NCBI RefSeq assembly: GCF_035934735.1
Contig: NZ_CP142396.1
Span: 1,240,001 to 1,304,000, forward strand
Length of the DNA stretch: 64,000 bases
Source: Sedimentibacter sp. MB31-C6
GTDB taxonomy: Bacteria; Bacillota; Clostridia; Tissierellales; Sedimentibacteraceae
Direction: 5' to 3'
The position numbers were made by a program, and so were the translations under genes. Below the pieces are notes generated by a model that did no database searches, was not told the DNA's origin, and saw only the letters and a list, made by a program, of their open reading frames with translations. This document shows positions 1-64,000 of this stretch, one piece after another. The stretch's first letter is position 1. Every line of letters starts with the position of its first letter.

Positions 1-380
1 AAATCATATTTTTTTGTTGCTAATACTTCGTCTACCATCTCTGGAGTTGTAATGCAACCAGAATGTGACTTGAATAAATCTGCATCAACTCCATTAGATA
101 TTGCCATATCATACCATCTATCTCCAAATGATCCTATAGAAAATACTGCTGCTCTTTCCTTAGTACAACATCTTATAGCGGCCTCCATTAAACCACTACC
201 TGATGAAGTAGACAATATTATTTCATTTTTAGTATAAAAAAGTTTTCTTAACTTTTCACTAATATTTCTTTGTAAACTTGATGCCTCTTTGCTCCTATGA
301 CCGATCATAGGAGTTGACATTTTTTCTAATACATCATCATTGACCTCTATAGGTCCTGGAATAAATAATTTTTTGTGCAT
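1..380 (-). CDS. Class V aminotransferase, N-terminal part (likely serine biosynthesis)
   Basis: The first 126 codons of a PLP-dependent class V aminotransferase run off the left edge. The start ATG is at 380-378, preceded by an AGGAGG-type site. The protein opens MHKKLFIPGPIEV and contains IGHRS, which is the usual N-terminal pattern of the alanine-glyoxylate/serine-pyruvate aminotransferase group, followed by a STSSGSGLMEA segment typical of the cofactor phosphate-binding region. The PLP lysine lies outside the window. A T-box leader just upstream appears to read a serine codon. In many Clostridia this subfamily sits with phosphoglycerate dehydrogenase and serves as the phosphoserine aminotransferase; that role is inference here, because the next genes are not visible. 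Confidence 0.85.
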   Translation of the reverse strand, partial: MHKKLFIPGPIEVNDDVLEKMSTPMIGHRSKEASSLQRNISEKLRKLFYTKNEIILSTSSGSGLMEAAIRCCTKERAAVFSIGSFGDRWYDMAISNGVDADLFKSHSGCITTPEMVDEVLATKKYD

Positions 381-398
381 TTTGAACCTCCTTTAAAT

Positions 399-433
399 AA
401 AAAAATCTCATCTCCATTGTTTAGAGACGAGAT
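399..433 (-). terminator. T-box terminator hairpin
   Basis: Minus-strand arms ATCTCGTCTC and GAGATGAGAT close a short loop and are followed by a run of seven T. The hairpin overlaps the end of the T-box, so it competes with the antiterminator and acts as the regulated stop before the aminotransferase gene. Confidence 0.85.
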
Positions 434-620
434 TGCTCGCGGTGCCACTCTAATTGTTAATATAACCCCTTAATAATTTTAACGCAATTAAACGTCTTGT
501 TTTTTCTCAAGAAACTCAGAAACGGATTCAATAATTTATTATATCGATTTCCACCATCCATCGACTCTCTAAAATAATAACACTATTTACTACTTTTCTT
601 CAACGTCTATATGTAAGATT
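399..620 (-). promoter_or_regulatory. T-box leader, predicted serine specifier (UCC)
   Basis: On the minus strand the conserved T-box AGAGTGGCACCGCG lies at 451-438, followed by a terminator hairpin. Upstream are a Stem I with an AGAGA element, an apical GGTGGAA and a lower helix formed by AGAAA and TTTCT. The codon just 5' of the closing 3' strand is TCC at 526-524, followed by a purine, which is the expected specifier position. This predicts sensing of uncharged tRNA-Ser (anticodon GGA). The T-box class is certain by sequence; the specifier was assigned by manual folding. Confidence 0.9.
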
Positions 621-626
621 TGTAAG

Positions 627-655
627 ATTATATAACTAATAAATTATCATGTCAA
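627..655 (-). promoter_or_regulatory. Sigma-A promoter of the T-box/aminotransferase unit
   Basis: A perfect TTGACA (655-650) and a perfect TATAAT (632-627) are separated by 17 bp, just upstream of the T-box Stem I. Confidence 0.85.
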
Positions 656-701
656 GTCATTTTTTAGAGCAAATATTACGGTTTTTTAACAAGTTTACTT
701 A

Positions 702-749
702 TTGACATTAATCATGTATTAGTGTACTATTTATCTATGACACTAGTAC
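702..749 (+). promoter_or_regulatory. Promoter and operator of the GntR/ABC operon
   Basis: TTGACA (702-707), 17 bp, then TACTAT (725-730). An inverted repeat, GTATTAGTGT (716-725) and ACACTAGTAC (740-749) with one mismatch, straddles the -10 box and the start region. YtrA-type GntR proteins usually repress their own operon, so this is the likely operator of the first gene downstream (inference). Confidence 0.7.
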
Positions 750-773
750 GCTTTATTAAAAAGAGGTGATAAA

Positions 774-1145
774 ATGGAATTTAATAACAATATACCTATT
801 TATATACAAGTAATGCACAAGATTAAACAAGATATAGTAACAGGTAAATTAAAACCTGGCGGCAAGATGCCCTCTTCAAGAGAATATTCAAGCCAGTTAG
901 GAATTAATTTTAATACTGTAGCAAGAGTTTATAAGGAGATGGAAATGGAAGATTTAGTATTTACAAAACGTGGGTTAGGTACATTTATAACTGAATCAAC
1001 GGAAAAAATTGAAAGTATAAGATATGACATGGCAAAGGAGTTAATTTATAATTTTATAAATGGCATGGAACAAATAGGTTATAAAAAAGATGATATGTTG
1101 AATTTTATAAAAAAAGCAAATATAAATGAAGGGAATGATTTATAA
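774..1145 (+). CDS. GntR-family (YtrA subfamily) transcriptional regulator
   Basis: A 123-residue DNA-binding regulator. The N-terminal winged helix-turn-helix (roughly residues 8-75) shows the GntR pattern: PIYIQVMHKIKQDIVTGKL, then GGKMPSSREYSSQLGINFNT and the wing RGLGTFIT. Only about 45 residues follow, too short for a FadR/HutC ligand domain and typical of the YtrA class, which controls ABC exporters. The gene is preceded by AAGAGGTG and by a promoter with an inverted-repeat operator, and its stop overlaps the next start (TAATG), which couples translation to the ATPase. The inducer is unknown; related systems respond to cell-wall antibiotics, but that cannot be inferred from this sequence. 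Confidence 0.92.
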   Translation: MEFNNNIPIYIQVMHKIKQDIVTGKLKPGGKMPSSREYSSQLGINFNTVARVYKEMEMEDLVFTKRGLGTFITESTEKIESIRYDMAKELIYNFINGMEQIGYKKDDMLNFIKKANINEGNDL

Positions 1146-1846
1146 TGAAAGAAGTACTCAAAATTAGTAATTTATCAAAGAAATATTATAATAAAACAGC
1201 TCTTGAAGATATAGGATTGAATTTAGAAATAGGTAAAATATATGGATTAATTGGACCAAATGGCAGCGGTAAAACTACGTTAATGAAAATCATTGCAGGT
1301 CTTCATAAGCAAACATCAGGAGAAGTATTAATAGATGGTACTCCTTTATCATATAAAACTAAAGGAGATGTTTCATATATGCCTACTGAGAATTATTTAT
1401 ATGATTCCTTTAAAGTAAAAGATATTATAAAATATTATTCAGATATGTATTCTGATTTTAGAACAGATTATGCAATGCAAATATTAAATGACATAAATGT
1501 TGATTCAAATTTTAAAGTATCTAAATTATCATCTGGTTTAATTGGAAAGTTAAAAGTTACTCTTGCATTAAGTCGTGATGTTGACATATATATGCTTGAT
1601 GAACCTCTAAATGGTGTTGATATATTATCAAGAGAAATAATTATGGATTTAATAATAAAGTCTTTTAATGAAAATAAAATAATAATAATTTCAAGTCATT
1701 TAGTTAGTGTAATGGAAAAACTGTTAGACTCAGTAATATTTTTAAAAGATGGAAAAATAGAAGTTGATGGTGATGCTGAAGAATTAAGAAAGCAATACGG
1801 CACTTCAATAGAAGGCATCTATAAGGAGGTTTACAAAAATGTATAA
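1145..1846 (+). CDS. ABC transporter ATP-binding protein (YtrB/BcrA-like)
   Basis: A 233-residue single nucleotide-binding domain. It has Walker A GPNGSGKTTL near residue 38, Walker B DIYMLDEP near residue 150, and a switch histidine in ISSHL. The ABC signature is LSSGLIGKL rather than LSGGQ, a degenerate form common in exporters of this class. The start overlaps the stop of the GntR gene and the 3' end overlaps the permease gene by 8 bp, so the three genes form one coupled operon. It probably energises the adjacent six-helix permease in a homodimeric exporter; the substrate is unknown. Confidence 0.93.
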   Translation: MKEVLKISNLSKKYYNKTALEDIGLNLEIGKIYGLIGPNGSGKTTLMKIIAGLHKQTSGEVLIDGTPLSYKTKGDVSYMPTENYLYDSFKVKDIIKYYSDMYSDFRTDYAMQILNDINVDSNFKVSKLSSGLIGKLKVTLALSRDVDIYMLDEPLNGVDILSREIIMDLIIKSFNENKIIIISSHLVSVMEKLLDSVIFLKDGKIEVDGDAEELRKQYGTSIEGIYKEVYKNV

Positions 1847-2618
1847 TATAATAAAATATGAATTTTTAAGAAAACATAAAATGTTTTTAATAACTGCTGT
1901 CACTGCTATAATTATTAATCTCATTGCAATTATTAATAAAGGGGTTACAGGAAGTATATCATGCTTATCACTTTTTCCTGTTGCAATATCGATTCTATAT
2001 ATTTCTGATGTAATTAAAATGTATAGTGACGACTTAAATAAAAAATTAGGATATATGTTATTTATGACGCCAAACAGTGGATATAAAATTGTAATTTCAA
2101 AAGTATTGACTGCAATATTAGAAGGTTTTGCAATACTTTTTATATATTTAATTTTCATTTTAATAAATGGAATTTACTTGATGACAGTTGCAGGATTAGA
2201 TTTTAATATTAACCTCTCAGAAATTACTAGAGGAATTAATATGATACTATCTGGAAGTATAGGATTTAATTTAGGCCATTTATTTGTTTTTTTACTAACT
2301 GCATTAGTATTTATAATAAGTTTTATATTAACAGTGTACACTTCTATTACTATACGTAAAAGCATATTTTCTGAAATAAGATTAGGAGGATTTCTAAGCT
2401 TTATAATTTTTATTATACTAAATTGGGGAATATCTTACCTGTCGTCAAATATAATGTCTGCTTTAACTCCATATTATAACCCTTTAATTAATGGAAGTAA
2501 TATATCAGTCACAGATATGGCAACAGTCTTTCTACCTTTTATAATAATAACATTAATTGAATGTGCTATAATGACTGCTGGTTCAGGATATCTTTTAGAA
2601 AAGAAAATTAATTTGTAG
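1839..2618 (+). CDS. ABC transporter permease (ABC-2 type), function unassigned
   Basis: A 259-residue membrane protein with about six hydrophobic segments, beginning with MYNIIKYEFLRKHK, the short basic lead typical of ABC-2 permeases partnered with YtrB/BcrA-type ATPases. An AAGGAGG site lies inside the end of the ATPase gene. No domain beyond membrane helices can be named. By context it forms the channel of the exporter encoded by this operon and is regulated by the GntR protein. No terminator was seen immediately after it, so transcription may continue into the lipoprotein gene. Confidence 0.85.
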   Translation: MYNIIKYEFLRKHKMFLITAVTAIIINLIAIINKGVTGSISCLSLFPVAISILYISDVIKMYSDDLNKKLGYMLFMTPNSGYKIVISKVLTAILEGFAILFIYLIFILINGIYLMTVAGLDFNINLSEITRGINMILSGSIGFNLGHLFVFLLTALVFIISFILTVYTSITIRKSIFSEIRLGGFLSFIIFIILNWGISYLSSNIMSALTPYYNPLINGSNISVTDMATVFLPFIIITLIECAIMTAGSGYLLEKKINL

Positions 2619-2747
2619 CTATAATTGTATAAATTTATATTTTATGTTAATTTAAGTAATATTTAAAGAATTTTAATCCATAATAAGATAGTGTTAGTTT
2701 TAATAAATCATGGCATAATATTGCCTAGTTATCAGAAAGGGATAAAT

Positions 2748-3602
2748 ATGAAAAAATTAATAAGCATATTGTTAGTTGCTTTACTTTTGTTTTCTACAAC
2801 GAGTTGTACATCTAATTACGAAATAGATGAAAATGTTGTAAAGGATGTTTCAGATAAAATAACTGATGCTGTAATCAAAACAACAGGTAAAGAAAAGGTG
2901 CAAAAAGTAGAATCACACACCATTAGTGCTTCAGATTTGAATAAATTAATCATAAAGAGCGCAATTGGAAATATAAACATAACAAGCCATGAATCAAGTG
3001 ATACTTTAATTGACGTAAAACTAGAATCTAAAGCAAACAATATGGAAGATGCAAAAAAATTGATTGAAGACTTCACCTATACTATTGAAGAAAAATTTAA
3101 ATCAATTAATATTGATACTTCAAAAAATATTAATAATTTAGATCCATCAAATATGATACAAGTAACATTAGATATAAAAATTCCTGAAACTATTAAAAGT
3201 TTTGTTATAAATACAAATATTGGTGACATTACAATAAATAATGTTCAAGGACAAATTGAAGTTGTATCTAATGTTGGAGAAGTAAATATAAATAACTCAA
3301 GTGCTTCTTATGATTTAAAGGTAGATGTTGGTGATATAAACTTAGATAACTGTATTTCTTTAAACAGTTCAACCTTCCTTATAAATACAGGAGACATAAA
3401 TTGTGATTTTTCTGATATTTACAACTCTAAAGTTATAAAGGCAAATGTTATTGTCGGAGATATTAACTTGACACTTCCTAAAGATTCAAGCTATGAAACT
3501 GTAATAAATGAGTTTATGATGAAAGAGATAGTTAAAATAAACAACGATGGAAAAACAAGAGTAGAACTTACAACTAATGTAGGTAGTATTGATTTCAATT
3601 GA
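2748..3602 (+). CDS. DUF4097-type lipoprotein
   Basis: A 284-residue predicted lipoprotein. The start was placed at the ATG at 2748, which has a GAAAGGG site and gives a clean signal peptide; an in-frame ATG 57 bp upstream lacks one. The signal peptide ends in a lipobox (STTSC, Cys20). The mature part repeats a short beta-strand pattern (NIGDITINN, NVGEVNINN, DVGDINLDN, NTGDINCD, VVGDINL), typical of DUF4097/DUF2154 beta-solenoid domains. It would be anchored on the outer face of the membrane. Related proteins often accompany YtrA/BcrA-type operons or envelope-stress genes, so a link to the upstream ABC exporter is plausible but unproven. Confidence 0.8.
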   Translation: MKKLISILLVALLLFSTTSCTSNYEIDENVVKDVSDKITDAVIKTTGKEKVQKVESHTISASDLNKLIIKSAIGNINITSHESSDTLIDVKLESKANNMEDAKKLIEDFTYTIEEKFKSINIDTSKNINNLDPSNMIQVTLDIKIPETIKSFVINTNIGDITINNVQGQIEVVSNVGEVNINNSSASYDLKVDVGDINLDNCISLNSSTFLINTGDINCDFSDIYNSKVIKANVIVGDINLTLPKDSSYETVINEFMMKEIVKINNDGKTRVELTTNVGSIDFN

Positions 3603-3623
3603 TTAACTATAATATTATAAAAA

Positions 3624-3662
3624 AACTCTTTTCAATATTAAATTAATATTGAAAAGAGTTTT
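3624..3662. terminator. Bidirectional intrinsic terminator
   Basis: A nearly perfect hairpin with AACTCTTTTCAATATTAA on the left arm and its complement on the right, flanked by A-runs on the left and T-runs on the right. It separates two convergent genes and can serve both. Confidence 0.9.
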
Positions 3663-3692
3663 TATTTTATATCGAAAAAAAACATATTAAAC

Positions 3693-4508
3693 TTATCTTC
3701 TTATCTTCAATATTCTTCTAGCTTCATCTGGAGATGCTATGTCTCTACCATATATCTTTGCAAGTTTCGCTGTTCTCTCTACAAAGTCAACGTTCTTGCC
3801 TAATTTATCAGGCTTATAATAAATATTATCTTCCAATCCAATCCTTACATGCCCACCAAGGCTTATTCCGGAAAAAACTGTAAACATTTGATTTTCACCA
3901 ATTCCCGTAATATCCCAAATAGAATTTTTAGGAATAGCATTTAAAAGACTAGTAAGTTGGTTATATGTTGCAGGTTGACAATTTTTAAATCCCAATATAA
4001 AGTTAAAGTATAAAGGATCACGAATCAACCCCTTATCCTTTAGTTCAATTGCTTTGTATATCATACTAATATCATATACCTCAATTTCAGGTTTAATATT
4101 TCTTTTCATCATTTCTTTTGATATTTTTTCTATGAATTTAGGAGAATTTTGATAAACCATTTCCTCAAAATTTACTGACCCTGTTGTTAAAGCAGCACTT
4201 TCAGGATTTAATTTTAAACCTTGAGTCCTACTCTCATAATCTAATCCAGCTCTTCCACCTGTTGATAATTGTATAATTATTTTAGGACATACTTCCTTAA
4301 TTTTTTCGACTATTTCTACATATCTCATAAAATCATGTGTTTTTCTTCCATCTTTATCTCTTGCATGAATATGAACAACTGAAGCACCAGCATTATAACA
4401 CTCTTTTACATCATTTGCTATTTCCTCAGCCGTTATTGGTATATGAGGTGTATCAGCCTTAGTATATATCGAGCCTGTTGTCGCTACAGTTATTATTAAT
4501 TTAGACAA
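3693..4508 (-). CDS. BKACE-family (DUF849) beta-keto acid cleavage enzyme
   Basis: A 271-residue TIM-barrel enzyme of the DUF849/BKACE family, whose prototype is the 3-keto-5-aminohexanoate cleavage enzyme Kce. Zn2+-dependent members combine a beta-keto acid with acetyl-CoA to give acetoacetate and a new CoA ester. Supporting motifs are IITVATTG at the N-terminus, VVHIHARD with the His-x-His metal ligands, and QLSTGG. The start was set at TTG 4508 because AGGAGGTGAG lies 7 bp upstream and family proteins begin at this point; an ATG 39 bp further upstream has no such site. No lysine-fermentation genes (kdd, kal, kam) are adjacent, so the substrate is open. Confidence 0.85.
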   Translation of the reverse strand: MSKLIITVATTGSIYTKADTPHIPITAEEIANDVKECYNAGASVVHIHARDKDGRKTHDFMRYVEIVEKIKEVCPKIIIQLSTGGRAGLDYESRTQGLKLNPESAALTTGSVNFEEMVYQNSPKFIEKISKEMMKRNIKPEIEVYDISMIYKAIELKDKGLIRDPLYFNFILGFKNCQPATYNQLTSLLNAIPKNSIWDITGIGENQMFTVFSGISLGGHVRIGLEDNIYYKPDKLGKNVDFVERTAKLAKIYGRDIASPDEARRILKIRR

Positions 4509-4584
4509 AATCTCACCTCCTAAAATTGAACCGCAATGTTTATTCATAGCAATGACATTATTGGAAAAATAACTATGTCATTAA

Positions 4585-5763
4585 TTATAAATATTTTTTT
4601 AATATATCAACCTTGTCTAGCTTTTCCCAAGGCAAATCTAAATCATCTCTTCCAAAGTGGCCATAAGCAGCTAATTGTTTGTATATTGGTCTTCTTAAGT
4701 TTAACTTTTCTATTATTGCAGCTGGCCTTAAATCGAAGTTATCTTTAATGGCTTTCTCTATTTTTTCTTCATCAATTTTATTTGTTCCAAAAGTATCGAC
4801 CATTATTGAAACTGGTTTTGCAACTCCAATAGCATAGGCAAGCTCAACTTCACATTTATCTGCTAGGCCTGCTGCAACAATGTTTTTTGCAATGTATCTT
4901 GATGCATATGCAGCTGAACGGTCTACCTTTGTTGGATCCTTGCCTGAGAATGCTCCACCACCATGTCTTGAATATCCTCCATAAGTATCAACAATAATTT
5001 TTCTTCCAGTCAATCCTGAATCCCCTTGAGGGCCTCCAATAACAAATCTACCTGTAGGATTGATAAAATATTTTGTATTCTCATCGATTAATTCAGCTGG
5101 TACTGTTGTTTTTATTACATGCTCCTTTAAGTCTTTTTCAATAGTGCTTATTTCAATTTCAGGGTCATGTTGAGTTGAAATTACAATGGCATCTACTCTA
5201 ACAGGTTTATTATCATGATACTCAATGGTAACCTGTGTCTTTCCATCAGGTCTTAAATAACCCAAAATACCATTTTTTCTTACTTTTGAAAGTTTTAGAG
5301 ATAATTTATGTGCCAAACTGATAGGCATAGGCATAAATTCAGGTGTTTCATTACATGCAAACCCAAACATCATACCTTGATCTCCAGCTCCTGTTGCATC
5401 GTTTTTGTCTAAATGAGTTTCTCTATACTCTGCCGCTTCGTTTACTCCCATAGCAATATCTGATGATTGTTCATCAATTGCAGTTAATACAGAACAAGTT
5501 TTGTAATCAAAGCCATACTCCGCATCTGTATAACCAATATCCTTTATAGTATTCCTAACTATTTTAGGAATATCTATATAGCAATTAGTGCTAATTTCTC
5601 CTGCTACTAATACAAGACCAGTTGTTGTTACAGTTTCACATGCAACTCTACCAAATGGATCTTGTTCATAAATAGCATCTAATATTCCATCAGATATTTG
5701 ATCACAAATTTTATCAGGATGTCCTTCTGTTACAGACTCTGATGTAAATAACCATTTTTTCAT
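4585..5763 (-). CDS. metK: S-adenosylmethionine synthetase
   Basis: MetK makes SAM from methionine and ATP in the cytoplasm. The 392-residue length fits the family. Visible signatures are [16 protein letters not shown] at the N-terminus, [12 protein letters not shown], and the phosphate-binding loop [16 protein letters not shown]. The start at 5763 was chosen over an in-frame ATG 36 bp upstream because an AAAGGATC site precedes it and the family begins with [11 protein letters not shown]-type residues. It lies behind a SAM-I riboswitch with its own promoter and is followed by the unrelated BKACE gene on the same strand. Confidence 0.98.
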
Positions 5764-5839
5764 TTTATGATCCTTTCTATACTTTACTTTTCTTTTCATT
5801 GTGAAAGCATAATGACTAATTTATATAGTTTAAAAAATA

Positions 5840-5978
5840 AAAACCTCTTCCATAGAAGAGGTTCTATCTACATATATAGCCTCATCTTTCGGAAATCCGC
5901 GGGATTTGGCACCTTGAATAAATCAGGCTGCCGGGTTTCATTGGGCCTCGTCCCTCCACCACTCTTGATAAGGATTGT
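5840..5978 (-). promoter_or_regulatory. SAM-I (S-box) riboswitch with terminator
   Basis: Minus-strand sequence shows the S-box core in order: CTTATCAAGAGTGGTGGAGG, GAAACCCGGCAGCC, AAGGTGCCAAATCC, GCGGA and GAAAGATGAGG. A terminator follows at 5864-5840 (AACCTCTTC paired with GAAGAGGTT, then T-rich). High SAM should stabilise the aptamer and allow the terminator to form, switching off metK. Confidence 0.97.
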
Positions 5979-5986
5979 TACAATTC

Positions 5987-6015
5987 ATAATATCATATAG
6001 ATTTTTTTATGTCAA
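5987..6015 (-). promoter_or_regulatory. Sigma-A promoter of metK
   Basis: TTGACA (6015-6010) and TATTAT (5992-5987) with a 17-bp spacer, ending a few bases before the riboswitch aptamer. Confidence 0.85.
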
Positions 6016-6204
6016 TAGCTGAACTTTAAATATTTTTGGAACTTAAATCCTTTTAAAACGTCTAAATAAAAGCGTATATTACAATCCTTACATTTCTATA
6101 ATTTACTATATTAATTAAATAAATACATGTTAATTTATACTTTATATGTGGTATAATGGACAAGCATAAATTTAAATACATAAATACAGAAGGGAATGAT
6201 TAAT

Positions 6205-8823
6205 TTGTTTATAAAAAAAATTGCAGCTATTTCTGCTACTATGATTCTATTATTAACATCATCAGTATTCGGCAGCGACTTATACACTGTTTATGATTTA
6301 TCTGAGGAAACTAGACTCTCTACGGGTATTACATATGAAAGAATTGAAAAATACACTTCTCAAGGGTGGATGAACATAAATGTTGTTCGCACAAACCTAA
6401 CAGACCCGTATACAAAAGTAGAACCTGTAACAAATAAAGAAGGTGTATCTAACAGGGGAACATTAAGTTCTATGTTAAAATCATCTGGAGCTGTAGCAGG
6501 TGTTAATGGAGACTTTTTTTACATGGGAAATCCAACTTATACATATGGACCAATAATTAAGGACGGGGAAATTATCACATCTCCTCTACCTTACAGTTAT
6601 GGATACCCATCAGTAACAAGATTATTGGATGGTACAGTGGATATATCACTTTGGAATCCTAATATTACACTTTATGGCTCAGATGATATTCAATATGATA
6701 TTGTTGTTATGAATAAAACTTCTAATATTGATTGGGGCCCAACTATACTAACTTCTGATTGGAATAAAATGTCTCCTGGTTATAGCGGAGATAAAGATAT
6801 ATTAGAAGTAGTTGTAGTAAACAATACAGTGTCAGAAGTAAGGAGAAATCAACCTTCAACTATAATTCCAGAAGAAGGTTACATCGTTGCAAGTTGTAAT
6901 CCTGACACAATAGAAAAAATGACAAATTCCTTTAAATCTGGGCAGCCAGTTTCATTGAATATTGAATTAGATTTTAACACTGAAAACATAGACTGGTCTT
7001 TTGGTGGGTTAAATCATCTAGTTAAAAATGGTGAAATAAATGATATTAGTGATGAAGTACTCGGTGCTCATCCTCGTACTGCAATAGGTTTTAATAAAGA
7101 CAATACAGAAATGATTTTAGTAACTGTTGATGGAAGAAATAAGGAATATACAAGTATAAAACAAACAGAACTAGCTCAAATTATGGTTGATTTAGGTGCT
7201 TACAATGTTGTCAACATGGACGGAGGAGGATCTACAACTATGGGTATTGATTTCCTTAAAAATTCTAACATCACTATTGTAAATATGCCATCAGATGGAT
7301 ATGAAAGAAAAATCGCTTCAGGTGTTGGAGTTTTCAATACCGCACCAGATAGTAACAATGTTGACAAAATTAATATAACTACTTCAAATAATAAAGTTTT
7401 TAACAATACAGAGCTTGAATTAGATTTGGAATTTTTGAATGAATACTATACACCATTGGACATTGATAAAAGCAATGTTAGTTATTCTGTTACTCCTTCA
7501 ACTGCAGGTGTAATTGAGAACAATAAATTTCTTCCGAAAAACCCAGGTAAAGCTTTAATAACAGCTTCTATAGGAGATACTAAAGGTGAAATAGAAATAG
7601 ACGTAATAGATACACCCGTTGCTTTAAAATTTAATTCAGACAACCTAGTCTTAAATTATGGAGAAACACATAATTTAAATAACATTCTTGGTATTGACAA
7701 AAATGGTAATTCAGCTTATATTCCATCAGAGTATATTAATTATACTTATAGAAATAAGATAGGTAAAGTAGAAGATGGAATTTTCACTGCAGGTGATATT
7801 AATAATACTGGAGCTATAACCGCAACATTTGGCAGTGCGATTAAAAATATTCAAGTCAAAGTAGGTTACCGCTATGAAACTTTAAATAGATTTGAAAATT
7901 TAAATAACCTTAAATTAAATCTCTATCCTGAAGATTCCAAAGGAAATATATCTATTACAGATAATATTGTAAAAGAAGGAGCCAATGCATTAAAACTAGA
8001 TTATGATTTCACTGATATGACTGACCAAAGTATTGCATTTGTTGATTTTGGAAAAGACGGAGAAGGCATTAAACTCGATGGTAAACCAAAAGCTATCGGA
8101 ATGTGGGTTTATGGTGATGGTAAGGATCATTGGCTAAGATGCAGAGTTACTGACTCTTATGGCACACAAACTAAGATTACCTTCGAAGATGAGGTTAATT
8201 GGACTGGATGGAAGTGGGTTACAGCAGATATTCCTGATGGCATTGCATATCCTATTACCTTAAATAATATATACCTTGCTGAAATCAATGAAACAAGGAA
8301 AGATACAGGAACAATATATATAGATAATTTGAGACTTATGCATGAACCAAGAGATAAAAACCTTGGATTGAAAACAGAAACAGAATTTATCGATCCACTA
8401 AAAGTTAGTAATATTTCAAATTATTCAGAAAAATTGACTATAAAAGAAAATGATATAGTATTAACTGATTCTAATGGAAATTCTATAAGCAGTGATAATA
8501 TATTGTATTTTGATGCCATTGTAACCAGTGGAACATTAAATGCGTCAAACACTGTAATGTGGAATAATATTAAGAGCATGCCAAATTATGAAGACAAGGT
8601 CATTATCCTTACAATGAATAATAGCCTTCAACAAATTAGTGATGAAAGAGAAATTAAAATTTTGAAGAACATTCTTGAACAAACATCAATAAATAACGAT
8701 GTGTTTGTTGTTTGGCAAGGAGAAAATGAATCTACTTATTTAGAAAATAATATTAGATATATAAAGTATGATAGCAATTTTGAAATTGGTTTAACAAAAA
8801 ATGGTGTTGCTTATACTAATTAA
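6205..8823 (+). CDS. Secreted phosphodiester glycosidase (NAGPA/DUF2233-like) protein
   Basis: About 872 residues with a signal peptide. A phosphodiester-glycosidase domain spans roughly residues 60-380: GVNGDFFYMG, HPRTAIGF, VTVDGR and NMDGGGSTTM match the NAGPA/DUF2233 family, whose members remove sugars from phosphodiesters. It is followed by Ig-like and carbohydrate-binding-like beta segments. The C-terminal 170 residues recall the calcineurin-type phosphoesterase domain found in long relatives, but its metal motifs are missing, so this part looks degenerate. The start was set at TTG 6205 because AGAAGGGA lies 8 bp upstream; the ATG at 6196 abuts that site. The likely substrate is a surface polysaccharide or teichoic-acid-like polymer (inference). 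Confidence 0.85.
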   Translation: MFIKKIAAISATMILLLTSSVFGSDLYTVYDLSEETRLSTGITYERIEKYTSQGWMNINVVRTNLTDPYTKVEPVTNKEGVSNRGTLSSMLKSSGAVAGVNGDFFYMGNPTYTYGPIIKDGEIITSPLPYSYGYPSVTRLLDGTVDISLWNPNITLYGSDDIQYDIVVMNKTSNIDWGPTILTSDWNKMSPGYSGDKDILEVVVVNNTVSEVRRNQPSTIIPEEGYIVASCNPDTIEKMTNSFKSGQPVSLNIELDFNTENIDWSFGGLNHLVKNGEINDISDEVLGAHPRTAIGFNKDNTEMILVTVDGRNKEYTSIKQTELAQIMVDLGAYNVVNMDGGGSTTMGIDFLKNSNITIVNMPSDGYERKIASGVGVFNTAPDSNNVDKINITTSNNKVFNNTELELDLEFLNEYYTPLDIDKSNVSYSVTPSTAGVIENNKFLPKNPGKALITASIGDTKGEIEIDVIDTPVALKFNSDNLVLNYGETHNLNNILGIDKNGNSAYIPSEYINYTYRNKIGKVEDGIFTAGDINNTGAITATFGSAIKNIQVKVGYRYETLNRFENLNNLKLNLYPEDSKGNISITDNIVKEGANALKLDYDFTDMTDQSIAFVDFGKDGEGIKLDGKPKAIGMWVYGDGKDHWLRCRVTDSYGTQTKITFEDEVNWTGWKWVTADIPDGIAYPITLNNIYLAEINETRKDTGTIYIDNLRLMHEPRDKNLGLKTETEFIDPLKVSNISNYSEKLTIKENDIVLTDSNGNSISSDNILYFDAIVTSGTLNASNTVMWNNIKSMPNYEDKVIILTMNNSLQQISDEREIKILKNILEQTSINNDVFVVWQGENESTYLENNIRYIKYDSNFEIGLTKNGVAYTN

Positions 8824-8830
8824 AGTCTTA

Positions 8831-8851
8831 GTGCCTTTCGAGGCACTTTTT
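8831..8851 (+). terminator. Intrinsic terminator after the glycosidase gene
   Basis: GTGCCT and AGGCAC flank a TTCG tetraloop, followed by five T. It starts 8 bp after the stop codon. Confidence 0.9.
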
Positions 8852-8932
8852 ATTGTAATATTATTCAGTTTTTCTTGTAATTTTATTTTTTTCTGATAAA
8901 ATATCTTTGTAATATATTTTAGGAGGATCGTT

Positions 8933-9430
8933 ATGAGTTTATATAAAGAATGGAATGAAATCTTAGAAGGTATTTCTACTCAAGAAGATTATCAAAAATT
9001 TTGGAAAGAATACATGGGAAAAGAAGCAGAATGTTATAGAAAAATACTAGAAGAAAAAAATCCAGTTATTGAAGGTAATATAAAAAATTTAGCTGAAAAT
9101 AACAACATGACTAGTATGCAATTTGTAGGTTTCTTAGATGGTGCAAATACAAGTTTTAAGGAATCTATAAATTTAGAAGATTTAACAGAAGAATCGGAAA
9201 TAAAGTTAGAACTTGATTTTGAGAAGTTATTATGGAATATGCACGATGCAAAAGCTGAATGGCTATATGATATGAATGAATGGAATAATATATTTGACGA
9301 TGACAAAAGAAAACAGATAAAAAAAGACTATAACCGTTCTAAAATAGTCGTTAAAGGTGAAAAAATAGGTAGAAATGATCCATGTCCTTGTGGTTCAGGA
9401 AAAAAATATAAAAAATGTTGCGGTAAATAA
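8933..9430 (+). CDS. SEC-C zinc-motif protein of unknown function
   Basis: A 165-residue, acidic, helix-rich cytoplasmic protein. The only recognisable domain is the C-terminal SEC-C motif, [18 protein letters not shown], the zinc-binding tail also found at the end of SecA, where it binds SecB and ribosomes. The rest (Trp-, Glu- and Lys-rich, about 140 residues) I do not recognise. An AGGAGG site gives a clear start. It lies between a terminator and an EamA permease gene 27 bp downstream, so the two may be co-transcribed. No function can be assigned from context. Confidence 0.85.
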
Positions 9431-9457
9431 ACAGCAACAAGAAAAGAAGGGGAAATT

Positions 9458-10348
9458 ATGAATAAAACAAGAGGATTAATTTATGCAATTTTAGCTGGTT
9501 TTATTTACGGATTTACTCCTATTTTAGGAAAATTATCATATATGGAGGGAAGCAACACATTATCACTAACCTTTTATAGAAGTCTTCTTTCCATTCCTTT
9601 TATTTTTGGAATTTTAAAATATAAGAAAATTCCCCTAGCTATAACAAAGCAAGAAATTAAAAAATTAGCTATCTTAAGTTCCCTTGGCCCTTCTTTGACT
9701 GCTATCACACTTTATGGTGCCTATAATTATATATCTGTAGGAATGACTACTACAATACATTATATTTATCCTGTTTTAGTTGCTGCCGTTTCTGTGATTA
9801 TATTTAAAGAGAAAATAAGTAAAGAAAAAATATTAGCCTTAGTTCTATCAACTATTGGAGTTGCTTTATTTTTCGAAGGCAGCTTTAGTATAGTAGGAGT
9901 AATATTGGCATTATTGTCAGGGGTAATATATGGCGCTCACCTTCTTTACATTGATAAAAGTGGTTTAAATGCGATGTATCCATTTAAAATTTCTTTATTC
10001 CTTAGCGCCTTTGCATCAATATATATGTTTATATTTGGAATGATATCTAAAACCTTAGTATTTAATATGTCTATAAAAGGTTGGATATACACACTCTTAG
10101 TTTCAATCTTTGTTTCTGTATTAGCTAATACATTAATCACTATGGCTGTAAAAAATGTTGGTCCTACTGTAACTGCAATTGTTGGAATGTTCGAACCTAT
10201 TACAAGCATATTATTAGGTATTATTTTATTAAATGAACCCTTTACATTAAAAAACATATTTGCATGCATTCTCATATTAACAGGAGTATTAATAATAACA
10301 TTAATAAAAGAAGAAAAAGTTAAAATAAAAACAGTTCTTTCAAAATAA
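9458..10348 (+). CDS. EamA/DMT-family transporter
   Basis: A 296-residue inner-membrane protein with about ten hydrophobic helices arranged as two five-helix EamA repeats. The first repeat starts with RGLIYAILAGFIYGFTPI, and the second ends with the conserved MFEPITSILLGIILLNE. This is the drug/metabolite transporter superfamily; many members export amino acids or metabolites, and the substrate cannot be read from sequence. GAAAAGAAGGGG precedes the ATG. The stop is followed at once by a strong hairpin shared with the convergent lar operon. Confidence 0.9.
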   Translation: MNKTRGLIYAILAGFIYGFTPILGKLSYMEGSNTLSLTFYRSLLSIPFIFGILKYKKIPLAITKQEIKKLAILSSLGPSLTAITLYGAYNYISVGMTTTIHYIYPVLVAAVSVIIFKEKISKEKILALVLSTIGVALFFEGSFSIVGVILALLSGVIYGAHLLYIDKSGLNAMYPFKISLFLSAFASIYMFIFGMISKTLVFNMSIKGWIYTLLVSIFVSVLANTLITMAVKNVGPTVTAIVGMFEPITSILLGIILLNEPFTLKNIFACILILTGVLIITLIKEEKVKIKTVLSK

Positions 10349-10382
10349 GATGCACTGGGGACTGTCCCCAGTGCATCTTTTT
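10347..10382. terminator. Palindromic bidirectional terminator (GGGGACTGTCCCC type)
   Basis: A perfect 13-bp stem (10349-10361 and 10365-10377, arms GATGCACTGGGGA and its complement) with a three-base loop, followed by T-rich sequence. It lies directly between the EamA stop and the larC stop and probably ends both transcripts. Its GC content is far above the surroundings, and GGGGACTGTCCCC palindromes of this type recur between genes in many Firmicutes. Confidence 0.85.
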
Positions 10383-10809
10383 AGATGTTTTTAATTTCGT
10401 CATAAACTTCTTTTATTGATACCTTGTTTTTAAGTGCTGCTTTTTTTATATCTTCATATTCCCCGCTGAATTTTATGATATCTCCATATACAACCTTTTT
10501 TACGTGAATATCACCAAATTTAGTGTTTATAAGTTCGTAACTTCTTTCCATAGTAGTTCTCTCAACTTTAATTTTTCTTATACCAATAGTTGAGGTTTCC
10601 GAAAGCACTATTCTTTCTAAAGTATCTAAATCTTCTTCTTGAGCTATAAATGTAAGTTTAACAGCAGGACGACATTTCTTCATGTAAATAGGAGTAAAGA
10701 AAACATCTAATGCCCCAGCTTCAAATAATCTTTCCATAACATACCCCAACACCTCTCCAGTTGTATCATCTATATTTGTTTCTGCTAATATTATACTGTT
10801 TAAATTAGT
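10381..10809 (-). CDS. larC: LarC C-terminal part (LarC2), reached by -1 frameshift
   Basis: C-terminal half of the nickel-pincer cofactor nickel-insertion protein LarC, in the -1 frame relative to larC1. Read from the slip site it gives LNSIILAETNIDDTTGEV followed by LGYVMERLFEAGALDVFFTPI, which is the conserved junction region of full-length LarC. The first start-like codon (GTG at 10752) falls inside this conserved region, so independent initiation there would remove essential residues. GAGAG lies just before that GTG, but the spacing is poor. The most economical reading is a LarC1-LarC2 fusion made by frameshifting at 10809-10818. A sequencing error in the homopolymer or a decayed gene are alternatives. 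Confidence 0.85.
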   Translation of the reverse strand, partial: TNLNSIILAETNIDDTTGEVLGYVMERLFEAGALDVFFTPIYMKKCRPAVKLTFIAQEEDLDTLERIVLSETSTIGIRKIKVERTTMERSYELINTKFGDIHVKKVVYGDIIKFSGEYEDIKKAALKNKVSIKEVYDEIKNI

Positions 10810-11561
10810 TTTTTTTTTCCTAAAACAAGCCTTAATAAATTAGGAATTTCAAAGTCTTTATAACCTGCACCATAACCTATCTTATCAATTTCCATATCTG
10901 GTTGTTCACTATATTCTTGTGCTAATGCTGCAACAATTGCAGCTCCCGTAGGTGTTACAAGTTCTCCTTGAATACCCTTAGAATATATTGGAATACTAGC
11001 ATTCTTAATAATTTCTAAAGTTGCTGGCGCTGGTACTGGCATTAATCCATGCTGACATTTTACAAATCCTGTTCCTACATGAAGCTTTGAAGCAACTACT
11101 TTTTCTATATTTAACATATCAATACAAATAGCAGTTCCTATAATATCTACAATTGAATCAATAGCCCCTACTTCATGAAAGTGAACTTGGTCAATAGGTT
11201 TTCCATGAACTTTAGATTCAGCTTCTGCTACATAAATAAATATTTTTTTTGAGAGCTTTTTAACTTTATCAGAAAGTTGGCTATCCTCAATAATTTTCTC
11301 AATATCATGTAAATTTCTATGTTCATGTGAATGGTGATGGTGATGTTCATGTGAATGATGCTCATCTTCTAATATTACATCAAAATAAGTACCTTCAATA
11401 CCATTTTTAACTTTTTTACTTACTTCTATGTGATACCCTTCTACATTTAATTTTTTCAACTCATTAATTAGTTCATTTTCATTTATACCTAAATCCAATA
11501 AACCACCTATTATCATATTTCCGCTTATACCAGAAAAACAATCCATATATAATATATTCAT
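10800..11561 (-). CDS. larC: LarC N-terminal part (LarC1), nickel insertion for NPN cofactor
   Basis: LarC uses CTP to insert nickel into pyridinium-3,5-bisthiocarboxylic acid mononucleotide, giving the nickel-pincer (NPN) cofactor of LarA-type enzymes. The 253-residue product starts MNILYMDCFSGISGNMIIGGL, the family signature, and has a His-rich segment (HSHEHHHHHSHEH) near residues 74-86 suited to nickel binding, then QVHFHEVGAIDSI and TPTGAAI. The start at 11561 has GGAG 9 bp upstream and lies 1 bp after the larB stop; a second ATG 15 bp upstream is less likely. The frame ends just after an A10 run, and the C-terminal half continues in the -1 frame. Confidence 0.93.
   Translation of the reverse strand: MNILYMDCFSGISGNMIIGGLLDLGINENELINELKKLNVEGYHIEVSKKVKNGIEGTYFDVILEDEHHSHEHHHHHSHEHRNLHDIEKIIEDSQLSDKVKKLSKKIFIYVAEAESKVHGKPIDQVHFHEVGAIDSIVDIIGTAICIDMLNIEKVVASKLHVGTGFVKCQHGLMPVPAPATLEIIKNASIPIYSKGIQGELVTPTGAAIVAALAQEYSEQPDMEIDKIGYGAGYKDFEIPNLLRLVLGKKKLI
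10807..10818 (-). other. Candidate programmed frameshift (slippery A10) site in larC
   Basis: The minus strand has a run of ten A (10818-10809) read as GGA AAA AAA AAA CTA ATT TAA in the larC1 frame, so the stop comes two codons after the run. Slipping back one base continues directly into LarC2. The run satisfies the X XXY YYZ slippery rule and would also permit polymerase slippage. Lactobacillus plantarum larC is likewise known to be split and expressed by frameshifting. Confidence 0.7.
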
Positions 11562-11562
11562 T

Positions 11563-12327
11563 TTATTTTTCTCCATTCATTTTATTTATCATACTCGCTA
11601 GATATCCCGCACCAAATCCATTATCTATATTTACAACACTAGTCCCTGATGCACAGGAGTTCAGCATTGCTAACAATGCAGCTACTCCATTAAAACTAGC
11701 TCCATAACCAACGCTTGTAGGAACTGCTATAACTGGTACGTCAACAAGACCTCCAACAACACTGGCTATTGCTCCTTCCATTCCAGCTGCAGCAATTATT
11801 ACATTGGCAGAATAAATAACATCCAATTTAGAAAGTAATCTATGGATACCTGCTACACCAACATCGTAAAGCCTTTCAACTTTATTCCCTAAAACTTCTG
11901 CAGTTATAGCTGCTTCTTCTGCAACAGGAATATCTGCGGTGCCTCCAGTAACCACTAATATAGAATTTTCAGTTTTTATTATTTCTTTTCTTCTTATTAT
12001 TATGATTCTCGCTAAATCATAATATATTGCATTATCTGTAATTTTACAAACACTTTCATAAACTTCCTTGCTGGCTCTTGTTGCTAAAATATTATTTTCA
12101 CCCATAGCTAACATCTTAGTAATAATTCCGTTAATATGGTCTAGTGACTTGCCTTGACAAAATATTACCTCTGGATATCCATTACGTAAAGCTCTATGGT
12201 TATCAATTTTAGCGTAGTTGCCTATTTCAGTAAAAGGTAATTCTTTAAGTTTTTCTACAGCTGTATCAATTGTTACTTCCTCATTCTTTACTTTATTCAA
12301 TAATTCTTTTAAATCATTTTTATTCAT
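11563..12327 (-). CDS. larB: LarB, NPN cofactor precursor carboxylase/hydrolase
   Basis: LarB carboxylates nicotinic acid adenine dinucleotide at C5 and releases AMP to give pyridinium-3,5-biscarboxylic acid mononucleotide, the first step of NPN synthesis. The 254-residue protein has an N-terminal part with FTEIGNYAKIDNHRALRNG and EVIFCQGK, and a C-terminal half resembling PurE (TGGTADIPVAEEAA, DVGVAGIHRL, AAGMEGAIASVVGGLV, VPTSVGYGA). The start ATG overlaps the larE stop (TAATG), implying coupled translation; an ATG 15 bp upstream is the alternative. It sits between larE and larC in the operon. Confidence 0.95.
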   Translation of the reverse strand: MNKNDLKELLNKVKNEEVTIDTAVEKLKELPFTEIGNYAKIDNHRALRNGYPEVIFCQGKSLDHINGIITKMLAMGENNILATRASKEVYESVCKITDNAIYYDLARIIIIRRKEIIKTENSILVVTGGTADIPVAEEAAITAEVLGNKVERLYDVGVAGIHRLLSKLDVIYSANVIIAAAGMEGAIASVVGGLVDVPVIAVPTSVGYGASFNGVAALLAMLNSCASGTSVVNIDNGFGAGYLASMINKMNGEK

Positions 12328-13154
12328 TATTTTATATCCCACTCATCCTTAGTATTTTGACTTACTTCTTCATTCATACTTCCAATTCTGTAACCTTGTA
12401 AATCCAAAGTGACAAAATTAAATCCTTCTTTCTTAAAGAATTCAACTACAGTTTCCCTATCCTTTTCTATAAATTTAGCAAAGTCCTCTTTTTTCAATTC
12501 TATTCTTGCTAAATTTCCATGGTATCTCACTCTAAAACCAGTATATCCTAAATCAAGGAGATAATTTTCACAATTTTCTACCATTTTTAAATTTTCCTTA
12601 GTAATTCGTGTACCATAGGGAATTCTAGATGCAAGGCAAGCCATAGAAGGCTTATTCCAAGTTGGGACATTTAGTTTTTTAGAAAGAACACGTATCTCTT
12701 CCTTGCTTAGTCCTGCTTCTTTTAAAGGACTCCTTACACCAAGTTCTTTAAGTGCTTTCATGCCAGGCCTAAAATCTGAAGTATCATCAGCATTAGTTCC
12801 ATCGACAACAAATTTATATCCATTTTTGTTTGCTGTATCTATAATTAATGTAAAAACAGCTTTCTTACAATGATAACATCTGTCTGGTTCATTTGCTACT
12901 AAACCTTTTATTCCCCATTCATCACCAATAATTGGAATAAACTTAGCCTTTAATATTTTAGCCAATTCTTCAGTTTCATAAGTATCTCTTTTAGGATACA
13001 TTGATGCACTTACATTTATTCCAACTGCATTCTCATTTAATACTTCATTTGCAACAGCTAACAAAAATGTGCTATCAACCCCTCCTGAAAATGCTACTGC
13101 AACACTACCCATCTCTTTAAGTATACTTCTTAATTTATTATATTTTTGTTCCAT
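12327..13154 (-). CDS. larE: LarE, ATP-dependent sulfur transferase for NPN cofactor
   Basis: LarE adenylylates the LarB product and replaces two carboxylate oxygens with sulfur. The 275-residue protein has the PP-loop SGGVDSTF at residues 23-30. Three cysteines stand out: Cys93 and Cys96 in DRCYHCKK, and Cys173 in SMACLASRIPYG. Cys173 corresponds to the sacrificial cysteine of the Lactobacillus enzyme; a three-cysteine set is the pattern I associate with [4Fe-4S]-type LarE, which can act catalytically. The start at 13154 was chosen for GAGGAG 7 bp upstream; an in-frame TTG at 13169 overlaps that site. It lies 16 bp after the ABC ATPase gene. Confidence 0.95.
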   Translation of the reverse strand: MEQKYNKLRSILKEMGSVAVAFSGGVDSTFLLAVANEVLNENAVGINVSASMYPKRDTYETEELAKILKAKFIPIIGDEWGIKGLVANEPDRCYHCKKAVFTLIIDTANKNGYKFVVDGTNADDTSDFRPGMKALKELGVRSPLKEAGLSKEEIRVLSKKLNVPTWNKPSMACLASRIPYGTRITKENLKMVENCENYLLDLGYTGFRVRYHGNLARIELKKEDFAKFIEKDRETVVEFFKKEGFNFVTLDLQGYRIGSMNEEVSQNTKDEWDIK

Positions 13155-13170
13155 TATTATACTCCTCAAA

Positions 13171-13782
13171 TTATATATTATTGATTTCTTCTAAGTTTAC
13201 TACTCTTGTACATACTCTGCTTGCCAATGCTTTATTATGTGTTATTATAACCATTCCAATATTTCTTTCTTCACATATTTTTATTAAAGAATTCCAAATT
13301 TGTGCTTGAGTTATTCCATCAAGCATTGCAGTTATTTCATCAGCAATTATAAATTTGGTATCCTTTGTTATAGATCTTGCTATTGAAAACCTTTGAAGTT
13401 CTCCTCCAGACAACTCATTAGGATACCTGTCTAGCCATATATCCTTGATACCTAAAATTTCTATAAGATTATAATTTATCTTACCATTTTCTGTTAAAGC
13501 TTTTTTCATTCTCCACCTAGGATTAATAGTTTCCTCTGGATGTTGATATATTAACTGAACAGGATAATATTCTTTATTTAAAATTTCTTTGTTATCTATA
13601 ACAACATTACCCCATGATGGCATAACATGACCTGCCAATATTTTTGCAAATGTACTTTTTCCATAACCACTTTTTGCTACTAATCCAACTCTTTCATTTG
13701 AAGATACGTTAAAATCCACATTTTTCAAAATATATGAACTATTGTTATATTTAAACCCAATATTTTTAGCTTCTAAAATCAT
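13171..13782 (-). CDS. ABC importer ATP-binding protein 2 (Opp/Nik type)
   Basis: A 203-residue ABC ATPase with Walker A AKSGYGKSTF, signature LSGGELQRFS and Walker B KFIIADE followed by ITAML. It is short for the DppF/NikE family and lacks the C-terminal extension that oligopeptide ATPases usually carry. The gene overlaps the end of the first ATPase by 17 bp and is followed 16 bp later by larE. By position it forms the second half of the ATPase pair for the upstream permeases. Nickel is the suggested substrate because of the linked lar genes; peptide transport cannot be excluded. Confidence 0.9.
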   Translation of the reverse strand: MILEAKNIGFKYNNSSYILKNVDFNVSSNERVGLVAKSGYGKSTFAKILAGHVMPSWGNVVIDNKEILNKEYYPVQLIYQHPEETINPRWRMKKALTENGKINYNLIEILGIKDIWLDRYPNELSGGELQRFSIARSITKDTKFIIADEITAMLDGITQAQIWNSLIKICEERNIGMVIITHNKALASRVCTRVVNLEEINNI

Positions 13783-14695
13783 AATTACATTTCACCATTT
13801 CATCATTAAATTTCTTCATTTCTACATTTTTATCACAAATTGCTTCTTTATAATTACATCTATCCCGGAAAACACATCCTATATCACCTATTTTAGGTAT
13901 AGGCTGGTAACCTTCTATTGGCTTAAATTCATTTGTAGGTAAAGAATTATATAATGCTTTCGTATATGGATGCCTTAAGTAACTTACACCTTTATTAAAA
14001 TATTTAGCTTTAGTCAACTCAAGTATATGTCCTGCATAAAATATAGCGATCTTATCTGAATAATTAATAGCTAACTCTATATCATGGGTTATTAATACAA
14101 CTGCTTTATTTTCGTCTGCAAAATTTCTAAAATAGTTCATTGTCTTTTTAGCAGATTCAACATCAAGTCCTGGAGTAGGTTCATCGGCTATTATGAGACT
14201 CGGCTCTTTTATAACAGAAGTAGAAATTAAAACCCTCCTTGCCATGCCACCAGATAGTTGAAATGGGTATAACTTTTCAGAATTTTCACATAAATCATAT
14301 TGTTCAAATATTTTACGTTGTTTTTTCTTAATTTCCTTATCATTTATGCAGTTTCTAACCTGTTTACCAACTTTTATTAATGGATCAAGGCATGAAATGC
14401 TCTGTGGAATATATGTTATTTCATTCCCTCTTAAAGATTTCAATAATTTTGAATCAATTAATTTACCATCATAATATATATCACCATCTACTACTGCGTT
14501 ACTAGGAAGTAATCCTAATATTGCTTCTGCTAATATACTCTTTCCACTTCCGCTAGCTCCTACTATAGTTAATATTTCCCCTGGATATGCCATTATAGAT
14601 AAATCATTTATAACTAAATTATCATTATTTTTTATTTTATTATCATTCATTCTAAATTGAACTGATAGATTATTTATTTCTAATAAAGGTTTCAT
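13766..14695 (-). CDS. ABC importer ATP-binding protein 1 (DppD/NikD type)
   Basis: A 309-residue ATPase. Walker A is GASGSGKSIL, the signature is LSGGMARRV, and Walker B LIIADEPTPGLD is followed by the switch LITHD. The C-terminus carries the cysteine-rich oligopeptide/nickel ATPase tail (YLRHPYTKALYNSLP, then CVFRDRCNYKEAICD), which in relatives holds an iron-sulfur cluster or a structural metal. It is part of a five-gene importer running from the binding protein at 18152 to the second ATPase, immediately followed by larE, larB and larC. Confidence 0.93.
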   Translation of the reverse strand: MKPLLEINNLSVQFRMNDNKIKNNDNLVINDLSIMAYPGEILTIVGASGSGKSILAEAILGLLPSNAVVDGDIYYDGKLIDSKLLKSLRGNEITYIPQSISCLDPLIKVGKQVRNCINDKEIKKKQRKIFEQYDLCENSEKLYPFQLSGGMARRVLISTSVIKEPSLIIADEPTPGLDVESAKKTMNYFRNFADENKAVVLITHDIELAINYSDKIAIFYAGHILELTKAKYFNKGVSYLRHPYTKALYNSLPTNEFKPIEGYQPIPKIGDIGCVFRDRCNYKEAICDKNVEMKKFNDEMVKCNYDFRS

Positions 14696-14725
14696 ATTTT
14701 TCTTCCAATCTATTTAAAACTTTAC

Positions 14726-15541
14726 TCACTCTCTTGCAAAATTAGGATTAAGAAGTAAAGATAAATTTTCTCCTAATTTGTTTATAAGTAATACTAAAAC
14801 TACTAATGAAAGGCCAGGAAAAAAAGCTAAATGCCACATCCCCGTAACTAAATATTTCATACTTTCAGATAATATAATACCTATTGCTGCTGACTCTGGA
14901 GATAATCCAAACCCTAAAAATGTTACAGATGCCTCATGAAGTATAGCATGTGGAAACATTAATATAAGCCCTACAATAAACTGAGGAAAAACTATAGGAA
15001 TCATGTGATTTTTAAAAATATACCAACCATTTTTACCAAACCTTCTAGATACCATTACATATTTATTGCTTCTAACCTGTAATACTTCACTACGAACTAT
15101 TCGTGCAAGTGATGTCCAATGAGTTACCGCAACACCAATCAATACACCTTTTGCACCTCTACCGCTTAATACAGAAATTAATATTATCAAAATAATATGA
15201 GGTATTCCCATAACTAAGTCAATTGCTAATTTCGCTATAAAGTCAACCCATTTTGGCATAGTCCCTGCCAATCCACCTATTATCAATGCAATTATACAAC
15301 TAATTAATGATGCAATGGACCCTATAACTAAACTATTTCTTAAACCTTTTATAGTCCTTAAAAACATATCTCTTCCTAACCAATCAGTACCAAAGGGATG
15401 TTCTAAAGAAGGTAATTGATTTTTAATTTCAAACTGAGGTGACAACATTTCATCTGTAATTAAAGTTCCAAAAACCATTATTAATATTATAATAACTAAT
15501 ATTGCAATAAGTATAACTTTACTTTTATCTCTCCTGCCCAA
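14726..15541 (-). CDS. ABC importer permease 2 (DppC/NikC type)
   Basis: A 271-residue membrane protein with about six helices. HPFGTDWLGRDMFLR near the N-terminus is the DppC/NikC hallmark, and the EAA loop appears near the end of the core (HEASVTFLGFGLSPESAAIG). Initiation is predicted at TTG 15541 with GGAG 9 bp upstream, inside the end of the preceding permease gene; no ATG fits better. It pairs with the DppB-type permease encoded just before it. Confidence 0.93.
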   Translation of the reverse strand: MGRRDKSKVILIAILVIIILIMVFGTLITDEMLSPQFEIKNQLPSLEHPFGTDWLGRDMFLRTIKGLRNSLVIGSIASLISCIIALIIGGLAGTMPKWVDFIAKLAIDLVMGIPHIILIILISVLSGRGAKGVLIGVAVTHWTSLARIVRSEVLQVRSNKYVMVSRRFGKNGWYIFKNHMIPIVFPQFIVGLILMFPHAILHEASVTFLGFGLSPESAAIGIILSESMKYLVTGMWHLAFFPGLSLVVLVLLINKLGENLSLLLNPNFARE

Positions 15542-16519
15542 TTAAACTTTCTCCTCTCTAATCATAGGGTTCATAGCCATATGAAGAATGTCTGCAATAA
15601 AGTTTCCCATAAATACAAATATAGCCGTTATAATCGTAGTACCTAATAATAAAGGTATATCGCCCCCTAATCCTGCCTGTACAACTGTAGAGCCAAGTCC
15701 AGGATAAGAAAAAACACTTTCTGCCAATACACTGCCACCAAATATTTCACTAAATGATCCAAACTGTATAGTAACTGCAGGCAAAACAGTATTTTTAAAA
15801 ATATGATTCTTAAGGATAGATTTCTCACTTTCTCCCTTAGCTATAGCAAATAAAACATAATCACTTTGTAAAACTTCTATAGTTTTGCTTCTTGTATGCA
15901 TAGCAACATTAGGAACAAAAACCAAAGTTAAAGTAATTATAGGTAGAATTGCATGATGTATTTTTTCAAGAATATTAATATTATCAGTGGTTATCCCAAT
16001 TGGAACACTAAATCCAATAGGAAAAATTTTAAGTTTCACTGAAAATATTATGAGCATAAGTATCCCAACCCAAAATGTTGGTGTAGCTGTAAAAGTTATA
16101 CAAATTGATTTAATTATTTTATCTAAAAGTGAATCTCTGTATTTACCCATTATTAAACCTAAAATATATCCCACCATACCTGAAAGTATAAAGGCAGATA
16201 CCATTAAAAATAATGAATTAATTGCCCTTTCACTAATAACAGAAATAACACTTTTTCTAAAAATAAGTGATTCACCTAAATCACCTTTAAGTAAATTAGA
16301 TGACCAATTTATAAATCTATCGATTTTTGATTCGTCTAAACCCCAATACTTTTCAATTTCTCCTCTTTGCTCTATACTAACTGTATTGCCTTCCCCAATA
16401 TATTGTCTTATAGGGTCAATTGGGGAATTTACTACCAAAGTAAAGGTTACAATACAAACTAAAATAATCAAAATAATCATTCTGGAGAAATTAAACATTA
16501 TATATTTAAAAATATTCAT
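15542..16519 (-). CDS. ABC importer permease 1 (DppB/NikB type)
   Basis: A 325-residue membrane protein with about six helices and the DppB/NikB features: an N-terminal helix followed by a proline-rich external stretch (NSPIDPIRQYIG), YWGLDESKIDRFINW and LKGDLGESL. The EAA region (AIAKGESEKSILKNHIFKN) and the GGSVLAESVFSYPGLG motif follow. It abuts the second permease gene directly. The order binding protein, permease, permease, ATPase, ATPase is that of nik/dpp operons. Confidence 0.93.
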   Translation of the reverse strand: MNIFKYIMFNFSRMIILIILVCIVTFTLVVNSPIDPIRQYIGEGNTVSIEQRGEIEKYWGLDESKIDRFINWSSNLLKGDLGESLIFRKSVISVISERAINSLFLMVSAFILSGMVGYILGLIMGKYRDSLLDKIIKSICITFTATPTFWVGILMLIIFSVKLKIFPIGFSVPIGITTDNINILEKIHHAILPIITLTLVFVPNVAMHTRSKTIEVLQSDYVLFAIAKGESEKSILKNHIFKNTVLPAVTIQFGSFSEIFGGSVLAESVFSYPGLGSTVVQAGLGGDIPLLLGTTIITAIFVFMGNFIADILHMAMNPMIREEKV

Positions 16520-16541
16520 CTGATTTTCCTATCTTTATCTT

Positions 16542-18152
16542 TTACTTAATCCATTTCCAATCTCTTAAGTTTGCAGCAAGAGGCCATGCATGTCCATGAG
16601 GATGTATTTTTTGCTGTCCAACATCTAATCCCTCTTTTACATAATATAGATGGTCTATATTTACTAACCAAACCCATGGACTATCTCCAAGGGTTGATGT
16701 TCCTGTTTTTCCATCCCACTGCGCCTTTTTCCACAATTCATTAGCAATTTGTGAATCAGTTGCTTCTAATGCCTGTTCCATATATTTATCAACAATTTCA
16801 TTAGAATAATTCTCTGGATTATAATAATCTACGCCTTTATTACTGCTGTGATAAAGCATATATGTTTCCATTGGAGTTTGATCACCCCAACCCATTAATA
16901 CTGGATCTCTAAACATACGCTTATCTATTTCATCCCAACTTAAACCTTCAACTTTTATAGATATTCCTAAATCTTTAGCTTGATTCGAAGCAGACAATGC
17001 GAGACCTTGTCTAACAGAATCTCCAGCTGCATAAATCAAAGAAAATTCAGCCTTTAATCCATCTTTTTCTCTTATACCGTCATTATCGCTATCAATCCAA
17101 CCAGTTTCTTCTAATATACTTTTAGCATTCTCTATATCATATTCAATTATACAATCCTCATTAAACCAAGGCATATTGTCAGCCTCTGTATAAGCAGGAA
17201 CACCATATCCACTTAATACATCCTCAATCATTTTATTTCTATCGAGCCCATAAGATAATGCTCTTCTTATTGCTATATCAGATGTAACATCATTCCCTAT
17301 AGGATAACCTTCTGAAGTAGTTTTTCCCTCATTAGAAACCACAGGAAGTGTTATACCTCTATTATCAATAGTATCTGCACTATATAAATTCATTCCTTCA
17401 ATTTCAACACTTGACATGCTTGGAACTGTCATTGCTACATCTAAAGTACCTGTCTGTGCTGCTATTAAAGCTGCATCTTCTTCCATAAATAAAATAACTA
17501 CCTTTTTCATTTCAGGGATATTTCCATAATACTCTTCATTAGCCTCAAGTATTAATTGCTGGCCTTTGTCCCATTGAACAAATTTAAAAGGTCCACTACC
17601 AATTGGTTTTTCACCGTATTCATTATCGTATACATGTTCTGGAACAATTCCAGTTTTAGATATACTATAAATAAAAGCTGACTCTGGTCTTGATAATTTC
17701 ATTTGTACAGTAAATTCATCCACCGCCTTTATTGATTCCAACACAGTTAAATCAACAATAGAATTACTTTCTTTTGCCTTTTCATATGTAAACACTACAT
17801 CATCGGCAGTTACTAATTCTCCATCTGTAAAATAAGCATTTTCTCTTAAATTAAATGTCCAAGTTAAAGAGTCATCACTTATAGTATAATCAGTTGCCAA
17901 ATCCCCTACGATTTCCATATTCGCATTTGTTTCAACTAAAGTGCTTTGAATTAATGGACTACCATACCTTCCCCAACCATATATTGGGTTAAACCCTTCA
18001 TCAGGTTCAGATCCTATGGCCATAACTATTGTATCTTTAGTTTCATTTTCATTTACAACATTAGTTAAATCACCACTATCATTACTACAACTAGTAACTG
18101 ATAATAGCATTATCACAATAGATAAAATTAATAACAAATAGTTCTTTTTCAT
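16542..18152 (-). CDS. Extracellular solute-binding lipoprotein, family 5 (probable nickel)
   Basis: A 536-residue substrate-binding lipoprotein. The start at 18152 follows AGGGAGGG; an in-frame start 24 bp upstream lies in the leader. The signal peptide ends in the lipobox SVTSC (Cys22). Family 5 features include GSGPFKFVQWDKGQQL, IRRALSYGLDRNKM and ETGWIDSDNDGIREKDG. The C-terminus has HPHGHAW, a histidine cluster that could ligate metal. The operon continues through two permeases and two ATPases into larEBC, which argues for nickel or a nickel chelate as cargo; peptides are the main alternative. Expression is probably controlled by the leader hairpin at 18181-18224. Confidence 0.88.
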   Translation of the reverse strand: MKKNYLLLILSIVIMLLSVTSCSNDSGDLTNVVNENETKDTIVMAIGSEPDEGFNPIYGWGRYGSPLIQSTLVETNANMEIVGDLATDYTISDDSLTWTFNLRENAYFTDGELVTADDVVFTYEKAKESNSIVDLTVLESIKAVDEFTVQMKLSRPESAFIYSISKTGIVPEHVYDNEYGEKPIGSGPFKFVQWDKGQQLILEANEEYYGNIPEMKKVVILFMEEDAALIAAQTGTLDVAMTVPSMSSVEIEGMNLYSADTIDNRGITLPVVSNEGKTTSEGYPIGNDVTSDIAIRRALSYGLDRNKMIEDVLSGYGVPAYTEADNMPWFNEDCIIEYDIENAKSILEETGWIDSDNDGIREKDGLKAEFSLIYAAGDSVRQGLALSASNQAKDLGISIKVEGLSWDEIDKRMFRDPVLMGWGDQTPMETYMLYHSSNKGVDYYNPENYSNEIVDKYMEQALEATDSQIANELWKKAQWDGKTGTSTLGDSPWVWLVNIDHLYYVKEGLDVGQQKIHPHGHAWPLAANLRDWKWIK

Positions 18153-18173
18153 ATTACCCTCCCTTACATAAAA

Positions 18174-18224
18174 CAAAAAACCACAAAGATATCACTTATT
18201 CTTAAGTGACTGAAACCTTCGTGG
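18174..18224 (-). terminator. Leader terminator/attenuator before the importer-lar operon
   Basis: Minus-strand CCACGAAG (18224-18217) pairs, with one G-U, with CTTTGTGG (18188-18181). A second stem (TCACTTA/TAAGTGA) is nested inside, and the U-tract is at 18180-18174. The hairpin ends only 22 bp before the binding-protein ATG, leaving no room for a promoter between, so it must be read through to express the operon. Confidence 0.75.
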
Positions 18225-18324
18225 CTTTACTCTTTTATATAATTTTACAAATATTTTAAATGTTGTTCATCAACATATGTATTGTCTTCAAACAATAGGA
18301 ATATTATATCACACAAAACTCAAA
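18225..18324 (-). promoter_or_regulatory. Promoter and unassigned 5' leader of the importer-lar operon
   Basis: The promoter is TTGATT, 16 bp, TATAAT (18308-18303). The leader that follows contains two small hairpins (ATTGT/ACAAT and ATGTTG/CAACAT), then an A/T-rich linker and the attenuator hairpin. I recognise no known riboswitch consensus; in particular the NiCo-type conserved bases are not apparent. A metal- or cofactor-sensing leader is an inference. Confidence 0.55.
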
Positions 18325-18326
18325 AA

Positions 18327-19553
18327 TCAAGAATTTTTTGCGATTATATTTTCTGCTGCCAGCTTACCAGTTGAAAAGGCTGCTTGTAAATTAAATCCTC
18401 CTGTATTCCCATCTATATCCATAACCTCACCAACAAAATATAGATTTTTTATTATTTTTGATTCCATTGTTTTAGAATTTATTTCATCAGTTGCTACACC
18501 ACCCTTAGTCACCATGGCAATATGAAATCCTCCAAGCTTTTCTATTGTCATCTTATTATTAGATAATAGTTCAATGATTTTTTTCCGACTTTGTTTAGGT
18601 AACTGACTACATATTATATCATCGTCAATTTTTGACAATCCTAATATTTTATCAATGAACCGTTTAGGTAAATTCAATTCTTTTAATATTGTTTTTACTT
18701 TTAATTTTCCACTAAGAGATATTTTATTTTCAAAATAATTTCTAAATTCCTCTTCATTTTTATATGATGTAAAATTAATTTTTAATATATCTTTACTATC
18801 CATATATCGTGAATTATTTATAATTACTGGACCAGATAAATTTGAATGAGTAAATAGCATATCTCCAGTAAAATCTTTAACTTTCTTATTGCTCTTATAT
18901 AATGAAATTTTTATATTTTCAAAAGAAATACCCGACAAGTCTCCAAAACAATAATTCTTAATATAAACTGGCGTCAAGGCTTCTTTTGGAGCTATTATTG
19001 TATGACCTAAACTTTCTGCAAATCCATAGCCGTCACCAGTTGAACCAGTATTTGGATATGACATTCCTCCAGTTGCAATTACAAGATTTTCACAGGCAAA
19101 AGATTCTTCCTGTGTTTTAACAATAAATAATTTATTGTATTCATCATACCCTAATCTATCAACTTTACAGTTATATTTTAACTCTACGCCTTTCTCTTTG
19201 CAGCCTTCAATTAATACATTTAGAATATCCTTTGAATTAAATGATTTTGGAAATACCTTATTATCATCTCTTGTTATACTTTCTAATCCAAATTTTTTAA
19301 AAAATTCAATAGAATCCTTGTTTGTAAAATTGTATAATGAAGGTTTTAAAAATCTGCCCTTGTCTCCGTAACTTTTTAAAAAATTATCTAAATCGCAATT
19401 GTTTGTATAATTGCATTGACCAGCCCCTGATATGAGAATTTTTTTACCAGGAATATCATTTTTTTCTAAAACCATAACCTTTTTATTTCTAATAGTTAGG
19501 GCATTGAAAAGTCCCCCAGGCCCTGCCCCAATTATTATCACATCATATTTCAT
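18327..19553 (-). CDS. NAD(P)/FAD-dependent oxidoreductase (HI0933/BaiN family)
   Basis: A 408-residue flavoprotein. The Rossmann motif IIIGAGPGG opens the protein, the FAD-contacting segment KKILISGAGQCNYTNN follows, and the second FAD motif near the end is NLYFVGEVMDIDGNTGGFNLQAAFSTG. These define the HI0933/BaiN family, often labelled aminoacetone oxidase; the physiological substrate is generally unknown. The start at 19553 has GGAG 5 bp upstream and sits directly before the dinucleotide-binding strand; an upstream in-frame ATG would add 12 non-conserved residues. It is followed by the promoter of the importer operon. Confidence 0.9.
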   Translation of the reverse strand: MKYDVIIIGAGPGGLFNALTIRNKKVMVLEKNDIPGKKILISGAGQCNYTNNCDLDNFLKSYGDKGRFLKPSLYNFTNKDSIEFFKKFGLESITRDDNKVFPKSFNSKDILNVLIEGCKEKGVELKYNCKVDRLGYDEYNKLFIVKTQEESFACENLVIATGGMSYPNTGSTGDGYGFAESLGHTIIAPKEALTPVYIKNYCFGDLSGISFENIKISLYKSNKKVKDFTGDMLFTHSNLSGPVIINNSRYMDSKDILKINFTSYKNEEEFRNYFENKISLSGKLKVKTILKELNLPKRFIDKILGLSKIDDDIICSQLPKQSRKKIIELLSNNKMTIEKLGGFHIAMVTKGGVATDEINSKTMESKIIKNLYFVGEVMDIDGNTGGFNLQAAFSTGKLAAENIIAKNS

Positions 19554-19578
19554 ATAAACTCCATTCAAATATTGATAA

Positions 19579-19609
19579 TGAAAAAGCATATCATGTGATA
19601 TGCTTTTTA
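19579..19609 (-). terminator. Terminator of the SLH-protein gene
   Basis: AAAAAGCATATCA and TGATATGCTTTTT form a near-perfect hairpin with T-runs on both strands, about 25 bp after the SLH stop and just before the flavoprotein gene. Confidence 0.85.
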
Positions 19610-19632
19610 TCTATTTTATTTATTTTATCTAT

Positions 19633-21477
19633 TTACTGTAACATTATACTTACTGCAACATACTCTCCACCTTGTGACAAAGCAGTACTAATAATATTTT
19701 CACCCTCTTCTATATTCTTCATATACTCTGTTTTTCCCGAAGTATCAAATATTTTTGTACTGTTTGTAACTCTTAAATGAATAAGTTCTGTTTGGCCATT
19801 TTCCTTAATATTCTGCATCATTATAAGTTTTTCATCTGAATTTACATAAATAACTTTTCCAGAGAAATTTTTGGCTGTTTGTAATTCTGATGCTTCTATA
19901 GTAGCTATTTCATCACCAGATGTATTAACATAAACATGATACCCAAGTCTCAAATCATAAATTGTGGCATTTTTTTCTCCCAAATTTATTTTAACATTGT
20001 TACTTATTGAATATTCCTCAACATCACCATCTTCATCAGCAATTTTAATTTTACTGATAGGAGCAATTAAAATTTCCTTTATTGTTCCACTTAATTCTGC
20101 TTCAGCAGCTTCTGTATTAATTCTAATCATTTCACCATATTTAGTAGTAACAGTAACAATATCACCTACTCTAACTTGATCAAAACTAGAATCATCATCA
20201 TTTCTTGTTACATCAACATCGCTATTAAATTCAAAAGTCATAACTTTTCCATCATTAGTTTTTATCGACAACTTTATAGGAAAACTTGCGTAATTAATAG
20301 CTGTGATTACACCATCATAATGTTGAATCCTGCTAATTGAATTAATTTGAACTACTCTATCATCCTCTATCATTAAAGTTATTTCATCATCATCATCTAA
20401 ATTTTTAAGTTCAGTTTCTTTACCATCCAAATACACGTCTACATCAGATGATACATTAAATTTTAACTTATCTCCATCTTCATCTTTTATTGTAATTGAT
20501 GCTGGAGATGAGTATGCAACATAGGAGATTATACCTCTAACTATTTTAACTGAATCATCTGCCTCAATAGAAAGTGCTATATTTTTATCGTTGATTTTAC
20601 ATGTTACTGTCATGTCCTCATCTAACTTTGAAAATTTTGATGATTTTCCATTAAGTTTAAACTTAGTATCATCATTTATCTTAACCATAACAGTTTCTTC
20701 ATTATTTTTTAATATATTTATGTAAGATTCAACTGATCCTTCAGAAATTTCTGTTATCGTACCACTAATAATTGTAGTAGGTTGATAGTTTTCAAAGTTC
20801 GGCTCTATTTCCTCATCATCAATATATTCATATGCTCTATCTAACATAGTTGCCATAACAGCGCGTGTAATTTTATCTTTAGGATTAATTTTTTTATTGT
20901 TATCACCTTGAAGAATATCTCTATCATACATTATATAAATATATGGCCTAGCTGCTGTTGATATTTCTGCAACATCTTTAAAAGGTAAAGTATACACCTT
21001 TAACTCCTCGGCTTCCTCACCTAACATCATTGCTTTTGCCATAAGAATTGATATTTCTTCTTTTGTTGCAGGTTGAAAAATCGACTTGTTTTTAAACATT
21101 TTCTCCATGCCACTTTCTGAAACTATTCCAAGCTCAATTACTACTGACAAATATTCAAATGACCACTCATTATCTTTAGTGTTAGGCATGTCCTCTAAAA
21201 CTGGTTCATATTCTTCTATTATTTCATCCATAATATCTTCGTCAATATCATATAATCTTGACAGCATAACCAATGCTTCCAGTACAGTCACATTTTCTTC
21301 AGGTTTAAAAGTTCCATTACTATAACCTGAAACTAGGCCTTTTTTTGCTACTTTTTCTATATAACTTTTTGCCCAATGATCTGAAATATCATTAAATGTT
21401 GCAGCATTAACTGCTGTTGTAAGCATTAAAGCAAGTACTATAGTTAATAATAATATTTTATAAGCCTTACTATTCAT
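19633..21477 (-). CDS. S-layer homology (SLH) domain surface protein
   Basis: A 614-residue secreted protein. After a signal peptide ending near VNAA, up to three SLH repeats cover roughly residues 25-220. The first is the clearest (FNDISDHWAKSYIEKVAKKG, then VSGYSNGTFKPEENVTVLEAL); a later one has KINPKDKITRAVMATML. SLH domains bind pyruvylated cell-wall polymer. The remaining 390 residues are several repeats of an acidic beta-rich module, each with a variant of KDEDGDKLKFNVSSDVDVYL; I do not know its function. The protein probably decorates the cell surface. It is monocistronic, with its own terminator. Confidence 0.88.
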   Translation of the reverse strand: MNSKAYKILLLTIVLALMLTTAVNAATFNDISDHWAKSYIEKVAKKGLVSGYSNGTFKPEENVTVLEALVMLSRLYDIDEDIMDEIIEEYEPVLEDMPNTKDNEWSFEYLSVVIELGIVSESGMEKMFKNKSIFQPATKEEISILMAKAMMLGEEAEELKVYTLPFKDVAEISTAARPYIYIMYDRDILQGDNNKKINPKDKITRAVMATMLDRAYEYIDDEEIEPNFENYQPTTIISGTITEISEGSVESYINILKNNEETVMVKINDDTKFKLNGKSSKFSKLDEDMTVTCKINDKNIALSIEADDSVKIVRGIISYVAYSSPASITIKDEDGDKLKFNVSSDVDVYLDGKETELKNLDDDDEITLMIEDDRVVQINSISRIQHYDGVITAINYASFPIKLSIKTNDGKVMTFEFNSDVDVTRNDDDSSFDQVRVGDIVTVTTKYGEMIRINTEAAEAELSGTIKEILIAPISKIKIADEDGDVEEYSISNNVKINLGEKNATIYDLRLGYHVYVNTSGDEIATIEASELQTAKNFSGKVIYVNSDEKLIMMQNIKENGQTELIHLRVTNSTKIFDTSGKTEYMKNIEEGENIISTALSQGGEYVAVSIMLQ

Positions 21478-21586
21478 AATACCTCCTACTTCTTCTTCTT
21501 TCGTATTTTAGTAAATTATAACACACATATGTTACTTCTGCAATCTAATTATTCCACAGATTTCAATGGTGATATCAAATAAACTA

Positions 21587-21614
21587 TTGACTTCTTTTAA
21601 TAATATGATAGATT
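21587..21614 (+). promoter_or_regulatory. Putative promoter of the aro operon
   Basis: TTGACT (21587-21592), 16 bp, TAGATT (21609-21614), about 30 bp before the aroF start. The -10 box is weak. No T-box or other recognisable leader precedes this operon. Confidence 0.45.
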
Positions 21615-21643
21615 TAAAATAGAACTAAAATTAGGAGATTAGT

Positions 21644-22657
21644 ATGTTATTGATTATAAATAGAAACGCTATAGATTCAGATATTAATATAATAAAAGAT
21701 AAAATAATTAACCTCGGATTAGAAATTTATGAAAATAAAGGCTTTAATTACCATATAATTGGTGTTGTAGGTGATAAAAACAATATTGATTCTGTAGAAT
21801 TTAATAAATATAAAGCAGTTGAAAAAGTTGTATTAATCCAAGAACCATATATGAAGGCAAACAGATTATTTCACCCAGAAAACACCGAAATAAAAGTAAA
21901 CGATAAAATAATTGGCAGTAAAAAAATTAATATAATAGCAGGACCATGTTCTGTTGAAAGCGAAGAGCAAGTTGTATCAATTGCTAAGTCAGTAAAAAAA
22001 TCCGGAGCAAGTTTCTTAAGAGGAGGTGCCTTTAAACCACGCAGTTCACCATATAGTTTTCAAGGTTTAGGAATCGAAGGACTAAAACTTTTGAAATATG
22101 CTGGAAAACTAACTGGTTTACCTATCGTAAGTGAATTAACTTCAATAAAGTTTCTTGATGATTTTGTCGATAATGTTGATGTGATTCAAGTTGGCGCAAG
22201 AAATATGCAAAACTTTGAACTGTTAAAAGAGCTAGGTAAAACCAAAACACCTATATTACTTAAAAGAGGCCTTTCGTCCACAATTGAAGATCTTTTAATG
22301 TCAGCTGAATATATATTATCTGAAGGTAATGAAAATGTAATACTGTGCGAAAGAGGAATAAGAACCTTTGAAGACTACACAAGAAATACATTAGATTTAA
22401 GCGCAATCCCTATAATTAAAAAATTAAGCCATTTACCGATAATAGTAGATCCAAGTCATGGAACTGGGCTATGGTGGTTAGTAGAACCAATGGCCTTAGC
22501 CGCAATAGCTGCAGGAGCTGATGGTTTAATGATAGAAGTTCACAATAATCCTGATGAAGCAATGTCAGATGGAGGTCAATCTATGTTGCCTGAAAAGTTT
22601 CAGCATTTAATGAATAACTTAAAACCTATTTCTAATGCTGTAGACAAAGAAATTTAA
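21644..22657 (+). CDS. aroF: 3-deoxy-7-phosphoheptulonate (DAHP) synthase, type I-beta
   Basis: Condenses phosphoenolpyruvate and erythrose 4-phosphate, the first step of the shikimate pathway. The 337-residue protein has a short N-terminal ferredoxin-like regulatory domain (residues 1-70), then the KDO8P/DAHP barrel with AGPCSVES, RGGAFKPRSSPYSFQG, QVGARNMQNF and DPSHGTG. This domain order is typical of the Thermotoga/Bacillus type, in which the N-terminal domain mediates aromatic amino acid inhibition. It is the first gene of a six-gene aro operon, 15 bp before aroB. Confidence 0.96.
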   Translation: MLLIINRNAIDSDINIIKDKIINLGLEIYENKGFNYHIIGVVGDKNNIDSVEFNKYKAVEKVVLIQEPYMKANRLFHPENTEIKVNDKIIGSKKINIIAGPCSVESEEQVVSIAKSVKKSGASFLRGGAFKPRSSPYSFQGLGIEGLKLLKYAGKLTGLPIVSELTSIKFLDDFVDNVDVIQVGARNMQNFELLKELGKTKTPILLKRGLSSTIEDLLMSAEYILSEGNENVILCERGIRTFEDYTRNTLDLSAIPIIKKLSHLPIIVDPSHGTGLWWLVEPMALAAIAAGADGLMIEVHNNPDEAMSDGGQSMLPEKFQHLMNNLKPISNAVDKEI

Positions 22658-22672
22658 TTAGGAAGTATGAAT

Positions 22673-23737
22673 ATGAAATCCTTAGATATTAATTTAACTT
22701 CAAACAACTACAATATTATAATAGAAAGAGATATATTTAAAAATATTGGAGTTGAAATAAAAAAAATTTATAAAGGCTCTAAAATAGCAATTGTTACTGA
22801 CAAGAATTTGTACGCATTATATGGCAATAAATTAAAAGATATTTTACATTATGAAAATTACAATATTTCATTCATAGTCGTTGACCCTGGTGAAATGAGT
22901 AAATCTATGGAAAATCTAACATACATTTATACCAAGCTTATAGAATTTGGTATTAATAGAGGCGATTTGATATTAGCTTTTGGTGGAGGAGTTATTGGTG
23001 ATTTAGCAGGATTCGCCGCTTCAACATATTTAAGAGGAATTGACTATATTCAAGTTCCTACAACACTTCTTGCCCAAATAGATTCAAGCATCGGAGGTAA
23101 AGTAGCAATAAACCTACCTCAAGGTAAAAATTTGGCTGGTAGTTTTTATCACCCAAAAAAGGTAATTATTGATCCTAATTTTCTTAATAGCCTTCCGAAT
23201 AAGTTTATAAAGGATGGACTTGGCGAAATAATAAAATATGCATGTATAAAAAATAATTCTTTTTTTAATAAACTTCTTACTATAAAATCAAATACTTATT
23301 TTTTTGAAAATATAGAGGATATAATATATATATGTTGCAATATTAAAAAAGAAATAGTTGAAAAAGATGAGAAAGATTATAATATACGTATGATTCTTAA
23401 TTTCGGTCATACTTTAGGTCATGCCATAGAAAAATATTATAATTATGAAAGATATACACACGGAGAAGCTGTTTCACTTGGAATGTACTATATAACTCAA
23501 AAAAGTGAAATTCATGGATACACACAATTAGGAACTGCTAACAAAATTAAGGAAATTCTTTTAAATTATAATATTGATTACAACTTTCCTAAAGTAAATA
23601 TGAGTGAAATAATTAAGATTATTCATTTAGATAAAAAGAATAATTCTGGAAATTTAAATTTAATTTTATTAAATAAAATAGGAGATTCTATTATAAAAAA
23701 ATTACCTGTTGAAAACCTAGGTAAGTTTTTAATATAA
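22673..23737 (+). CDS. aroB: 3-dehydroquinate synthase
   Basis: Converts DAHP to 3-dehydroquinate using NAD+ and a divalent metal. The 354 residues include GGGVIGDLAGFAASTY, VPTTLLAQIDSSIGGKVAIN and LNFGHTLGHAIEKY, with the metal-binding His residues in the last. The start was set at 22673, where GGAAG lies about 8 bp upstream; an ATG 6 bp earlier is too close to that site. Second gene of the aro operon. Confidence 0.96.
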   Translation: MKSLDINLTSNNYNIIIERDIFKNIGVEIKKIYKGSKIAIVTDKNLYALYGNKLKDILHYENYNISFIVVDPGEMSKSMENLTYIYTKLIEFGINRGDLILAFGGGVIGDLAGFAASTYLRGIDYIQVPTTLLAQIDSSIGGKVAINLPQGKNLAGSFYHPKKVIIDPNFLNSLPNKFIKDGLGEIIKYACIKNNSFFNKLLTIKSNTYFFENIEDIIYICCNIKKEIVEKDEKDYNIRMILNFGHTLGHAIEKYYNYERYTHGEAVSLGMYYITQKSEIHGYTQLGTANKIKEILLNYNIDYNFPKVNMSEIIKIIHLDKKNNSGNLNLILLNKIGDSIIKKLPVENLGKFLI

Positions 23738-23792
23738 ATAGTATTTCTTTTACTCATCATTATTAGTTATAATCACAACAATGGAGAAAATT

Positions 23793-25037
23793 ATGGAGAA
23801 AATTATAATTAAACCTTCAAAACTCTGTGGAACAATTAACATTCCACCATCTAAAAGTTTAAGTCATAGAGCGATTATATGTGCATCATTATGTAAAATT
23901 GGTGAAAGCACAATAGAAAATATAATATTATCCGATGATATAAAGGCCACAATTGAAGGAATGGAAAAACTAGGTGCTGTAATTAAAAAAAATGATAATA
24001 AACTGCATATAAAAAGGAAAAATCAAATAATAGATAAAATCTCTATAAACTGTAGAGAATCAGGATCAACATTAAGGTTCTTAATTCCTATAGCTATGAA
24101 CTTAGCTAATGAATGTACTTTCATAGGACATGAAAGTTTATCTAATAGACCATTGAATATTTATTATAAACTATTTAATGATAATCAAATACCATATAAT
24201 ACAACTAATGGAAAATTACCATTAACTATTAATAATAGATTGCATCATGGTATATACAATTTATCTGGTAGTGTAAGTTCGCAATTTATAACAGGTTTAA
24301 TGTTCATACTTCCACTTCTTAAAGAAAATTCTATTATTAGAATTATCGATAAAATGGAATCAAAAGGTTATATTGATATGACCTTGGACATACTCAAAAT
24401 GTTTAATATACATATTGAAAATAAAGGATACAAAGAATTTATTATATATGGTAATTCACAATACAAAGCAGTAAATTATAAAGTTGAAGGAGATTATTCG
24501 CAAGCAGCATTTTACCTTGTAGCAAATGAACTTGGAAGTGAAATTAAATGCATAGGATTAAATAAATATTCGTCACAAGGAGATAAAAAAATCTTTGATA
24601 TAATTGCAGCCTATCATAATGAATCAAATGTAAACATCGAAATAGATGCATCCCAAATACCAGATTTAATTCCCTCACTTACAGTACTTGCTTCATTGAA
24701 AGATAATAAAGTTACAAAAATTATAAATGCAGGTCGTCTGCGAATAAAAGAAACTGATAGATTACGAGCAATTACAACCGAAATGAACAAGCTCGGTGCA
24801 AATGTTAAGGAAACAGAAAATGGTCTTATAATATTAGGTAAAGGCAAACTAAAGGGCAATGCTACAGTAAACAGTTGGAATGACCACCGCATTGCAATGT
24901 CTCTGGCTATTGCAGGAACAAAATGTGAAAATGAAATTGTATTGGAAAACTATAAAGTTGTAAACAAATCATATCCACAATTTTGGTGTGATTATAAATC
25001 ATTAGGAGGAAAAGTTAATGAGCTCAATATGGGGTAA
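23793..25037 (+). CDS. aroA: 3-phosphoshikimate 1-carboxyvinyltransferase (EPSP synthase)
   Basis: Transfers the enolpyruvyl group of PEP to shikimate 3-phosphate. The 414-residue protein shows PPSKSLSHRAIICASL near the N-terminus, RESGSTLRFLIPIA, SGSVSSQFITGL, GDYSQAAFYL, RLRIKETDRLRA and WNDHRIAMSLA, all of the EPSP synthase type. The start at 23793 has GGAG 6 bp upstream; the ATG at 23781 has none. The 3' end overlaps aroC by 20 bp. Confidence 0.96.
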   Translation: MEKIIIKPSKLCGTINIPPSKSLSHRAIICASLCKIGESTIENIILSDDIKATIEGMEKLGAVIKKNDNKLHIKRKNQIIDKISINCRESGSTLRFLIPIAMNLANECTFIGHESLSNRPLNIYYKLFNDNQIPYNTTNGKLPLTINNRLHHGIYNLSGSVSSQFITGLMFILPLLKENSIIRIIDKMESKGYIDMTLDILKMFNIHIENKGYKEFIIYGNSQYKAVNYKVEGDYSQAAFYLVANELGSEIKCIGLNKYSSQGDKKIFDIIAAYHNESNVNIEIDASQIPDLIPSLTVLASLKDNKVTKIINAGRLRIKETDRLRAITTEMNKLGANVKETENGLIILGKGKLKGNATVNSWNDHRIAMSLAIAGTKCENEIVLENYKVVNKSYPQFWCDYKSLGGKVNELNMG

Positions 25038-26109
25038 CAAGTTAAAATTAAGCATATTTGGCGAATCACATGGAGAAGCAATTGGAATTGTTATTGATGG
25101 CATGCCTCCTGGAATAAATCTGAATATAGATTACATAGATAAACAAATGGAAAAACGTGCACCAGGTAAGAACGATATCTCGACTTCTCGTAAAGAAAAA
25201 GATTCATATAAGATATTAAGCGGATTTTTTGAAGGAAAGACAACCGGAACGCCCTTATGTGCAATTATATATAATAATGATAAGAAATCTAATGATTACG
25301 ATAAACTAAAAACAATAATGCGTCCTAGTCATAGTGATTATACTGGATATATAAAATATCAAGGATTTAATGACTATCGCGGTGGAGGTCACTTTTCCGG
25401 AAGAATTACAGCACCCCTCTTATTTGCTGGAGCGATAGCAATGCAAATTTTAGAACAAAAAAATATTTATATTGGTAGCAGGATAAAACAAATTTTCAAT
25501 ATAAAGGATGTAATTGATATTGAAATTAATAAAAATATGATTTGCAAATTAAAAGAAATGAATTTCCCTGTTATTAGTAAAGATAAAAAGCAAATAATGA
25601 AATCAGAAATTTTAAAAGTAAAAGAAAAAGGGGACTCCCTTGGAGGAATTATAGAAACATACATACTCAACTTACCCGCCGGATATGGAGAACCTTTTTT
25701 TGATTCAATGGAAAGTAAACTTTCACATATGATATTTTCAATACCAGCAATAAAAGGTATAGAATTTGGTGATGGCTTTCATATTTCAGAACTTCCTGGT
25801 TCGTATGCTAATGATTCATTTTTAATAAAGGATGGTAAGATTTCGACAAAGACTAATAGAAACGGAGGAATTTTAGGTGGGATAACTAATGGAATGCCGA
25901 TAATATTTAGAACTGCTATAAAACCAACTCCATCAATTTCAACTACTCAAAATACTGTTGATATATCTACCAAGGAAAATACATTTATTCAAATTGAAGG
26001 ACGACATGACCCATGTATAGTTCCAAGAGTATTGCCTGTTATAGAAGGTGCAGCAGCATTGGTGATACTTGACTCTATTTTAGAAAGAGATGGTGAGTTA
26101 TGGAATTAG
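25018..26109 (+). CDS. aroC: Chorismate synthase
   Basis: Makes chorismate from EPSP using reduced FMN. The 363-residue protein has GESHGEAIGIVIDGMPPG at its start, RPSHSDYTGYIKY, DYRGGGHFSGRITAPL and GGITNGMPIIFRTAIKPTPS, the flavin and substrate motifs. The ATG sits inside aroA after TAGGAGG, and the 3' end overlaps the chorismate mutase gene by 10 bp, so translation of the block is tightly coupled. Confidence 0.97.
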   Translation: MSSIWGNKLKLSIFGESHGEAIGIVIDGMPPGINLNIDYIDKQMEKRAPGKNDISTSRKEKDSYKILSGFFEGKTTGTPLCAIIYNNDKKSNDYDKLKTIMRPSHSDYTGYIKYQGFNDYRGGGHFSGRITAPLLFAGAIAMQILEQKNIYIGSRIKQIFNIKDVIDIEINKNMICKLKEMNFPVISKDKKQIMKSEILKVKEKGDSLGGIIETYILNLPAGYGEPFFDSMESKLSHMIFSIPAIKGIEFGDGFHISELPGSYANDSFLIKDGKISTKTNRNGGILGGITNGMPIIFRTAIKPTPSISTTQNTVDISTKENTFIQIEGRHDPCIVPRVLPVIEGAAALVILDSILERDGELWN

Positions 26110-26378
26110 AAAAAATGCGAAATGAAATAAATGAATTGGATAAAGAAATAGTAAGGCTTTTAGAAAAAAGATTTAATTTAGTACTTAAAGTTGGAAAATT
26201 TAAAAAAGATAATAAATTACCAGTTTTGGACGAAAAAAGAGAAAATCTAATATTAAAAAAATGCAATGAACACTTAACAAATAAAGAATATTCAAACTAT
26301 ATACATAAAATATATATACAAATTATGAACACTTGTAAAGATATTCAAAAAGCTGAAAAGGATTATATCAATGAATAA
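26100..26378 (+). CDS. aroQ: Chorismate mutase (AroQ type), stand-alone
   Basis: A 92-residue all-helical chorismate mutase that would turn chorismate into prephenate. It has the AroQ pattern: MRNEINELDKEIVRLLEKR, then FKKDNKLPVLDEKRENLI with the active-site Lys, Asp and Arg-Glu residues, and a third helix ending KIYIQIMNTCKDIQ. No prephenate dehydratase or dehydrogenase domain is attached. It overlaps aroC upstream and aroK downstream by 8 bp. Confidence 0.9.
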   Translation: MELEKMRNEINELDKEIVRLLEKRFNLVLKVGKFKKDNKLPVLDEKRENLILKKCNEHLTNKEYSNYIHKIYIQIMNTCKDIQKAEKDYINE

Positions 26379-26859
26379 AAACATTGTAATAATTGGTATG
26401 CCTGGTAGTGGTAAAACTACAATAGGATTCCTGCTATCAAAAAAAATTAATATGAACTTTATTGATATGGATGATTATATTAAAAATTGCGAAGGCAAAA
26501 CCATAAAAGAAATGTTTAATATAAGCGAAGACTATTTTAGAAATATAGAAACTAAATGTTCTATAAAACTTAGTAATTTAAGTAATGTCGTCATTTCAAC
26601 AGGTGGTGGCATTGTTAAAAGAAAAGAAAATTTAGATTATTTTAAAGAAAATTCTATCATAATATTTTTAAATAGACCTATAGAAAATATAATAAATGAT
26701 ATAGATATAAAATTACGTCCTTTACTTCAGGAAGGAAAAAATAAAATATATGACCTTTATAGCGAAAGAATAACTTTATATAAGAAATATTGTCATATTG
26801 AAATCATTAATGACACAACCATATCTGATACTGTTGATAAAATAATAATGTCATTATAA
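26371..26859 (+). CDS. aroK: Shikimate kinase
   Basis: Phosphorylates shikimate with ATP. The 162-residue P-loop kinase has GMPGSGKTTIG (Walker A), FIDMDDYI with the shikimate-binding Asp, the STGGGIV loop, and RPLL in the lid region. It is the last gene of the operon. aroD and aroE are not in this cluster, so dehydroquinate dehydratase and shikimate dehydrogenase must be encoded elsewhere. A palindromic repeat right after the stop probably acts as terminator. Confidence 0.95.
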   Translation: MNKNIVIIGMPGSGKTTIGFLLSKKINMNFIDMDDYIKNCEGKTIKEMFNISEDYFRNIETKCSIKLSNLSNVVISTGGGIVKRKENLDYFKENSIIIFLNRPIENIINDIDIKLRPLLQEGKNKIYDLYSERITLYKKYCHIEIINDTTISDTVDKIIMSL

Positions 26860-26862
26860 TTT

Positions 26863-26890
26863 GTAGGAGAACGCATTTTATGCGTTCCCC
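26863..26890. repeat. Palindromic repeat, GTAGGGGACGCAT family (copy 1)
   Basis: GTAGGAGAACGCAT-TT-ATGCGTTCCCC forms a hairpin with one mismatch, then CAGTATGC. It resembles elements at 30072-30130 and 62083-62162, and lies between convergent aroK and putP, where it may double as a terminator. Confidence 0.7.
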
Positions 26891-26915
26891 AGTATGCTTA
26901 CAACAATACCAACTA

Positions 26916-28475
26916 TTATTTAGCTCTACTTTTAGCCAATTCAAATTCTTTCATTATATCTTCTGAAGGCTCTCTAGTCATTTTAGAAACAACATATATT
27001 AATATACAAGAAATTATAAATGCTGGTAATAATTCATATACACCAAATATTCCGCCCATTGGCTTAAGAACTAGTTTCCAAAAGAATACCATAATTCCTC
27101 CAGATAACATTCCAGCAATAGCTCCTTCCCTAGTTGTTCTTTTCCAAAACAAAGAAAATAATGTTATAGGTCCAAATGTAGCACCAAAACCAGCCCATGC
27201 GAAGGAAACTATAGTAAATATAATACTATTTTCATCTAATGCAATTATAATACCAATTAATGTAATAGTCATTAATATAACTCTTGAAATATTCATAACT
27301 TGGCTGTCAGATGCATCTTTTTTTACTATACCTTGATAAATATTCTTTGCAAATGCAGATGCTGCAATTAACAAATAAGAATCTGACGAACTAATAGTAG
27401 CAGCCAAAATACCAGCCATTACTATACCAGCAATAAATGAAGGTAATAAATTAGAAGATAATACTATAAAAATATTCTCCGCAGCCCCTTGAGTTTGTAG
27501 TGCTATCGGAAATAATGATCTTCCTATAATACCTATTGCAACAGCAGAAAAAAGAGATATAAATACCCAAATCGTTGCGATTCTTCTTGACAATACAAGT
27601 TCTTTAGAATCTCTAATTGCCATAAATCTTAAAAGTACCTGTGGCATTCCAAAATATCCAAGACCCCATGCCATAGTTGATAATATTGTATACAATCCAT
27701 AACTACCTGAATCACCAAATTGAGGCTGACCATTTATAACTTGTTGAACACCTTCTTCAACTGTGGGAGAAGCTATTCCAAAAAATTCGAAGAAACCAGG
27801 AATTGACTTTGCATTTTGTAAAACAACTTGTGCTCCACCAGCAGCAGCAGTACCAATTACTAAAATCGTTACTAATGCAAATATCATTACAACACCTTGC
27901 ATTGTATCTGATGCTGTTTCTGCCAAAAAACCTCCAATATATGTGTACACTAAAACGAATACTGCCCCTATAATCATCATAGACTGATAACTAAATCCAA
28001 ATAAAGTGCTAAAAAGCTTTCCTACTGTAACGAAACAGCTAGAAGCATAGACTGTAAAGAAAACTAAAATAAAAACTGCTGATATAATCATGATAATTTT
28101 ATTTTTCTCTTTAAATCTATTGCTAAAAAAATCAGGAAGTGTTATAGAATCTCCTGCAACAATTGAATAGCTATGAAGTCTTCTAGCCACAAGCAACCAA
28201 TTCAAATATGTGCCTAAACCAAGACCAATAGCAGTCCAAAGAGCATCACTTAATCCAAACCAATAGGCAACTCCTGGAAGACCCATTAAAAGCCAGCCGC
28301 TCATATCAGATGCCTCTGCGCTCATAGCAGTAACAAACGGACCAAGTGATCTACCTCCTAAAAAATAATTTTCACTGCTTTCATTGGCACGCTTGGCAAA
28401 ATATAATCCAATACCTATAATAACAGTCATGTAAATAATCATTGATACTAAAATCTGTAATGTGTCCCCTTTCAT
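26916..28475 (-). CDS. putP: Sodium/proline symporter
   Basis: A 519-residue sodium:solute symporter with about 13 hydrophobic helices. The N-terminal region YFLGGRSLGPFVTAMSAEASDMSGWLLMGLPG is the PutP hallmark, including the Ser/Asp positions that bind Na+ and proline, and GGFLAETASDTMQG and ISSSDSYLLIAAS are typical of PutP. It imports proline with Na+. A T-box with a proline specifier directly upstream independently supports the substrate. AAGGAGG precedes the ATG. Confidence 0.95.
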   Translation of the reverse strand: MKGDTLQILVSMIIYMTVIIGIGLYFAKRANESSENYFLGGRSLGPFVTAMSAEASDMSGWLLMGLPGVAYWFGLSDALWTAIGLGLGTYLNWLLVARRLHSYSIVAGDSITLPDFFSNRFKEKNKIIMIISAVFILVFFTVYASSCFVTVGKLFSTLFGFSYQSMMIIGAVFVLVYTYIGGFLAETASDTMQGVVMIFALVTILVIGTAAAGGAQVVLQNAKSIPGFFEFFGIASPTVEEGVQQVINGQPQFGDSGSYGLYTILSTMAWGLGYFGMPQVLLRFMAIRDSKELVLSRRIATIWVFISLFSAVAIGIIGRSLFPIALQTQGAAENIFIVLSSNLLPSFIAGIVMAGILAATISSSDSYLLIAASAFAKNIYQGIVKKDASDSQVMNISRVILMTITLIGIIIALDENSIIFTIVSFAWAGFGATFGPITLFSLFWKRTTREGAIAGMLSGGIMVFFWKLVLKPMGGIFGVYELLPAFIISCILIYVVSKMTREPSEDIMKEFELAKSRAK

Positions 28476-28588
28476 AACGAACCTCCTTCTTTAATTTTAA
28501 AAATTTCTGCGTTTCATTCACCAAAATATCCGCTAACTTTAGTCGCATTTTTGGTAAAGAAAATTACGTTTGAACTTTCCTATATAAT

Positions 28589-28618
28589 AAAAAATCCGCC
28601 TCTTATAAGAGGCGGATG
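28589..28618 (-). terminator. T-box terminator of putP
   Basis: TCCGCCTC, a TTATAA loop and GAGGCGGA form a GC-rich stem followed by a T-run on the minus strand, directly after the T-box. Confidence 0.88.
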
Positions 28619-28815
28619 TCCGCGGTACCACTCTAACTGCATTAAAAAAACACAGTATCTCATTACAATAAGGGTTGTGCCCTTTGGGTTGTTACTCCCA
28701 AACGCTCCGAGGCGGGTTCAATCAATATAGGGACAAAGGTATTTCACCAATCAACCTTCTCTCTGAGTCCATATTTCTTTACTATTCCTCTTCACAGCAA
28801 AAATTTTATATTAGA
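28589..28815 (-). promoter_or_regulatory. T-box leader of putP, predicted proline specifier (CCC)
   Basis: T-box AGAGTGGTACCGCG is at 28633-28620 on the minus strand. Stem I has CAGAGAGAAGG and an apical GGTGAAA, and its lower helix pairs GAGG with CCTC. The codon immediately before the closing strand is CCC (28716-28714), followed by G. tRNA-Pro(GGG) is therefore the predicted ligand, consistent with control of proline uptake by proline starvation. Confidence 0.92.
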
Positions 28816-28819
28816 TACG

Positions 28820-28848
28820 ATAATATACCTATAAATATATTTTGTCAA
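28820..28848 (-). promoter_or_regulatory. Sigma-A promoter of the putP T-box unit
   Basis: TTGACA (28848-28843) and TATTAT (28825-28820) separated by 17 bp. Confidence 0.85.
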
Positions 28849-28941
28849 GTAATTTTTTAAATTTTACTCTTAATTTTATTTATATGCTTATTTGCTTGAA
28901 TTTATGTCAATAAATGTATATTTCAATGCATGAAAATGCTA

Positions 28942-29982
28942 TCAACCAATTAAATTATTTATTACTTCCTTTACTGTTGTCAATTGACTTACATTATTTA
29001 ATTTTGCACCAGAAAAAACAAGACCATCTCTTCCCTCAACAGCATTTAGTAAACCTTCAGAAATACAGTATGGTATTTCCGATTGCTTACAGTTAGGCAT
29101 ACATTTATAGCATCTTTTTATTTCATGTTTCTCTTCTGCTTTTGCTAGATAATTTGTTGTTATTGCTCTTGCAGGCATTCCTACAGGACTCTTTATAATC
29201 TTAATATCTTCGTCAGATGCATTAATATATGCTAATTTAAAATTCTCATGAGCATCACATTCAATAGTCGGAACAAATATTGAAGCCAATTGAAATCCAT
29301 CAGCTCCAGCCTCTTTCAACTCTTCAATATCTTCTTTTGTTCTTATTCCCCCTGCTGAAATAACTGGAATTTTTACCTTATATTCTTTTTCATATTTACT
29401 AATTAATTCCTTTACTTCAATAGTTAATTCCTTTATGGATTTACATTTATTTTCTAAAAGTTCATCCATTTTGAATCCTAAGTGCCCTCCTGCCAGCGGT
29501 CCTTCTACAACAACAGCATCAGGCAATTTATCATGTTTTAACCAACTTTTTATAATTACTCTAGCAGCTTTAGCTGATGATACAATCGGTATTATTTTAG
29601 TGTCAGATCCCTTAACTAATTTTGGTAAAGCAAACGGTAGTCCTGCACCAGAAACAATTATATCTATTTTTTCTTTTACAGCTTCTTTTACATACAATTC
29701 AAAGTTATTCATAGAAGCCATAAAATTCATACCTATAATCCCTTTACTCTTTTCTCTGGCCCTTTTTATTTCTTTTCTTATTGCTCTAATATTTGCTTCT
29801 ATAGGATTATTTCCGAAATCAGGTTCCCTAAAGCCTATTTGTACCCCTGATATTATTCCAATACCACCTTCATTTGCTACAGCAGCAGCCAAATTCGATA
29901 AAGATACTCCAATTCCCATACCTCCTTGAATTATAGGTAGTTTTGCCGTTAAATTTCCTATTTTAAGTTCTGTAAGTTTCAT
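28942..29982 (-). CDS. Nitronate monooxygenase / 2-nitropropane dioxygenase family flavoprotein
   Basis: A 346-residue FMN-binding TIM-barrel protein. PIIQGGMGIGVSLSNLAAAVANEGG is the family N-terminus, followed by GMNFM, SGAGLPFALP, VEGPLAGGHLGF and ISAGGIRTKEDI at the FMN phosphate. A C-terminal stretch rich in cysteine (RCYKCMPNCKQSEIPYC) is unlike FabK and may bind metal or a cluster. It differs from the true fabK near 43 kb, which lies in a fatty-acid cluster. Members oxidise alkyl nitronates or act as uncharacterised flavoprotein reductases. It is expressed alone, with GGAG before the ATG. Confidence 0.88.
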   Translation of the reverse strand: MKLTELKIGNLTAKLPIIQGGMGIGVSLSNLAAAVANEGGIGIISGVQIGFREPDFGNNPIEANIRAIRKEIKRAREKSKGIIGMNFMASMNNFELYVKEAVKEKIDIIVSGAGLPFALPKLVKGSDTKIIPIVSSAKAARVIIKSWLKHDKLPDAVVVEGPLAGGHLGFKMDELLENKCKSIKELTIEVKELISKYEKEYKVKIPVISAGGIRTKEDIEELKEAGADGFQLASIFVPTIECDAHENFKLAYINASDEDIKIIKSPVGMPARAITTNYLAKAEEKHEIKRCYKCMPNCKQSEIPYCISEGLLNAVEGRDGLVFSGAKLNNVSQLTTVKEVINNLIG

Positions 29983-30071
29983 AGTATCTCCTATTATTTT
30001 CTAAATCAATTTATTCGATAATCAAAGTATATATTCAATTCAATTCCTTGTCAAGAAAAAGAACAAAAAAA

Positions 30072-30130
30072 GTAGGGGACGCATTTAATGCGTCTCGCAG
30101 TATGCATAAAATGCATGCCGCATACCCTAC
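30072..30130. repeat. Nested palindromic repeat, GTAGGGGACGCAT family (copy 2)
   Basis: Outer arms GTAGGG and CCCTAC enclose GACGCATTTAATGCGTC and GTATGCATAAAATGCATGC. It lies downstream of ntpD and upstream of the nitronate monooxygenase promoter region and could fold into a branched hairpin. It is related to the copies at 26863 and 62083. Confidence 0.75.
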
Positions 30131-30151
30131 AATATACAAATTAGTTTTTCA

Positions 30152-30844
30152 TTATTTAGAACGATATTCATCACAAGCAGCCTTAGTTCTCTCTTGTTTT
30201 TCTATAATTGCTGCTTCAACCATCATGTCCTTAACCTTCATTAGTCTTGTTTGATTTCCTCTTTCATTTTCATCAAGCTTCATTTGAATATACTTAATTG
30301 TTTCTTCGAGCTGAGGAATCATAACATATTCTAAGGCATTAACTCTCCTTCTGGTTTTTTCTATTTCTGCTGCCAACAATTGTACTTCCTTTTCTAATGC
30401 TGCCAATTTAAGAAGTATAGGAAATATTTCTGATAAGTTAGATATTGCTTTATCTAACTCAGCTGATGTATTTGCAAATCCATAAGGATATATATTTGAT
30501 GTATCTTCGGTTGTTGTTTTAAAATCAAATATAGGTACATCAACACTCATAACATTCTTATTGCCGACTTCAATAGCAACACCTTGTTTTGGATACATTA
30601 AAGCTTCATTTAAAACCTCAGAAGACATAACAGCACTTGCTATAACAAAATTTGAGAAGGCATCTGCTAACTGATTTTCAACCCGTTCTCTTAAAGCTTT
30701 ATTTTCTCTAGCAAGTTCTAAAAACTGCTTCATTAACTCATCACGTTTATCTTTCAACATTTTATGACCTTTGGAAGCAACCTTTATTCGCTTTTTAAGA
30801 GAGGTTAACACCATTCTGGTTGGATTTACATTTAACCTTGCCAT
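30152..30844 (-). CDS. ntpD: V-type ATPase subunit D (central stalk)
   Basis: The 230-residue rotor-shaft subunit of the V1 sector. It starts [19 protein letters not shown], the conserved subunit D N-terminus, and forms two long coiled coils (about 10-75 and 130-200), the second ending [22 protein letters not shown]. It is the last gene of the nine-gene operon, 17 bp after ntpB, with GAGGTG before the ATG. The C-terminal 30 residues after that helix are family-typical. Confidence 0.96.
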
Positions 30845-30861
30845 ACTAATTCACCTCTCAA

Positions 30862-32238
30862 TTATTCTTGATTTGGTAGATATTTGTCTAGATACTCGTC
30901 TCTTATACGTTTTAATTCACTTCTAGGCAATAGTGTAAGTAGATTCCATCCTGTTTCAAGGGTTTCTTCTATAGTTCTATTTGTTTCATATCCTTGAGAA
31001 ACATATTCCTTTTCAAATATATCAGCGAATTTAGCATAATACAAATCTACTTCTGAAAGTGCAGCTTCACCAAGAATAGCCATAAGTTCTTTTGCTTCTT
31101 TACCTCTGGCATATGCAGCAAACAACTGGTTTAGTACATCTGAATGATCTTCTCTCGTTTTTCCTCTACCAATACCTTTGTCTTTCAAACGTGATAATGA
31201 AGGCAAAACATCTATTGGAGGTTTTATACCTTTTCTGTATAGTTCACGAGATAATATTATCTGACCTTCAGTAATATATCCAGTTAAGTCTGGAATAGGA
31301 TGTGTTTTATCATCCTCAGGCATTGTAAGTATAGGTATCATCGTTATTGAACCATCTATATCACGCTTTCTTCCAGCTCTTTCATAAATTGTTGCTAAGT
31401 CAGTATATAGATATCCAGGATAACCACGTCTTCCAGGTACTTCCTTACGTGCTGCAGATACTTCACGAAGTGCTTCTGCATAATTAGTGATATCTGTTAA
31501 TATTACAAGAACATGCATTCCTTTTTCAAACGCAAGATATTCAGCTGCAGTGAGAGCCATACGTGGAGTAGATATACGTTCTATAGCAGGGTCATCTGCA
31601 AGATTCATGAAAAGTACTGTTCTGTCAATAGCTCCTGTACGTCTAAAGTCAGAAATAAAGAAATCTGCTTCTTCATAAGTTATACCTATTGCTGCAAAAA
31701 CAACGGCAAACTTACTGTCAGTTCCTAAAACTTTAGCTTGACGTGCTATTTGTGCAGCCAAGTCTGCATGTGGTAAACCTGATCCAGAAAATATTGGAAG
31801 TTTCTGACCTCTAACAAGAGTATTTAATCCATCAATTGCAGATACTCCTGTTTGTATAAATTCATCAGGATAGTCCCTTGCTGAAGGATTCATAGGTAAT
31901 CCATTAATATCCAACCTTTTTTCAGGAATTATTTCTGGACCATTATCTATAGGTCTTCCAAGTCCATCAAATACACGACCTAACATATCGTATGAAACAG
32001 CAAGTTCCATTCCTCTACCTAGAAACTTAACCTTACTTTCTGCAAGGTTTATACCAGCTGCACTTTCAAATAATTGAACTAATGCATTACTGCCATTAAT
32101 TTCAAGAACCCTACAACTTCTTGTTTCACCACTTGGCAATTCTATAACTCCAAGTTCATCATAAGATACATTTTCAACATTTTTTACAAGCATCAAAGGT
32201 CCTGCTACCTCAGATATGGTTTTATATTCCCTAATCAT
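30862..32238 (-). CDS. ntpB: V-type ATPase subunit B
   Basis: The 458-residue non-catalytic partner of subunit A in the V1 hexamer. Starts [17 protein letters not shown]. It has [17 protein letters not shown] in place of a functional P-loop, followed by [15 protein letters not shown] and [23 protein letters not shown], as in the family. ATG 32238 was chosen (AGGAGG 9 bp upstream); the in-frame TTG 9 bp earlier abuts that site. It starts 1 bp after the ntpA stop. Confidence 0.97.
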
Positions 32239-32239
32239 A

Positions 32240-34012
32240 CTACTCAACCTCCTTGCTTGTTACAAGAGATGACATCTCTGTTTCAATTTGCTTTTTAATT
32301 TCTTCAAAAACATTTTCTACATCTTTTTCTTCAGTATATTTAAATCTTCCTATTCTCTCTCTAACAGGAAGCTCAGATAATGCTTTGAAATCAGCATCTT
32401 CCTTCAAAGCCTCAATTCCACTATGATAATATTCTAGAATGAGGTTTAATAATTTATTTTGTTTATTAAGAGAAGTGTACGTATCTACTTCATGGAATGC
32501 ATTTTGATGCAAATAATCTTCTCTAATAGATTGGGCTGCTTCCAGCTTCAATCTATCATTACTAGACAATGAATCAACACCGACTAACTGAACTATTTCA
32601 TTCAATTCTGCTTCTTCCTGCAAAATTATCATAGTTTCAGAACGCATTTCAGACCATTCTTTAGTAACATTTTCGTCAAACCATTTACTCAATCTATCTG
32701 CATACAATGAATAACTGTTAAGCCAATTTATAGCTGGGAAATGTCGTCTATAAGCCAGTTGTGAGTCTAATGCCCAGAATACTTTAACTATACGTAATGT
32801 TGCTTGAGAAACAGGTTCTGATATATCTCCTCCTGGAGGGGAAACTGCTCCTATAGCAGACAATGTACCTTCTCTGCCCTCTTTGCCTAAGCTTATTACT
32901 CTTCCTGCTCTTTCATAGAACTGAGCAAGACGAGATGCCAAATAAGCTGGATAACCTTCTTCACCAGGCATTTCTTCAAGTCGTCCTGACATTTCACGTA
33001 ATGCCTCTGCCCAACGAGATGTTGAATCAGCCATAAGTGCAACAGAATATCCCATATCTCTAAAATACTCTGCTATTGTAATCCCTGTATAAATAGACGC
33101 TTCACGAGCTGCAACTGGCATATCTGAAGTATTGGCAATTAATACAGTACGCTTCATTAAAGATTCTCCCGTACGTGGGTCCTTTAATTCAGGAAATTCC
33201 ATTAAAACATCTGTCATCTCATTTCCACGTTCTCCACAGCCTATATAAACAACTATGTCTGCATCTGCCCATTTTGCCAACTGATGCTGAACAACTGTTT
33301 TACCGCTACCGAAAGGTCCTGGTACAGCAGCAACACCACCTTTAGAAATAGGAAACAAAGTATCAATAACTCTTTGTCCTGTTACTAGAGGCATATCAGG
33401 GACTAATTTTTCCTTATATGGTCTACCTTTTCTAACAGGCCATTTTTGCATTAATGAAACATTTACAATTTCACCATTATCTTTTTTAACAACACACACA
33501 GTTTCTTCAACTGTAAAATTACCACTATTTATTTTTTCAATAATTCCACTTACACCATAAGGAATCATAATTTTCTGCTGTACAACCATTGTTTCTTGAA
33601 CTGTACCTATTATATCTCCAGCTTCAACTTTATCTCCTACTTTTGTAGTAGGTACAAATTCCCATTTTTTATTTCTATCTAATGAAGGAACACTTATACC
33701 CCTTGTGATATTAGGTCCAGCAATCTTTTTAATTTCTTCTAAGGGACGCTGTATCCCATCATAAATCGTTTCAATTAGACCAGGTCCAAGTTCTACGGAC
33801 AACTGAGCTCCAGTTGTTTCAACGGGTGCTCCAGGTGCCAATCCTGCTGTTTCTTCATATACCTGTATGGATGCCATATCACCACGCATCTCTATTATTT
33901 CGCCTATCAAACCCTGCTCACTTACACGTACTACGTCAAACATATCTGCTTCTTGCATACCTTCTGCAATAACAAGTGGACCTGATATTTTTACAACCCT
34001 ACCTTGGCTCAT
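32240..34012 (-). CDS. ntpA: V-type ATPase catalytic subunit A
   Basis: The 590-residue catalytic ATPase subunit. Walker A is [11 protein letters not shown], preceded by the A-type insert region ([14 protein letters not shown]), and the catalytic stretch [13 protein letters not shown] contains the glutamate that activates water. SMADSTSRW-type sequence appears as [20 protein letters not shown]. The operon order H-I-K-E-C-F-A-B-D is that of the Enterococcus hirae Na+-ATPase. With subunit K carrying a Na+ site, this machine probably couples ATP hydrolysis or synthesis to Na+. Confidence 0.98.
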
Positions 34013-34058
34013 TTAAATAATCACCTGCTTTCATTTTTATAACACTCTTTTGTCATTA

Positions 34059-34379
34059 TTAATCATTGTTAAACAATATGTCAGCACCAACTGCTTTTTC
34101 TACTGCTTTTTTAATATTTGCTTCTCCTATACCCAGCTTCTCTTTCATACTTGGTATAGGTATAATTGCTGGCAGACGCAATTCATCATACTCATGTATA
34201 GTATCATCAATTTCACTATAAAAACTTTCAGTTATATAAATTATAGCATAATCTTCTTTTGCTATTTTATTTAATGTATGTTTTGCTTCTTCCTTAGTTG
34301 AACAATAAAATACATCTAACCCAACTGCTTGAAAACCAATGATACTTTGTTTATCACCAATAACACCAATTTTATACAT
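34059..34379 (-). CDS. ntpG: V-type ATPase subunit F (E. hirae NtpG equivalent)
   Basis: A 106-residue central-stalk subunit. It begins YKIGVIGDKQSIIGFQAVG, the conserved subunit F start, and ends with the basic helix NIKKAVEKAVGADILF. The gene overlaps ntpC upstream by 8 bp and is followed by ntpA 46 bp later. It joins subunit D in the rotating shaft. Confidence 0.94.
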   Translation of the reverse strand: MYKIGVIGDKQSIIGFQAVGLDVFYCSTKEEAKHTLNKIAKEDYAIIYITESFYSEIDDTIHEYDELRLPAIIPIPSMKEKLGIGEANIKKAVEKAVGADILFNND

Positions 34380-35385
34380 AAGTCTCTCTCAACCTCTCTT
34401 TTATAAGTTCTGAAGAGATACCTGCAATTTTGCCTGCCAAAATAATCCTTGCAATTTTTATCTCATTATCTTTTGCTATCAAATAACCTACAAGCGGTTC
34501 TATTCCATATGAAATATATTTTGCAGATTTAACATGATTAAGAAGTTTATTGTCAAATATTTTTTCCAATGCTGTAAACTTACCTGTTTCTTCTAATGAT
34601 TCTGTACCTTCAATGAATTCATCTCTCAAATCAAATGCAAAAAGCTCGTCAGCAAATTTTTCAAATGTTTCATCATAATTTTTTATAAATATTTGTTCTG
34701 ATATTTTTCCGCCTTTAATATAAACCTTTGAAAAGAAATCCCAAGACTTATTCATTTTTCTAAGCCTTACATAAGTCTTTAAATTAATTGTATCAATTTG
34801 TAGCCTTATATAATCTTCTATAAATTTACTATTTAAACTTTTAGCACTATTTAACATTTCCTCATAACAATATTTGTCAAAGATTATATCTATAACCTGA
34901 GGGTCTTTATTCTTAGGAAATACTTCTATTATTTCCTTTAAGGCTAAAGCCATATTTTCTGTTAACCCAGAAAAATCTCTTTCCTTTACAGCATAATTAA
35001 GTTTTTTAATATCTATTGACCCAGTATTTACTAATAAATCGGAAGAATCAATACCTAGATATTCTGATTTCATAATAACTTTTAAATTATGATAATCATA
35101 TGTATATAAGAACATATTAAAATTATCTAATTCTGGTGCTATAGACATTATGAAATCATAAGTCTTTTTATGCTCTTGAGTTAAAAGTTTTTCATAATCA
35201 TTAACAGAAATTTGTTCATTGACATCCCCATAATTACTATCATATAAAACCTTTAATGCATCCTCAGTTGTCTTTGCATCTATCATTTTTTCTACCTTTT
35301 CATGTGTCAACATGTATTTTTCTATACTTCTGACCCTTGCAGTAGAAAACAAATAATCTGTATCTTTTATCTTTGCCAAAGCCAT
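34372..35385 (-). CDS. ntpC: V-type ATPase subunit C (rotor-to-shaft connector)
   Basis: A 337-residue helical subunit that docks the D/F shaft onto the K ring. DTDYLFSTARVRSIEKYML at the N-terminus is characteristic, and YIRLQIDTINLKTYVRLR and VGYLIAKDNEIKIARIIL mark the repeated three-helix bundles. AGGAGG lies very close to the ATG at 35385; a TTG two codons later has better spacing, so the exact start is uncertain by two codons. Confidence 0.94.
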   Translation of the reverse strand: MALAKIKDTDYLFSTARVRSIEKYMLTHEKVEKMIDAKTTEDALKVLYDSNYGDVNEQISVNDYEKLLTQEHKKTYDFIMSIAPELDNFNMFLYTYDYHNLKVIMKSEYLGIDSSDLLVNTGSIDIKKLNYAVKERDFSGLTENMALALKEIIEVFPKNKDPQVIDIIFDKYCYEEMLNSAKSLNSKFIEDYIRLQIDTINLKTYVRLRKMNKSWDFFSKVYIKGGKISEQIFIKNYDETFEKFADELFAFDLRDEFIEGTESLEETGKFTALEKIFDNKLLNHVKSAKYISYGIEPLVGYLIAKDNEIKIARIILAGKIAGISSELIKERLRETYV

Positions 35386-35406
35386 TCCTCCTTTCAGGCA
35401 GGAAAA

Positions 35407-35988
35407 TTATTTAAAAAGAGTACTTGCAACTTCATATGTAAGTTCATCCTTAATTGAGTCTAATAGTGTTTCAAAAGTACTATTAATTTCTATAGATCCA
35501 TTTTTAAGAATAAAGCCTCCACTTGCATGAATTGTTTTTTTACTTAATGATAGCTTTTCATCTTTCAATTTTTCATTTGCTTTTTTTACAAGTTCTTCTC
35601 CTATTTTTTCCCTATCATTCTCATTTAAAATTATAACACCTTCGCAATTTGGAATTTTCACAATTTCCTCTGAAAGAAAATCAATATATTTTTCCTCTGG
35701 CATTTCTTTTAGCTTTAAAAGTGCTTTTTCAAAACTTTTCTTTATGGCATCTTGCTTAGCACTTAATTTCATTTTTCTTGATTGAAGTTCTGCAGCAGAT
35801 ACTTTTCTATTTTTAAGAATTTCCGCTTCGTTTTTCGTTCTCTCTGCATATTCTTTTGTAATTGTTTCTGCCTGTAATTTAGCTTCATTAATAATTTCTA
35901 AACTGCGTTCTTCAGCATTTTTTATTGAAATATCCGCAGCACTTTTTGCTTCATTTAAAATATTCAGAGTTATATTTTCAATGCTCAT
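35407..35988 (-). CDS. ntpE: V-type ATPase subunit E (peripheral stalk)
   Basis: A 193-residue stalk subunit. The first 90 residues form a long charged helix (AAD, EAK, AER repeats), and the C-terminal half is the globular part with GVIILNENDREKIGEELV and GGFILKNGSIEINSTFETLLD. It pairs with the subunit encoded by the first gene of the operon to make the stator stalk. Confidence 0.93.
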   Translation of the reverse strand: MSIENITLNILNEAKSAADISIKNAEERSLEIINEAKLQAETITKEYAERTKNEAEILKNRKVSAAELQSRKMKLSAKQDAIKKSFEKALLKLKEMPEEKYIDFLSEEIVKIPNCEGVIILNENDREKIGEELVKKANEKLKDEKLSLSKKTIHASGGFILKNGSIEINSTFETLLDSIKDELTYEVASTLFK

Positions 35989-36029
35989 TATTTCACATCC
36001 TTATATTGAATTTTAATATTAATAATAAT

Positions 36030-36509
<480 letters not shown>

Positions 36510-38492
36510 TTAAATTTCCTCCTTAATAATTTTAATATATTTAGTTTTTTTCATCAGTGGATTAAATGAATCTCCTCCACCTTCGTAGAATTTCCCAAAA
36601 AATTCAACATACTGCAACCTTGCTGAATGCACAAATGCTCCAAGTCCATTAATCGCAAAATTAAATGTATGCCCTACTAGCATTACAATCGTAAATAATA
36701 TAAAACCAATGAAGCCATCTCCACCCATAGATCCAAGAAGACTAAGAACAGATGAAACAACACCAGTAGCCAATCCTAATGCTAACAATCTTGAATAGGA
36801 AAGTATATCACTTAAATAACTTGTTATATTATATAAACTCATTACACCACTCATAAGTTTGCTTAATATATTTTCCTTATCTCTACCTTGTGTCAATATG
36901 AGACCAATTGCAAATATTATAGTCATCCACATTCCGATTTGATTAGACCCTGGTATTACAGTATTTCCAAATAGCCACAATGCAATCCCTATAATAAAAC
37001 CATACCAAAACCCTATATCAAATAATGCGTCTAATGGTTTTCCATCTCTAATCAACATAAATGCCTGAGCACCCATACCGACAAACAAATGGATTACTCC
37101 AAACAAAAATGAGAAAATTAGAAGAGTCATCGGTTGTTCCATTGGATTAATCCAAAGGGCATTTATAGTAAAATCTGAATTAAAGAACACTTTTGCAATT
37201 GTTGGTATAGCATCTCCAAACCAACTGCCAAACATTACTCCCCAAAATGCAGTTGAAATACCACAATAAAAGAACATTTTAAGCATCTTTTGCATAGTAC
37301 CTTCAATTTTAAATTTCTTTAAAACTAAAAAACATGCTAGTGCCATAATTAAACCATAACCTACATCAGCTAACATCAATCCAAAAAACATAAAATAAAA
37401 TGGTGACATAACAAAAGTTGGATCTATATTAGATGAAGATGGCATGCTATATAATTCTGTAATGGACTCGAAAGGTCTAGCAAAAGAATTGTTGTTAAGA
37501 AGTATTGGATGTTCCTCATCATCGTCAGGTATATTAATTTCATACCAACATTCATTCTCAAGGAGGATATGTTCTACTTGCTCTTTGCTATTTTCAGGAA
37601 TCCAACCTTCTATATAAAATGTCTTTTCAGTTTTTAGCATATTATTGAGTATTTTACATTTGTCTCTTTCCATTACTAAATAATCATGTAACAACTCTAT
37701 ATCTTCTTTGTGATTAACATAACTAGATATTTCTGCTTTTATACTTTCCTTTTCAGCAGAAATGCTTTTAATTTTCTTTTCGTTTTCTATAATATTTTCT
37801 GATACGGTTCCACTTAAATTATTAAAAGATACTATATTAAATCCATATTGTTTCAAAGTTTCATAAACTTCTTCATACTCGTTTTTTAAACATATAATAG
37901 ATAAATAGTATTGATCCTTATCACTGCCAACAATGTCTATATAACATCTGTTTGTTTTATTTTCAACATCTGCTTTTAAATTATCAACACTAACCATATT
38001 AGGAATAACTCCAATAAAAAAACTAGTATATTTAGTTTCATTTACTTCAAGAGGAATCTTATAGTTTATCCAAGGCTTGAGGCTCATTATGTTTGCGTTT
38101 ATTTTATTTTCTTCTGAACTGAGTTCGTTCATAGCCTTATTAAGCTTAAGAATTGCTTCTGAAATATCTTCAATTTTTTCTTTGCCAGATATAGCGTTTT
38201 CAAACTCGTTAACTGTAACGATTTTTCTGGTATTGAGAAGGGGTTTCTTACTTTTGTCATACTTTTCTAAACTTTCTATTACTTCTTTAATTTTAGAAAT
38301 TTTCGCATCATAGTTAAGGACTTCATTTTCATTCCCATCCTTTTCTATATATGAAATCCATTGGGAATCTGTAAGCTTTGAGTCTTGAGTGCTTATTTCT
38401 ACAACTCCCAAATCCATGATTTCCTTTATTAGACCAGACTTAATGTTATCCAAACCTATAATGCTAATTTTGTTCATTTTAACTATTGCCAC
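36510..38492 (-). CDS. ntpI: V-type ATPase subunit I (membrane stator a-subunit)
   Basis: A 660-residue protein with a cytoplasmic N-terminal half (about 1-330, partly coiled coil) and a membrane half with about seven helices, including PTFVMSPFYFMFFGLMLADVGYGL, SDILSYSRLLALGLATGVV and FVHSARLQYVEFFGKFYEGGG. The arginine that faces the K ring is in the SYSRLLALG or HSARLQ segments. GTG start at 38492; MAIVKM at the N-terminus fits the family. It overlaps the previous gene by 14 bp. Confidence 0.95.
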   Translation of the reverse strand: MAIVKMNKISIIGLDNIKSGLIKEIMDLGVVEISTQDSKLTDSQWISYIEKDGNENEVLNYDAKISKIKEVIESLEKYDKSKKPLLNTRKIVTVNEFENAISGKEKIEDISEAILKLNKAMNELSSEENKINANIMSLKPWINYKIPLEVNETKYTSFFIGVIPNMVSVDNLKADVENKTNRCYIDIVGSDKDQYYLSIICLKNEYEEVYETLKQYGFNIVSFNNLSGTVSENIIENEKKIKSISAEKESIKAEISSYVNHKEDIELLHDYLVMERDKCKILNNMLKTEKTFYIEGWIPENSKEQVEHILLENECWYEINIPDDDEEHPILLNNNSFARPFESITELYSMPSSSNIDPTFVMSPFYFMFFGLMLADVGYGLIMALACFLVLKKFKIEGTMQKMLKMFFYCGISTAFWGVMFGSWFGDAIPTIAKVFFNSDFTINALWINPMEQPMTLLIFSFLFGVIHLFVGMGAQAFMLIRDGKPLDALFDIGFWYGFIIGIALWLFGNTVIPGSNQIGMWMTIIFAIGLILTQGRDKENILSKLMSGVMSLYNITSYLSDILSYSRLLALGLATGVVSSVLSLLGSMGGDGFIGFILFTIVMLVGHTFNFAINGLGAFVHSARLQYVEFFGKFYEGGGDSFNPLMKKTKYIKIIKEEI

Positions 38493-38805
38493 TGGTCTTC
38501 ACTATCCTTTCCAGTATAATTGATGCTGCATCATCCATGTTTTTATCAGCCTGATTTAAAATATCTTCGCATTCTTTAGTTGTATTTTTAATAATATCGT
38601 CATAAAGCAATTGCCCTTCAGACTCTGCCTTCTTAAAGACATCAGACCTTTTGGATTCAGCAATATTCCTTGCTTCTTCTAAAATACGTGATGCCTCAGC
38701 ATTAGCATTGGTAATAATTTGTTTTGACTGTTGAGTAGCTTCCTTCTTTATTAATTCAGCTTTATCCTCAGCCTCCCTTATTACCTTGATAACATCAATA
38801 GACAC
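38479..38805 (-). CDS. ntpF: V-type ATPase subunit G/H (NtpF-like peripheral stalk)
   Basis: A 108-residue, highly charged helical protein. Repeated heptads (ASRILEEARNIAESKRSDVF) form one long coiled coil, as in the stalk subunit that pairs with E. GTG start at 38805 after AGAGGTGGTG. It is the first gene of the ntp operon, about 60 bp downstream of the promoter. Confidence 0.88.
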   Translation of the reverse strand: MSIDVIKVIREAEDKAELIKKEATQQSKQIITNANAEASRILEEARNIAESKRSDVFKKAESEGQLLYDDIIKNTTKECEDILNQADKNMDDAASIILERIVKTSGNS

Positions 38806-38866
38806 TATACCACCACCTCTATTTTTAATTTTTTGAAAATGGTAAAACTAACTCCATTGTACATTA

Positions 38867-38895
38867 ATATTAGAATATAATATATCTTTTGTCAA
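38867..38895 (-). promoter_or_regulatory. Sigma-A promoter of the V-ATPase operon
   Basis: TTGACA (38895-38890) and TAATAT (38872-38867) with a 17-bp spacer, upstream of ntpF. Confidence 0.75.
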
Positions 38896-39172
38896 TAGGC
38901 TCATATTATTAATTACAAAATTTAACAATAAATCATTTGACAAATTCCATAATAACAACAACTATATAAATTTCATTTTTACCTAATTTTTTTATTTTAT
39001 TTACTATTAATGTGTTAACAAGAATTATATTTAAAAATATTTAGATTAGTGACAAAGTTAACTTAAACCAACCCTATATAAGAAAATAAATTAGAAAATT
39101 AAGTAAATCTCCTATAATGTTTGATTAAATTTTAACAATATGCAAATTGAAAAGCATTATATTTCATAATAG

Positions 39173-39200
39173 TTATTCTAGAATAATATTCTAGAATATT
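39173..39200. repeat. Paired TATTCTAGAATA palindromes
   Basis: Two copies of the palindrome ATTCTAGAAT (39175-39184 and 39188-39197) with centres 13 bp apart, each arm perfect. The spacing of slightly over one helical turn resembles a double operator. No promoter is obvious beside it; the nearest genes are the fab cluster end and ntp operon start. Confidence 0.55.
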
Positions 39201-39217
39201 AAATTATTTATAAAAAT

Positions 39218-39247
39218 AAACTTTTATTATTAATAATAAAAGTTTAT
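39218..39247 (-). terminator. Hairpin after fabZ (possible terminator)
   Basis: AAACTTTTATTATTA and its complement form an all-AT-rich stem about 55 bp after the fabZ stop. The U-tract is weak (ATTTTTATAAAT on the minus strand), so it may be an inefficient terminator. Confidence 0.55.
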
Positions 39248-39302
39248 CTTTACATTTACATTATAACATATTTAGTTGATTTGTACAACCAATAAAACTA
39301 AT

Positions 39303-39728
39303 TTACTCAACAACAAATATTAACTCTGCCTCTGCTGCAATTTTATCTTCAACATATGCAGTTGCTGTACCAATTCCAAAACTCCCTCTTAACTTTGTTA
39401 TTTTTGTAACAAGTTTTAGTGTATCTCCTGGAATTACCTTACTCTTAAATTTAGCACTTTTAATTCCACCAAAATAAACTGTCTTATTTTTAAATTTGTC
39501 CAAGGATAAAATTGCTACTGCTCCTGTTTGCGCTAAAGCCTCAATTATTAATACCCCTGGCATAACAGGATTCCCAGGAAAATGTCCTTGAAAGTATTGT
39601 TCATTCATAGTAACATTTTTTACCCCAACTGCTTTTATACCTGCCTCAATTTCAACAATCTTGTCAATTAACAACATTGGATATCTATGTGGTATAATAT
39701 TTTGAATTTTATTAATATCGTATTCCAT
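39303..39728 (-). CDS. fabZ: 3-hydroxyacyl-ACP dehydratase
   Basis: A 141-residue hotdog-fold enzyme that dehydrates 3-hydroxyacyl-ACP in fatty acid synthesis. IIPHRYPMLLIDKI at the N-terminus and the catalytic HFPGNPVMPGVLIIEALAQ (His and Glu) define FabZ. The start at 39728 follows GGAG; the in-frame ATG at 39740 overlaps the fabF stop. Last gene of the fab cluster, directly after fabF. Confidence 0.96.
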   Translation of the reverse strand: MEYDINKIQNIIPHRYPMLLIDKIVEIEAGIKAVGVKNVTMNEQYFQGHFPGNPVMPGVLIIEALAQTGAVAILSLDKFKNKTVYFGGIKSAKFKSKVIPGDTLKLVTKITKLRGSFGIGTATAYVEDKIAAEAELIFVVE

Positions 39729-39739
39729 TTTTGACTCCA

Positions 39740-40984
39740 TTAACTATTTTTAATATATCTTTTTATAACTAAAGTTGCATTATGTCCACCAAAACCAAAG
39801 GCATTAGAAAGAGCGTAACCAATTTCCTTATTAATTCCTACATTAGGAACAAAATTCAATCCTAAATCAGGATCTGACACTTTATGATTGATAGTTGCTG
39901 GAATATATGAATCTTCTAAAGCTTTAGCACACACTATTGCTTCAACAGCCCCAGCAGCTCCTAAAAGATGCCCAGTCATAGATTTAGTTGAGCTTATTGG
40001 TACTTCTTTTGCATAATCACTGAATATTTTTTTAATAGCCTGTGTTTCAAATTTATCATTATATAATGTACTTGTTCCATGAGCATTAATATAACCTATA
40101 TCTTGTGGTTCTATATCTGCATCCTTAATTGCATTTTCCATAGACTTTGATGCACCTTCTGAGTTTGGATCTGGAGATGTCATGTGATACGCATCGCATG
40201 TAGCACCATAACCTACTACTTCAGCATATATTTTAGCTCCTCTGTTAACTGCATGGTCATAATCTTCTAAAACTAAAATACCTGCGCCTTCACCCATTAC
40301 AAAACCACTTCTTTCTTTGTCAAAAGGAATTGATGCTCTATTTGCATCTGTAGTTGTAGATAGTGTAGTTAAAGCAGTAAAACCTGCAATAGAACATGGA
40401 GTTATAGCTGCTTCAGCTCCTCCAGTAATCATTACATCACATTCACCATTTTGTATTTTTCTAAAAGACTCTCCAATAGCATTTGCACCTGTAGCACATG
40501 CAGTAACTGTACTAAAATTTACCGCTTTCGCCTTATATTTGATAGCCACTAACCCTGATGCAATGTTAGAAAGCATCATTGGTATAAAAAATGTTGAAAC
40601 TCTATTTGGACCCTTTGTTAATAACTTTTCATGTTCCTTTTCAATCGTGTGGATACCACCAACTGCACTTCCTACTATAACACCAAACCTATTACTATCT
40701 ACATTTTCAATATCAAGGCCTGAATCCTTAACTGCTAAATCAGATGCAACAACTGCAAATTGACTATATCTATCTTGTCTCTTTGCTTCTTTTTTTTCCA
40801 TATAATCAACTGGATTAAAATCCTTTACTTCTCCTGCTAACTTAACACTGTAATCTGTTGTATCAAAAGATTCAATTGGACTTATTCCACATTTTCCCTT
40901 TTTGACATTTTCCCAAAATGTTTCTAAACCAGTTCCTATAGGACTTACAACTCCCATTCCAGTTATAACTACTCTTTTTTTCAT
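39740..40984 (-). CDS. fabF: 3-oxoacyl-ACP synthase II
   Basis: A 414-residue condensing enzyme that elongates acyl-ACP with malonyl-ACP. The catalytic triad is visible: Cys in TVTACATGANAIGES, His in INAHGTSTLYND and His in TKSMTGHLLGAAG. GFVMGEGAGILVLE is also typical. The start at 40984 follows GGAGG; an in-frame ATG 18 bp upstream is not needed. It lies 110 bp after fabG. Confidence 0.97.
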   Translation of the reverse strand: MKKRVVITGMGVVSPIGTGLETFWENVKKGKCGISPIESFDTTDYSVKLAGEVKDFNPVDYMEKKEAKRQDRYSQFAVVASDLAVKDSGLDIENVDSNRFGVIVGSAVGGIHTIEKEHEKLLTKGPNRVSTFFIPMMLSNIASGLVAIKYKAKAVNFSTVTACATGANAIGESFRKIQNGECDVMITGGAEAAITPCSIAGFTALTTLSTTTDANRASIPFDKERSGFVMGEGAGILVLEDYDHAVNRGAKIYAEVVGYGATCDAYHMTSPDPNSEGASKSMENAIKDADIEPQDIGYINAHGTSTLYNDKFETQAIKKIFSDYAKEVPISSTKSMTGHLLGAAGAVEAIVCAKALEDSYIPATINHKVSDPDLGLNFVPNVGINKEIGYALSNAFGFGGHNATLVIKRYIKNS

Positions 40985-41094
40985 TATTTCCTCCATTTTC
41001 AATAATTACAAGCATTTGTTTAACAATAATTCCTCATTGATACAATGCATACTCTACAGTTATCTAATCGTTAGTTATAGTTCATTTATATTCG

Positions 41095-41826
41095 TTACAT
41101 ATAAAATCCACCATTAACAGATAAAATTTGACCAGTTATATAAGATGATTTTTCTGATATTAAAAATTCAACTGCATCAGCAATATCTTTCGGTTGGCCT
41201 AATCTTTGCAATGGTATGTTTTTCATCATTTCTTTTCTTGTATCTTCAGGGATTTTATCAGTCATTTCCGTTTGAATAAATCCTGGTGCTATTGCATTTA
41301 CTAATATGTTCTTCCTAGCTAATTCTCTTGCCATAGACTTAGTCAGTCCAATTATGCCAGCCTTAGAGGCAGAATAATTAACTTGACCAGCATTTCCTGC
41401 AAGACCTACTACAGATGAAATATTAATTACTCTTCCATATTTTTGTTTTAACATCTTCTTTGATATGTGTTTACAGCAATTAAAAGTTCCCTTTAAATTT
41501 GTATCTATAACTAAATCAAATTCTTCCTCAGCCATAAGAGGTAAAATATTATCCTTTGTAATTCCTGCATTATTAATTAAAACATCCACAGCACCAAACT
41601 TTGAGTATGCTTCTTCTATTAGATTTTTAGCTTCATTATATTTTGAAATATCACATTGTATTATCAAGTTTTGTGTATCTTTATTTGTAAAACTTTTTAT
41701 TAACTCTTCCATTGATTTGGTATTGCTTCTGTAATTCAAAACAAGGTTATATCCTAACTCATTTAACCTTGTAGCTATAACTGCTCCTATACCTTTGGAA
41801 GCTCCTGTTACTATTGCAGTTTTCAT
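41095..41826 (-). CDS. fabG: 3-oxoacyl-ACP reductase
   Basis: A 243-residue short-chain dehydrogenase. TGASKGIGAVIA binds NADPH, NNAGIT follows, and the catalytic Ser, Tyr and Lys are in NISSVVGLAGNAGQVNYSASKAG. It reduces 3-ketoacyl-ACP. The gene lies 16 bp after fabD, with AAAGGAA before the ATG. Confidence 0.96.
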   Translation of the reverse strand: MKTAIVTGASKGIGAVIATRLNELGYNLVLNYRSNTKSMEELIKSFTNKDTQNLIIQCDISKYNEAKNLIEEAYSKFGAVDVLINNAGITKDNILPLMAEEEFDLVIDTNLKGTFNCCKHISKKMLKQKYGRVINISSVVGLAGNAGQVNYSASKAGIIGLTKSMARELARKNILVNAIAPGFIQTEMTDKIPEDTRKEMMKNIPLQRLGQPKDIADAVEFLISEKSSYITGQILSVNGGFYM

Positions 41827-41842
41827 AATATTCCTTTCTTAA

Positions 41843-42781
41843 TTAAGCATAAGATAATTCTAAATACTTATTTAATGTTTCTATATTCTCTATGTTAATA
41901 AACTTAACACTTTTATCTATTTTCTTTATAAAGCTGCATAATGTTTTTCCAGGTCCAATTTCAACAAACGTATTAACTCCATCAGCTATCATTTTCCTTA
42001 CACAAGCTTCCCATCTTACTGGGTTATAAACTTGTTTTTCAAGTTTACTTTTAATTTCTTCTTCATTCTGATAGTATTCTGTATCAACGTTAGATACAAC
42101 ATTACATTCAGGTCTTTTAAAATTAACTTTTAATAAATCTTCCTTTAGTTTATTACCTGCAGGCTTAAGCATAGATGTATGAAAAGGTGCGCTAACCTGA
42201 AGTTTTACAGCTTTCTTTATATTAAAATTTGTAGTTTCTTTTAAGGCATATTCAATTGCATTGCTTTTTCCTCCAGCTGCAATTTGACCTGGGCAATTAA
42301 AATTAGCAGGTTCCAACAAATCACAATTATTAGTAACATGATTACAGAAACGAATTGCATCTTCATCTGAGCATCCTAATAATGCTAACATACCGCCTTC
42401 TCCTACTGGAACGGCATTTTGCATATAATTACCTCTATTGTAAACAAGTTTAACTGCAGTTTCGAAATCAATAGCTCCTGAAGCTGTCAAAGCAGAATAT
42501 TCACCTAGACTTAAACCACCCATTGCAAAAGAATTACTTTTATTATTCTTTATAACCTCATATATAGCCATGCAAACTGTTAAAATAGCTGGCTGTGTTA
42601 TCTTCGTTACACTTAAATCTTCATTTGAACCTTCAAAACATATCTTTGCTATATCAAATCCTAAAGCTTCATTAGCTCTTTCAAATATGTCCTTACTTTC
42701 GTTAAAGTTTTCATAGAATTCTTTTCCCATACCTGCATATTGTGCGCCTTGGCCAGGGAAAACAAAAGCTGTTTTATTCAT
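41843..42781 (-). CDS. fabD: Malonyl-CoA:ACP transacylase
   Basis: A 312-residue acyltransferase that loads malonyl groups onto ACP. FVFPGQGAQYAGMGKEF opens it; the nucleophile Ser is in GLSLGEYSALTASG, and the partner His is in SAPFHTSML. The start at 42781 follows CAGGAGGG; the upstream in-frame ATG would add eight residues that belong to the fabK overlap. It overlaps fabK by 8 bp. Confidence 0.96.
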   Translation of the reverse strand: MNKTAFVFPGQGAQYAGMGKEFYENFNESKDIFERANEALGFDIAKICFEGSNEDLSVTKITQPAILTVCMAIYEVIKNNKSNSFAMGGLSLGEYSALTASGAIDFETAVKLVYNRGNYMQNAVPVGEGGMLALLGCSDEDAIRFCNHVTNNCDLLEPANFNCPGQIAAGGKSNAIEYALKETTNFNIKKAVKLQVSAPFHTSMLKPAGNKLKEDLLKVNFKRPECNVVSNVDTEYYQNEEEIKSKLEKQVYNPVRWEACVRKMIADGVNTFVEIGPGKTLCSFIKKIDKSVKFINIENIETLNKYLELSYA

Positions 42782-43733
42782 TACACCCTCCTGATATAAA
42801 TCCATGTAGATTATTAATTAAGGTTTCCGCTTCATAAAACATTTCTGTAATAATTTCTTCACAAGTTTGTTCCTTCTTAACTAAGCCGGCTATTTGTCCT
42901 GACATTACAGAACCATAATCTACATCACCTTCTATAGCTGCCTTATAAAGTCTACCCCTACCTAAACTCTCCATTTCTTCTACAGTAGCATTGTTTTTTT
43001 CTAAGTCCTTAAACTTAGTGACTAATTTATTTTTTAATACTCTAACAGGATGACCTGTTTTTCTACCAGTTACGGCAGTATCTGTATCTTTTGATTTAAT
43101 TACTTTATTTTTATAATTTTGATGAACATTACATTCCTTTGCTGATAAAAATCTTGTTCCTACTTGAACTCCATCTGCCCCTAAGCTAAAAACCGCAGCT
43201 ATTCCTCTGCCATCAGCTATACCTCCAGCTGCAATTACAGGAACTCTAACTGCATCACATACTTGCGGTGTTAAACACATTGTAGTAGTTTCTCCAACAT
43301 GACCTCCAGACTCAGTTCCTTCACAAATCAATGCGTCAGCCCCAGCCTTTTCCAAATGTTTAGCATAAGCTACAGATGGAACTACTGGTATTACTTTAAT
43401 CCCTGCATCCTTCCAAAGTTTCATATATCTCCCGGGATTACCTGCTCCAGTGATTACAACTGGAACTTTCTCTTCTGCAAGTAAATTACTTATATCATTT
43501 GCGTATTTATTTAAGAGCATTACATTAACTCCAAAAGGCTTATCAGTCAATGTTCTTATTTTATCAATCTCTTTTTTTACTTCTTCAGGAGTATTATTTC
43601 CAGCTGCTATAATACCTAACCCACCTGCTTCTGAAACAGCTGCTGCTAGACAGGCATCTGAAATTTGAGCCATACCTCCTTGAAATATAGGGTATTTTAT
43701 ATTTAACAGACTGCATATTTTAGTATTAATCAT
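42774..43733 (-). CDS. fabK: Enoyl-ACP reductase, flavin type
   Basis: A 319-residue FMN-dependent enoyl-ACP reductase. KYPIFQGGMAQISDACLAAAVSEAGG, ITGAGNPGRYM, CEGTESGGHVGE and PVIAAGGIADGRGIAA match FabK. Placement between acpP and fabD supports this over nitronate monooxygenase. No fabI is present in the cluster, so FabK is probably the main enoyl reductase; FabK is intrinsically insensitive to triclosan in characterised species. Confidence 0.93.
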   Translation of the reverse strand: MINTKICSLLNIKYPIFQGGMAQISDACLAAAVSEAGGLGIIAAGNNTPEEVKKEIDKIRTLTDKPFGVNVMLLNKYANDISNLLAEEKVPVVITGAGNPGRYMKLWKDAGIKVIPVVPSVAYAKHLEKAGADALICEGTESGGHVGETTTMCLTPQVCDAVRVPVIAAGGIADGRGIAAVFSLGADGVQVGTRFLSAKECNVHQNYKNKVIKSKDTDTAVTGRKTGHPVRVLKNKLVTKFKDLEKNNATVEEMESLGRGRLYKAAIEGDVDYGSVMSGQIAGLVKKEQTCEEIITEMFYEAETLINNLHGFISGGCNE

Positions 43734-43785
43734 AAAGTCTCCTCAGTACTTAATTTATATAAGACTCTGCTTATATTTAATTTGC

Positions 43786-43820
43786 AAAAAACGAGAAGTA
43801 TTATTATACATCTCGTTTTT
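43786..43820 (-). terminator. Hairpin between acpP and fabK
   Basis: AAAAACGAGA and TCTCGTTTTT pair around a 13-base loop with a T-run on the minus strand. It probably terminates part of the acpP transcript, giving more acpP than downstream fab mRNA. Confidence 0.75.
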
Positions 43821-43915
43821 CCAATTTCATCACTTCAATATCTAATTCAAGAAAATTTACTTAATCCCAAAAATAAAATATCTCCGATGTTTAATAATTA
43901 TTTAACTATACTTAT

Positions 43916-44146
43916 TTAAGCTTTTTTGTTTTCAATGTATTTTACAATATCACCAACTGTAACAAGCTTACCATAATCTTCTTCATCTATGGTTATATCC
44001 ATTTCATCTTCCATATTGCTTATTAGTTCAAATAAATCAAGTGAGTCTGCTCCTAGATCTTCCTTTAATTTACTTTCTAATTTTATATTTTCCTTTTCAA
44101 CATCTAACTCTTCTTCTAGAATTTCTACTATTTTTTCTAATATCAT
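43916..44146 (-). CDS. acpP: Acyl carrier protein
   Basis: A 76-residue acidic protein carrying acyl chains on a phosphopantetheine arm. The attachment serine is in GADSLDLFELI. The start at 44146 was chosen for GGAGG 5 bp upstream; an ATG 12 bp earlier lies before that site. It leads the fab cluster, with its own promoter and operator-like palindrome. Confidence 0.96.
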   Translation of the reverse strand: MILEKIVEILEEELDVEKENIKLESKLKEDLGADSLDLFELISNMEDEMDITIDEEDYGKLVTVGDIVKYIENKKA

Positions 44147-44226
44147 AATTTCCTCCATGATTCTTGCTTATTAATTTGAATATCTATTCTTTCGAATATA
44201 TTATTTATCTTATATCCAATATTTTG

Positions 44227-44263
44227 ATACTCGAAGTATAATACAAATATTTTCTTTTGTCAA
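44227..44263 (-). promoter_or_regulatory. acpP promoter with operator-like palindrome
   Basis: TTGACA (44263-44258), 17 bp, TATACT (44240-44235). The -10 box overlaps an inverted repeat ATACT-TCG-AGTAT (44239-44227). A fatty-acid regulator (FapR or FabT type) could bind here, but the sequence does not match the consensus I know for either. Confidence 0.65.
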
Positions 44264-44307
44264 TAGAATTTTATTAAAAGAATTGACAAGACTTATAACA
44301 AATTTGA

Positions 44308-44342
44308 AAACCTGTCGATATTATTATTTATTCGACAGGTTT
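44308..44342 (-). terminator. Terminator of the wecB operon
   Basis: AAACCTGTCGA and TCGACAGGTTT form a perfect 11-bp stem, followed by a T-rich stretch on the minus strand, just after the wecB stop. Confidence 0.88.
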
Positions 44343-44345
44343 CTA

Positions 44346-45467
44346 CTACAACATTTTCTTCTTAATTGACTTTGTTATATACTCTGCTGCCCTACCGTCT
44401 CCGTATGGATTAACAGCATTAGCCATTCTATTGTATTCTTCTTTATTATTTATTAATTTATATAATTCATTATATATCGTATCTTTGTCTACTCCTACGA
44501 GTTTGGCAGTTCCTGCTTCAATTCCTTCTGGTCTTTCTGTTTCTTTTCTTACAACTAAAACAGGTTTACCGAGAGAAGGGGCTTCCTCCTGTACTCCTCC
44601 TGAATCAGTAACAACAAGATAACATTTAGACATTAAATTAGTAAATGGTAGATAATCTAATGGTTCTATTAAATGTACCCTTTCCTTATTACCTAAAATT
44701 TCACTAGCTATTTCTCTAACTTTTGGATTTAAATGCATAGGATATATTACTTCTACTTTGTCATCTCCTGCTACTATATCTTTTATTGCAGTAAAAATAT
44801 TTACCATAGGTTCACCTATATTCTCTCTTCTGTGAGAAGTAAGTAATATTACTTTTTTATTGTTAAAATCTATTTGATTTATTAATTCATTATCAAATTT
44901 AAAGTCTTCATCTATTACCCAATTTAATGCGTCTATTGAAGTATTTCCAGTAATAAATATTTTACTTTCATTATAACCTTCTCGAAGAAGGTTTGCTTTA
45001 GACGTTTCTGTAGGTGCAAAGTGAAAATCTGTTAAAACACCAGTCATCATTCTATTAGCTTCTTCTGGATATGGGGAATATAAATTACCACTTCTTAAGC
45101 CAGCTTCTACATGTCCTATTTTTACTTGATGATAAAATGCAGCTAAGGCTCCAGAAAATACAGTAGTTGTATCTCCTTGTACAAGTATTAAATCTGGACG
45201 AAAATCTTCAATAACTCCTTCTAAACCAGTTAAAGCTCTACAAGTTATTTGTGTCAAGGTTTGACCACCTTGAAATATATTTAAATCATAATCTGGCTTA
45301 ATATCAAAAATTCTCAAAACTTGATCCAACATATCTCTATGTTGTGCTGTTACACATATTTTAGGAATAAAGTTTTCTTCATCATTTTTTAATGCTTTTA
45401 CAATGGGCGCCATCTTAACAGCTTCAGGACGTGTCCCAAATACCACAAGCACCTTTATTTTATTCAT
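44346..45467 (-). CDS. wecB: UDP-N-acetylglucosamine 2-epimerase (non-hydrolysing)
   Basis: A 373-residue GT-B fold enzyme interconverting UDP-GlcNAc and UDP-ManNAc, which supplies ManNAc for wall polymers. FGTRPEAVKMAPIV, CVTAQHRDMLDQVL, GHVEAGLRSGNLYSPYPEE, LLTSHRRENIG and DSGGVQEEAPSLGKPVLV are the family motifs. Following the polyprenyl-phosphate transferase gene by 52 bp, it fits teichoic-acid-like or enterobacterial-type linkage unit synthesis. Confidence 0.95.
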   Translation of the reverse strand: MNKIKVLVVFGTRPEAVKMAPIVKALKNDEENFIPKICVTAQHRDMLDQVLRIFDIKPDYDLNIFQGGQTLTQITCRALTGLEGVIEDFRPDLILVQGDTTTVFSGALAAFYHQVKIGHVEAGLRSGNLYSPYPEEANRMMTGVLTDFHFAPTETSKANLLREGYNESKIFITGNTSIDALNWVIDEDFKFDNELINQIDFNNKKVILLTSHRRENIGEPMVNIFTAIKDIVAGDDKVEVIYPMHLNPKVREIASEILGNKERVHLIEPLDYLPFTNLMSKCYLVVTDSGGVQEEAPSLGKPVLVVRKETERPEGIEAGTAKLVGVDKDTIYNELYKLINNKEEYNRMANAVNPYGDGRAAEYITKSIKKKML

Positions 45468-45519
45468 GCTTCCTCCTGTAAAAATTGATTCTGCATACAG
45501 CAGTTTTAATTCAACATTA

Positions 45520-46548
45520 TTATTGCTCTTTTTTCTTAAATAATCCTATTCTATTTGCAAAATAAAAAATAACTATTACTACGGTAGCTACCACTAAATA
45601 ACCTGTTGCCGGTTCTGCATCAGCTATTATTACTGCTGCTATCCCTAACATCATACTTATAAAATACATAACTAAAACTGTTTGCCTTTGATTTAATCCT
45701 TTGCCCATAAGTTTATGATGAAGATGATCCTTATCTGCTTCCATTATAGGCTTTTTATTTAAATATCTCCTAATAATTGCACATGTAGTATCAAAAATAG
45801 GCAATCCTAATGCAAAAATAGGTATAATCAAAGCAACTGCAGCTACACTTTTAACCATACCTAAAACAGATGTTACTGCTAGCATATAACCAAGTAATAG
45901 AGCTCCTGTATCACCCATAAATATTTTAGCTGGATTAAAATTAAAAGGAAGAAACCCTAAAGATGCGCCTGCTATAATTGCGCACTGCATTACAATAAAA
46001 TAATGCCCTTTAATTGCTGCTGAAAACAATAAAGTAGTTGCAGCTATACTGGCAACCCCTGATGCTAGTCCATCTAAACCATCTATTAAATTAATAGTAT
46101 TTGTTATACCAACAATCCATATTATTGTTATAGGAACTGACAACCAATTTAATAGGTAACTCATGCCCGTTTCTGATAATGGATTTGTAATAAAATGTAT
46201 TAATACGCCTCCCTTTATTGCCAATAATGCTACAACAATTTGCATCACTAGTTTTATCTTTGCAGGCATACCATACATATCATCAATTACACCTGTTAAT
46301 ACAATAATAGTTGCACCTATCATTATATATATATTAGTTTCAGTATGCTCCATATAAACAAACATACATGCTATAATTGATATATATATTGCCAATCCTC
46401 CAAAATAAGGCATTGGCTTTTTATGTATTTTCCTATTTTCCTTCGGAACATCTAATGCACCTACTTTAAATGCAAGTCTTCTTGCAAGAGGTGTCATTAA
46501 AAACGATATAAATAAAGCCGATAAAAAAGCTATAATATAATTAGTCAT
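45520..46548 (-). CDS. tagO: Undecaprenyl-phosphate GlcNAc-1-phosphate transferase (TagO/WecA/MraY family)
   Basis: A 342-residue membrane protein with about ten helices. DVPKENRKIHKKPMPYFGG, NTINLIDGLDGLASG with the catalytic acidic residues, FMGDTGALLLGY and DKDHLHHKLM are the WecA/TagO pattern; the last replaces the MraY HHH motif. It attaches GlcNAc-phosphate to the lipid carrier. It lies 2 bp after rpiB and upstream of wecB. Confidence 0.92.
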   Translation of the reverse strand: MTNYIIAFLSALFISFLMTPLARRLAFKVGALDVPKENRKIHKKPMPYFGGLAIYISIIACMFVYMEHTETNIYIMIGATIIVLTGVIDDMYGMPAKIKLVMQIVVALLAIKGGVLIHFITNPLSETGMSYLLNWLSVPITIIWIVGITNTINLIDGLDGLASGVASIAATTLLFSAAIKGHYFIVMQCAIIAGASLGFLPFNFNPAKIFMGDTGALLLGYMLAVTSVLGMVKSVAAVALIIPIFALGLPIFDTTCAIIRRYLNKKPIMEADKDHLHHKLMGKGLNQRQTVLVMYFISMMLGIAAVIIADAEPATGYLVVATVVIVIFYFANRIGLFKKKEQ

Positions 46549-46550
46549 TA

Positions 46551-47006
46551 TTATTCCTCTTCTTTTCTTGACCTTTCAATTTCCATTATTTTATTAACTC
46601 GATTTTCATGTCTGCCACCTTCAAATTCAGTAGAAATCCAAGAATCAACTATATTAAGAGCTAATCCGCTACCAATTACTCTATTCCCTAAAGCAAGCAT
46701 ATTTGCATTATTATGCATTCTTGACATTTTAGCCATATATTCGTCAGTACAAAGTGCACATCTAATTCCTTTTACTTTATTAGCAGCTATAGATATGCCA
46801 ATACCTGTACCACATATTACTATACCTCTATCTGCTTCCTTTCTAATAACCGCTTCTGCTGCTTCTTTTCCGAAATCAGGATAATCTACAGATTCTATAT
46901 TATATGTACCTACATCTATTACATAATAGTCCTTCTTCATTAAATGTTCCTTAATTATTTCCTTTAATTCATAGCCTCCATGATCACATCCAAGCACTAT
47001 TTTCAT
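46551..47006 (-). CDS. rpiB: Ribose-5-phosphate isomerase B
   Basis: A 151-residue RpiB/LacAB family isomerase. IVLGCDHGGYELKE, the catalytic Cys/Thr region ADRGIVICGTGIGISIAANK and ARMHNNANMLALGNR-like sequence (SRMHNNANMLALGNR) are present. The start at 47006 follows GGAGG; 21 bp of upstream in-frame sequence was excluded. The ywlC-ywlE-rpiB order occurs in many Firmicutes. Confidence 0.95.
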   Translation of the reverse strand: MKIVLGCDHGGYELKEIIKEHLMKKDYYVIDVGTYNIESVDYPDFGKEAAEAVIRKEADRGIVICGTGIGISIAANKVKGIRCALCTDEYMAKMSRMHNNANMLALGNRVIGSGLALNIVDSWISTEFEGGRHENRVNKIMEIERSRKEEE

Positions 47007-47050
47007 ACTTTCCTCCATTTTCAACAATTTGTCCGCTTTCTTATTTGCTT

Positions 47051-47533
47051 CTATTTCGCTATTTCATCTATGTTTTTTATTATTCTTTTTAGCTCAGATT
47101 CAATTTCTCTCATGCTCATTTCGTATACATTATAGCTCATTCCATATGGGTCAGCAATATCTAAATTATAACTATCTGAAATTTCACTATTAATTTTTAA
47201 AGCAAATTCCTTTAATGTATAAGTTTTATGAGATGCCTTTGTAGAAAATCTGTTAACTATTTTTTTGTGACTTTCTGTCATTGTTAATATTAAATCTGCC
47301 TTCTGTATCATTTCATCTGTAAGTTGTCTGGCTTTGTGATTTTTAATATCAATACCCTTTTCCTCTAAAACCATTATTGCCTTTTCATTAGCACTTTCAC
47401 CTTCAAAAGCACTAATTCCTGCAGATGATACATTAACGTTGTTAATATTATTTTTTTTTAGCATTTCCTTGAAAATTCCTTCTGCCATACTACTTCTACA
47501 AGTGTTTCCTGTACATACAAACAATATATTCAT
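47051..47533 (-). CDS. ywlE: Low-molecular-weight phosphatase, probable protein-arginine phosphatase (YwlE-like)
   Basis: A 160-residue enzyme of the LMW-PTP fold. The P-loop is VCTGNTCRSS; the threonine in this loop is the residue that shifts specificity toward phosphoarginine in Bacillus YwlE, where most tyrosine phosphatases have isoleucine. DIADPYGMS carries the general acid. Its position between a tsaC-like gene and rpiB matches the Bacillus locus. McsB, the partner kinase, is not in the window. Confidence 0.88.
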   Translation of the reverse strand: MNILFVCTGNTCRSSMAEGIFKEMLKKNNINNVNVSSAGISAFEGESANEKAIMVLEEKGIDIKNHKARQLTDEMIQKADLILTMTESHKKIVNRFSTKASHKTYTLKEFALKINSEISDSYNLDIADPYGMSYNVYEMSMREIESELKRIIKNIDEIAK

Positions 47534-47541
47534 ACTTCACC

Positions 47542-48600
47542 TCATACTATAATAGTTTTATTGGCGGCCTTACTTAATCTATTCATTATAGCCTTCCCAA
47601 GTCCTTCTTCATTAACTGCCTCGGCTAATATTACATCTATACCCATTTGGTCAAATTTTCTTAAGTCCCTAAATAAATTAGACGATATAGTTAATAAATT
47701 TGTTCTATCTCCTACACAAATAACATTTTTTTTATTATAATATTTATGAGTTTGGTCAGTAGACATAATTCCAACGGTTTTACCTTCTAATTCAAACTTC
47801 TCATAATCTTCTATAATTTTTTCTACAATATTTTCTACTAAACCTTTGTAAAGTATTACTTTTGCTTTAGGAGAATAATGTCTGTATTTTTGTCCTGGAG
47901 ACTTTGGAATTATTTTTTCGTTACTTTTAATAATAGCTGGATCGTACTCACATTCACCTAAAACTTTAACTATATCCTCAATCGTAACTCCTCCTGGTCT
48001 TAATATCATAGGAACTTCACTTGTCATATCAACAACAGTAGATTCTAACCCTATATATGTACTACCACCATCTATTATCATATCAACTTTTCCCATAAGA
48101 TCTTCTATAACATGTGCTGCTTCTGTTGGACTTGGCTTTCCTGAAGTATTAGCACTTGGTGCTGCTATTGGCTTTTTGCTTTCTTTCAACAATTCTAAAG
48201 CAATTTTATTTAAAGGAAATCTAATTGCTGCAGTTTTCAGACCAGCTGATATTTTATCGGATAATACGTCACTTTTATCGAAAATCATAGTTAATGGACC
48301 AGGCCAATATTTATTAGCTAAATTTTTTGCATTCTCGGGGACTTCTTCAACTAAATCATATAAATCATCAAAATCTCCAATATGAACTATAAGTGGATTG
48401 TCCTGTGGTCGTCCCTTTGCCTTAAATATTTTATCCACTGCTTCATCATTTAATGCATCTGCTCCTATACCATAAACTGTCTCTGTTGGAAATACCACTA
48501 TCCCGCCATTATTAATAATTTCAGCCGCTTCTTTTATGATATCACAATCTATATTATTTGGATTAATTTTAACTATTTTTGTATTAATTTTGTCTTTCAT
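47542..48600 (-). CDS. tsaC: Threonylcarbamoyl-AMP synthase (Sua5/YwlC type)
   Basis: A 352-residue enzyme making threonylcarbamoyl-AMP for the t6A modification of tRNA. The N-terminal YrdC domain has GGIVVFPTETVYGIGADA, KAKGRPQDNPLIVHI and AAPSANTSGKPSPTEA. A linker and a C-terminal Sua5 domain follow (SPGQKYRHYSPKAKVIL). The start at 48600 has AAAAGGAT upstream; an in-frame ATG 63 bp earlier would add a non-conserved segment. Only the Sua5 subclass carries the second domain. Confidence 0.94.
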   Translation of the reverse strand: MKDKINTKIVKINPNNIDCDIIKEAAEIINNGGIVVFPTETVYGIGADALNDEAVDKIFKAKGRPQDNPLIVHIGDFDDLYDLVEEVPENAKNLANKYWPGPLTMIFDKSDVLSDKISAGLKTAAIRFPLNKIALELLKESKKPIAAPSANTSGKPSPTEAAHVIEDLMGKVDMIIDGGSTYIGLESTVVDMTSEVPMILRPGGVTIEDIVKVLGECEYDPAIIKSNEKIIPKSPGQKYRHYSPKAKVILYKGLVENIVEKIIEDYEKFELEGKTVGIMSTDQTHKYYNKKNVICVGDRTNLLTISSNLFRDLRKFDQMGIDVILAEAVNEEGLGKAIMNRLSKAANKTIIV

Positions 48601-48851
48601 TATATATCCTTTTCTATGTTTATACTTATGTAGTCTTGAAATGTCTTCAGTACAATATTGCATTCTTATGTTTGATTATATACTACAATTAAATTATGTA
48701 CAACAATTTTTAAACTTTGTACAATTTATTTCTTAATCTTGTATTTTAAACATATATATTAATATAACATTAAAGTATTGCGCATGCATTTCATTATACA
48801 TTTTATCAAGGCTATGGATAGTTGTAAATAATGATTAACAAGGAGGTTACA

Positions 48852-49589
48852 TTGAATATTTTAAATTTCTTTATAACAGGATTTATAATTGGTGGAATAG
48901 GTACATGTATAGGAGGTATATTATCAATATTAATATACAAGCCAAGCGATAGAGCCATTTCAGGATTATTAAGCTATGCTGCAGGTATAATGCTAGCTAT
49001 TATTTCCTTTGATTTAATGCCTAAGGCATATGAAATAGGTGGGTTTTTTATAGTGACTTTAGGTCTTGCTATTGGTTTAATTATTATTTTTATTGCTGAA
49101 AGAATGATTCCTTCAAATAAATTTAAAAAATATAGAGGAAAAAATTTAAGTTATATTAAAATGAGTATGATAATTATTATTAGTTTAAGTTTACATAACT
49201 TTCCTGAAGGTGTTGCCATTGGTTCAAGTTCTTTCTATTCAAGTGAATTAGGAATAAAAATTGGAATCCTAATAGCTGCTCATAATATTCCAGAAGGTAT
49301 GAGCGTTGGTATTCCTTTGAAAATGGCAGGGTCAAATCCTTTATCCATAATTATTTTAACTTTATTAACAGGTCTTCCAACTGCTTTTGGGGCTGTCTTA
49401 GGTGCAATATTAGGAGGAATATCAGATTACTTTATCGCTTTTTGTCTTTCTGCTGCTGCCAGTAGTATGCTATATGTTTCTGCTAACAAGCTTATACCAG
49501 AAGCTAATATTTTACATCAGGGAAAAAGTTCTGCAATCTTTCTATTAATAGGATTTATTTGTGGATGTTATTTATCCTTTGCTATATAA
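48852..49589 (+). CDS. ZIP-family metal (zinc/iron) transporter
   Basis: A 245-residue membrane protein with about eight helices. SLHNFPEGVAIGSS and AHNIPEGMSVGIPLKMAG are the two conserved metal-binding helices of ZupT-type ZIP proteins. Start TTG at 48852 was chosen because AAGGAGG precedes it by 5 bp; the ATG at 48831 has no such site. It probably imports zinc or another divalent metal. The stop abuts the stop of the convergent DUF3343 gene with no gap. Confidence 0.92.
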   Translation: MNILNFFITGFIIGGIGTCIGGILSILIYKPSDRAISGLLSYAAGIMLAIISFDLMPKAYEIGGFFIVTLGLAIGLIIIFIAERMIPSNKFKKYRGKNLSYIKMSMIIIISLSLHNFPEGVAIGSSSFYSSELGIKIGILIAAHNIPEGMSVGIPLKMAGSNPLSIIILTLLTGLPTAFGAVLGAILGGISDYFIAFCLSAAASSMLYVSANKLIPEANILHQGKSSAIFLLIGFICGCYLSFAI

Positions 49590-49814
49590 CTAAATATTTA
49601 AATAAATATTATCATAATCCAAATTATTATCATTAACAATAGATTGAAGTATGTCAATATCATCTTTGTTAAATCTACCACATAAACCACAGCTAGAACT
49701 GATGCTTCTAGGTACAGGTATAATTTTTAATTTTATTTTATGCTTTTTTAATTCAGCTTCGAATTTCATGGCATACGATACTGATTTAAAAGTAATATAA
49801 CCATATTGCTTCAT
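49590..49814 (-). CDS. DUF3343 protein (putative Se/S carrier-like)
   Basis: A 74-residue protein with the DUF3343 pattern: YITFKSVSYAMKFEAELKKHKIKLKIIPVPRSISSSCGLC. The CGLC pair is the likely functional site. Proteins of this family are annotated as putative selenium/sulfur carriers and often appear next to selenium-related genes, but none is seen here. It is on the minus strand, converging with the ZIP gene, preceded by AAAGGGG. Confidence 0.85.
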   Translation of the reverse strand: MKQYGYITFKSVSYAMKFEAELKKHKIKLKIIPVPRSISSSCGLCGRFNKDDIDILQSIVNDNNLDYDNIYLNI

Positions 49815-49881
49815 TTTTCAATCCCCTTTTCAATTATTATTAAAGTATATCAATAGTAATTTTATTAGTCTAATAAAAAAA

Positions 49882-49909
49882 AGTTATGATTAGATATCTA
49901 ATCATAACT
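49882..49909 (-). terminator. Terminator of the ggt gene
   Basis: AGTTATGATTAGA and TCTAATCATAACT form a perfect hairpin with a run of T on the minus strand, 18 bp after the ggt stop. Confidence 0.88.
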
Positions 49910-49927
49910 ATATTTTATATTAAAAAA

Positions 49928-51532
49928 TTACCATACTGCTATATGACCATCTGCTCTATGTTCAGTACCTCCACAATAAGTTCCCTCTTCTGTTCTAAGG
50001 ATTATTTGTCCTCTTCCAAAAGGATACTCATCAGTTTGAATTTTAATGTCATGCCCTCTTTTTATTAAATCATTAACAATATATGTTGGAACTCCCTTTT
50101 CCACTTCAAAAGTTTTATCTTTAGTCCACATCCATCTTGGTGCATCTAATGCTTCCTGAGGATTCATATCAAAATCTAATATATTCATCACAACTTGAAC
50201 ATGTCCTTGAGGTTGCATAAAAGCTCCCATTACTCCAAATGGACCTACTGCCTTACCATCCTTTGTTAAAAATCCAGGTATTATTGTATGATATGTTTTT
50301 TTATGAGGAAGTAAACAATTATCATGATTTAAGTCGAAACTAAAATTATTTCCTCTATTTTGAAGTGCAATACCTGTTTCTGGTATTACAATACCTGATC
50401 CAAACCCTAAATAATTACTTTGAATATATGACACCATATTTCCTTCTTCATCAGCTGTACACAGATAAACTGTACCACCACAATTAGGGTCACCAGCTTC
50501 AGGGCTAAGAGCTTCTTCTGTTATTAATGATTTTCTTTTCTGACCATATTCATTTGATAATAGTTTGCTTACTTCAACTTTCATTTTACTTTTATCAGTA
50601 ATATATTTTATTCCATCAGCAAAAGCAAGTTTCATAGCCTCCATTTGTTTATGATATGTATCACCGATTTCTTTTTTATCAAATTCAAAACCCTTTAATA
50701 TATTTAATGCCATAAGAGCTACTAGTCCTTGACCGTTAGGTGGTATTTCCCAAACATCATATCCCCTATAATTCACATTAATTGGTTCAACCCATTCAGG
50801 TTTATAATCCATTAAATCTTTTTTACTTAAATAACCATTATACTTTTTGAAAAAAGCATCAATTTTATCTCCTATTTCCCCTTTATAAAATGATTCTCCT
50901 TTAGTTTTACCTATGGATTCAAGAGTATCTGCATGGTAAGGAAGTTTCCATAACTCTCCATTTCTAGGGGTTCTGCCATCCTTTGTAAAAGTATCAAACC
51001 AATATTTGAACTCTTCGCCATCTTCTTTTTTATAAGTATCATAAGCTTCATCCCAAAATCTCTTTACAGTTGTTGAAACTGTAAAGCCATTTCTAGCATA
51101 ATTAATAGCTGGTTCTAAAACTTCTGATAATGGAAGCTTTCCAAATTTAGAGGACAATTCTACCCAAGCTGCAGGTGCTCCAGGTACCATTACAGGTATA
51201 ACACCATACTTAGGTATTTCTGTATAACCTCTTTTCTTAAGCTTTTCAATAGATATATCATAAGGTGAATACCCACTTGCATTCAAACCATGAAGTTTGT
51301 CTTTAGTCCATACTAATGCAAAGGCATCACTTCCTAACCCATTTGATGTAGGTTCAACAACAGTTAAGCAAGCCGCTGTAGCTATTGCTGCATCAATGGC
51401 ATTTCCGCCTTTTTTTAATATTTCCAACCCTGCTTGAGATGCTAAAGGTTGAGATGTTGCTACCATACCTCTATTAGCATACATAACATTTCTTCTAGAT
51501 GGATACTTAAATTCTGTAGGATTATAATTCAT
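49928..51532 (-). CDS. ggt: Gamma-glutamyltransferase family protein
   Basis: A 534-residue Ntn hydrolase that should self-cleave at the threonine in GGTVYLCTADEEGN. Family features include GGNAIDAAIATAACLTVVEPTSNGLGSDAF, GMVATSQPLAS and VPGAPAAWVELS. No signal peptide is visible, so it appears cytoplasmic, unlike secreted GGT of many bacteria. It probably cleaves gamma-glutamyl peptides or related amides; family members with other substrates exist. It is monocistronic with an AAAGGAGG site. Confidence 0.9.
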   Translation of the reverse strand: MNYNPTEFKYPSRRNVMYANRGMVATSQPLASQAGLEILKKGGNAIDAAIATAACLTVVEPTSNGLGSDAFALVWTKDKLHGLNASGYSPYDISIEKLKKRGYTEIPKYGVIPVMVPGAPAAWVELSSKFGKLPLSEVLEPAINYARNGFTVSTTVKRFWDEAYDTYKKEDGEEFKYWFDTFTKDGRTPRNGELWKLPYHADTLESIGKTKGESFYKGEIGDKIDAFFKKYNGYLSKKDLMDYKPEWVEPINVNYRGYDVWEIPPNGQGLVALMALNILKGFEFDKKEIGDTYHKQMEAMKLAFADGIKYITDKSKMKVEVSKLLSNEYGQKRKSLITEEALSPEAGDPNCGGTVYLCTADEEGNMVSYIQSNYLGFGSGIVIPETGIALQNRGNNFSFDLNHDNCLLPHKKTYHTIIPGFLTKDGKAVGPFGVMGAFMQPQGHVQVVMNILDFDMNPQEALDAPRWMWTKDKTFEVEKGVPTYIVNDLIKRGHDIKIQTDEYPFGRGQIILRTEEGTYCGGTEHRADGHIAVW

Positions 51533-51640
51533 ATTGCTATTGCCTCCTTTTATTATGTCTAGTTATTACATTATTATATTATCAATGTTATATATTATCA
51601 ATAGGGATTGGTGGAAAACAGCAACATTATTTTTAATATA

Positions 51641-51674
51641 ATAAAAAATCGCAAGGTTTTTAATCCTTACGACT
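51641..51674 (-). terminator. Terminator of the DUF1540 gene
   Basis: Minus-strand TCGTAAGG pairs with CCTTGCGA through one U-G wobble, followed by a T-run. The wobble makes the stem specific to the minus-strand RNA. Confidence 0.75.
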
Positions 51675-51718
51675 TTGTCTGCTGTATTAAACTATTTTCA
51701 TAATATTATACTACATTA

Positions 51719-52048
51719 TTATCTTTTGTCATCTTCTAAAAAATACTTAAATGTACTACAGCATGTTTCTTCAGGTACTTTAGCATTTTTGCCATTTACC
51801 AATACATTGGTAGCTTCGCACTTTTCATCTTTATTGTATTCACATTTTACCGCTCCACACTTAATTTCCATATTTTTATATGGATCTCCTACAGAACTTT
51901 TAATACCAGGTTTCTGTTCAACAAATGTATCACAACAAGTTGAACGGCTTTCGAAAGCTTTTTTTCCGTCAACTTTTAGTGTTGGTGCAGTACAACCCTG
52001 TCTTTCATTATAAAAACAGTTCGTTACTGTACAACTAATTCTTGCCAT
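51719..52048 (-). CDS. DUF1540 protein with two cysteine-rich repeats
   Basis: A 109-residue protein of two DUF1540 repeats (about residues 4-45 and 58-100), each with four to five cysteines in a C-x5-C-x5-C-like spacing (ISCTVTNCFYNERQGCTA, IKCGAVKCEYNKDEKC) and a closing STCC or ETCC. These would bind zinc or form disulfides. Function is unknown; these proteins are common in Clostridia and spore formers. The start at 52048 has AAAGGAG upstream; the in-frame ATG 18 bp earlier precedes that site. Confidence 0.88.
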   Translation of the reverse strand: MARISCTVTNCFYNERQGCTAPTLKVDGKKAFESRSTCCDTFVEQKPGIKSSVGDPYKNMEIKCGAVKCEYNKDEKCEATNVLVNGKNAKVPEETCCSTFKYFLEDDKR

Positions 52049-52128
52049 AACATTATCTCCTTTCATAGATGATTAATGTTATTTTATCCCAAAGATAAAA
52101 TATTATTAATGTTATAGCATTTTCATAT

Positions 52129-53199
52129 TTACTTATAATAAGCTAAAAGCAAATCAACCATTCTACCATAACTTTTTACACCATCTTGCTGATTATTTGC
52201 CTTTAAATAACTATCATTAACCTTATTTGAAATTTCAGCTACCTTAGTATCAAATTGTTTCCAATATAAATTAGAATAACTTAAATCTTTTTTGACATCA
52301 TCAGAAAGAGAACTATATATTTTTATATAAGCATTGTAATCTTCCTCATAAAGAACATTCATACTATGATTTAAAGCAAGCATGGTACCACTATAAGCGA
52401 AATCTTCATATCCTGAATTTATACAAGCTAAATATGAAATAAAATTAGCTTCATCCTCCCTCATAAATCCTCTTAAATGTACGAGTTCATGACACATAGT
52501 TGATGGTATTTGATATGGTGGTATATCTACATTAATATTGGATTCAAAAGTAAATGGAAAAAACATACCTGTTATGTTTATATAAGACATAGCTCTTGAT
52601 AACATTACAGGTTTTGGAGCAGGATAATTTCCTTTCAAAATTTCATATGTGTTAGATATATTACTAAAAGAAGACTGTGCCCTAATAGAAGTTTCGTAAT
52701 AGGTGTTATCAAATACATCCGCTACATCAAATTCATTTGTTTCCAACATTGTTCTTAAGTCATTTGCTTGATTCTTTAACACTTCACAAAGATCTATTAA
52801 TTCTTCCCTAGTAGACGGTTTTATTTCAAGTCCACTGTATGCTGTAAATTCATATCTATAATAATTAATACCACAAAATAAAACAAATAAAAAATAAATA
52901 CAAGCAGTTAATACAATTATATTTAAAAAAAACATCTTAAAATATTTAGCAGATTTATCTATTATTGTTTTTATTATAGTTATAATCAAATAACTAATCA
53001 TGCTAATCACTAATATTACTATTATAATTTCTGTCAAGGATATAGACACTAGTGAAGAAGTATATCCTATCACCTTTGAAAAAATAGAATATACTTTAGT
53101 AGCATAATACTCCGCAAACATCTGGTTATATTTTGCAATTTGAGTTAATAGTAATGATATTGGTATTAAAATTAAAAACAAAATTCTCTTATATTTCAT
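52129..53199 (-). CDS. DUF3810 membrane protein, putative zinc metalloprotease
   Basis: A 356-residue protein with about three N-terminal helices (residues 7-25, 50-80, 92-112), then an external domain. HELVH at 237-241 with Glu248 in REDEANF is an HExxH zincin-like site. The family DUF3810 is otherwise uncharacterised. It lies between DUF1540 and dipeptide epimerase genes, 77 bp from the latter, so a link to peptidoglycan peptides is possible but not shown. No recognisable partner domain. Confidence 0.85.
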   Translation of the reverse strand: MKYKRILFLILIPISLLLTQIAKYNQMFAEYYATKVYSIFSKVIGYTSSLVSISLTEIIIVILVISMISYLIITIIKTIIDKSAKYFKMFFLNIIVLTACIYFLFVLFCGINYYRYEFTAYSGLEIKPSTREELIDLCEVLKNQANDLRTMLETNEFDVADVFDNTYYETSIRAQSSFSNISNTYEILKGNYPAPKPVMLSRAMSYINITGMFFPFTFESNINVDIPPYQIPSTMCHELVHLRGFMREDEANFISYLACINSGYEDFAYSGTMLALNHSMNVLYEEDYNAYIKIYSSLSDDVKKDLSYSNLYWKQFDTKVAEISNKVNDSYLKANNQQDGVKSYGRMVDLLLAYYK

Positions 53200-53276
53200 A
53201 TATTTTCCTTTAATTTTTTATACCATTATATCATTATATCTTTATCATATGTTATTTTTTTAAATAAAAATAATCT

Positions 53277-54368
53277 TTAGTTAAAATATCTTATACCGTT
53301 AACTTTTTTAACGCCAAGACCTGGCTGGTCATTTAATGTAATTTTGTATTCATTAAATACTACTCCGCCTTCTACAGGATCTTCGCTACAAAGAACAGGT
53401 CCGTCTAAATCTATTTTAGTTATTATACTTTTTGCTGCTGCTAAATGTACTGCTGCATTTACACTTACCTTTGCTTCCAACATACAGCCTATCATACATT
53501 CAACACCATAGATTTCTGCAACAGAACAAATTTTCAATGCATTGTGTAACCCCCCTGTCTTCATTAATTTAATATTAACGAAATCTGCTGCTCTAGTTTG
53601 AAGAATTGTTAATGCATCTTCAGGTGAGAATACTGATTCATCTGCTAACACAGGAATTGATATATTATCAGTTACAAACTTTAAACCTTCTATATCATGA
53701 GCAATAACCGGTTGCTCAACAAATTCAATATCAAGACCTTCATCTTCCATTTTCCTTAATACTTTAACTGCTTCTTTTGGTTTCCAACCTTGATTAGCGT
53801 CTATTCTCAACTTGATATCATAACCAACCGCTTTTCTTATAGCCTTCATTCTTTCAATATCTTTTGCTGAATCTTTGCCAACCTTTATTTTTAATGTTTC
53901 AAATCCCCTACTAATAGCATCAATACTGTCTTTTGCCATTTCTTCAGGATCATTTACACTTATAGTTATATCTGTAATAATTTCTTTCCTATGACCTCCT
54001 AATAACTTGTAAAGAGGTGCATTGTACAATTGACCATATAAGTCATATAAAGCTATGTCAACTGCTGCCTTAGCACTAGAATTTTTAACTACGCAACTGT
54101 TTAATTTAAGCATAATATCTTCAAAGTTTTCAACATCCATACCTGCGATATTTTTTATTATATGTTCTTTTAATGCTCCTACAATAGAACCTTTAGTATC
54201 TCCTGTAATAACTCCTGTAGGTGGTGCTTCTCCATATCCTACATGACCTGTATCAGTATGAATTTCAACTATTATATCTTCTACACTACTAACTGTTCTT
54301 AGGGCTGTTTTAAAAGGTGTTTTCAAAGGCACTGAAATTTCACCTATTCTTATATCTGTAATTTTCAT
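53277..54368 (-). CDS. Dipeptide epimerase (L-Ala-D/L-Glu type, enolase superfamily)
   Basis: A 363-residue mandelate-racemase-like enzyme. The barrel has the two catalytic lysines, in TLKIKVGKD and in FVNIKLMKTGG, and acidic metal ligands in LRIDANQGW and EQPV, then LADESVFS. This arrangement and GIRYF-type end match Ala-Glu epimerase, which interconverts L-Ala-D-Glu and L-Ala-L-Glu from peptidoglycan. The following dipeptidase gene, 28 bp upstream, supports peptide recycling. Substrate specificity is not proven. Confidence 0.88.
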   Translation of the reverse strand: MKITDIRIGEISVPLKTPFKTALRTVSSVEDIIVEIHTDTGHVGYGEAPPTGVITGDTKGSIVGALKEHIIKNIAGMDVENFEDIMLKLNSCVVKNSSAKAAVDIALYDLYGQLYNAPLYKLLGGHRKEIITDITISVNDPEEMAKDSIDAISRGFETLKIKVGKDSAKDIERMKAIRKAVGYDIKLRIDANQGWKPKEAVKVLRKMEDEGLDIEFVEQPVIAHDIEGLKFVTDNISIPVLADESVFSPEDALTILQTRAADFVNIKLMKTGGLHNALKICSVAEIYGVECMIGCMLEAKVSVNAAVHLAAAKSIITKIDLDGPVLCSEDPVEGGVVFNEYKITLNDQPGLGVKKVNGIRYFN

Positions 54369-54396
54369 TTTTATCCTCCAAATTTATATTTTTATA

Positions 54397-55767
54397 TTAA
54401 TTAGCGAGCTCTTTTATTGCTGCTGCCATTACTTGAACATTTTTCATTAATGAATCAATTTCAATATATTCATCCGGTTTATGTTCAACCATTGGCTGAC
54501 CTTTCATTATCGGACCAAATGCAACTATATTTTTCATAGCCTTAGCATAAGTGCCTCCACCTATAGAAATTAATTCTGCCTTTTCACCAAATTGTTCTTC
54601 ATAAACTTTTTGAAGTTTTTTAATAAATTCAGTATCTGGAGATACATAAAGGCTTTTTTTATGTCGTAAATAAACTTCTTTAAATTTTCCTAATTCCATT
54701 TTTTCTTTAAATGTGTCATTGAAATCTTCAAATGTCTTTTTAACGGGATATCTTATGTTAATTTCAAAACTTAACTCATTTTCATTTCCTAAAACTGTAC
54801 CTAAGTTAAATATAAGTTTACCAGATATATCATCTTCTAGATAAATCCCCAAGCTTTCTCCATTTAAATCAGTTCCTATATATTCATTATAGTAATCCAA
54901 GAATTCTTTGAAATCTCCTGTGAAATTTAATCTTTCTAAAAACTTCATTAAATAAGAAATTGCATTTTTACCCTTTTCAGGAGTGCTTCCATGAGCAGAA
55001 ACTCCATGGCATTTAATAATTATTGAATTCTCTTTTTCTTCAATTTTTATATCTTCTGTTTTATCTGATAGCTTTTTAATTTCTTTATTATTTCCAGCAA
55101 CAATTATTTCTGCTTCTGCAAAATCAGGAACCACATTTGCGGCAATTCCACCTTTAACAGATTTTAAAATCATGTCACCGCTTTGATTTAATTTTCTGGT
55201 ATATTTACAAGTAACAATACCTTTTTCTCCATTTATTATTGGATATTCTGCATCGGGAGTAAATCCACAAACAGGCATTTCTTCACCTTTTTCAACATAA
55301 TACTTAACACAGTTGCTTCCTGTTTCTTCATTTAGTCCAAAGAATACTCTAACTCTTCTTTTTAAAGGAATATTTAAATCTTTTATCGCTTTTAATGCAT
55401 ATAAAGCACCAATTGTAGGGCCTTTATCATCAGTAGTGCCTCTTCCATAGATTTTTCCGTTATGAATTTCAGCAGCATAAGGAGGATAAGTCCATCCTTC
55501 ACCTTCAGGTACTACATCTAAATGTCCTAGAATAGCTACCATTTCGTCTCCCTGACCATACTCTGCATATCCTATCATGTTATCCACATTTACAGCTTTA
55601 AACCCTAATGATTCCGAAAGATTTAAACAATGTATTAATGAATTATGAACTCCCTTGCCAAAGGGCATACCATCTTTAGGCTCTTCTTCGACACTTCTTA
55701 TTTTCACAGAATCTTGTACACTTTTGATAATTTCTTCTTTCATATCAAGTATTTTTTGATCTATCAA
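54397..55767 (-). CDS. pepV: Dipeptidase PepV-type (M20 metallopeptidase)
   Basis: A 456-residue M20 peptidase using two zinc ions. AILGHLDVVPEGEGW (His, Asp), GRGTTDDKGPTIGAL and FGLNEETGSNCVKYY (Glu pair) are the metal and catalytic motifs, CGFTPDAEYPII follows, and GVSAHGSTPEKGKNA marks the dimer/lid domain. It hydrolyses dipeptides. It initiates at TTG 55767 after GGAGTG. Translation continues into the epimerase operon. Confidence 0.93.
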   Translation of the reverse strand: MIDQKILDMKEEIIKSVQDSVKIRSVEEEPKDGMPFGKGVHNSLIHCLNLSESLGFKAVNVDNMIGYAEYGQGDEMVAILGHLDVVPEGEGWTYPPYAAEIHNGKIYGRGTTDDKGPTIGALYALKAIKDLNIPLKRRVRVFFGLNEETGSNCVKYYVEKGEEMPVCGFTPDAEYPIINGEKGIVTCKYTRKLNQSGDMILKSVKGGIAANVVPDFAEAEIIVAGNNKEIKKLSDKTEDIKIEEKENSIIIKCHGVSAHGSTPEKGKNAISYLMKFLERLNFTGDFKEFLDYYNEYIGTDLNGESLGIYLEDDISGKLIFNLGTVLGNENELSFEINIRYPVKKTFEDFNDTFKEKMELGKFKEVYLRHKKSLYVSPDTEFIKKLQKVYEEQFGEKAELISIGGGTYAKAMKNIVAFGPIMKGQPMVEHKPDEYIEIDSLMKNVQVMAAAIKELAN

Positions 55768-55828
55768 AACATCACTCCTTTAAATATATTTTATATTATA
55801 ATTATTAATTTCCATTTTTTAATTAAAA

Positions 55829-55866
55829 AAACCAGCAAAACAAGAATACTTGTTTTTGCTGGTTTT
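55829..55866 (-). terminator. Terminator of the DUF3870 gene
   Basis: AACCAGCAAAACAAG and CTTGTTTTTGCTGGTT pair with one bulge and are flanked by A- and T-runs on both strands. Confidence 0.82.
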
Positions 55867-55913
55867 TATTTACTCCAATACAGTTGTGCTATATCATATA
55901 AATAAAACAGCCA

Positions 55914-56252
55914 CTAATAATATTTTTTCTTAATATCTATATATTTTCTCAAGGCATCTTTATATGAAACTAAAATAGCCTTTTGAGAAGTTCCATGATA
56001 TCGCTTTTTAATAACGCTTTCAATATCTTTTTCAAATTCTAACATATTTTTACCTATAAAAATTTTTTTAACAAAACTTTCAGTTATACCTATAGTATGA
56101 ACACATCCAACATCAACTATATCATCAGTCTCAACATTTACTTCAAAACCCATATAAAATGAATTATATATAATAGTTATCGCATTGTCCATATTAGTTC
56201 TAGATTCGCCTATAATATACACTGTATTGTTATCACACATAAACCATAACAC
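55914..56252 (-). CDS. DUF3870 domain protein
   Basis: A 112-residue small protein of the DUF3870 family. IIGESRTNMDNAITIIYNSFYMGFEV, IVDVGC, ESFVKKIFIGKN and KKRYHGTSQKAILVSYKDALRKY are typical. Function is unknown. The start at GTG 56252 has AAGGTG close by; an in-frame ATG 12 bp later is an alternative. It is monocistronic. Confidence 0.82.
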   Translation of the reverse strand: MLWFMCDNNTVYIIGESRTNMDNAITIIYNSFYMGFEVNVETDDIVDVGCVHTIGITESFVKKIFIGKNMLEFEKDIESVIKKRYHGTSQKAILVSYKDALRKYIDIKKKYY

Positions 56253-56381
56253 ATCACCTTATATAATATTTAATGTACAATTAAAAATATGTTAGTATTT
56301 TGTTTATATTATACATCAACTTAAAATTATTATCAAGTCAATTCCTACAGTAATTTTACACTAACATATGTGATTTTTTAG

Positions 56382-56410
56382 TTGACTATTTATAAATATT
56401 CTTATATAAT
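56382..56410 (+). promoter_or_regulatory. Sigma-A promoter of the DUF819 gene
   Basis: TTGACT (56382-56387), 17 bp, TATAAT (56405-56410). The predicted transcript start lies about 245 bases before the ATG, leaving a long leader. Confidence 0.8.
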
Positions 56411-56416
56411 ATAAAT

Positions 56417-56551
56417 AGTTATACTTATTTTTGAAAACCAAATTACATATTAATGCACTTGTTTATCAAGATGTTTAAAACCTAAACATCATCGTTAACG
56501 AGGCCATATAAATTAACAATATAGTGTTATTTTATATGGCCTCGTTTTATT
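56417..56551 (+). promoter_or_regulatory. Attenuator-like structured leader of the DUF819 gene
   Basis: After the promoter come CTTG/CAAG and ATGTTTA/TAAACAT hairpins, then a strong terminator-like stem (CGAGGCCATATAA at 56499-56511 with its complement at 56532-56544) and a T-rich tail. The structure stands in the 5' leader, not after a gene. No known riboswitch consensus is recognised. Confidence 0.6.
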
Positions 56552-56663
56552 TTTCGAAAATTTGCGCATCATATATCATATGAATATACAAAAATAAAAA
56601 TATTTATCATAGGAAGGTGAATATTTTTTATATAAATTATTATTAATTCAAGGAGGAAAATTT

Positions 56664-57824
56664 ATGATTACTAGTGGATTTACATATGTTGCATTTTTAA
56701 TATTTTTTGCTGGTTTAACTGTATGGATTGAAAAAAAATATGGTGGAAAGTTTTTTAAATATGTACCTGCTGTCGTTTTAATATACTTAATAGCTATGCT
56801 TTTCTCTACTTTTGGTTTATGGCAAAAAACCGATGAAGTAAATGCGAGTTATAGTATACTTAAAAGCAATTTACTTCCAGCAATGATATTTTTAATGCTT
56901 CTTAAATGTGACTTAAGGAAAATACTAAAGTTAGGTCCTAAGATGTTGCTTGCATTTTTTGGAGCAGCAATAAGTATTGGTATAGGATTTATTGTAACAT
57001 ATCTCGTGTTCAAAGGAATGTATGAAGCAGAAACATGGAAGGCATTTGCAGCTTTATGCGGAAGCTGGATGGGTGGAACTGGAAACATGGTTGCTGTACA
57101 AGGAGCTTTAAACGTATCTGATGCAAAACTTGGATATGCTCTATTAATGGATTCCATAAATTATTCTATATGGGTAATGATTTTATTAGCAATGGTGCCT
57201 CATGCATTAAAATTTGCAAAGTGGACTAAAGCAGATACTTCAGTAATTGATGAAATTGGTGAAAATCTTGCAAAAGAACAAGAAAACACAAGGAAAAATA
57301 TTGAATTTGCAGATTTGATTTTCCTTTTAGGCACAAGTTTATTTATTTCTGCAATTGCTACGTTTATAGGAGGAAAACTTCCTCAATCAGATTTCCTATC
57401 AGGTACTACTTGGACTGTAATTATTGTAACTATTCTTGGCGTAATTGGAGCTATGACACCAATTGCTAAAATACCTGGTTCTTCGCAAATATCAAATACA
57501 ATGTTGTATACAATTGTAGGTTTAATAGCTTCACGTGCTAACTTTGCTGAACTTACTCAAGCACCTTTATATATAATTTCTGGATTTATGATTTTAGGAA
57601 TTCATGCATTAGTACTTGCAATTATAGCAAAATTGTTCAAATTAGATTTATTCACTTGTGGTGTAGCCAGTCTCGCTAACATAGGAGGAGTAGCTTCAGC
57701 ACCTATTCTTGCGGCAGCATACAGTGAAGCCTTGATACCTATCGGAGTTCTTATGTCAATGATGGGTTATATTGTTGGAACTGGCGGAGGATTATTGGTA
57801 GGTAAAATATTATCTATTCTCTAA
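56664..57824 (+). CDS. DUF819 family membrane protein
   Basis: A 386-residue membrane protein with about ten hydrophobic helices, similar to Bacillus YjcL. ALCGSWMGGTGNMVAVQGALNV and GTGGGLLVG at the end are the family's conserved glycine-rich segments, and ASLANIGGVASAPILAAAY is a third. Substrate and direction are unknown; in Bacillus the neighbours suggest peptidoglycan-peptide metabolism, and here the nearby PepV/epimerase genes hint at the same. AAGGAGG precedes the ATG. It is probably controlled by its leader. Confidence 0.88.
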   Translation: MITSGFTYVAFLIFFAGLTVWIEKKYGGKFFKYVPAVVLIYLIAMLFSTFGLWQKTDEVNASYSILKSNLLPAMIFLMLLKCDLRKILKLGPKMLLAFFGAAISIGIGFIVTYLVFKGMYEAETWKAFAALCGSWMGGTGNMVAVQGALNVSDAKLGYALLMDSINYSIWVMILLAMVPHALKFAKWTKADTSVIDEIGENLAKEQENTRKNIEFADLIFLLGTSLFISAIATFIGGKLPQSDFLSGTTWTVIIVTILGVIGAMTPIAKIPGSSQISNTMLYTIVGLIASRANFAELTQAPLYIISGFMILGIHALVLAIIAKLFKLDLFTCGVASLANIGGVASAPILAAAYSEALIPIGVLMSMMGYIVGTGGGLLVGKILSIL

Positions 57825-57879
57825 TTATTATTTTTATAGATAATAATATTTTATTTTTAATCTCACATATACATTAATA

Positions 57880-57921
57880 AAATCCAGTAAAATCCCTTAA
57901 TAAGGAGACTTTACTGGATTT
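57880..57921. terminator. Bidirectional terminator between DUF819 and copA genes
   Basis: AAATCCAGTAAA and TTTACTGGATTT form a perfect 12-bp stem around an 18-base loop, with T-rich flanks on both strands. It serves both convergent genes. Confidence 0.88.
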
Positions 57922-57929
57922 ATTTTTTC

Positions 57930-58139
57930 TTATTTAACTTCAACTACTTCATATCCTGCATCTGTTACAGCCTTTGATAAAACATCATCACTAACTTCTG
58001 TAGTCAAATTAACTTCTGCAGCTTTTTTATCTAAATCCACCACTGCATCTTCAACACCATCTACAAATTTTAAAGCTTTTTCAACTGCTGCTTTACAATG
58101 TCCGCAACTCATACCTTCTACTATTAATGTTTTTTTCAT
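57930..58139 (-). CDS. copZ: Putative internally initiated CopZ copper chaperone
   Basis: The ATG at 58139 is in frame with copA and is preceded by AAGGAG, 8 bp away, within the copA linker. From there the 69-residue product MKKTLIVEGMSCGHCKAAV is the size and sequence of a free CopZ (one HMA domain with C-x-x-C). No stop separates it from copA, so the domain is translated as the pump's tail and perhaps also as a separate chaperone. Internal initiation is inference. Confidence 0.55.
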   Translation of the reverse strand: MKKTLIVEGMSCGHCKAAVEKALKFVDGVEDAVVDLDKKAAEVNLTTEVSDDVLSKAVTDAGYEVVEVK

Positions 58140-60521
58140 AATATTTTCTCCTTTTTCATTATTATCTGATTTATTAAATAAGTCTTCTTTTATGACTTTT
58201 GAGTCATCAACGTTAAATATTGATTTAGTATTTATTTCTGATTCTTCTATCGTTCTAACAGGCTTAAAAAATTTAAGTCTTAATGCATTTGAAACTACTG
58301 AAACTGAACTTAAACTCATTGCTCCTGCTGCAAACATAGGATTTAACTTCCATCCAAGCAAATTGTAAAACACCCCTGCTGCTAAAGGTATACCAATAGT
58401 GTTATATATAAATGCCCAGAATAAATTTTGCTTTATATTTCTGATTGTTGCTTTACTTAATTGTACTGCTGTTACTGCATCTAACAAATCACTTCTAATT
58501 AATACTATATCAGCTGACTCTATAGCAACATCTGTTCCTGCTCCAATTGCAATACCAACATCTGCTCTTGCTAAAGCCGGTGCATCATTTATACCATCGC
58601 CAATCATAGCTACCTTTTTACCCTGTTCTTGAATATTTCTTATTTCTCTTTCTTTATCTTGAGGAAGAACTTCTGCTATAACTCTTGTAATACCTAGTTG
58701 TTTTCTAATAGCTTCTGCAGTTTTTTTATTATCCCCAGTTAACATTATAACTTCAATACCCATAGCTTCAAATTCCTTAATAGCTTTCTGGCTTGTTGGC
58801 TTAACAATATCAGCTACAGCTATTATTCCCAAAACACTTTTATCATCTGCAAAATAAAGAGGTGTTTTACCTTCTTCAGCTAGTTTTGTACTTTCCTCTA
58901 AAAATTGATTATTAATATTTTTTTCATTAATTAATCTTATGTTTCCCATATAATATTTTTTATTATTTACTTCAGCTTCTAACCCTTGACCAGGTATTGC
59001 TTCAAATCTATCAACTTTATATAAATCAATATTTTTAGTTCTTGCTTCTTCTAAAATTGCTTCTGCCAAAGGATGTTCTGAACCTTTTTCAGCTGATGCT
59101 GCTATTTTCAGCATTTCAACATTATCTATGTTTCCATTAGTCAATATATTAGTCACCCTTGGTTTACCCTCTGTAATTGTACCTGTTTTATCCATAACTA
59201 CAGTCTGAATATGATGAGCTATCTCCAATGCTTCTGCTGACTTAATCAGTATACCATTTTCAGCACCTTTACCTGTTCCAACCATAATTGCAGTAGGTGT
59301 TGCAAGACCTAATGCACATGGACACGAAATTACAAGAACAGCAATTCCAATTGATAAGGCAAATTCAAATGATGCTCCAAGTATTAACCACAAAATGGTT
59401 GCAAGAACAGAAATACTAATTACAACAGGAACAAAGATACCACTAATTTTATCTGCTAACTTTGCTATAGGTGCCTTAGAAGAACTTGCCTCTTCAACTA
59501 GACGGATAATTTGTGATAATGTCGTATCGTCTCCTACATTAACTGCCTCAAATTTAAAATATCCTGATTTATTAACACTTGCACCAATAACCTTATCTCC
59601 TATCTTCTTTTCAATAGGTATACTTTCACCTGTCAACATTGATTCATCAATTGATGAATTCCCAAATGTAATAGTTCCATCAACAGGAACGCTTTGACCT
59701 GGCTTTACAATAACAATGTCGCCTTGAACAACATCTTCAACTGGTATTTCAATTTCCTGTCCATCTCTTTCTACTACAGCTGTTTTAGGAGATAAATCCA
59801 TTAACTTTTTAATAGCATCAGAGGTTCTTCCTTTTGCCCTCGCTTCCAAGAATTTTCCTAATGTTATTAAAGCTAATATTACTCCTGCAGATTCAAAGTA
59901 AAGTTCCATTGAATATTCCATAACCATATCCATATTCATATGACCTAAACCAAATCCTATTTTATAAATTGCAAATATTCCATAAGCAACTGCTGCAGTT
60001 GTACCTAAGGCAATTAAAGAATCCATATTTGGAGACCCTTTAAATAAAGTTTTAAATCCAACCTTATAATACTTACTATTAACAATCATAACAGGTATAG
60101 CCAGTAATAGCTGAGTAAATGCAAATATTAATGAATTTTCTATACCATGAAACATTTCTAAAAATGGCCAACCAAACATATGCCCCATCGATATATAAAA
60201 TAGTGGTACTGCAAAAATAAATGAAACGACCATTCTTTTTTTCATTTCTCTAAACTCTACTTCTGCAACAGAGGGACCTTGATTTTTTTTAACATTAGAT
60301 TTTTCTTTTCCTACTATAGATGCACCATAACCTGTTTCCTGTACAATTTTTATAATATCTGACTCATTCAAAAGTGATTCATCATACTTCACAGTCATAT
60401 TATTACTTAAAAGATTTACACTTGCTTCTTGAATTCCATCTGTTTTATTTATATTTTTCTCGATTCTAGCAGAACATGCTGAACATGTCATACCAGTTAC
60501 ATCGAACTTTTGAGATTTCAT
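57930..60521 (-). CDS. copA: Copper-exporting P1B-type ATPase fused to a CopZ domain
   Basis: An 863-residue Cu+ pump. Residues 1-70 are an HMA domain with GMTCSACS. The core has eight helices with CPC in VISCPCALGLATPT, the phosphorylation site DKTGTITEGKP, TGDN and GDGINDAPALA. After a charged linker (about residues 750-793), a second HMA domain with MSCGHC closes the protein at residues 795-863. That second domain equals a complete CopZ chaperone with its own ribosome-binding site and ATG inside the copA gene. csoR lies 15 bp upstream, so copper should induce expression. Confidence 0.95.
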   Translation of the reverse strand: MKSQKFDVTGMTCSACSARIEKNINKTDGIQEASVNLLSNNMTVKYDESLLNESDIIKIVQETGYGASIVGKEKSNVKKNQGPSVAEVEFREMKKRMVVSFIFAVPLFYISMGHMFGWPFLEMFHGIENSLIFAFTQLLLAIPVMIVNSKYYKVGFKTLFKGSPNMDSLIALGTTAAVAYGIFAIYKIGFGLGHMNMDMVMEYSMELYFESAGVILALITLGKFLEARAKGRTSDAIKKLMDLSPKTAVVERDGQEIEIPVEDVVQGDIVIVKPGQSVPVDGTITFGNSSIDESMLTGESIPIEKKIGDKVIGASVNKSGYFKFEAVNVGDDTTLSQIIRLVEEASSSKAPIAKLADKISGIFVPVVISISVLATILWLILGASFEFALSIGIAVLVISCPCALGLATPTAIMVGTGKGAENGILIKSAEALEIAHHIQTVVMDKTGTITEGKPRVTNILTNGNIDNVEMLKIAASAEKGSEHPLAEAILEEARTKNIDLYKVDRFEAIPGQGLEAEVNNKKYYMGNIRLINEKNINNQFLEESTKLAEEGKTPLYFADDKSVLGIIAVADIVKPTSQKAIKEFEAMGIEVIMLTGDNKKTAEAIRKQLGITRVIAEVLPQDKEREIRNIQEQGKKVAMIGDGINDAPALARADVGIAIGAGTDVAIESADIVLIRSDLLDAVTAVQLSKATIRNIKQNLFWAFIYNTIGIPLAAGVFYNLLGWKLNPMFAAGAMSLSSVSVVSNALRLKFFKPVRTIEESEINTKSIFNVDDSKVIKEDLFNKSDNNEKGENIMKKTLIVEGMSCGHCKAAVEKALKFVDGVEDAVVDLDKKAAEVNLTTEVSDDVLSKAVTDAGYEVVEVK

Positions 60522-60536
60522 AATTTCATCCCTTTC

Positions 60537-60800
60537 TTATTTCGACAATTTATCTATAATCATAATAATTTCCTTGATTTTTTCTTCTTCATTACCCTCT
60601 ATGAAAGCTTGTTTTACGCACATTTCCATATGCGCTTTTAATATTTCATTATTTGCTTTTTTTAGAATAGATTGAACAGCTAATATTTGATTTGAAATAT
60701 CAATACAGTATCTATCTTCATTAACCATTTTCGAAATACCTTCAATTTGTCCAGCTGCTGTTTTTAATAATTGATTTATTTTATCCTTATCGGCTTTCAT
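60537..60800 (-). CDS. csoR: CsoR-family copper-sensing repressor
   Basis: An 87-residue all-helical metal-sensitive repressor. The copper ligands of CsoR are visible: Cys in DRYCIDI, and His with Cys in KAHMEMCVKQA. DNA-binding basic residues lie in the first helix (LLKTAAGQIEGISKMV). It represses this operon until Cu+ binds. A perfect CsoR-like operator sits upstream of its start, and copA follows after 15 bp. Confidence 0.93.
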   Translation of the reverse strand: MKADKDKINQLLKTAAGQIEGISKMVNEDRYCIDISNQILAVQSILKKANNEILKAHMEMCVKQAFIEGNEEEKIKEIIMIIDKLSK

Positions 60801-60817
60801 ATTATCCCTCCTAATCT

Positions 60818-60835
60818 CCCCCCTACCGTGGGGGG
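60818..60835 (-). promoter_or_regulatory. CsoR operator
   Basis: CCCCCC-TACCGT-GGGGGG is a perfect palindrome with G/C-rich arms and an AT-rich middle, as in known CsoR sites, lying between the promoter and the csoR start. It would be bound by the repressor encoded just downstream. Confidence 0.85.
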
Positions 60836-60844
60836 TGTAAGTAT

Positions 60845-60873
60845 ATGTTAACCCTCATTTTTACATTTGTCAA
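60845..60873 (-). promoter_or_regulatory. Sigma-A promoter of the csoR-copA operon
   Basis: TTGACA (60873-60868), 17 bp, TAACAT (60850-60845), ending just before the CsoR operator. Confidence 0.75.
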
Positions 60874-60885
60874 TAGTTTTTTTAG

Positions 60886-60914
60886 TTGTTTTAGTTTTTA
60901 CCGGATGTTATAAT
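60886..60914 (+). promoter_or_regulatory. Promoter of the aldo/keto reductase gene
   Basis: TTGTTT (60886-60891), 17 bp, TATAAT (60909-60914), divergent from the csoR promoter and about 45 bp before the ATG. Confidence 0.65.
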
Positions 60915-60959
60915 ATTATTATTAATGAAAAAAAGATATTTAAAAGGTAGGTTTTGAAT

Positions 60960-62078
60960 ATGGATAAAAAATATATTGAAAAATTTGGTTTAGAATTACC
61001 AAAATTAGGATTCGGATGTATGAGGTTTCCTGTGAAAGATAATAAAATTGATTTCTTACAAGCTAAAGAAATGATCAATCATGCAATTAGTAGTGGATTG
61101 AATTATTTTGATACTGCATATAATTACCATGACGAAGAATCAGAAAGATTTTTAGGGAAAGTCCTCCCTGAATTTCCTAGAGAAAGCTACTTTTTAACTA
61201 GCAAACTTCCTATATGGAAAGTTGAAAAAGAAGATGATGCGGAAAAATTGTTTAATGAACAATTGGAAAAATGCAATACTGAGTATTTTGATTTTTACTT
61301 ACTGCACTCTATGGGTTCAAAGAGAAAAGAAATAATGGACAAGTTCAATTTATATGATTTCATGTTAAAGAAAAAATTAGAAGGCAAAGTAAAACATATA
61401 GGTTTTTCATTTCATGATACAAATGAATTGTTAGAAGAAATGGTTTCTCAACATGAATGGGATTTTGTACAACTTCAAATTAACTACTGGGATTGGAATG
61501 AAAATGATGCAAAGGGTGCATATGAAATTCTAGAAAAACGAAATATACCATGTTTTGTTATGGAACCAGTAAGAGGTGGATTTCTTGCTTCTTTTGCACA
61601 AGCAGTAGAAAAACATTTTAAAAATTATGATTCTAATAAAAGCACTGCATCTTGGGCATTAAGATGGGTTGCTTCTTTACCAAATATAGCAATAGTATTA
61701 AGTGGGATGTCAAATTTAACTCAGCTTAATGATAATATGGCTACATTTACAGATTTTAAACCAATAACTAATGATGAGTTAAAAGTCATTGATCGTGTTG
61801 TTGAAGATTTAAGAAAAATTAAACCTATACCATGTACAGCTTGCCGCTATTGTATGGATTGCCCTCATGGAGTAGATATACCAGGTAATTTTGGAGTTTA
61901 TAACGATTATAAAAAAACTGAAAATAAATTTCTCGCTATTAGAAATTATAATTTCATTGGTGAAAAGAACAAGGCAAATAATTGCCTAAATTGTGGGGAA
62001 TGTCTATCTAAATGTCCTCAACATATAAATATTCCAGAAGAATTAGAAAAGGTAAATACAGAGATTAATTCATTATAA
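60960..62078 (+). CDS. Aldo/keto reductase with C-terminal 4Fe-4S domain
   Basis: A 372-residue oxidoreductase. The barrel begins LGFGCMRFPV and has YFDTAYNYHDEESERFLGKVL (catalytic Asp and Tyr) and YLLHSMG. The last 100 residues carry two cysteine sets, CTACRYCMDCPHGVDIP and CLNCGECLSKCPQHINIP, which would hold iron-sulfur cluster(s). This family is common in anaerobes; the physiological substrate is unknown. The start at 60960 has AAAGGTAGG upstream; a TTG 6 bp earlier is less likely. Confidence 0.92.
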   Translation: MDKKYIEKFGLELPKLGFGCMRFPVKDNKIDFLQAKEMINHAISSGLNYFDTAYNYHDEESERFLGKVLPEFPRESYFLTSKLPIWKVEKEDDAEKLFNEQLEKCNTEYFDFYLLHSMGSKRKEIMDKFNLYDFMLKKKLEGKVKHIGFSFHDTNELLEEMVSQHEWDFVQLQINYWDWNENDAKGAYEILEKRNIPCFVMEPVRGGFLASFAQAVEKHFKNYDSNKSTASWALRWVASLPNIAIVLSGMSNLTQLNDNMATFTDFKPITNDELKVIDRVVEDLRKIKPIPCTACRYCMDCPHGVDIPGNFGVYNDYKKTENKFLAIRNYNFIGEKNKANNCLNCGECLSKCPQHINIPEELEKVNTEINSL

Positions 62079-62082
62079 ACAT

Positions 62083-62162
62083 ATTGCGGGGCGCATACAA
62101 TGCGTCCCCTACAATCTGCTTTTACAGACGCGTTGCGGTACGCATACAATGCGTCCCCTACA
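62083..62162. repeat. Tandem palindromic repeats, GTAGGGGACGCAT family (copy 3)
   Basis: Two direct copies of a 31-bp unit, 62083-62113 and 62132-62162, nearly identical and each ending CATACAATGCGTCCCCTACA, separated by 18 bp. Each contains a GCGCAT/ATGCG palindrome. They lie between the aldo/keto reductase and SpoVB-like genes and are GC-richer than their surroundings. Confidence 0.8.
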
Positions 62163-62285
62163 GTGTAATGAAAATTTATCTTCTTAATTTAACTTTTTAG
62201 CATATTATTATAACGAGGTGAAAATATAAACATGCCTAGTTGACAGGACACGTTTACACTCAAAAGTTATATTATGAGGTTAGTT

Positions 62286-63827
62286 ATGAAAAAGCAGAAC
62301 ATTATTCTTGGAACATTAATATTGACTATTGCTACGACAATAGTGAGATTTGTTGGATTTTTTTTTCGTATTTATCTTGCTAATGTCCTTGGGTCTGAAG
62401 GTATTGGACTATATCAACTAATTTTATCTTTTTATATGCTTATGGTAACTTTAGCAACATCAGGGATAAGAATAGCAGTATCTAGGTTAGTTTCTGAAGA
62501 ACTTGCCTTAAATCACTACGCTAATGCAAAAAAATCTTTGCATCAAGCAATTGTTCTTTCTTTATTTACCGGTCTTTTAGCAGCTTTTATTATGTATTAT
62601 TTTGCTAATTATATTGGTATTAATATATTAAATGATAAAAGAACTGTTCTATCACTACTGTATTTAGTACCAAGTTTACCAGTTATGGCTGTATCTTCAT
62701 GTTATAAAGGTTACTTTTATGCGGTTGGAAAGATAATTAAACCTGCAATTGTTCAAATAACAGAGCAACTAGTTAGAATTTTTATTATACTTTCTATAAT
62801 GAGTATCTATTTACCAAAAGGCTTAGAATATGGATGTGCTGCTGTTGCTATTGGTATGACAATTGAAGAAATATTTTCACTGTTATTTACATGGTTTTTA
62901 TACATATTTGACAAAAAACCTTTTGCTAATAAATATATCAAACGAAAACCTAAAAATATGATATTTAAAATTCTTGGAATTTCAATACCACTATCTGGTA
63001 CGTCATACTTAAATTCAGTATTAAGAACTGTTGAAAATACTATGATACCAACTAGATTAATTTTATATGGTGCAACAGCTGAAGCTGCCATGAGCCTATA
63101 TGGAATGATAAAAGGTATGGTTTTACCACTTTTGTTTTTTCCATCATCATTTCTAACATCTCTTGCATCCATTTTAATTCCTTCGGTTGCAAGTGATAAT
63201 GTAAAATCAAATGAAAAAAAGGTAACTGCTACACTTTCAAAAGTTTTGCATTTTACAGCACTTTCAGGTATTCTTGTAGTTAGTGTATTCATAACTTTTC
63301 CAAACGAAATTGCTATGGCCGTTTACAATGACCCTCAAGTAGGATTAATGTTAAAAATTATTTCATTAGTATGTCCCTTTATGTATTTAAATATGGTAAT
63401 ATCTTCTATGTTAAATGCTTTAGGAGAACAAGTAAGTTCTTTTAAAATAAATATAATAGAATCTATTCTTAAAATTTCAATTATATATTTCCTTATTCCT
63501 ATATACGGTTTTGATGCTTACTTATTTGCCCTTTTTTTAACTACTGTATTAAATACTTTTTTATATTTAATTAAACTATTACAAGTATCATGTATTATTT
63601 TTGATGTATCAAATTGGATATTCAAACCAATACTAGTTGCAGGATTTTCCTGTCTAACTTCTAGGGTTTTATTTACAATGTTTATAAGAAATTCTTCTCA
63701 TAATATATTTGCTCTATTTTCAAGCATAATAATATTGTCATTGTTATATTTGATGGGGTTAATACTACTTAAAAGCTTCCACTTAATGCAAGTAAAAGAT
63801 TTAAAAAAACTAGTTAAAAATTTTTGA
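62286..63827 (+). CDS. SpoVB-like polysaccharide flippase (MVF/MATE superfamily)
   Basis: A 513-residue membrane protein with about fourteen helices. The N-terminus (ATTIVRFVGFFFRIYLANVLGSEGIGLYQL) and the second half pattern of the Wzx/SpoVB type are evident. In Bacillus SpoVB is needed for spore cortex; other members flip lipid-linked cell-wall precursors. The start at 62286 has GAGGT upstream; the in-frame ATG 12 bp earlier precedes that site. A flippase role in this organism is inference. Confidence 0.9.
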   Translation: MKKQNIILGTLILTIATTIVRFVGFFFRIYLANVLGSEGIGLYQLILSFYMLMVTLATSGIRIAVSRLVSEELALNHYANAKKSLHQAIVLSLFTGLLAAFIMYYFANYIGINILNDKRTVLSLLYLVPSLPVMAVSSCYKGYFYAVGKIIKPAIVQITEQLVRIFIILSIMSIYLPKGLEYGCAAVAIGMTIEEIFSLLFTWFLYIFDKKPFANKYIKRKPKNMIFKILGISIPLSGTSYLNSVLRTVENTMIPTRLILYGATAEAAMSLYGMIKGMVLPLLFFPSSFLTSLASILIPSVASDNVKSNEKKVTATLSKVLHFTALSGILVVSVFITFPNEIAMAVYNDPQVGLMLKIISLVCPFMYLNMVISSMLNALGEQVSSFKINIIESILKISIIYFLIPIYGFDAYLFALFLTTVLNTFLYLIKLLQVSCIIFDVSNWIFKPILVAGFSCLTSRVLFTMFIRNSSHNIFALFSSIIILSLLYLMGLILLKSFHLMQVKDLKKLVKNF

Positions 63828-63923
63828 ATCTTATTGAAATAACAACAAATATTGGTATATAAACGTAAGCATATTTTTTCTTATTATCCAAAGAATATAT
63901 TAACGGGGATAAAGGAGAATTTT

Positions 63924-64000
63924 ATGCAATATAATCTAATTGACTTAACTTTATTTTTCATTATATATGGATTTGGAGGTTCCTTTTTTGAAACTTTATT
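63924..64000 (+). CDS. Start of a small membrane protein (putative ABC_trans_CmpB-like)
   Basis: Only 25 codons are in the window. ATG at 63924 has AAAGGAG upstream and the reading frame opens MQYNLIDLTLFFIIYGFGGSFFE. The FFIIYGFGGSFFE stretch resembles the first helix of the putative ABC-transporter permease family (PF06541), but this is too short to be sure. Confidence 0.5.
   Translation, partial: MQYNLIDLTLFFIIYGFGGSFFETL

Follow-up and report, generated by a model that had tools for sequence, protein, structure and literature searches.

Probable one-base slippage at a ten-adenine run in the split larC gene of Sedimentibacter sp. MB31-C6

The larC gene of Sedimentibacter sp. MB31-C6 is divided between two reading frames that meet at a run of ten adenines (A10). 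Judging from the sequence and its relatives, it is highly probable that the two frames form a single gene, which would give LarC1 when decoded without a shift and full-length LarC after a one-base slip on A10. The window analysed is a stretch of 64,000 nucleotides (contig NZ_CP142396.1, positions 1,240,001 to 1,304,000), and coordinates are those of the window unless stated otherwise. On the minus strand, the zero frame (larC1, 11561..10800) encodes the LarC N-terminal domain, 253 aa from the ATG at 11561, and its 3' end reads GTT TTA GGA AAA AAA AAA CTA ATT TAA. The run occupies 10809..10818 (T10 on the plus strand); it is made of three AAA codons and the wobble A of the Gly codon GGA, and holds two overlapping zero-frame A_AAA_AAA heptamers. 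The TAA that ends LarC1 (10802-10800) comes two codons past A10, as the first-pass annotation of this DNA had reported from the letters. The same annotation had proposed that slipping back one base joins larC1 to the rest of LarC, and the minus-strand reading agrees: the -1 frame is open over 10381..10839, reads KKKTNLNSIILAETNIDDTTGEV beyond the run, ends at 10381 and carries LarC2, the C-terminal domain, which would be reached through a shift at A10. It had also placed the start of the second frame downstream of a conserved segment, and indeed the first ATG, GTG or TTG of the -1 frame is a GTG at 10752, 3' of the conserved ETNIDDTTGEV segment. No ATG, GTG or TTG lies 5' of this segment in the -1 frame of the window, so that a complete LarC2 could not begin at a usual start codon, and on this position of the GTG we rejected an internal LarC2 start in the window. 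The split of larC is confirmed as an observation.

We propose that unshifted decoding would end at the stop just past A10 and give LarC1, and that in a fraction of events a one-base slip on A10 would give full-length LarC; by arithmetic, the products are 253 aa and 393 aa long, respectively. The slip would take place either in transcription, RNA polymerase adding one extra A, or in translation, two lysyl-tRNAs shifting by -1. The -1 frame overlaps the zero-frame larC1, as in a programmed -1 frameshift gene, and the overlap contains an in-frame slippery heptamer, which is automatic for a run of this length; the homopolymer that joins the two frames also lies in the range of about nine or more A or T that goes with transcriptional slippage. 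We infer that slipping takes place in Sedimentibacter sp. MB31-C6 and that both products matter. In line with the first-pass annotation, the site may also set the proportion of LarC1 to LarC at a useful level. As to the ends of the gene, the start at 11561 (MNILYMDC) is likelier than an alternative at 11576, because S. acidaminivorans larC opens with identical residues right after the larB stop and the ORF from 11576 overlaps larB. At the opposite end, a near-perfect palindrome noticed by eye (AAGATGCACTGGGGAC/GTCCCCAGTGCATCTT, 10347-10379) lies between larC and a convergent EamA transporter gene; it looks like a two-way terminator placed directly after the LarC2 stop.

By its profile matches, the window gene is a member of the LarC family. 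LarC1 scores 241 bits against NCBIfam TIGR00299 (cut-off 90), and the -1 frame part 148 bits against NCBIfam NF052512 (cut-off 50). Pfam PF01969, formerly DUF111, is matched by both halves, by LarC1 over positions 1-236 (334 bits) and by the -1 part over positions 238-375. The LarC2 part also matches PDB 6bwo (E 3.8e-33), and in a solved full-length LarC (12bi) the counterparts of LarC1 and LarC2 are residues 18-254 and 266-401; since this alignment breaks at residues 254 and 266, the slip site encodes the stretch between the two aligned parts. Full-length LarC with the identical domain order is present in relatives. According to the accessible text of PMC11796402, LarC is the enzyme that inserts nickel, in a CTP-dependent manner, during synthesis of the nickel-pincer nucleotide.

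Pathway partners are found in the genome, larB and larE adjoining larC and a larA homolog lying elsewhere. On the minus strand, an ABC transporter, larE, larB and larC follow one another in succession. The transporter run, upstream of larE (13171..18176), is an Opp/Nik-type uptake system of two ATPases, two permeases and a solute-binding protein, recognised by profile matches and, for the last of these, by eye from the translation. The sulfur transferase of the cofactor pathway is encoded by larE (12327..13169; NCBIfam TIGR00268, 320 bits) and a further partner, upstream of larC, by larB (11563..12342; NCBIfam NF033503, 290 bits). Nickel uptake by this system is plausible, the permease scores being all below curated cut-offs. 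The EC number printed for larC2 in the accessible text of PMC7702098 looks to us like that of LarB. Three LarA-type (Lar_N) matches lie in the genome (contig positions 1590746-1591363, 2495535-2496035 and 725232-725726), one strong and two weak and none within the lar cluster; the two weak ones may use other substrates.

We then compared larC across relatives, as the first-pass annotation had advised. PF01969 was searched in 25 genomes of the genus, 27 of the family, 199 of the order, 393 of the class and 398 of the phylum (overlapping sets), and split candidates were chosen by the score or extent of the match, blind to frame and run. Order-level candidates were taken directly, a second search was made in those genomes of the class (30) and of the phylum (56) whose best scores were weaker, and the larC halves were located with a profile built from 39 full-length proteins. 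The loci named below come from genome contigs and plasmids, 6 of the 97 plasmid records with a match having been examined. Among the matches listed, 79 tandem-split larC loci were obtained, a large sample and no census; the count excludes first-half-only loci (39 in the tree set) and the duplicates L002, L014, L016, L112 and L113. LarC2 lies in the -1 frame in 71 of them (45 of 47 in one batch, then 26 of 32), in the +1 frame in 7 and in the same frame after a stop in 1. A zero-frame A_AAA_AAA is present in all 71 -1 splits. Their runs measure nine A in 52 cases, ten in 13, eleven in 1 and seven in 5, so that 66 of the 71 have an unbroken run of 9-11 A; a run of 8, or A_AAA_AAG alone as the slip site, occurs in none of the 71. 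The loci are related and these counts are not independent events, and the tree used below is a quick FastTree. S. acidaminivorans keeps the identical A10 in a matching codon context at a DNA identity of 77.7% (911 of 1172 aligned bases). Split and run are thus kept among relatives.

Two further features of the 71 loci concern the ends of the halves. On average 2.2 codons separate the run from the zero-frame stop, where the same frame further downstream would predict 7.8, a strong difference that must be read with the relatedness of the loci and a linker composition that may differ from the downstream null; so early a stop fits either selection on the end of LarC1 or a stop codon that acts by pausing. 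An ATG, GTG or TTG before the conserved LarC2 part is absent in 45 of the 71 -1 splits; a further 21 have a start codon without a Shine-Dalgarno site, and 5, four of them in the clade with seven A (A7), have both. The earlier proposal that the window larC uses slippage, by ribosome or polymerase, is supported in that the run, the -1 relation and both halves are conserved, and by the up to 39% frameshifting measured in E. coli for a DUF111 cassette (Antonov et al. 2013, PMC3711429, accessible text).

What is conserved in the -1 splits appears to be mostly a run of at least nine A, in any codon register. At its end the run stands in codon phase 0 (42 loci), 2 (27) or 1 (2), and this phase changes at least 10 times on the gene tree; all three phases occur, yet every run of nine or more also holds the ribosomal heptamer. 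At phase-2 sites the heptamer is followed by AAC (15 loci), AAG (11) or AAT (1), so that the encoded amino acid varies while the two A of that codon stay. The codon most often found ahead of a phase-0 run is GGT (17/42), giving GGT AAA AAA AAA, and the tenth A of the window is the third base of the GGA that precedes the three AAA codons shared with most relatives. Elsewhere in the larC genes AAA makes up a mean of 66% of lysine codons; codon usage alone would therefore not maintain such runs. Moreover, as the in-frame heptamer is automatic at nine or more A, it is no independent evidence for the ribosome, and it is the length that needs explaining. Long A/T runs look avoided in the window, with 3 runs of nine or more observed against about 10 (order-1) to 12 (order-3) simulated; runs of 7 are not avoided (63 observed, 46-51 simulated). 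Against a chance origin of the window A10, the comparison with S. acidaminivorans and the 79 loci carries more weight than these simulations.

Stimulatory elements were sought on both sides of the run. Downstream, a conserved hairpin was rejected, z falling below -2 in only 4 of the 71 -1 splits (mean -0.02), and none is found at the window site (z 0.20 and 1.21). Upstream, a Shine-Dalgarno-like site of -5 kcal/mol or lower within 18 nt occurs in 27 of the 71 loci; the window, whose best value is -2.6 kcal/mol, has no strong one, and an upstream Shine-Dalgarno was rejected as a general stimulator. Averaged over the 71 loci, the anti-Shine-Dalgarno energy falls to -2.8 some 7 nt before the run, a dip that lacks a background control and is equalled at 40-44 nt upstream. 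Since the window site has neither hairpin nor strong Shine-Dalgarno-like site, its slip efficiency could be low.

At runs of nine or more, the ribosomal and polymerase routes seem to us about equally plausible, with a marginal lead for the polymerase, since it is the length of the run that is conserved and the window site lacks a stimulator. A purely transcriptional slippage, by which the polymerase would add one A in a share of the mRNAs and the ribosomes would keep their frame, falls only a little short of an even prospect. The rule of nine or more A regardless of register in 66 of 71 loci, the gap at eight, and the scarcity of long runs within the window all argue for it, and so does the bare window site. 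It leaves the A7 clade in need of another route. Furthermore, ribosomes slide on three or more AAA codons, and this would mimic the length rule. RNA polymerase of E. coli, in addition, slips poorly on poly(A) of the tested lengths (PMC6260861, accessible text). Other reports, as far as their accessible texts go, favour the transcriptional route: insertions during transcription of A/T runs are mostly of a single base, which yields the -1 frame (PMC5574713), nine is the avoidance length in many bacterial genomes (PMC1088944), and a clostridial insertion sequence with nine A is reported to use it (PMC6211511). In E. coli genes, AAAAAAA is under-represented in all frames (PMC4066793, accessible text). 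The survey itself shows runs of nine or more A in any register, no conserved hairpin and switching between fused and split genes, which makes polymerase slippage at least as plausible as its ribosomal counterpart.

Ribosomal -1 frameshifting is the mechanism usually assigned to the LarC family. In its pure form, as a programmed shift on A_AAA_AAA, it has nearly as much chance of being right as of being wrong. The zero-frame heptamer in every -1 split, the strong -1 bias of the splits and, with the caveat given above, the mean anti-Shine-Dalgarno dip are consistent with it, and the A7 sites speak for it too. These five sites form a single clade, with one change on the tree; in all five a Shine-Dalgarno-like site of -6.7 to -9.3 kcal/mol lies 4-6 nt upstream and UAG follows directly after the run, and seven A are too few for polymerase slippage in an E. 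coli reporter, where none was seen under eight (PMC6260861, accessible text). However, the A7 loci amount to one clade, and in 4 of the 5 the LarC2 frame offers a GTG preceded by a Shine-Dalgarno site, which makes internal initiation an alternative there. Against a purely ribosomal mechanism, 66 of the 71 sites exceed the need of a heptamer by at least two A in every register; the two A after the heptamer persist at phase-2 sites while the codon varies, A_AAA_AAG alone is used nowhere, downstream structure is rare, and the heptamer comes automatically with the length.

A third explanation places the switch in the DNA: the run would gain or lose one A in populations, and cells would change back and forth between a split and a fused larC. 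A FastTree of 191 rows, of which the 73 fused and the 71 split in the -1 frame were counted, requires 20 or more transitions between the two states, and close relatives change from one to the other by one A. Thus near-identical plasmid genes of L. plantarum (L182, A10, split) and L. paracasei (L178, A11, fused) differ by a single A, and of 13 plasmid records 6 match over 601 bases and 7 over 602, a comparison in which only the two run lengths just given were checked base by base, the 13 include the query itself and two of the six appear to be one strain. In another near pair, L044 (fused, A10) stands next to L097 (split, A9). Among the 73 fused larC genes (94,251 nt), all 10 runs of nine or more A fall within the junction (5,898 nt), three of them coming from one tight clade (L021, L022, L026). 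Some fused genes thus carry the A-tract as well, and a one-base indel can change the default product. Most split lineages, however, have held on to nine or ten A, and with them to the split frame, through long divergence, as a freely switching tract would not, and database run lengths may contain sequencing error; switching in the DNA is therefore an unlikely account of the split, and it can coexist with slippage.

The two remaining explanations are very improbable. An assembly error or a decaying gene could be invoked because homopolymers are error-prone, and the A8 loci L087, L168 and L200, which stand beside A9 or fused relatives, may indeed be errors; but A10 recurs in a second species, 71 of 79 loci share the -1 relation and both LarC halves score far over the family cut-offs, and sequencing error was rejected as the cause of the split on the S. 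acidaminivorans A10 and the 79-locus survey. That LarC1 and LarC2 are two separate proteins, LarC2 being internally started, is just as hard to credit: the first start of the window -1 frame falls after the conserved segment, and the 45 loci without a usual start and the 21 without a Shine-Dalgarno site speak against it, while the five loci with both, the tandem genes of Niallia and Paenibacillus and the genomes with distant halves speak for it.

These exceptional architectures deserve a description. Seven +1 splits were found, five with a run, namely L087, L168 and L200 (A8), L157 (A11) and L175 (A9), and two without, in Niallia (L179) and Paenibacillus (L181). The five with a run count against the slippage proposed here; in L157 and L175, LarC2 sits in the +1 frame and is not joinable by a -1 ribosomal shift. 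In the two run-less loci larC2 starts separately, at an ATG that follows a GGAG-type site (by eye in Niallia, annotated in Paenibacillus), and in the divergent locus L139 LarC2 follows in the same frame after an in-frame stop, again without a run. The first-pass annotation had held that relatives split without a slippery run would speak against its reading. Such splits exist, in 3 of 79 loci (L179, L181, L139); their architecture is a different one, and the run-bearing class is left uncontradicted. Among the 56 re-searched genomes, at least 8 carry the halves at separate places, three of these having both on one contig; larC1 and larC2 are far apart or on different contigs in G703, G918, G781, G905, G641, G816, G876 and G903 (for example L191 with L222). 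The covalent link may thus not always be needed, and the LarC1 and LarC2 domains may act as separate subunits in such genomes. A divergent LarC-like group (L104, L107, L108, L109) has the order reversed, a LarC2-like gene lying upstream of the LarC1-like one, and in genome G009 a reversed-order pair of this kind coexists with full-length LarC. Finally, the fused larC genes L189 and L190 have open frames of 591 and 554 codons, whose length would possibly reflect an insertion, or a further domain, separating LarC1 from LarC2.

Taking these observations together, one may imagine that in larC, a widespread gene outside mobile elements, the length of a homopolymer governs the output at as many as three levels, polymerase slippage being the main one at 9-to-11-A sites, ribosomal shifting acting in the A7 clade with its Shine-Dalgarno-like stimulators, and one-base DNA indels repeatedly switching the default product between LarC1 and full-length LarC. 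We advance this combination tentatively, as a possibility that we would not expect to hold in full. If true, what is conserved would be the nine-A rule, and most members would be mislabelled as a 'ribosomal frameshift'. Whichever the level, annotation may take a split larC for two genes or a pseudogene, two larC products being annotated in the examined plasmids; since the split has here been kept as a signal, the nickel-pincer pathway of such genomes should be counted as complete. With a run-length rule this sharp among the Clostridia and other Bacillota sampled, larC lends itself well to a natural test of ribosomal versus transcriptional slippage, and the close fused/split pairs permit a direct test of any role of LarC1 alone.

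Among the closest known systems is that of the lactobacilli. In Lactobacillus plantarum, the chromosomal larC is reportedly expressed by frameshifting. The Lactiplantibacillus plantarum plasmid larC (L182) shares with the window gene the -1 relation, the A10 and a stop directly behind it (GAA AAA AAA AAC TAA). The phase of its run differs, GAA AAA AAA AAC against GGA AAA AAA AAA in the window, and it adjoins larA, whereas the Sedimentibacter larA homologs lie elsewhere in the genome. In our literature search, PMC3711429 was the sole paper found that treats frameshifting in the LarC family; the accessible texts of PMC5640608, PMC7702098 and PMC3496567 contain nothing on the larC frame. The DUF111 programmed-frameshift cluster of PMC3711429 resembles the window larC in protein family and in having two ORFs fused by a frame transition. 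It differs in that its accessible text gives no slip site for DUF111 and does not separate ribosomal from transcriptional shifting there, nor does it contain the comparison of run length, register and fused or split state made here for larC. In another family of the same study longer A-runs shift more (10% with 7 A, 40% with 9 A and 63% with 11 A; accessible text).

Two systems outside the family offer further parallels, again from the accessible texts. Thermus thermophilus dnaX resembles larC in its nine-A run, its stop close behind and its two products per gene (PMC1088944), but slippage yields the shorter product in dnaX and would yield the longer one in larC. The IS1447 transposase gene of Clostridium thermocellum has a nine-A run, in the class Clostridia, with transcriptional slippage reported (PMC6211511); it differs from larC in requiring a +1 shift and in belonging to a mobile element. 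Judged against these systems, the decoding proposed for the window larC is of an already reported kind, and what appears to be new here is the length rule that holds in all registers, the A7 clade with its Shine-Dalgarno-like sites and the repeated switching between fused and split genes.
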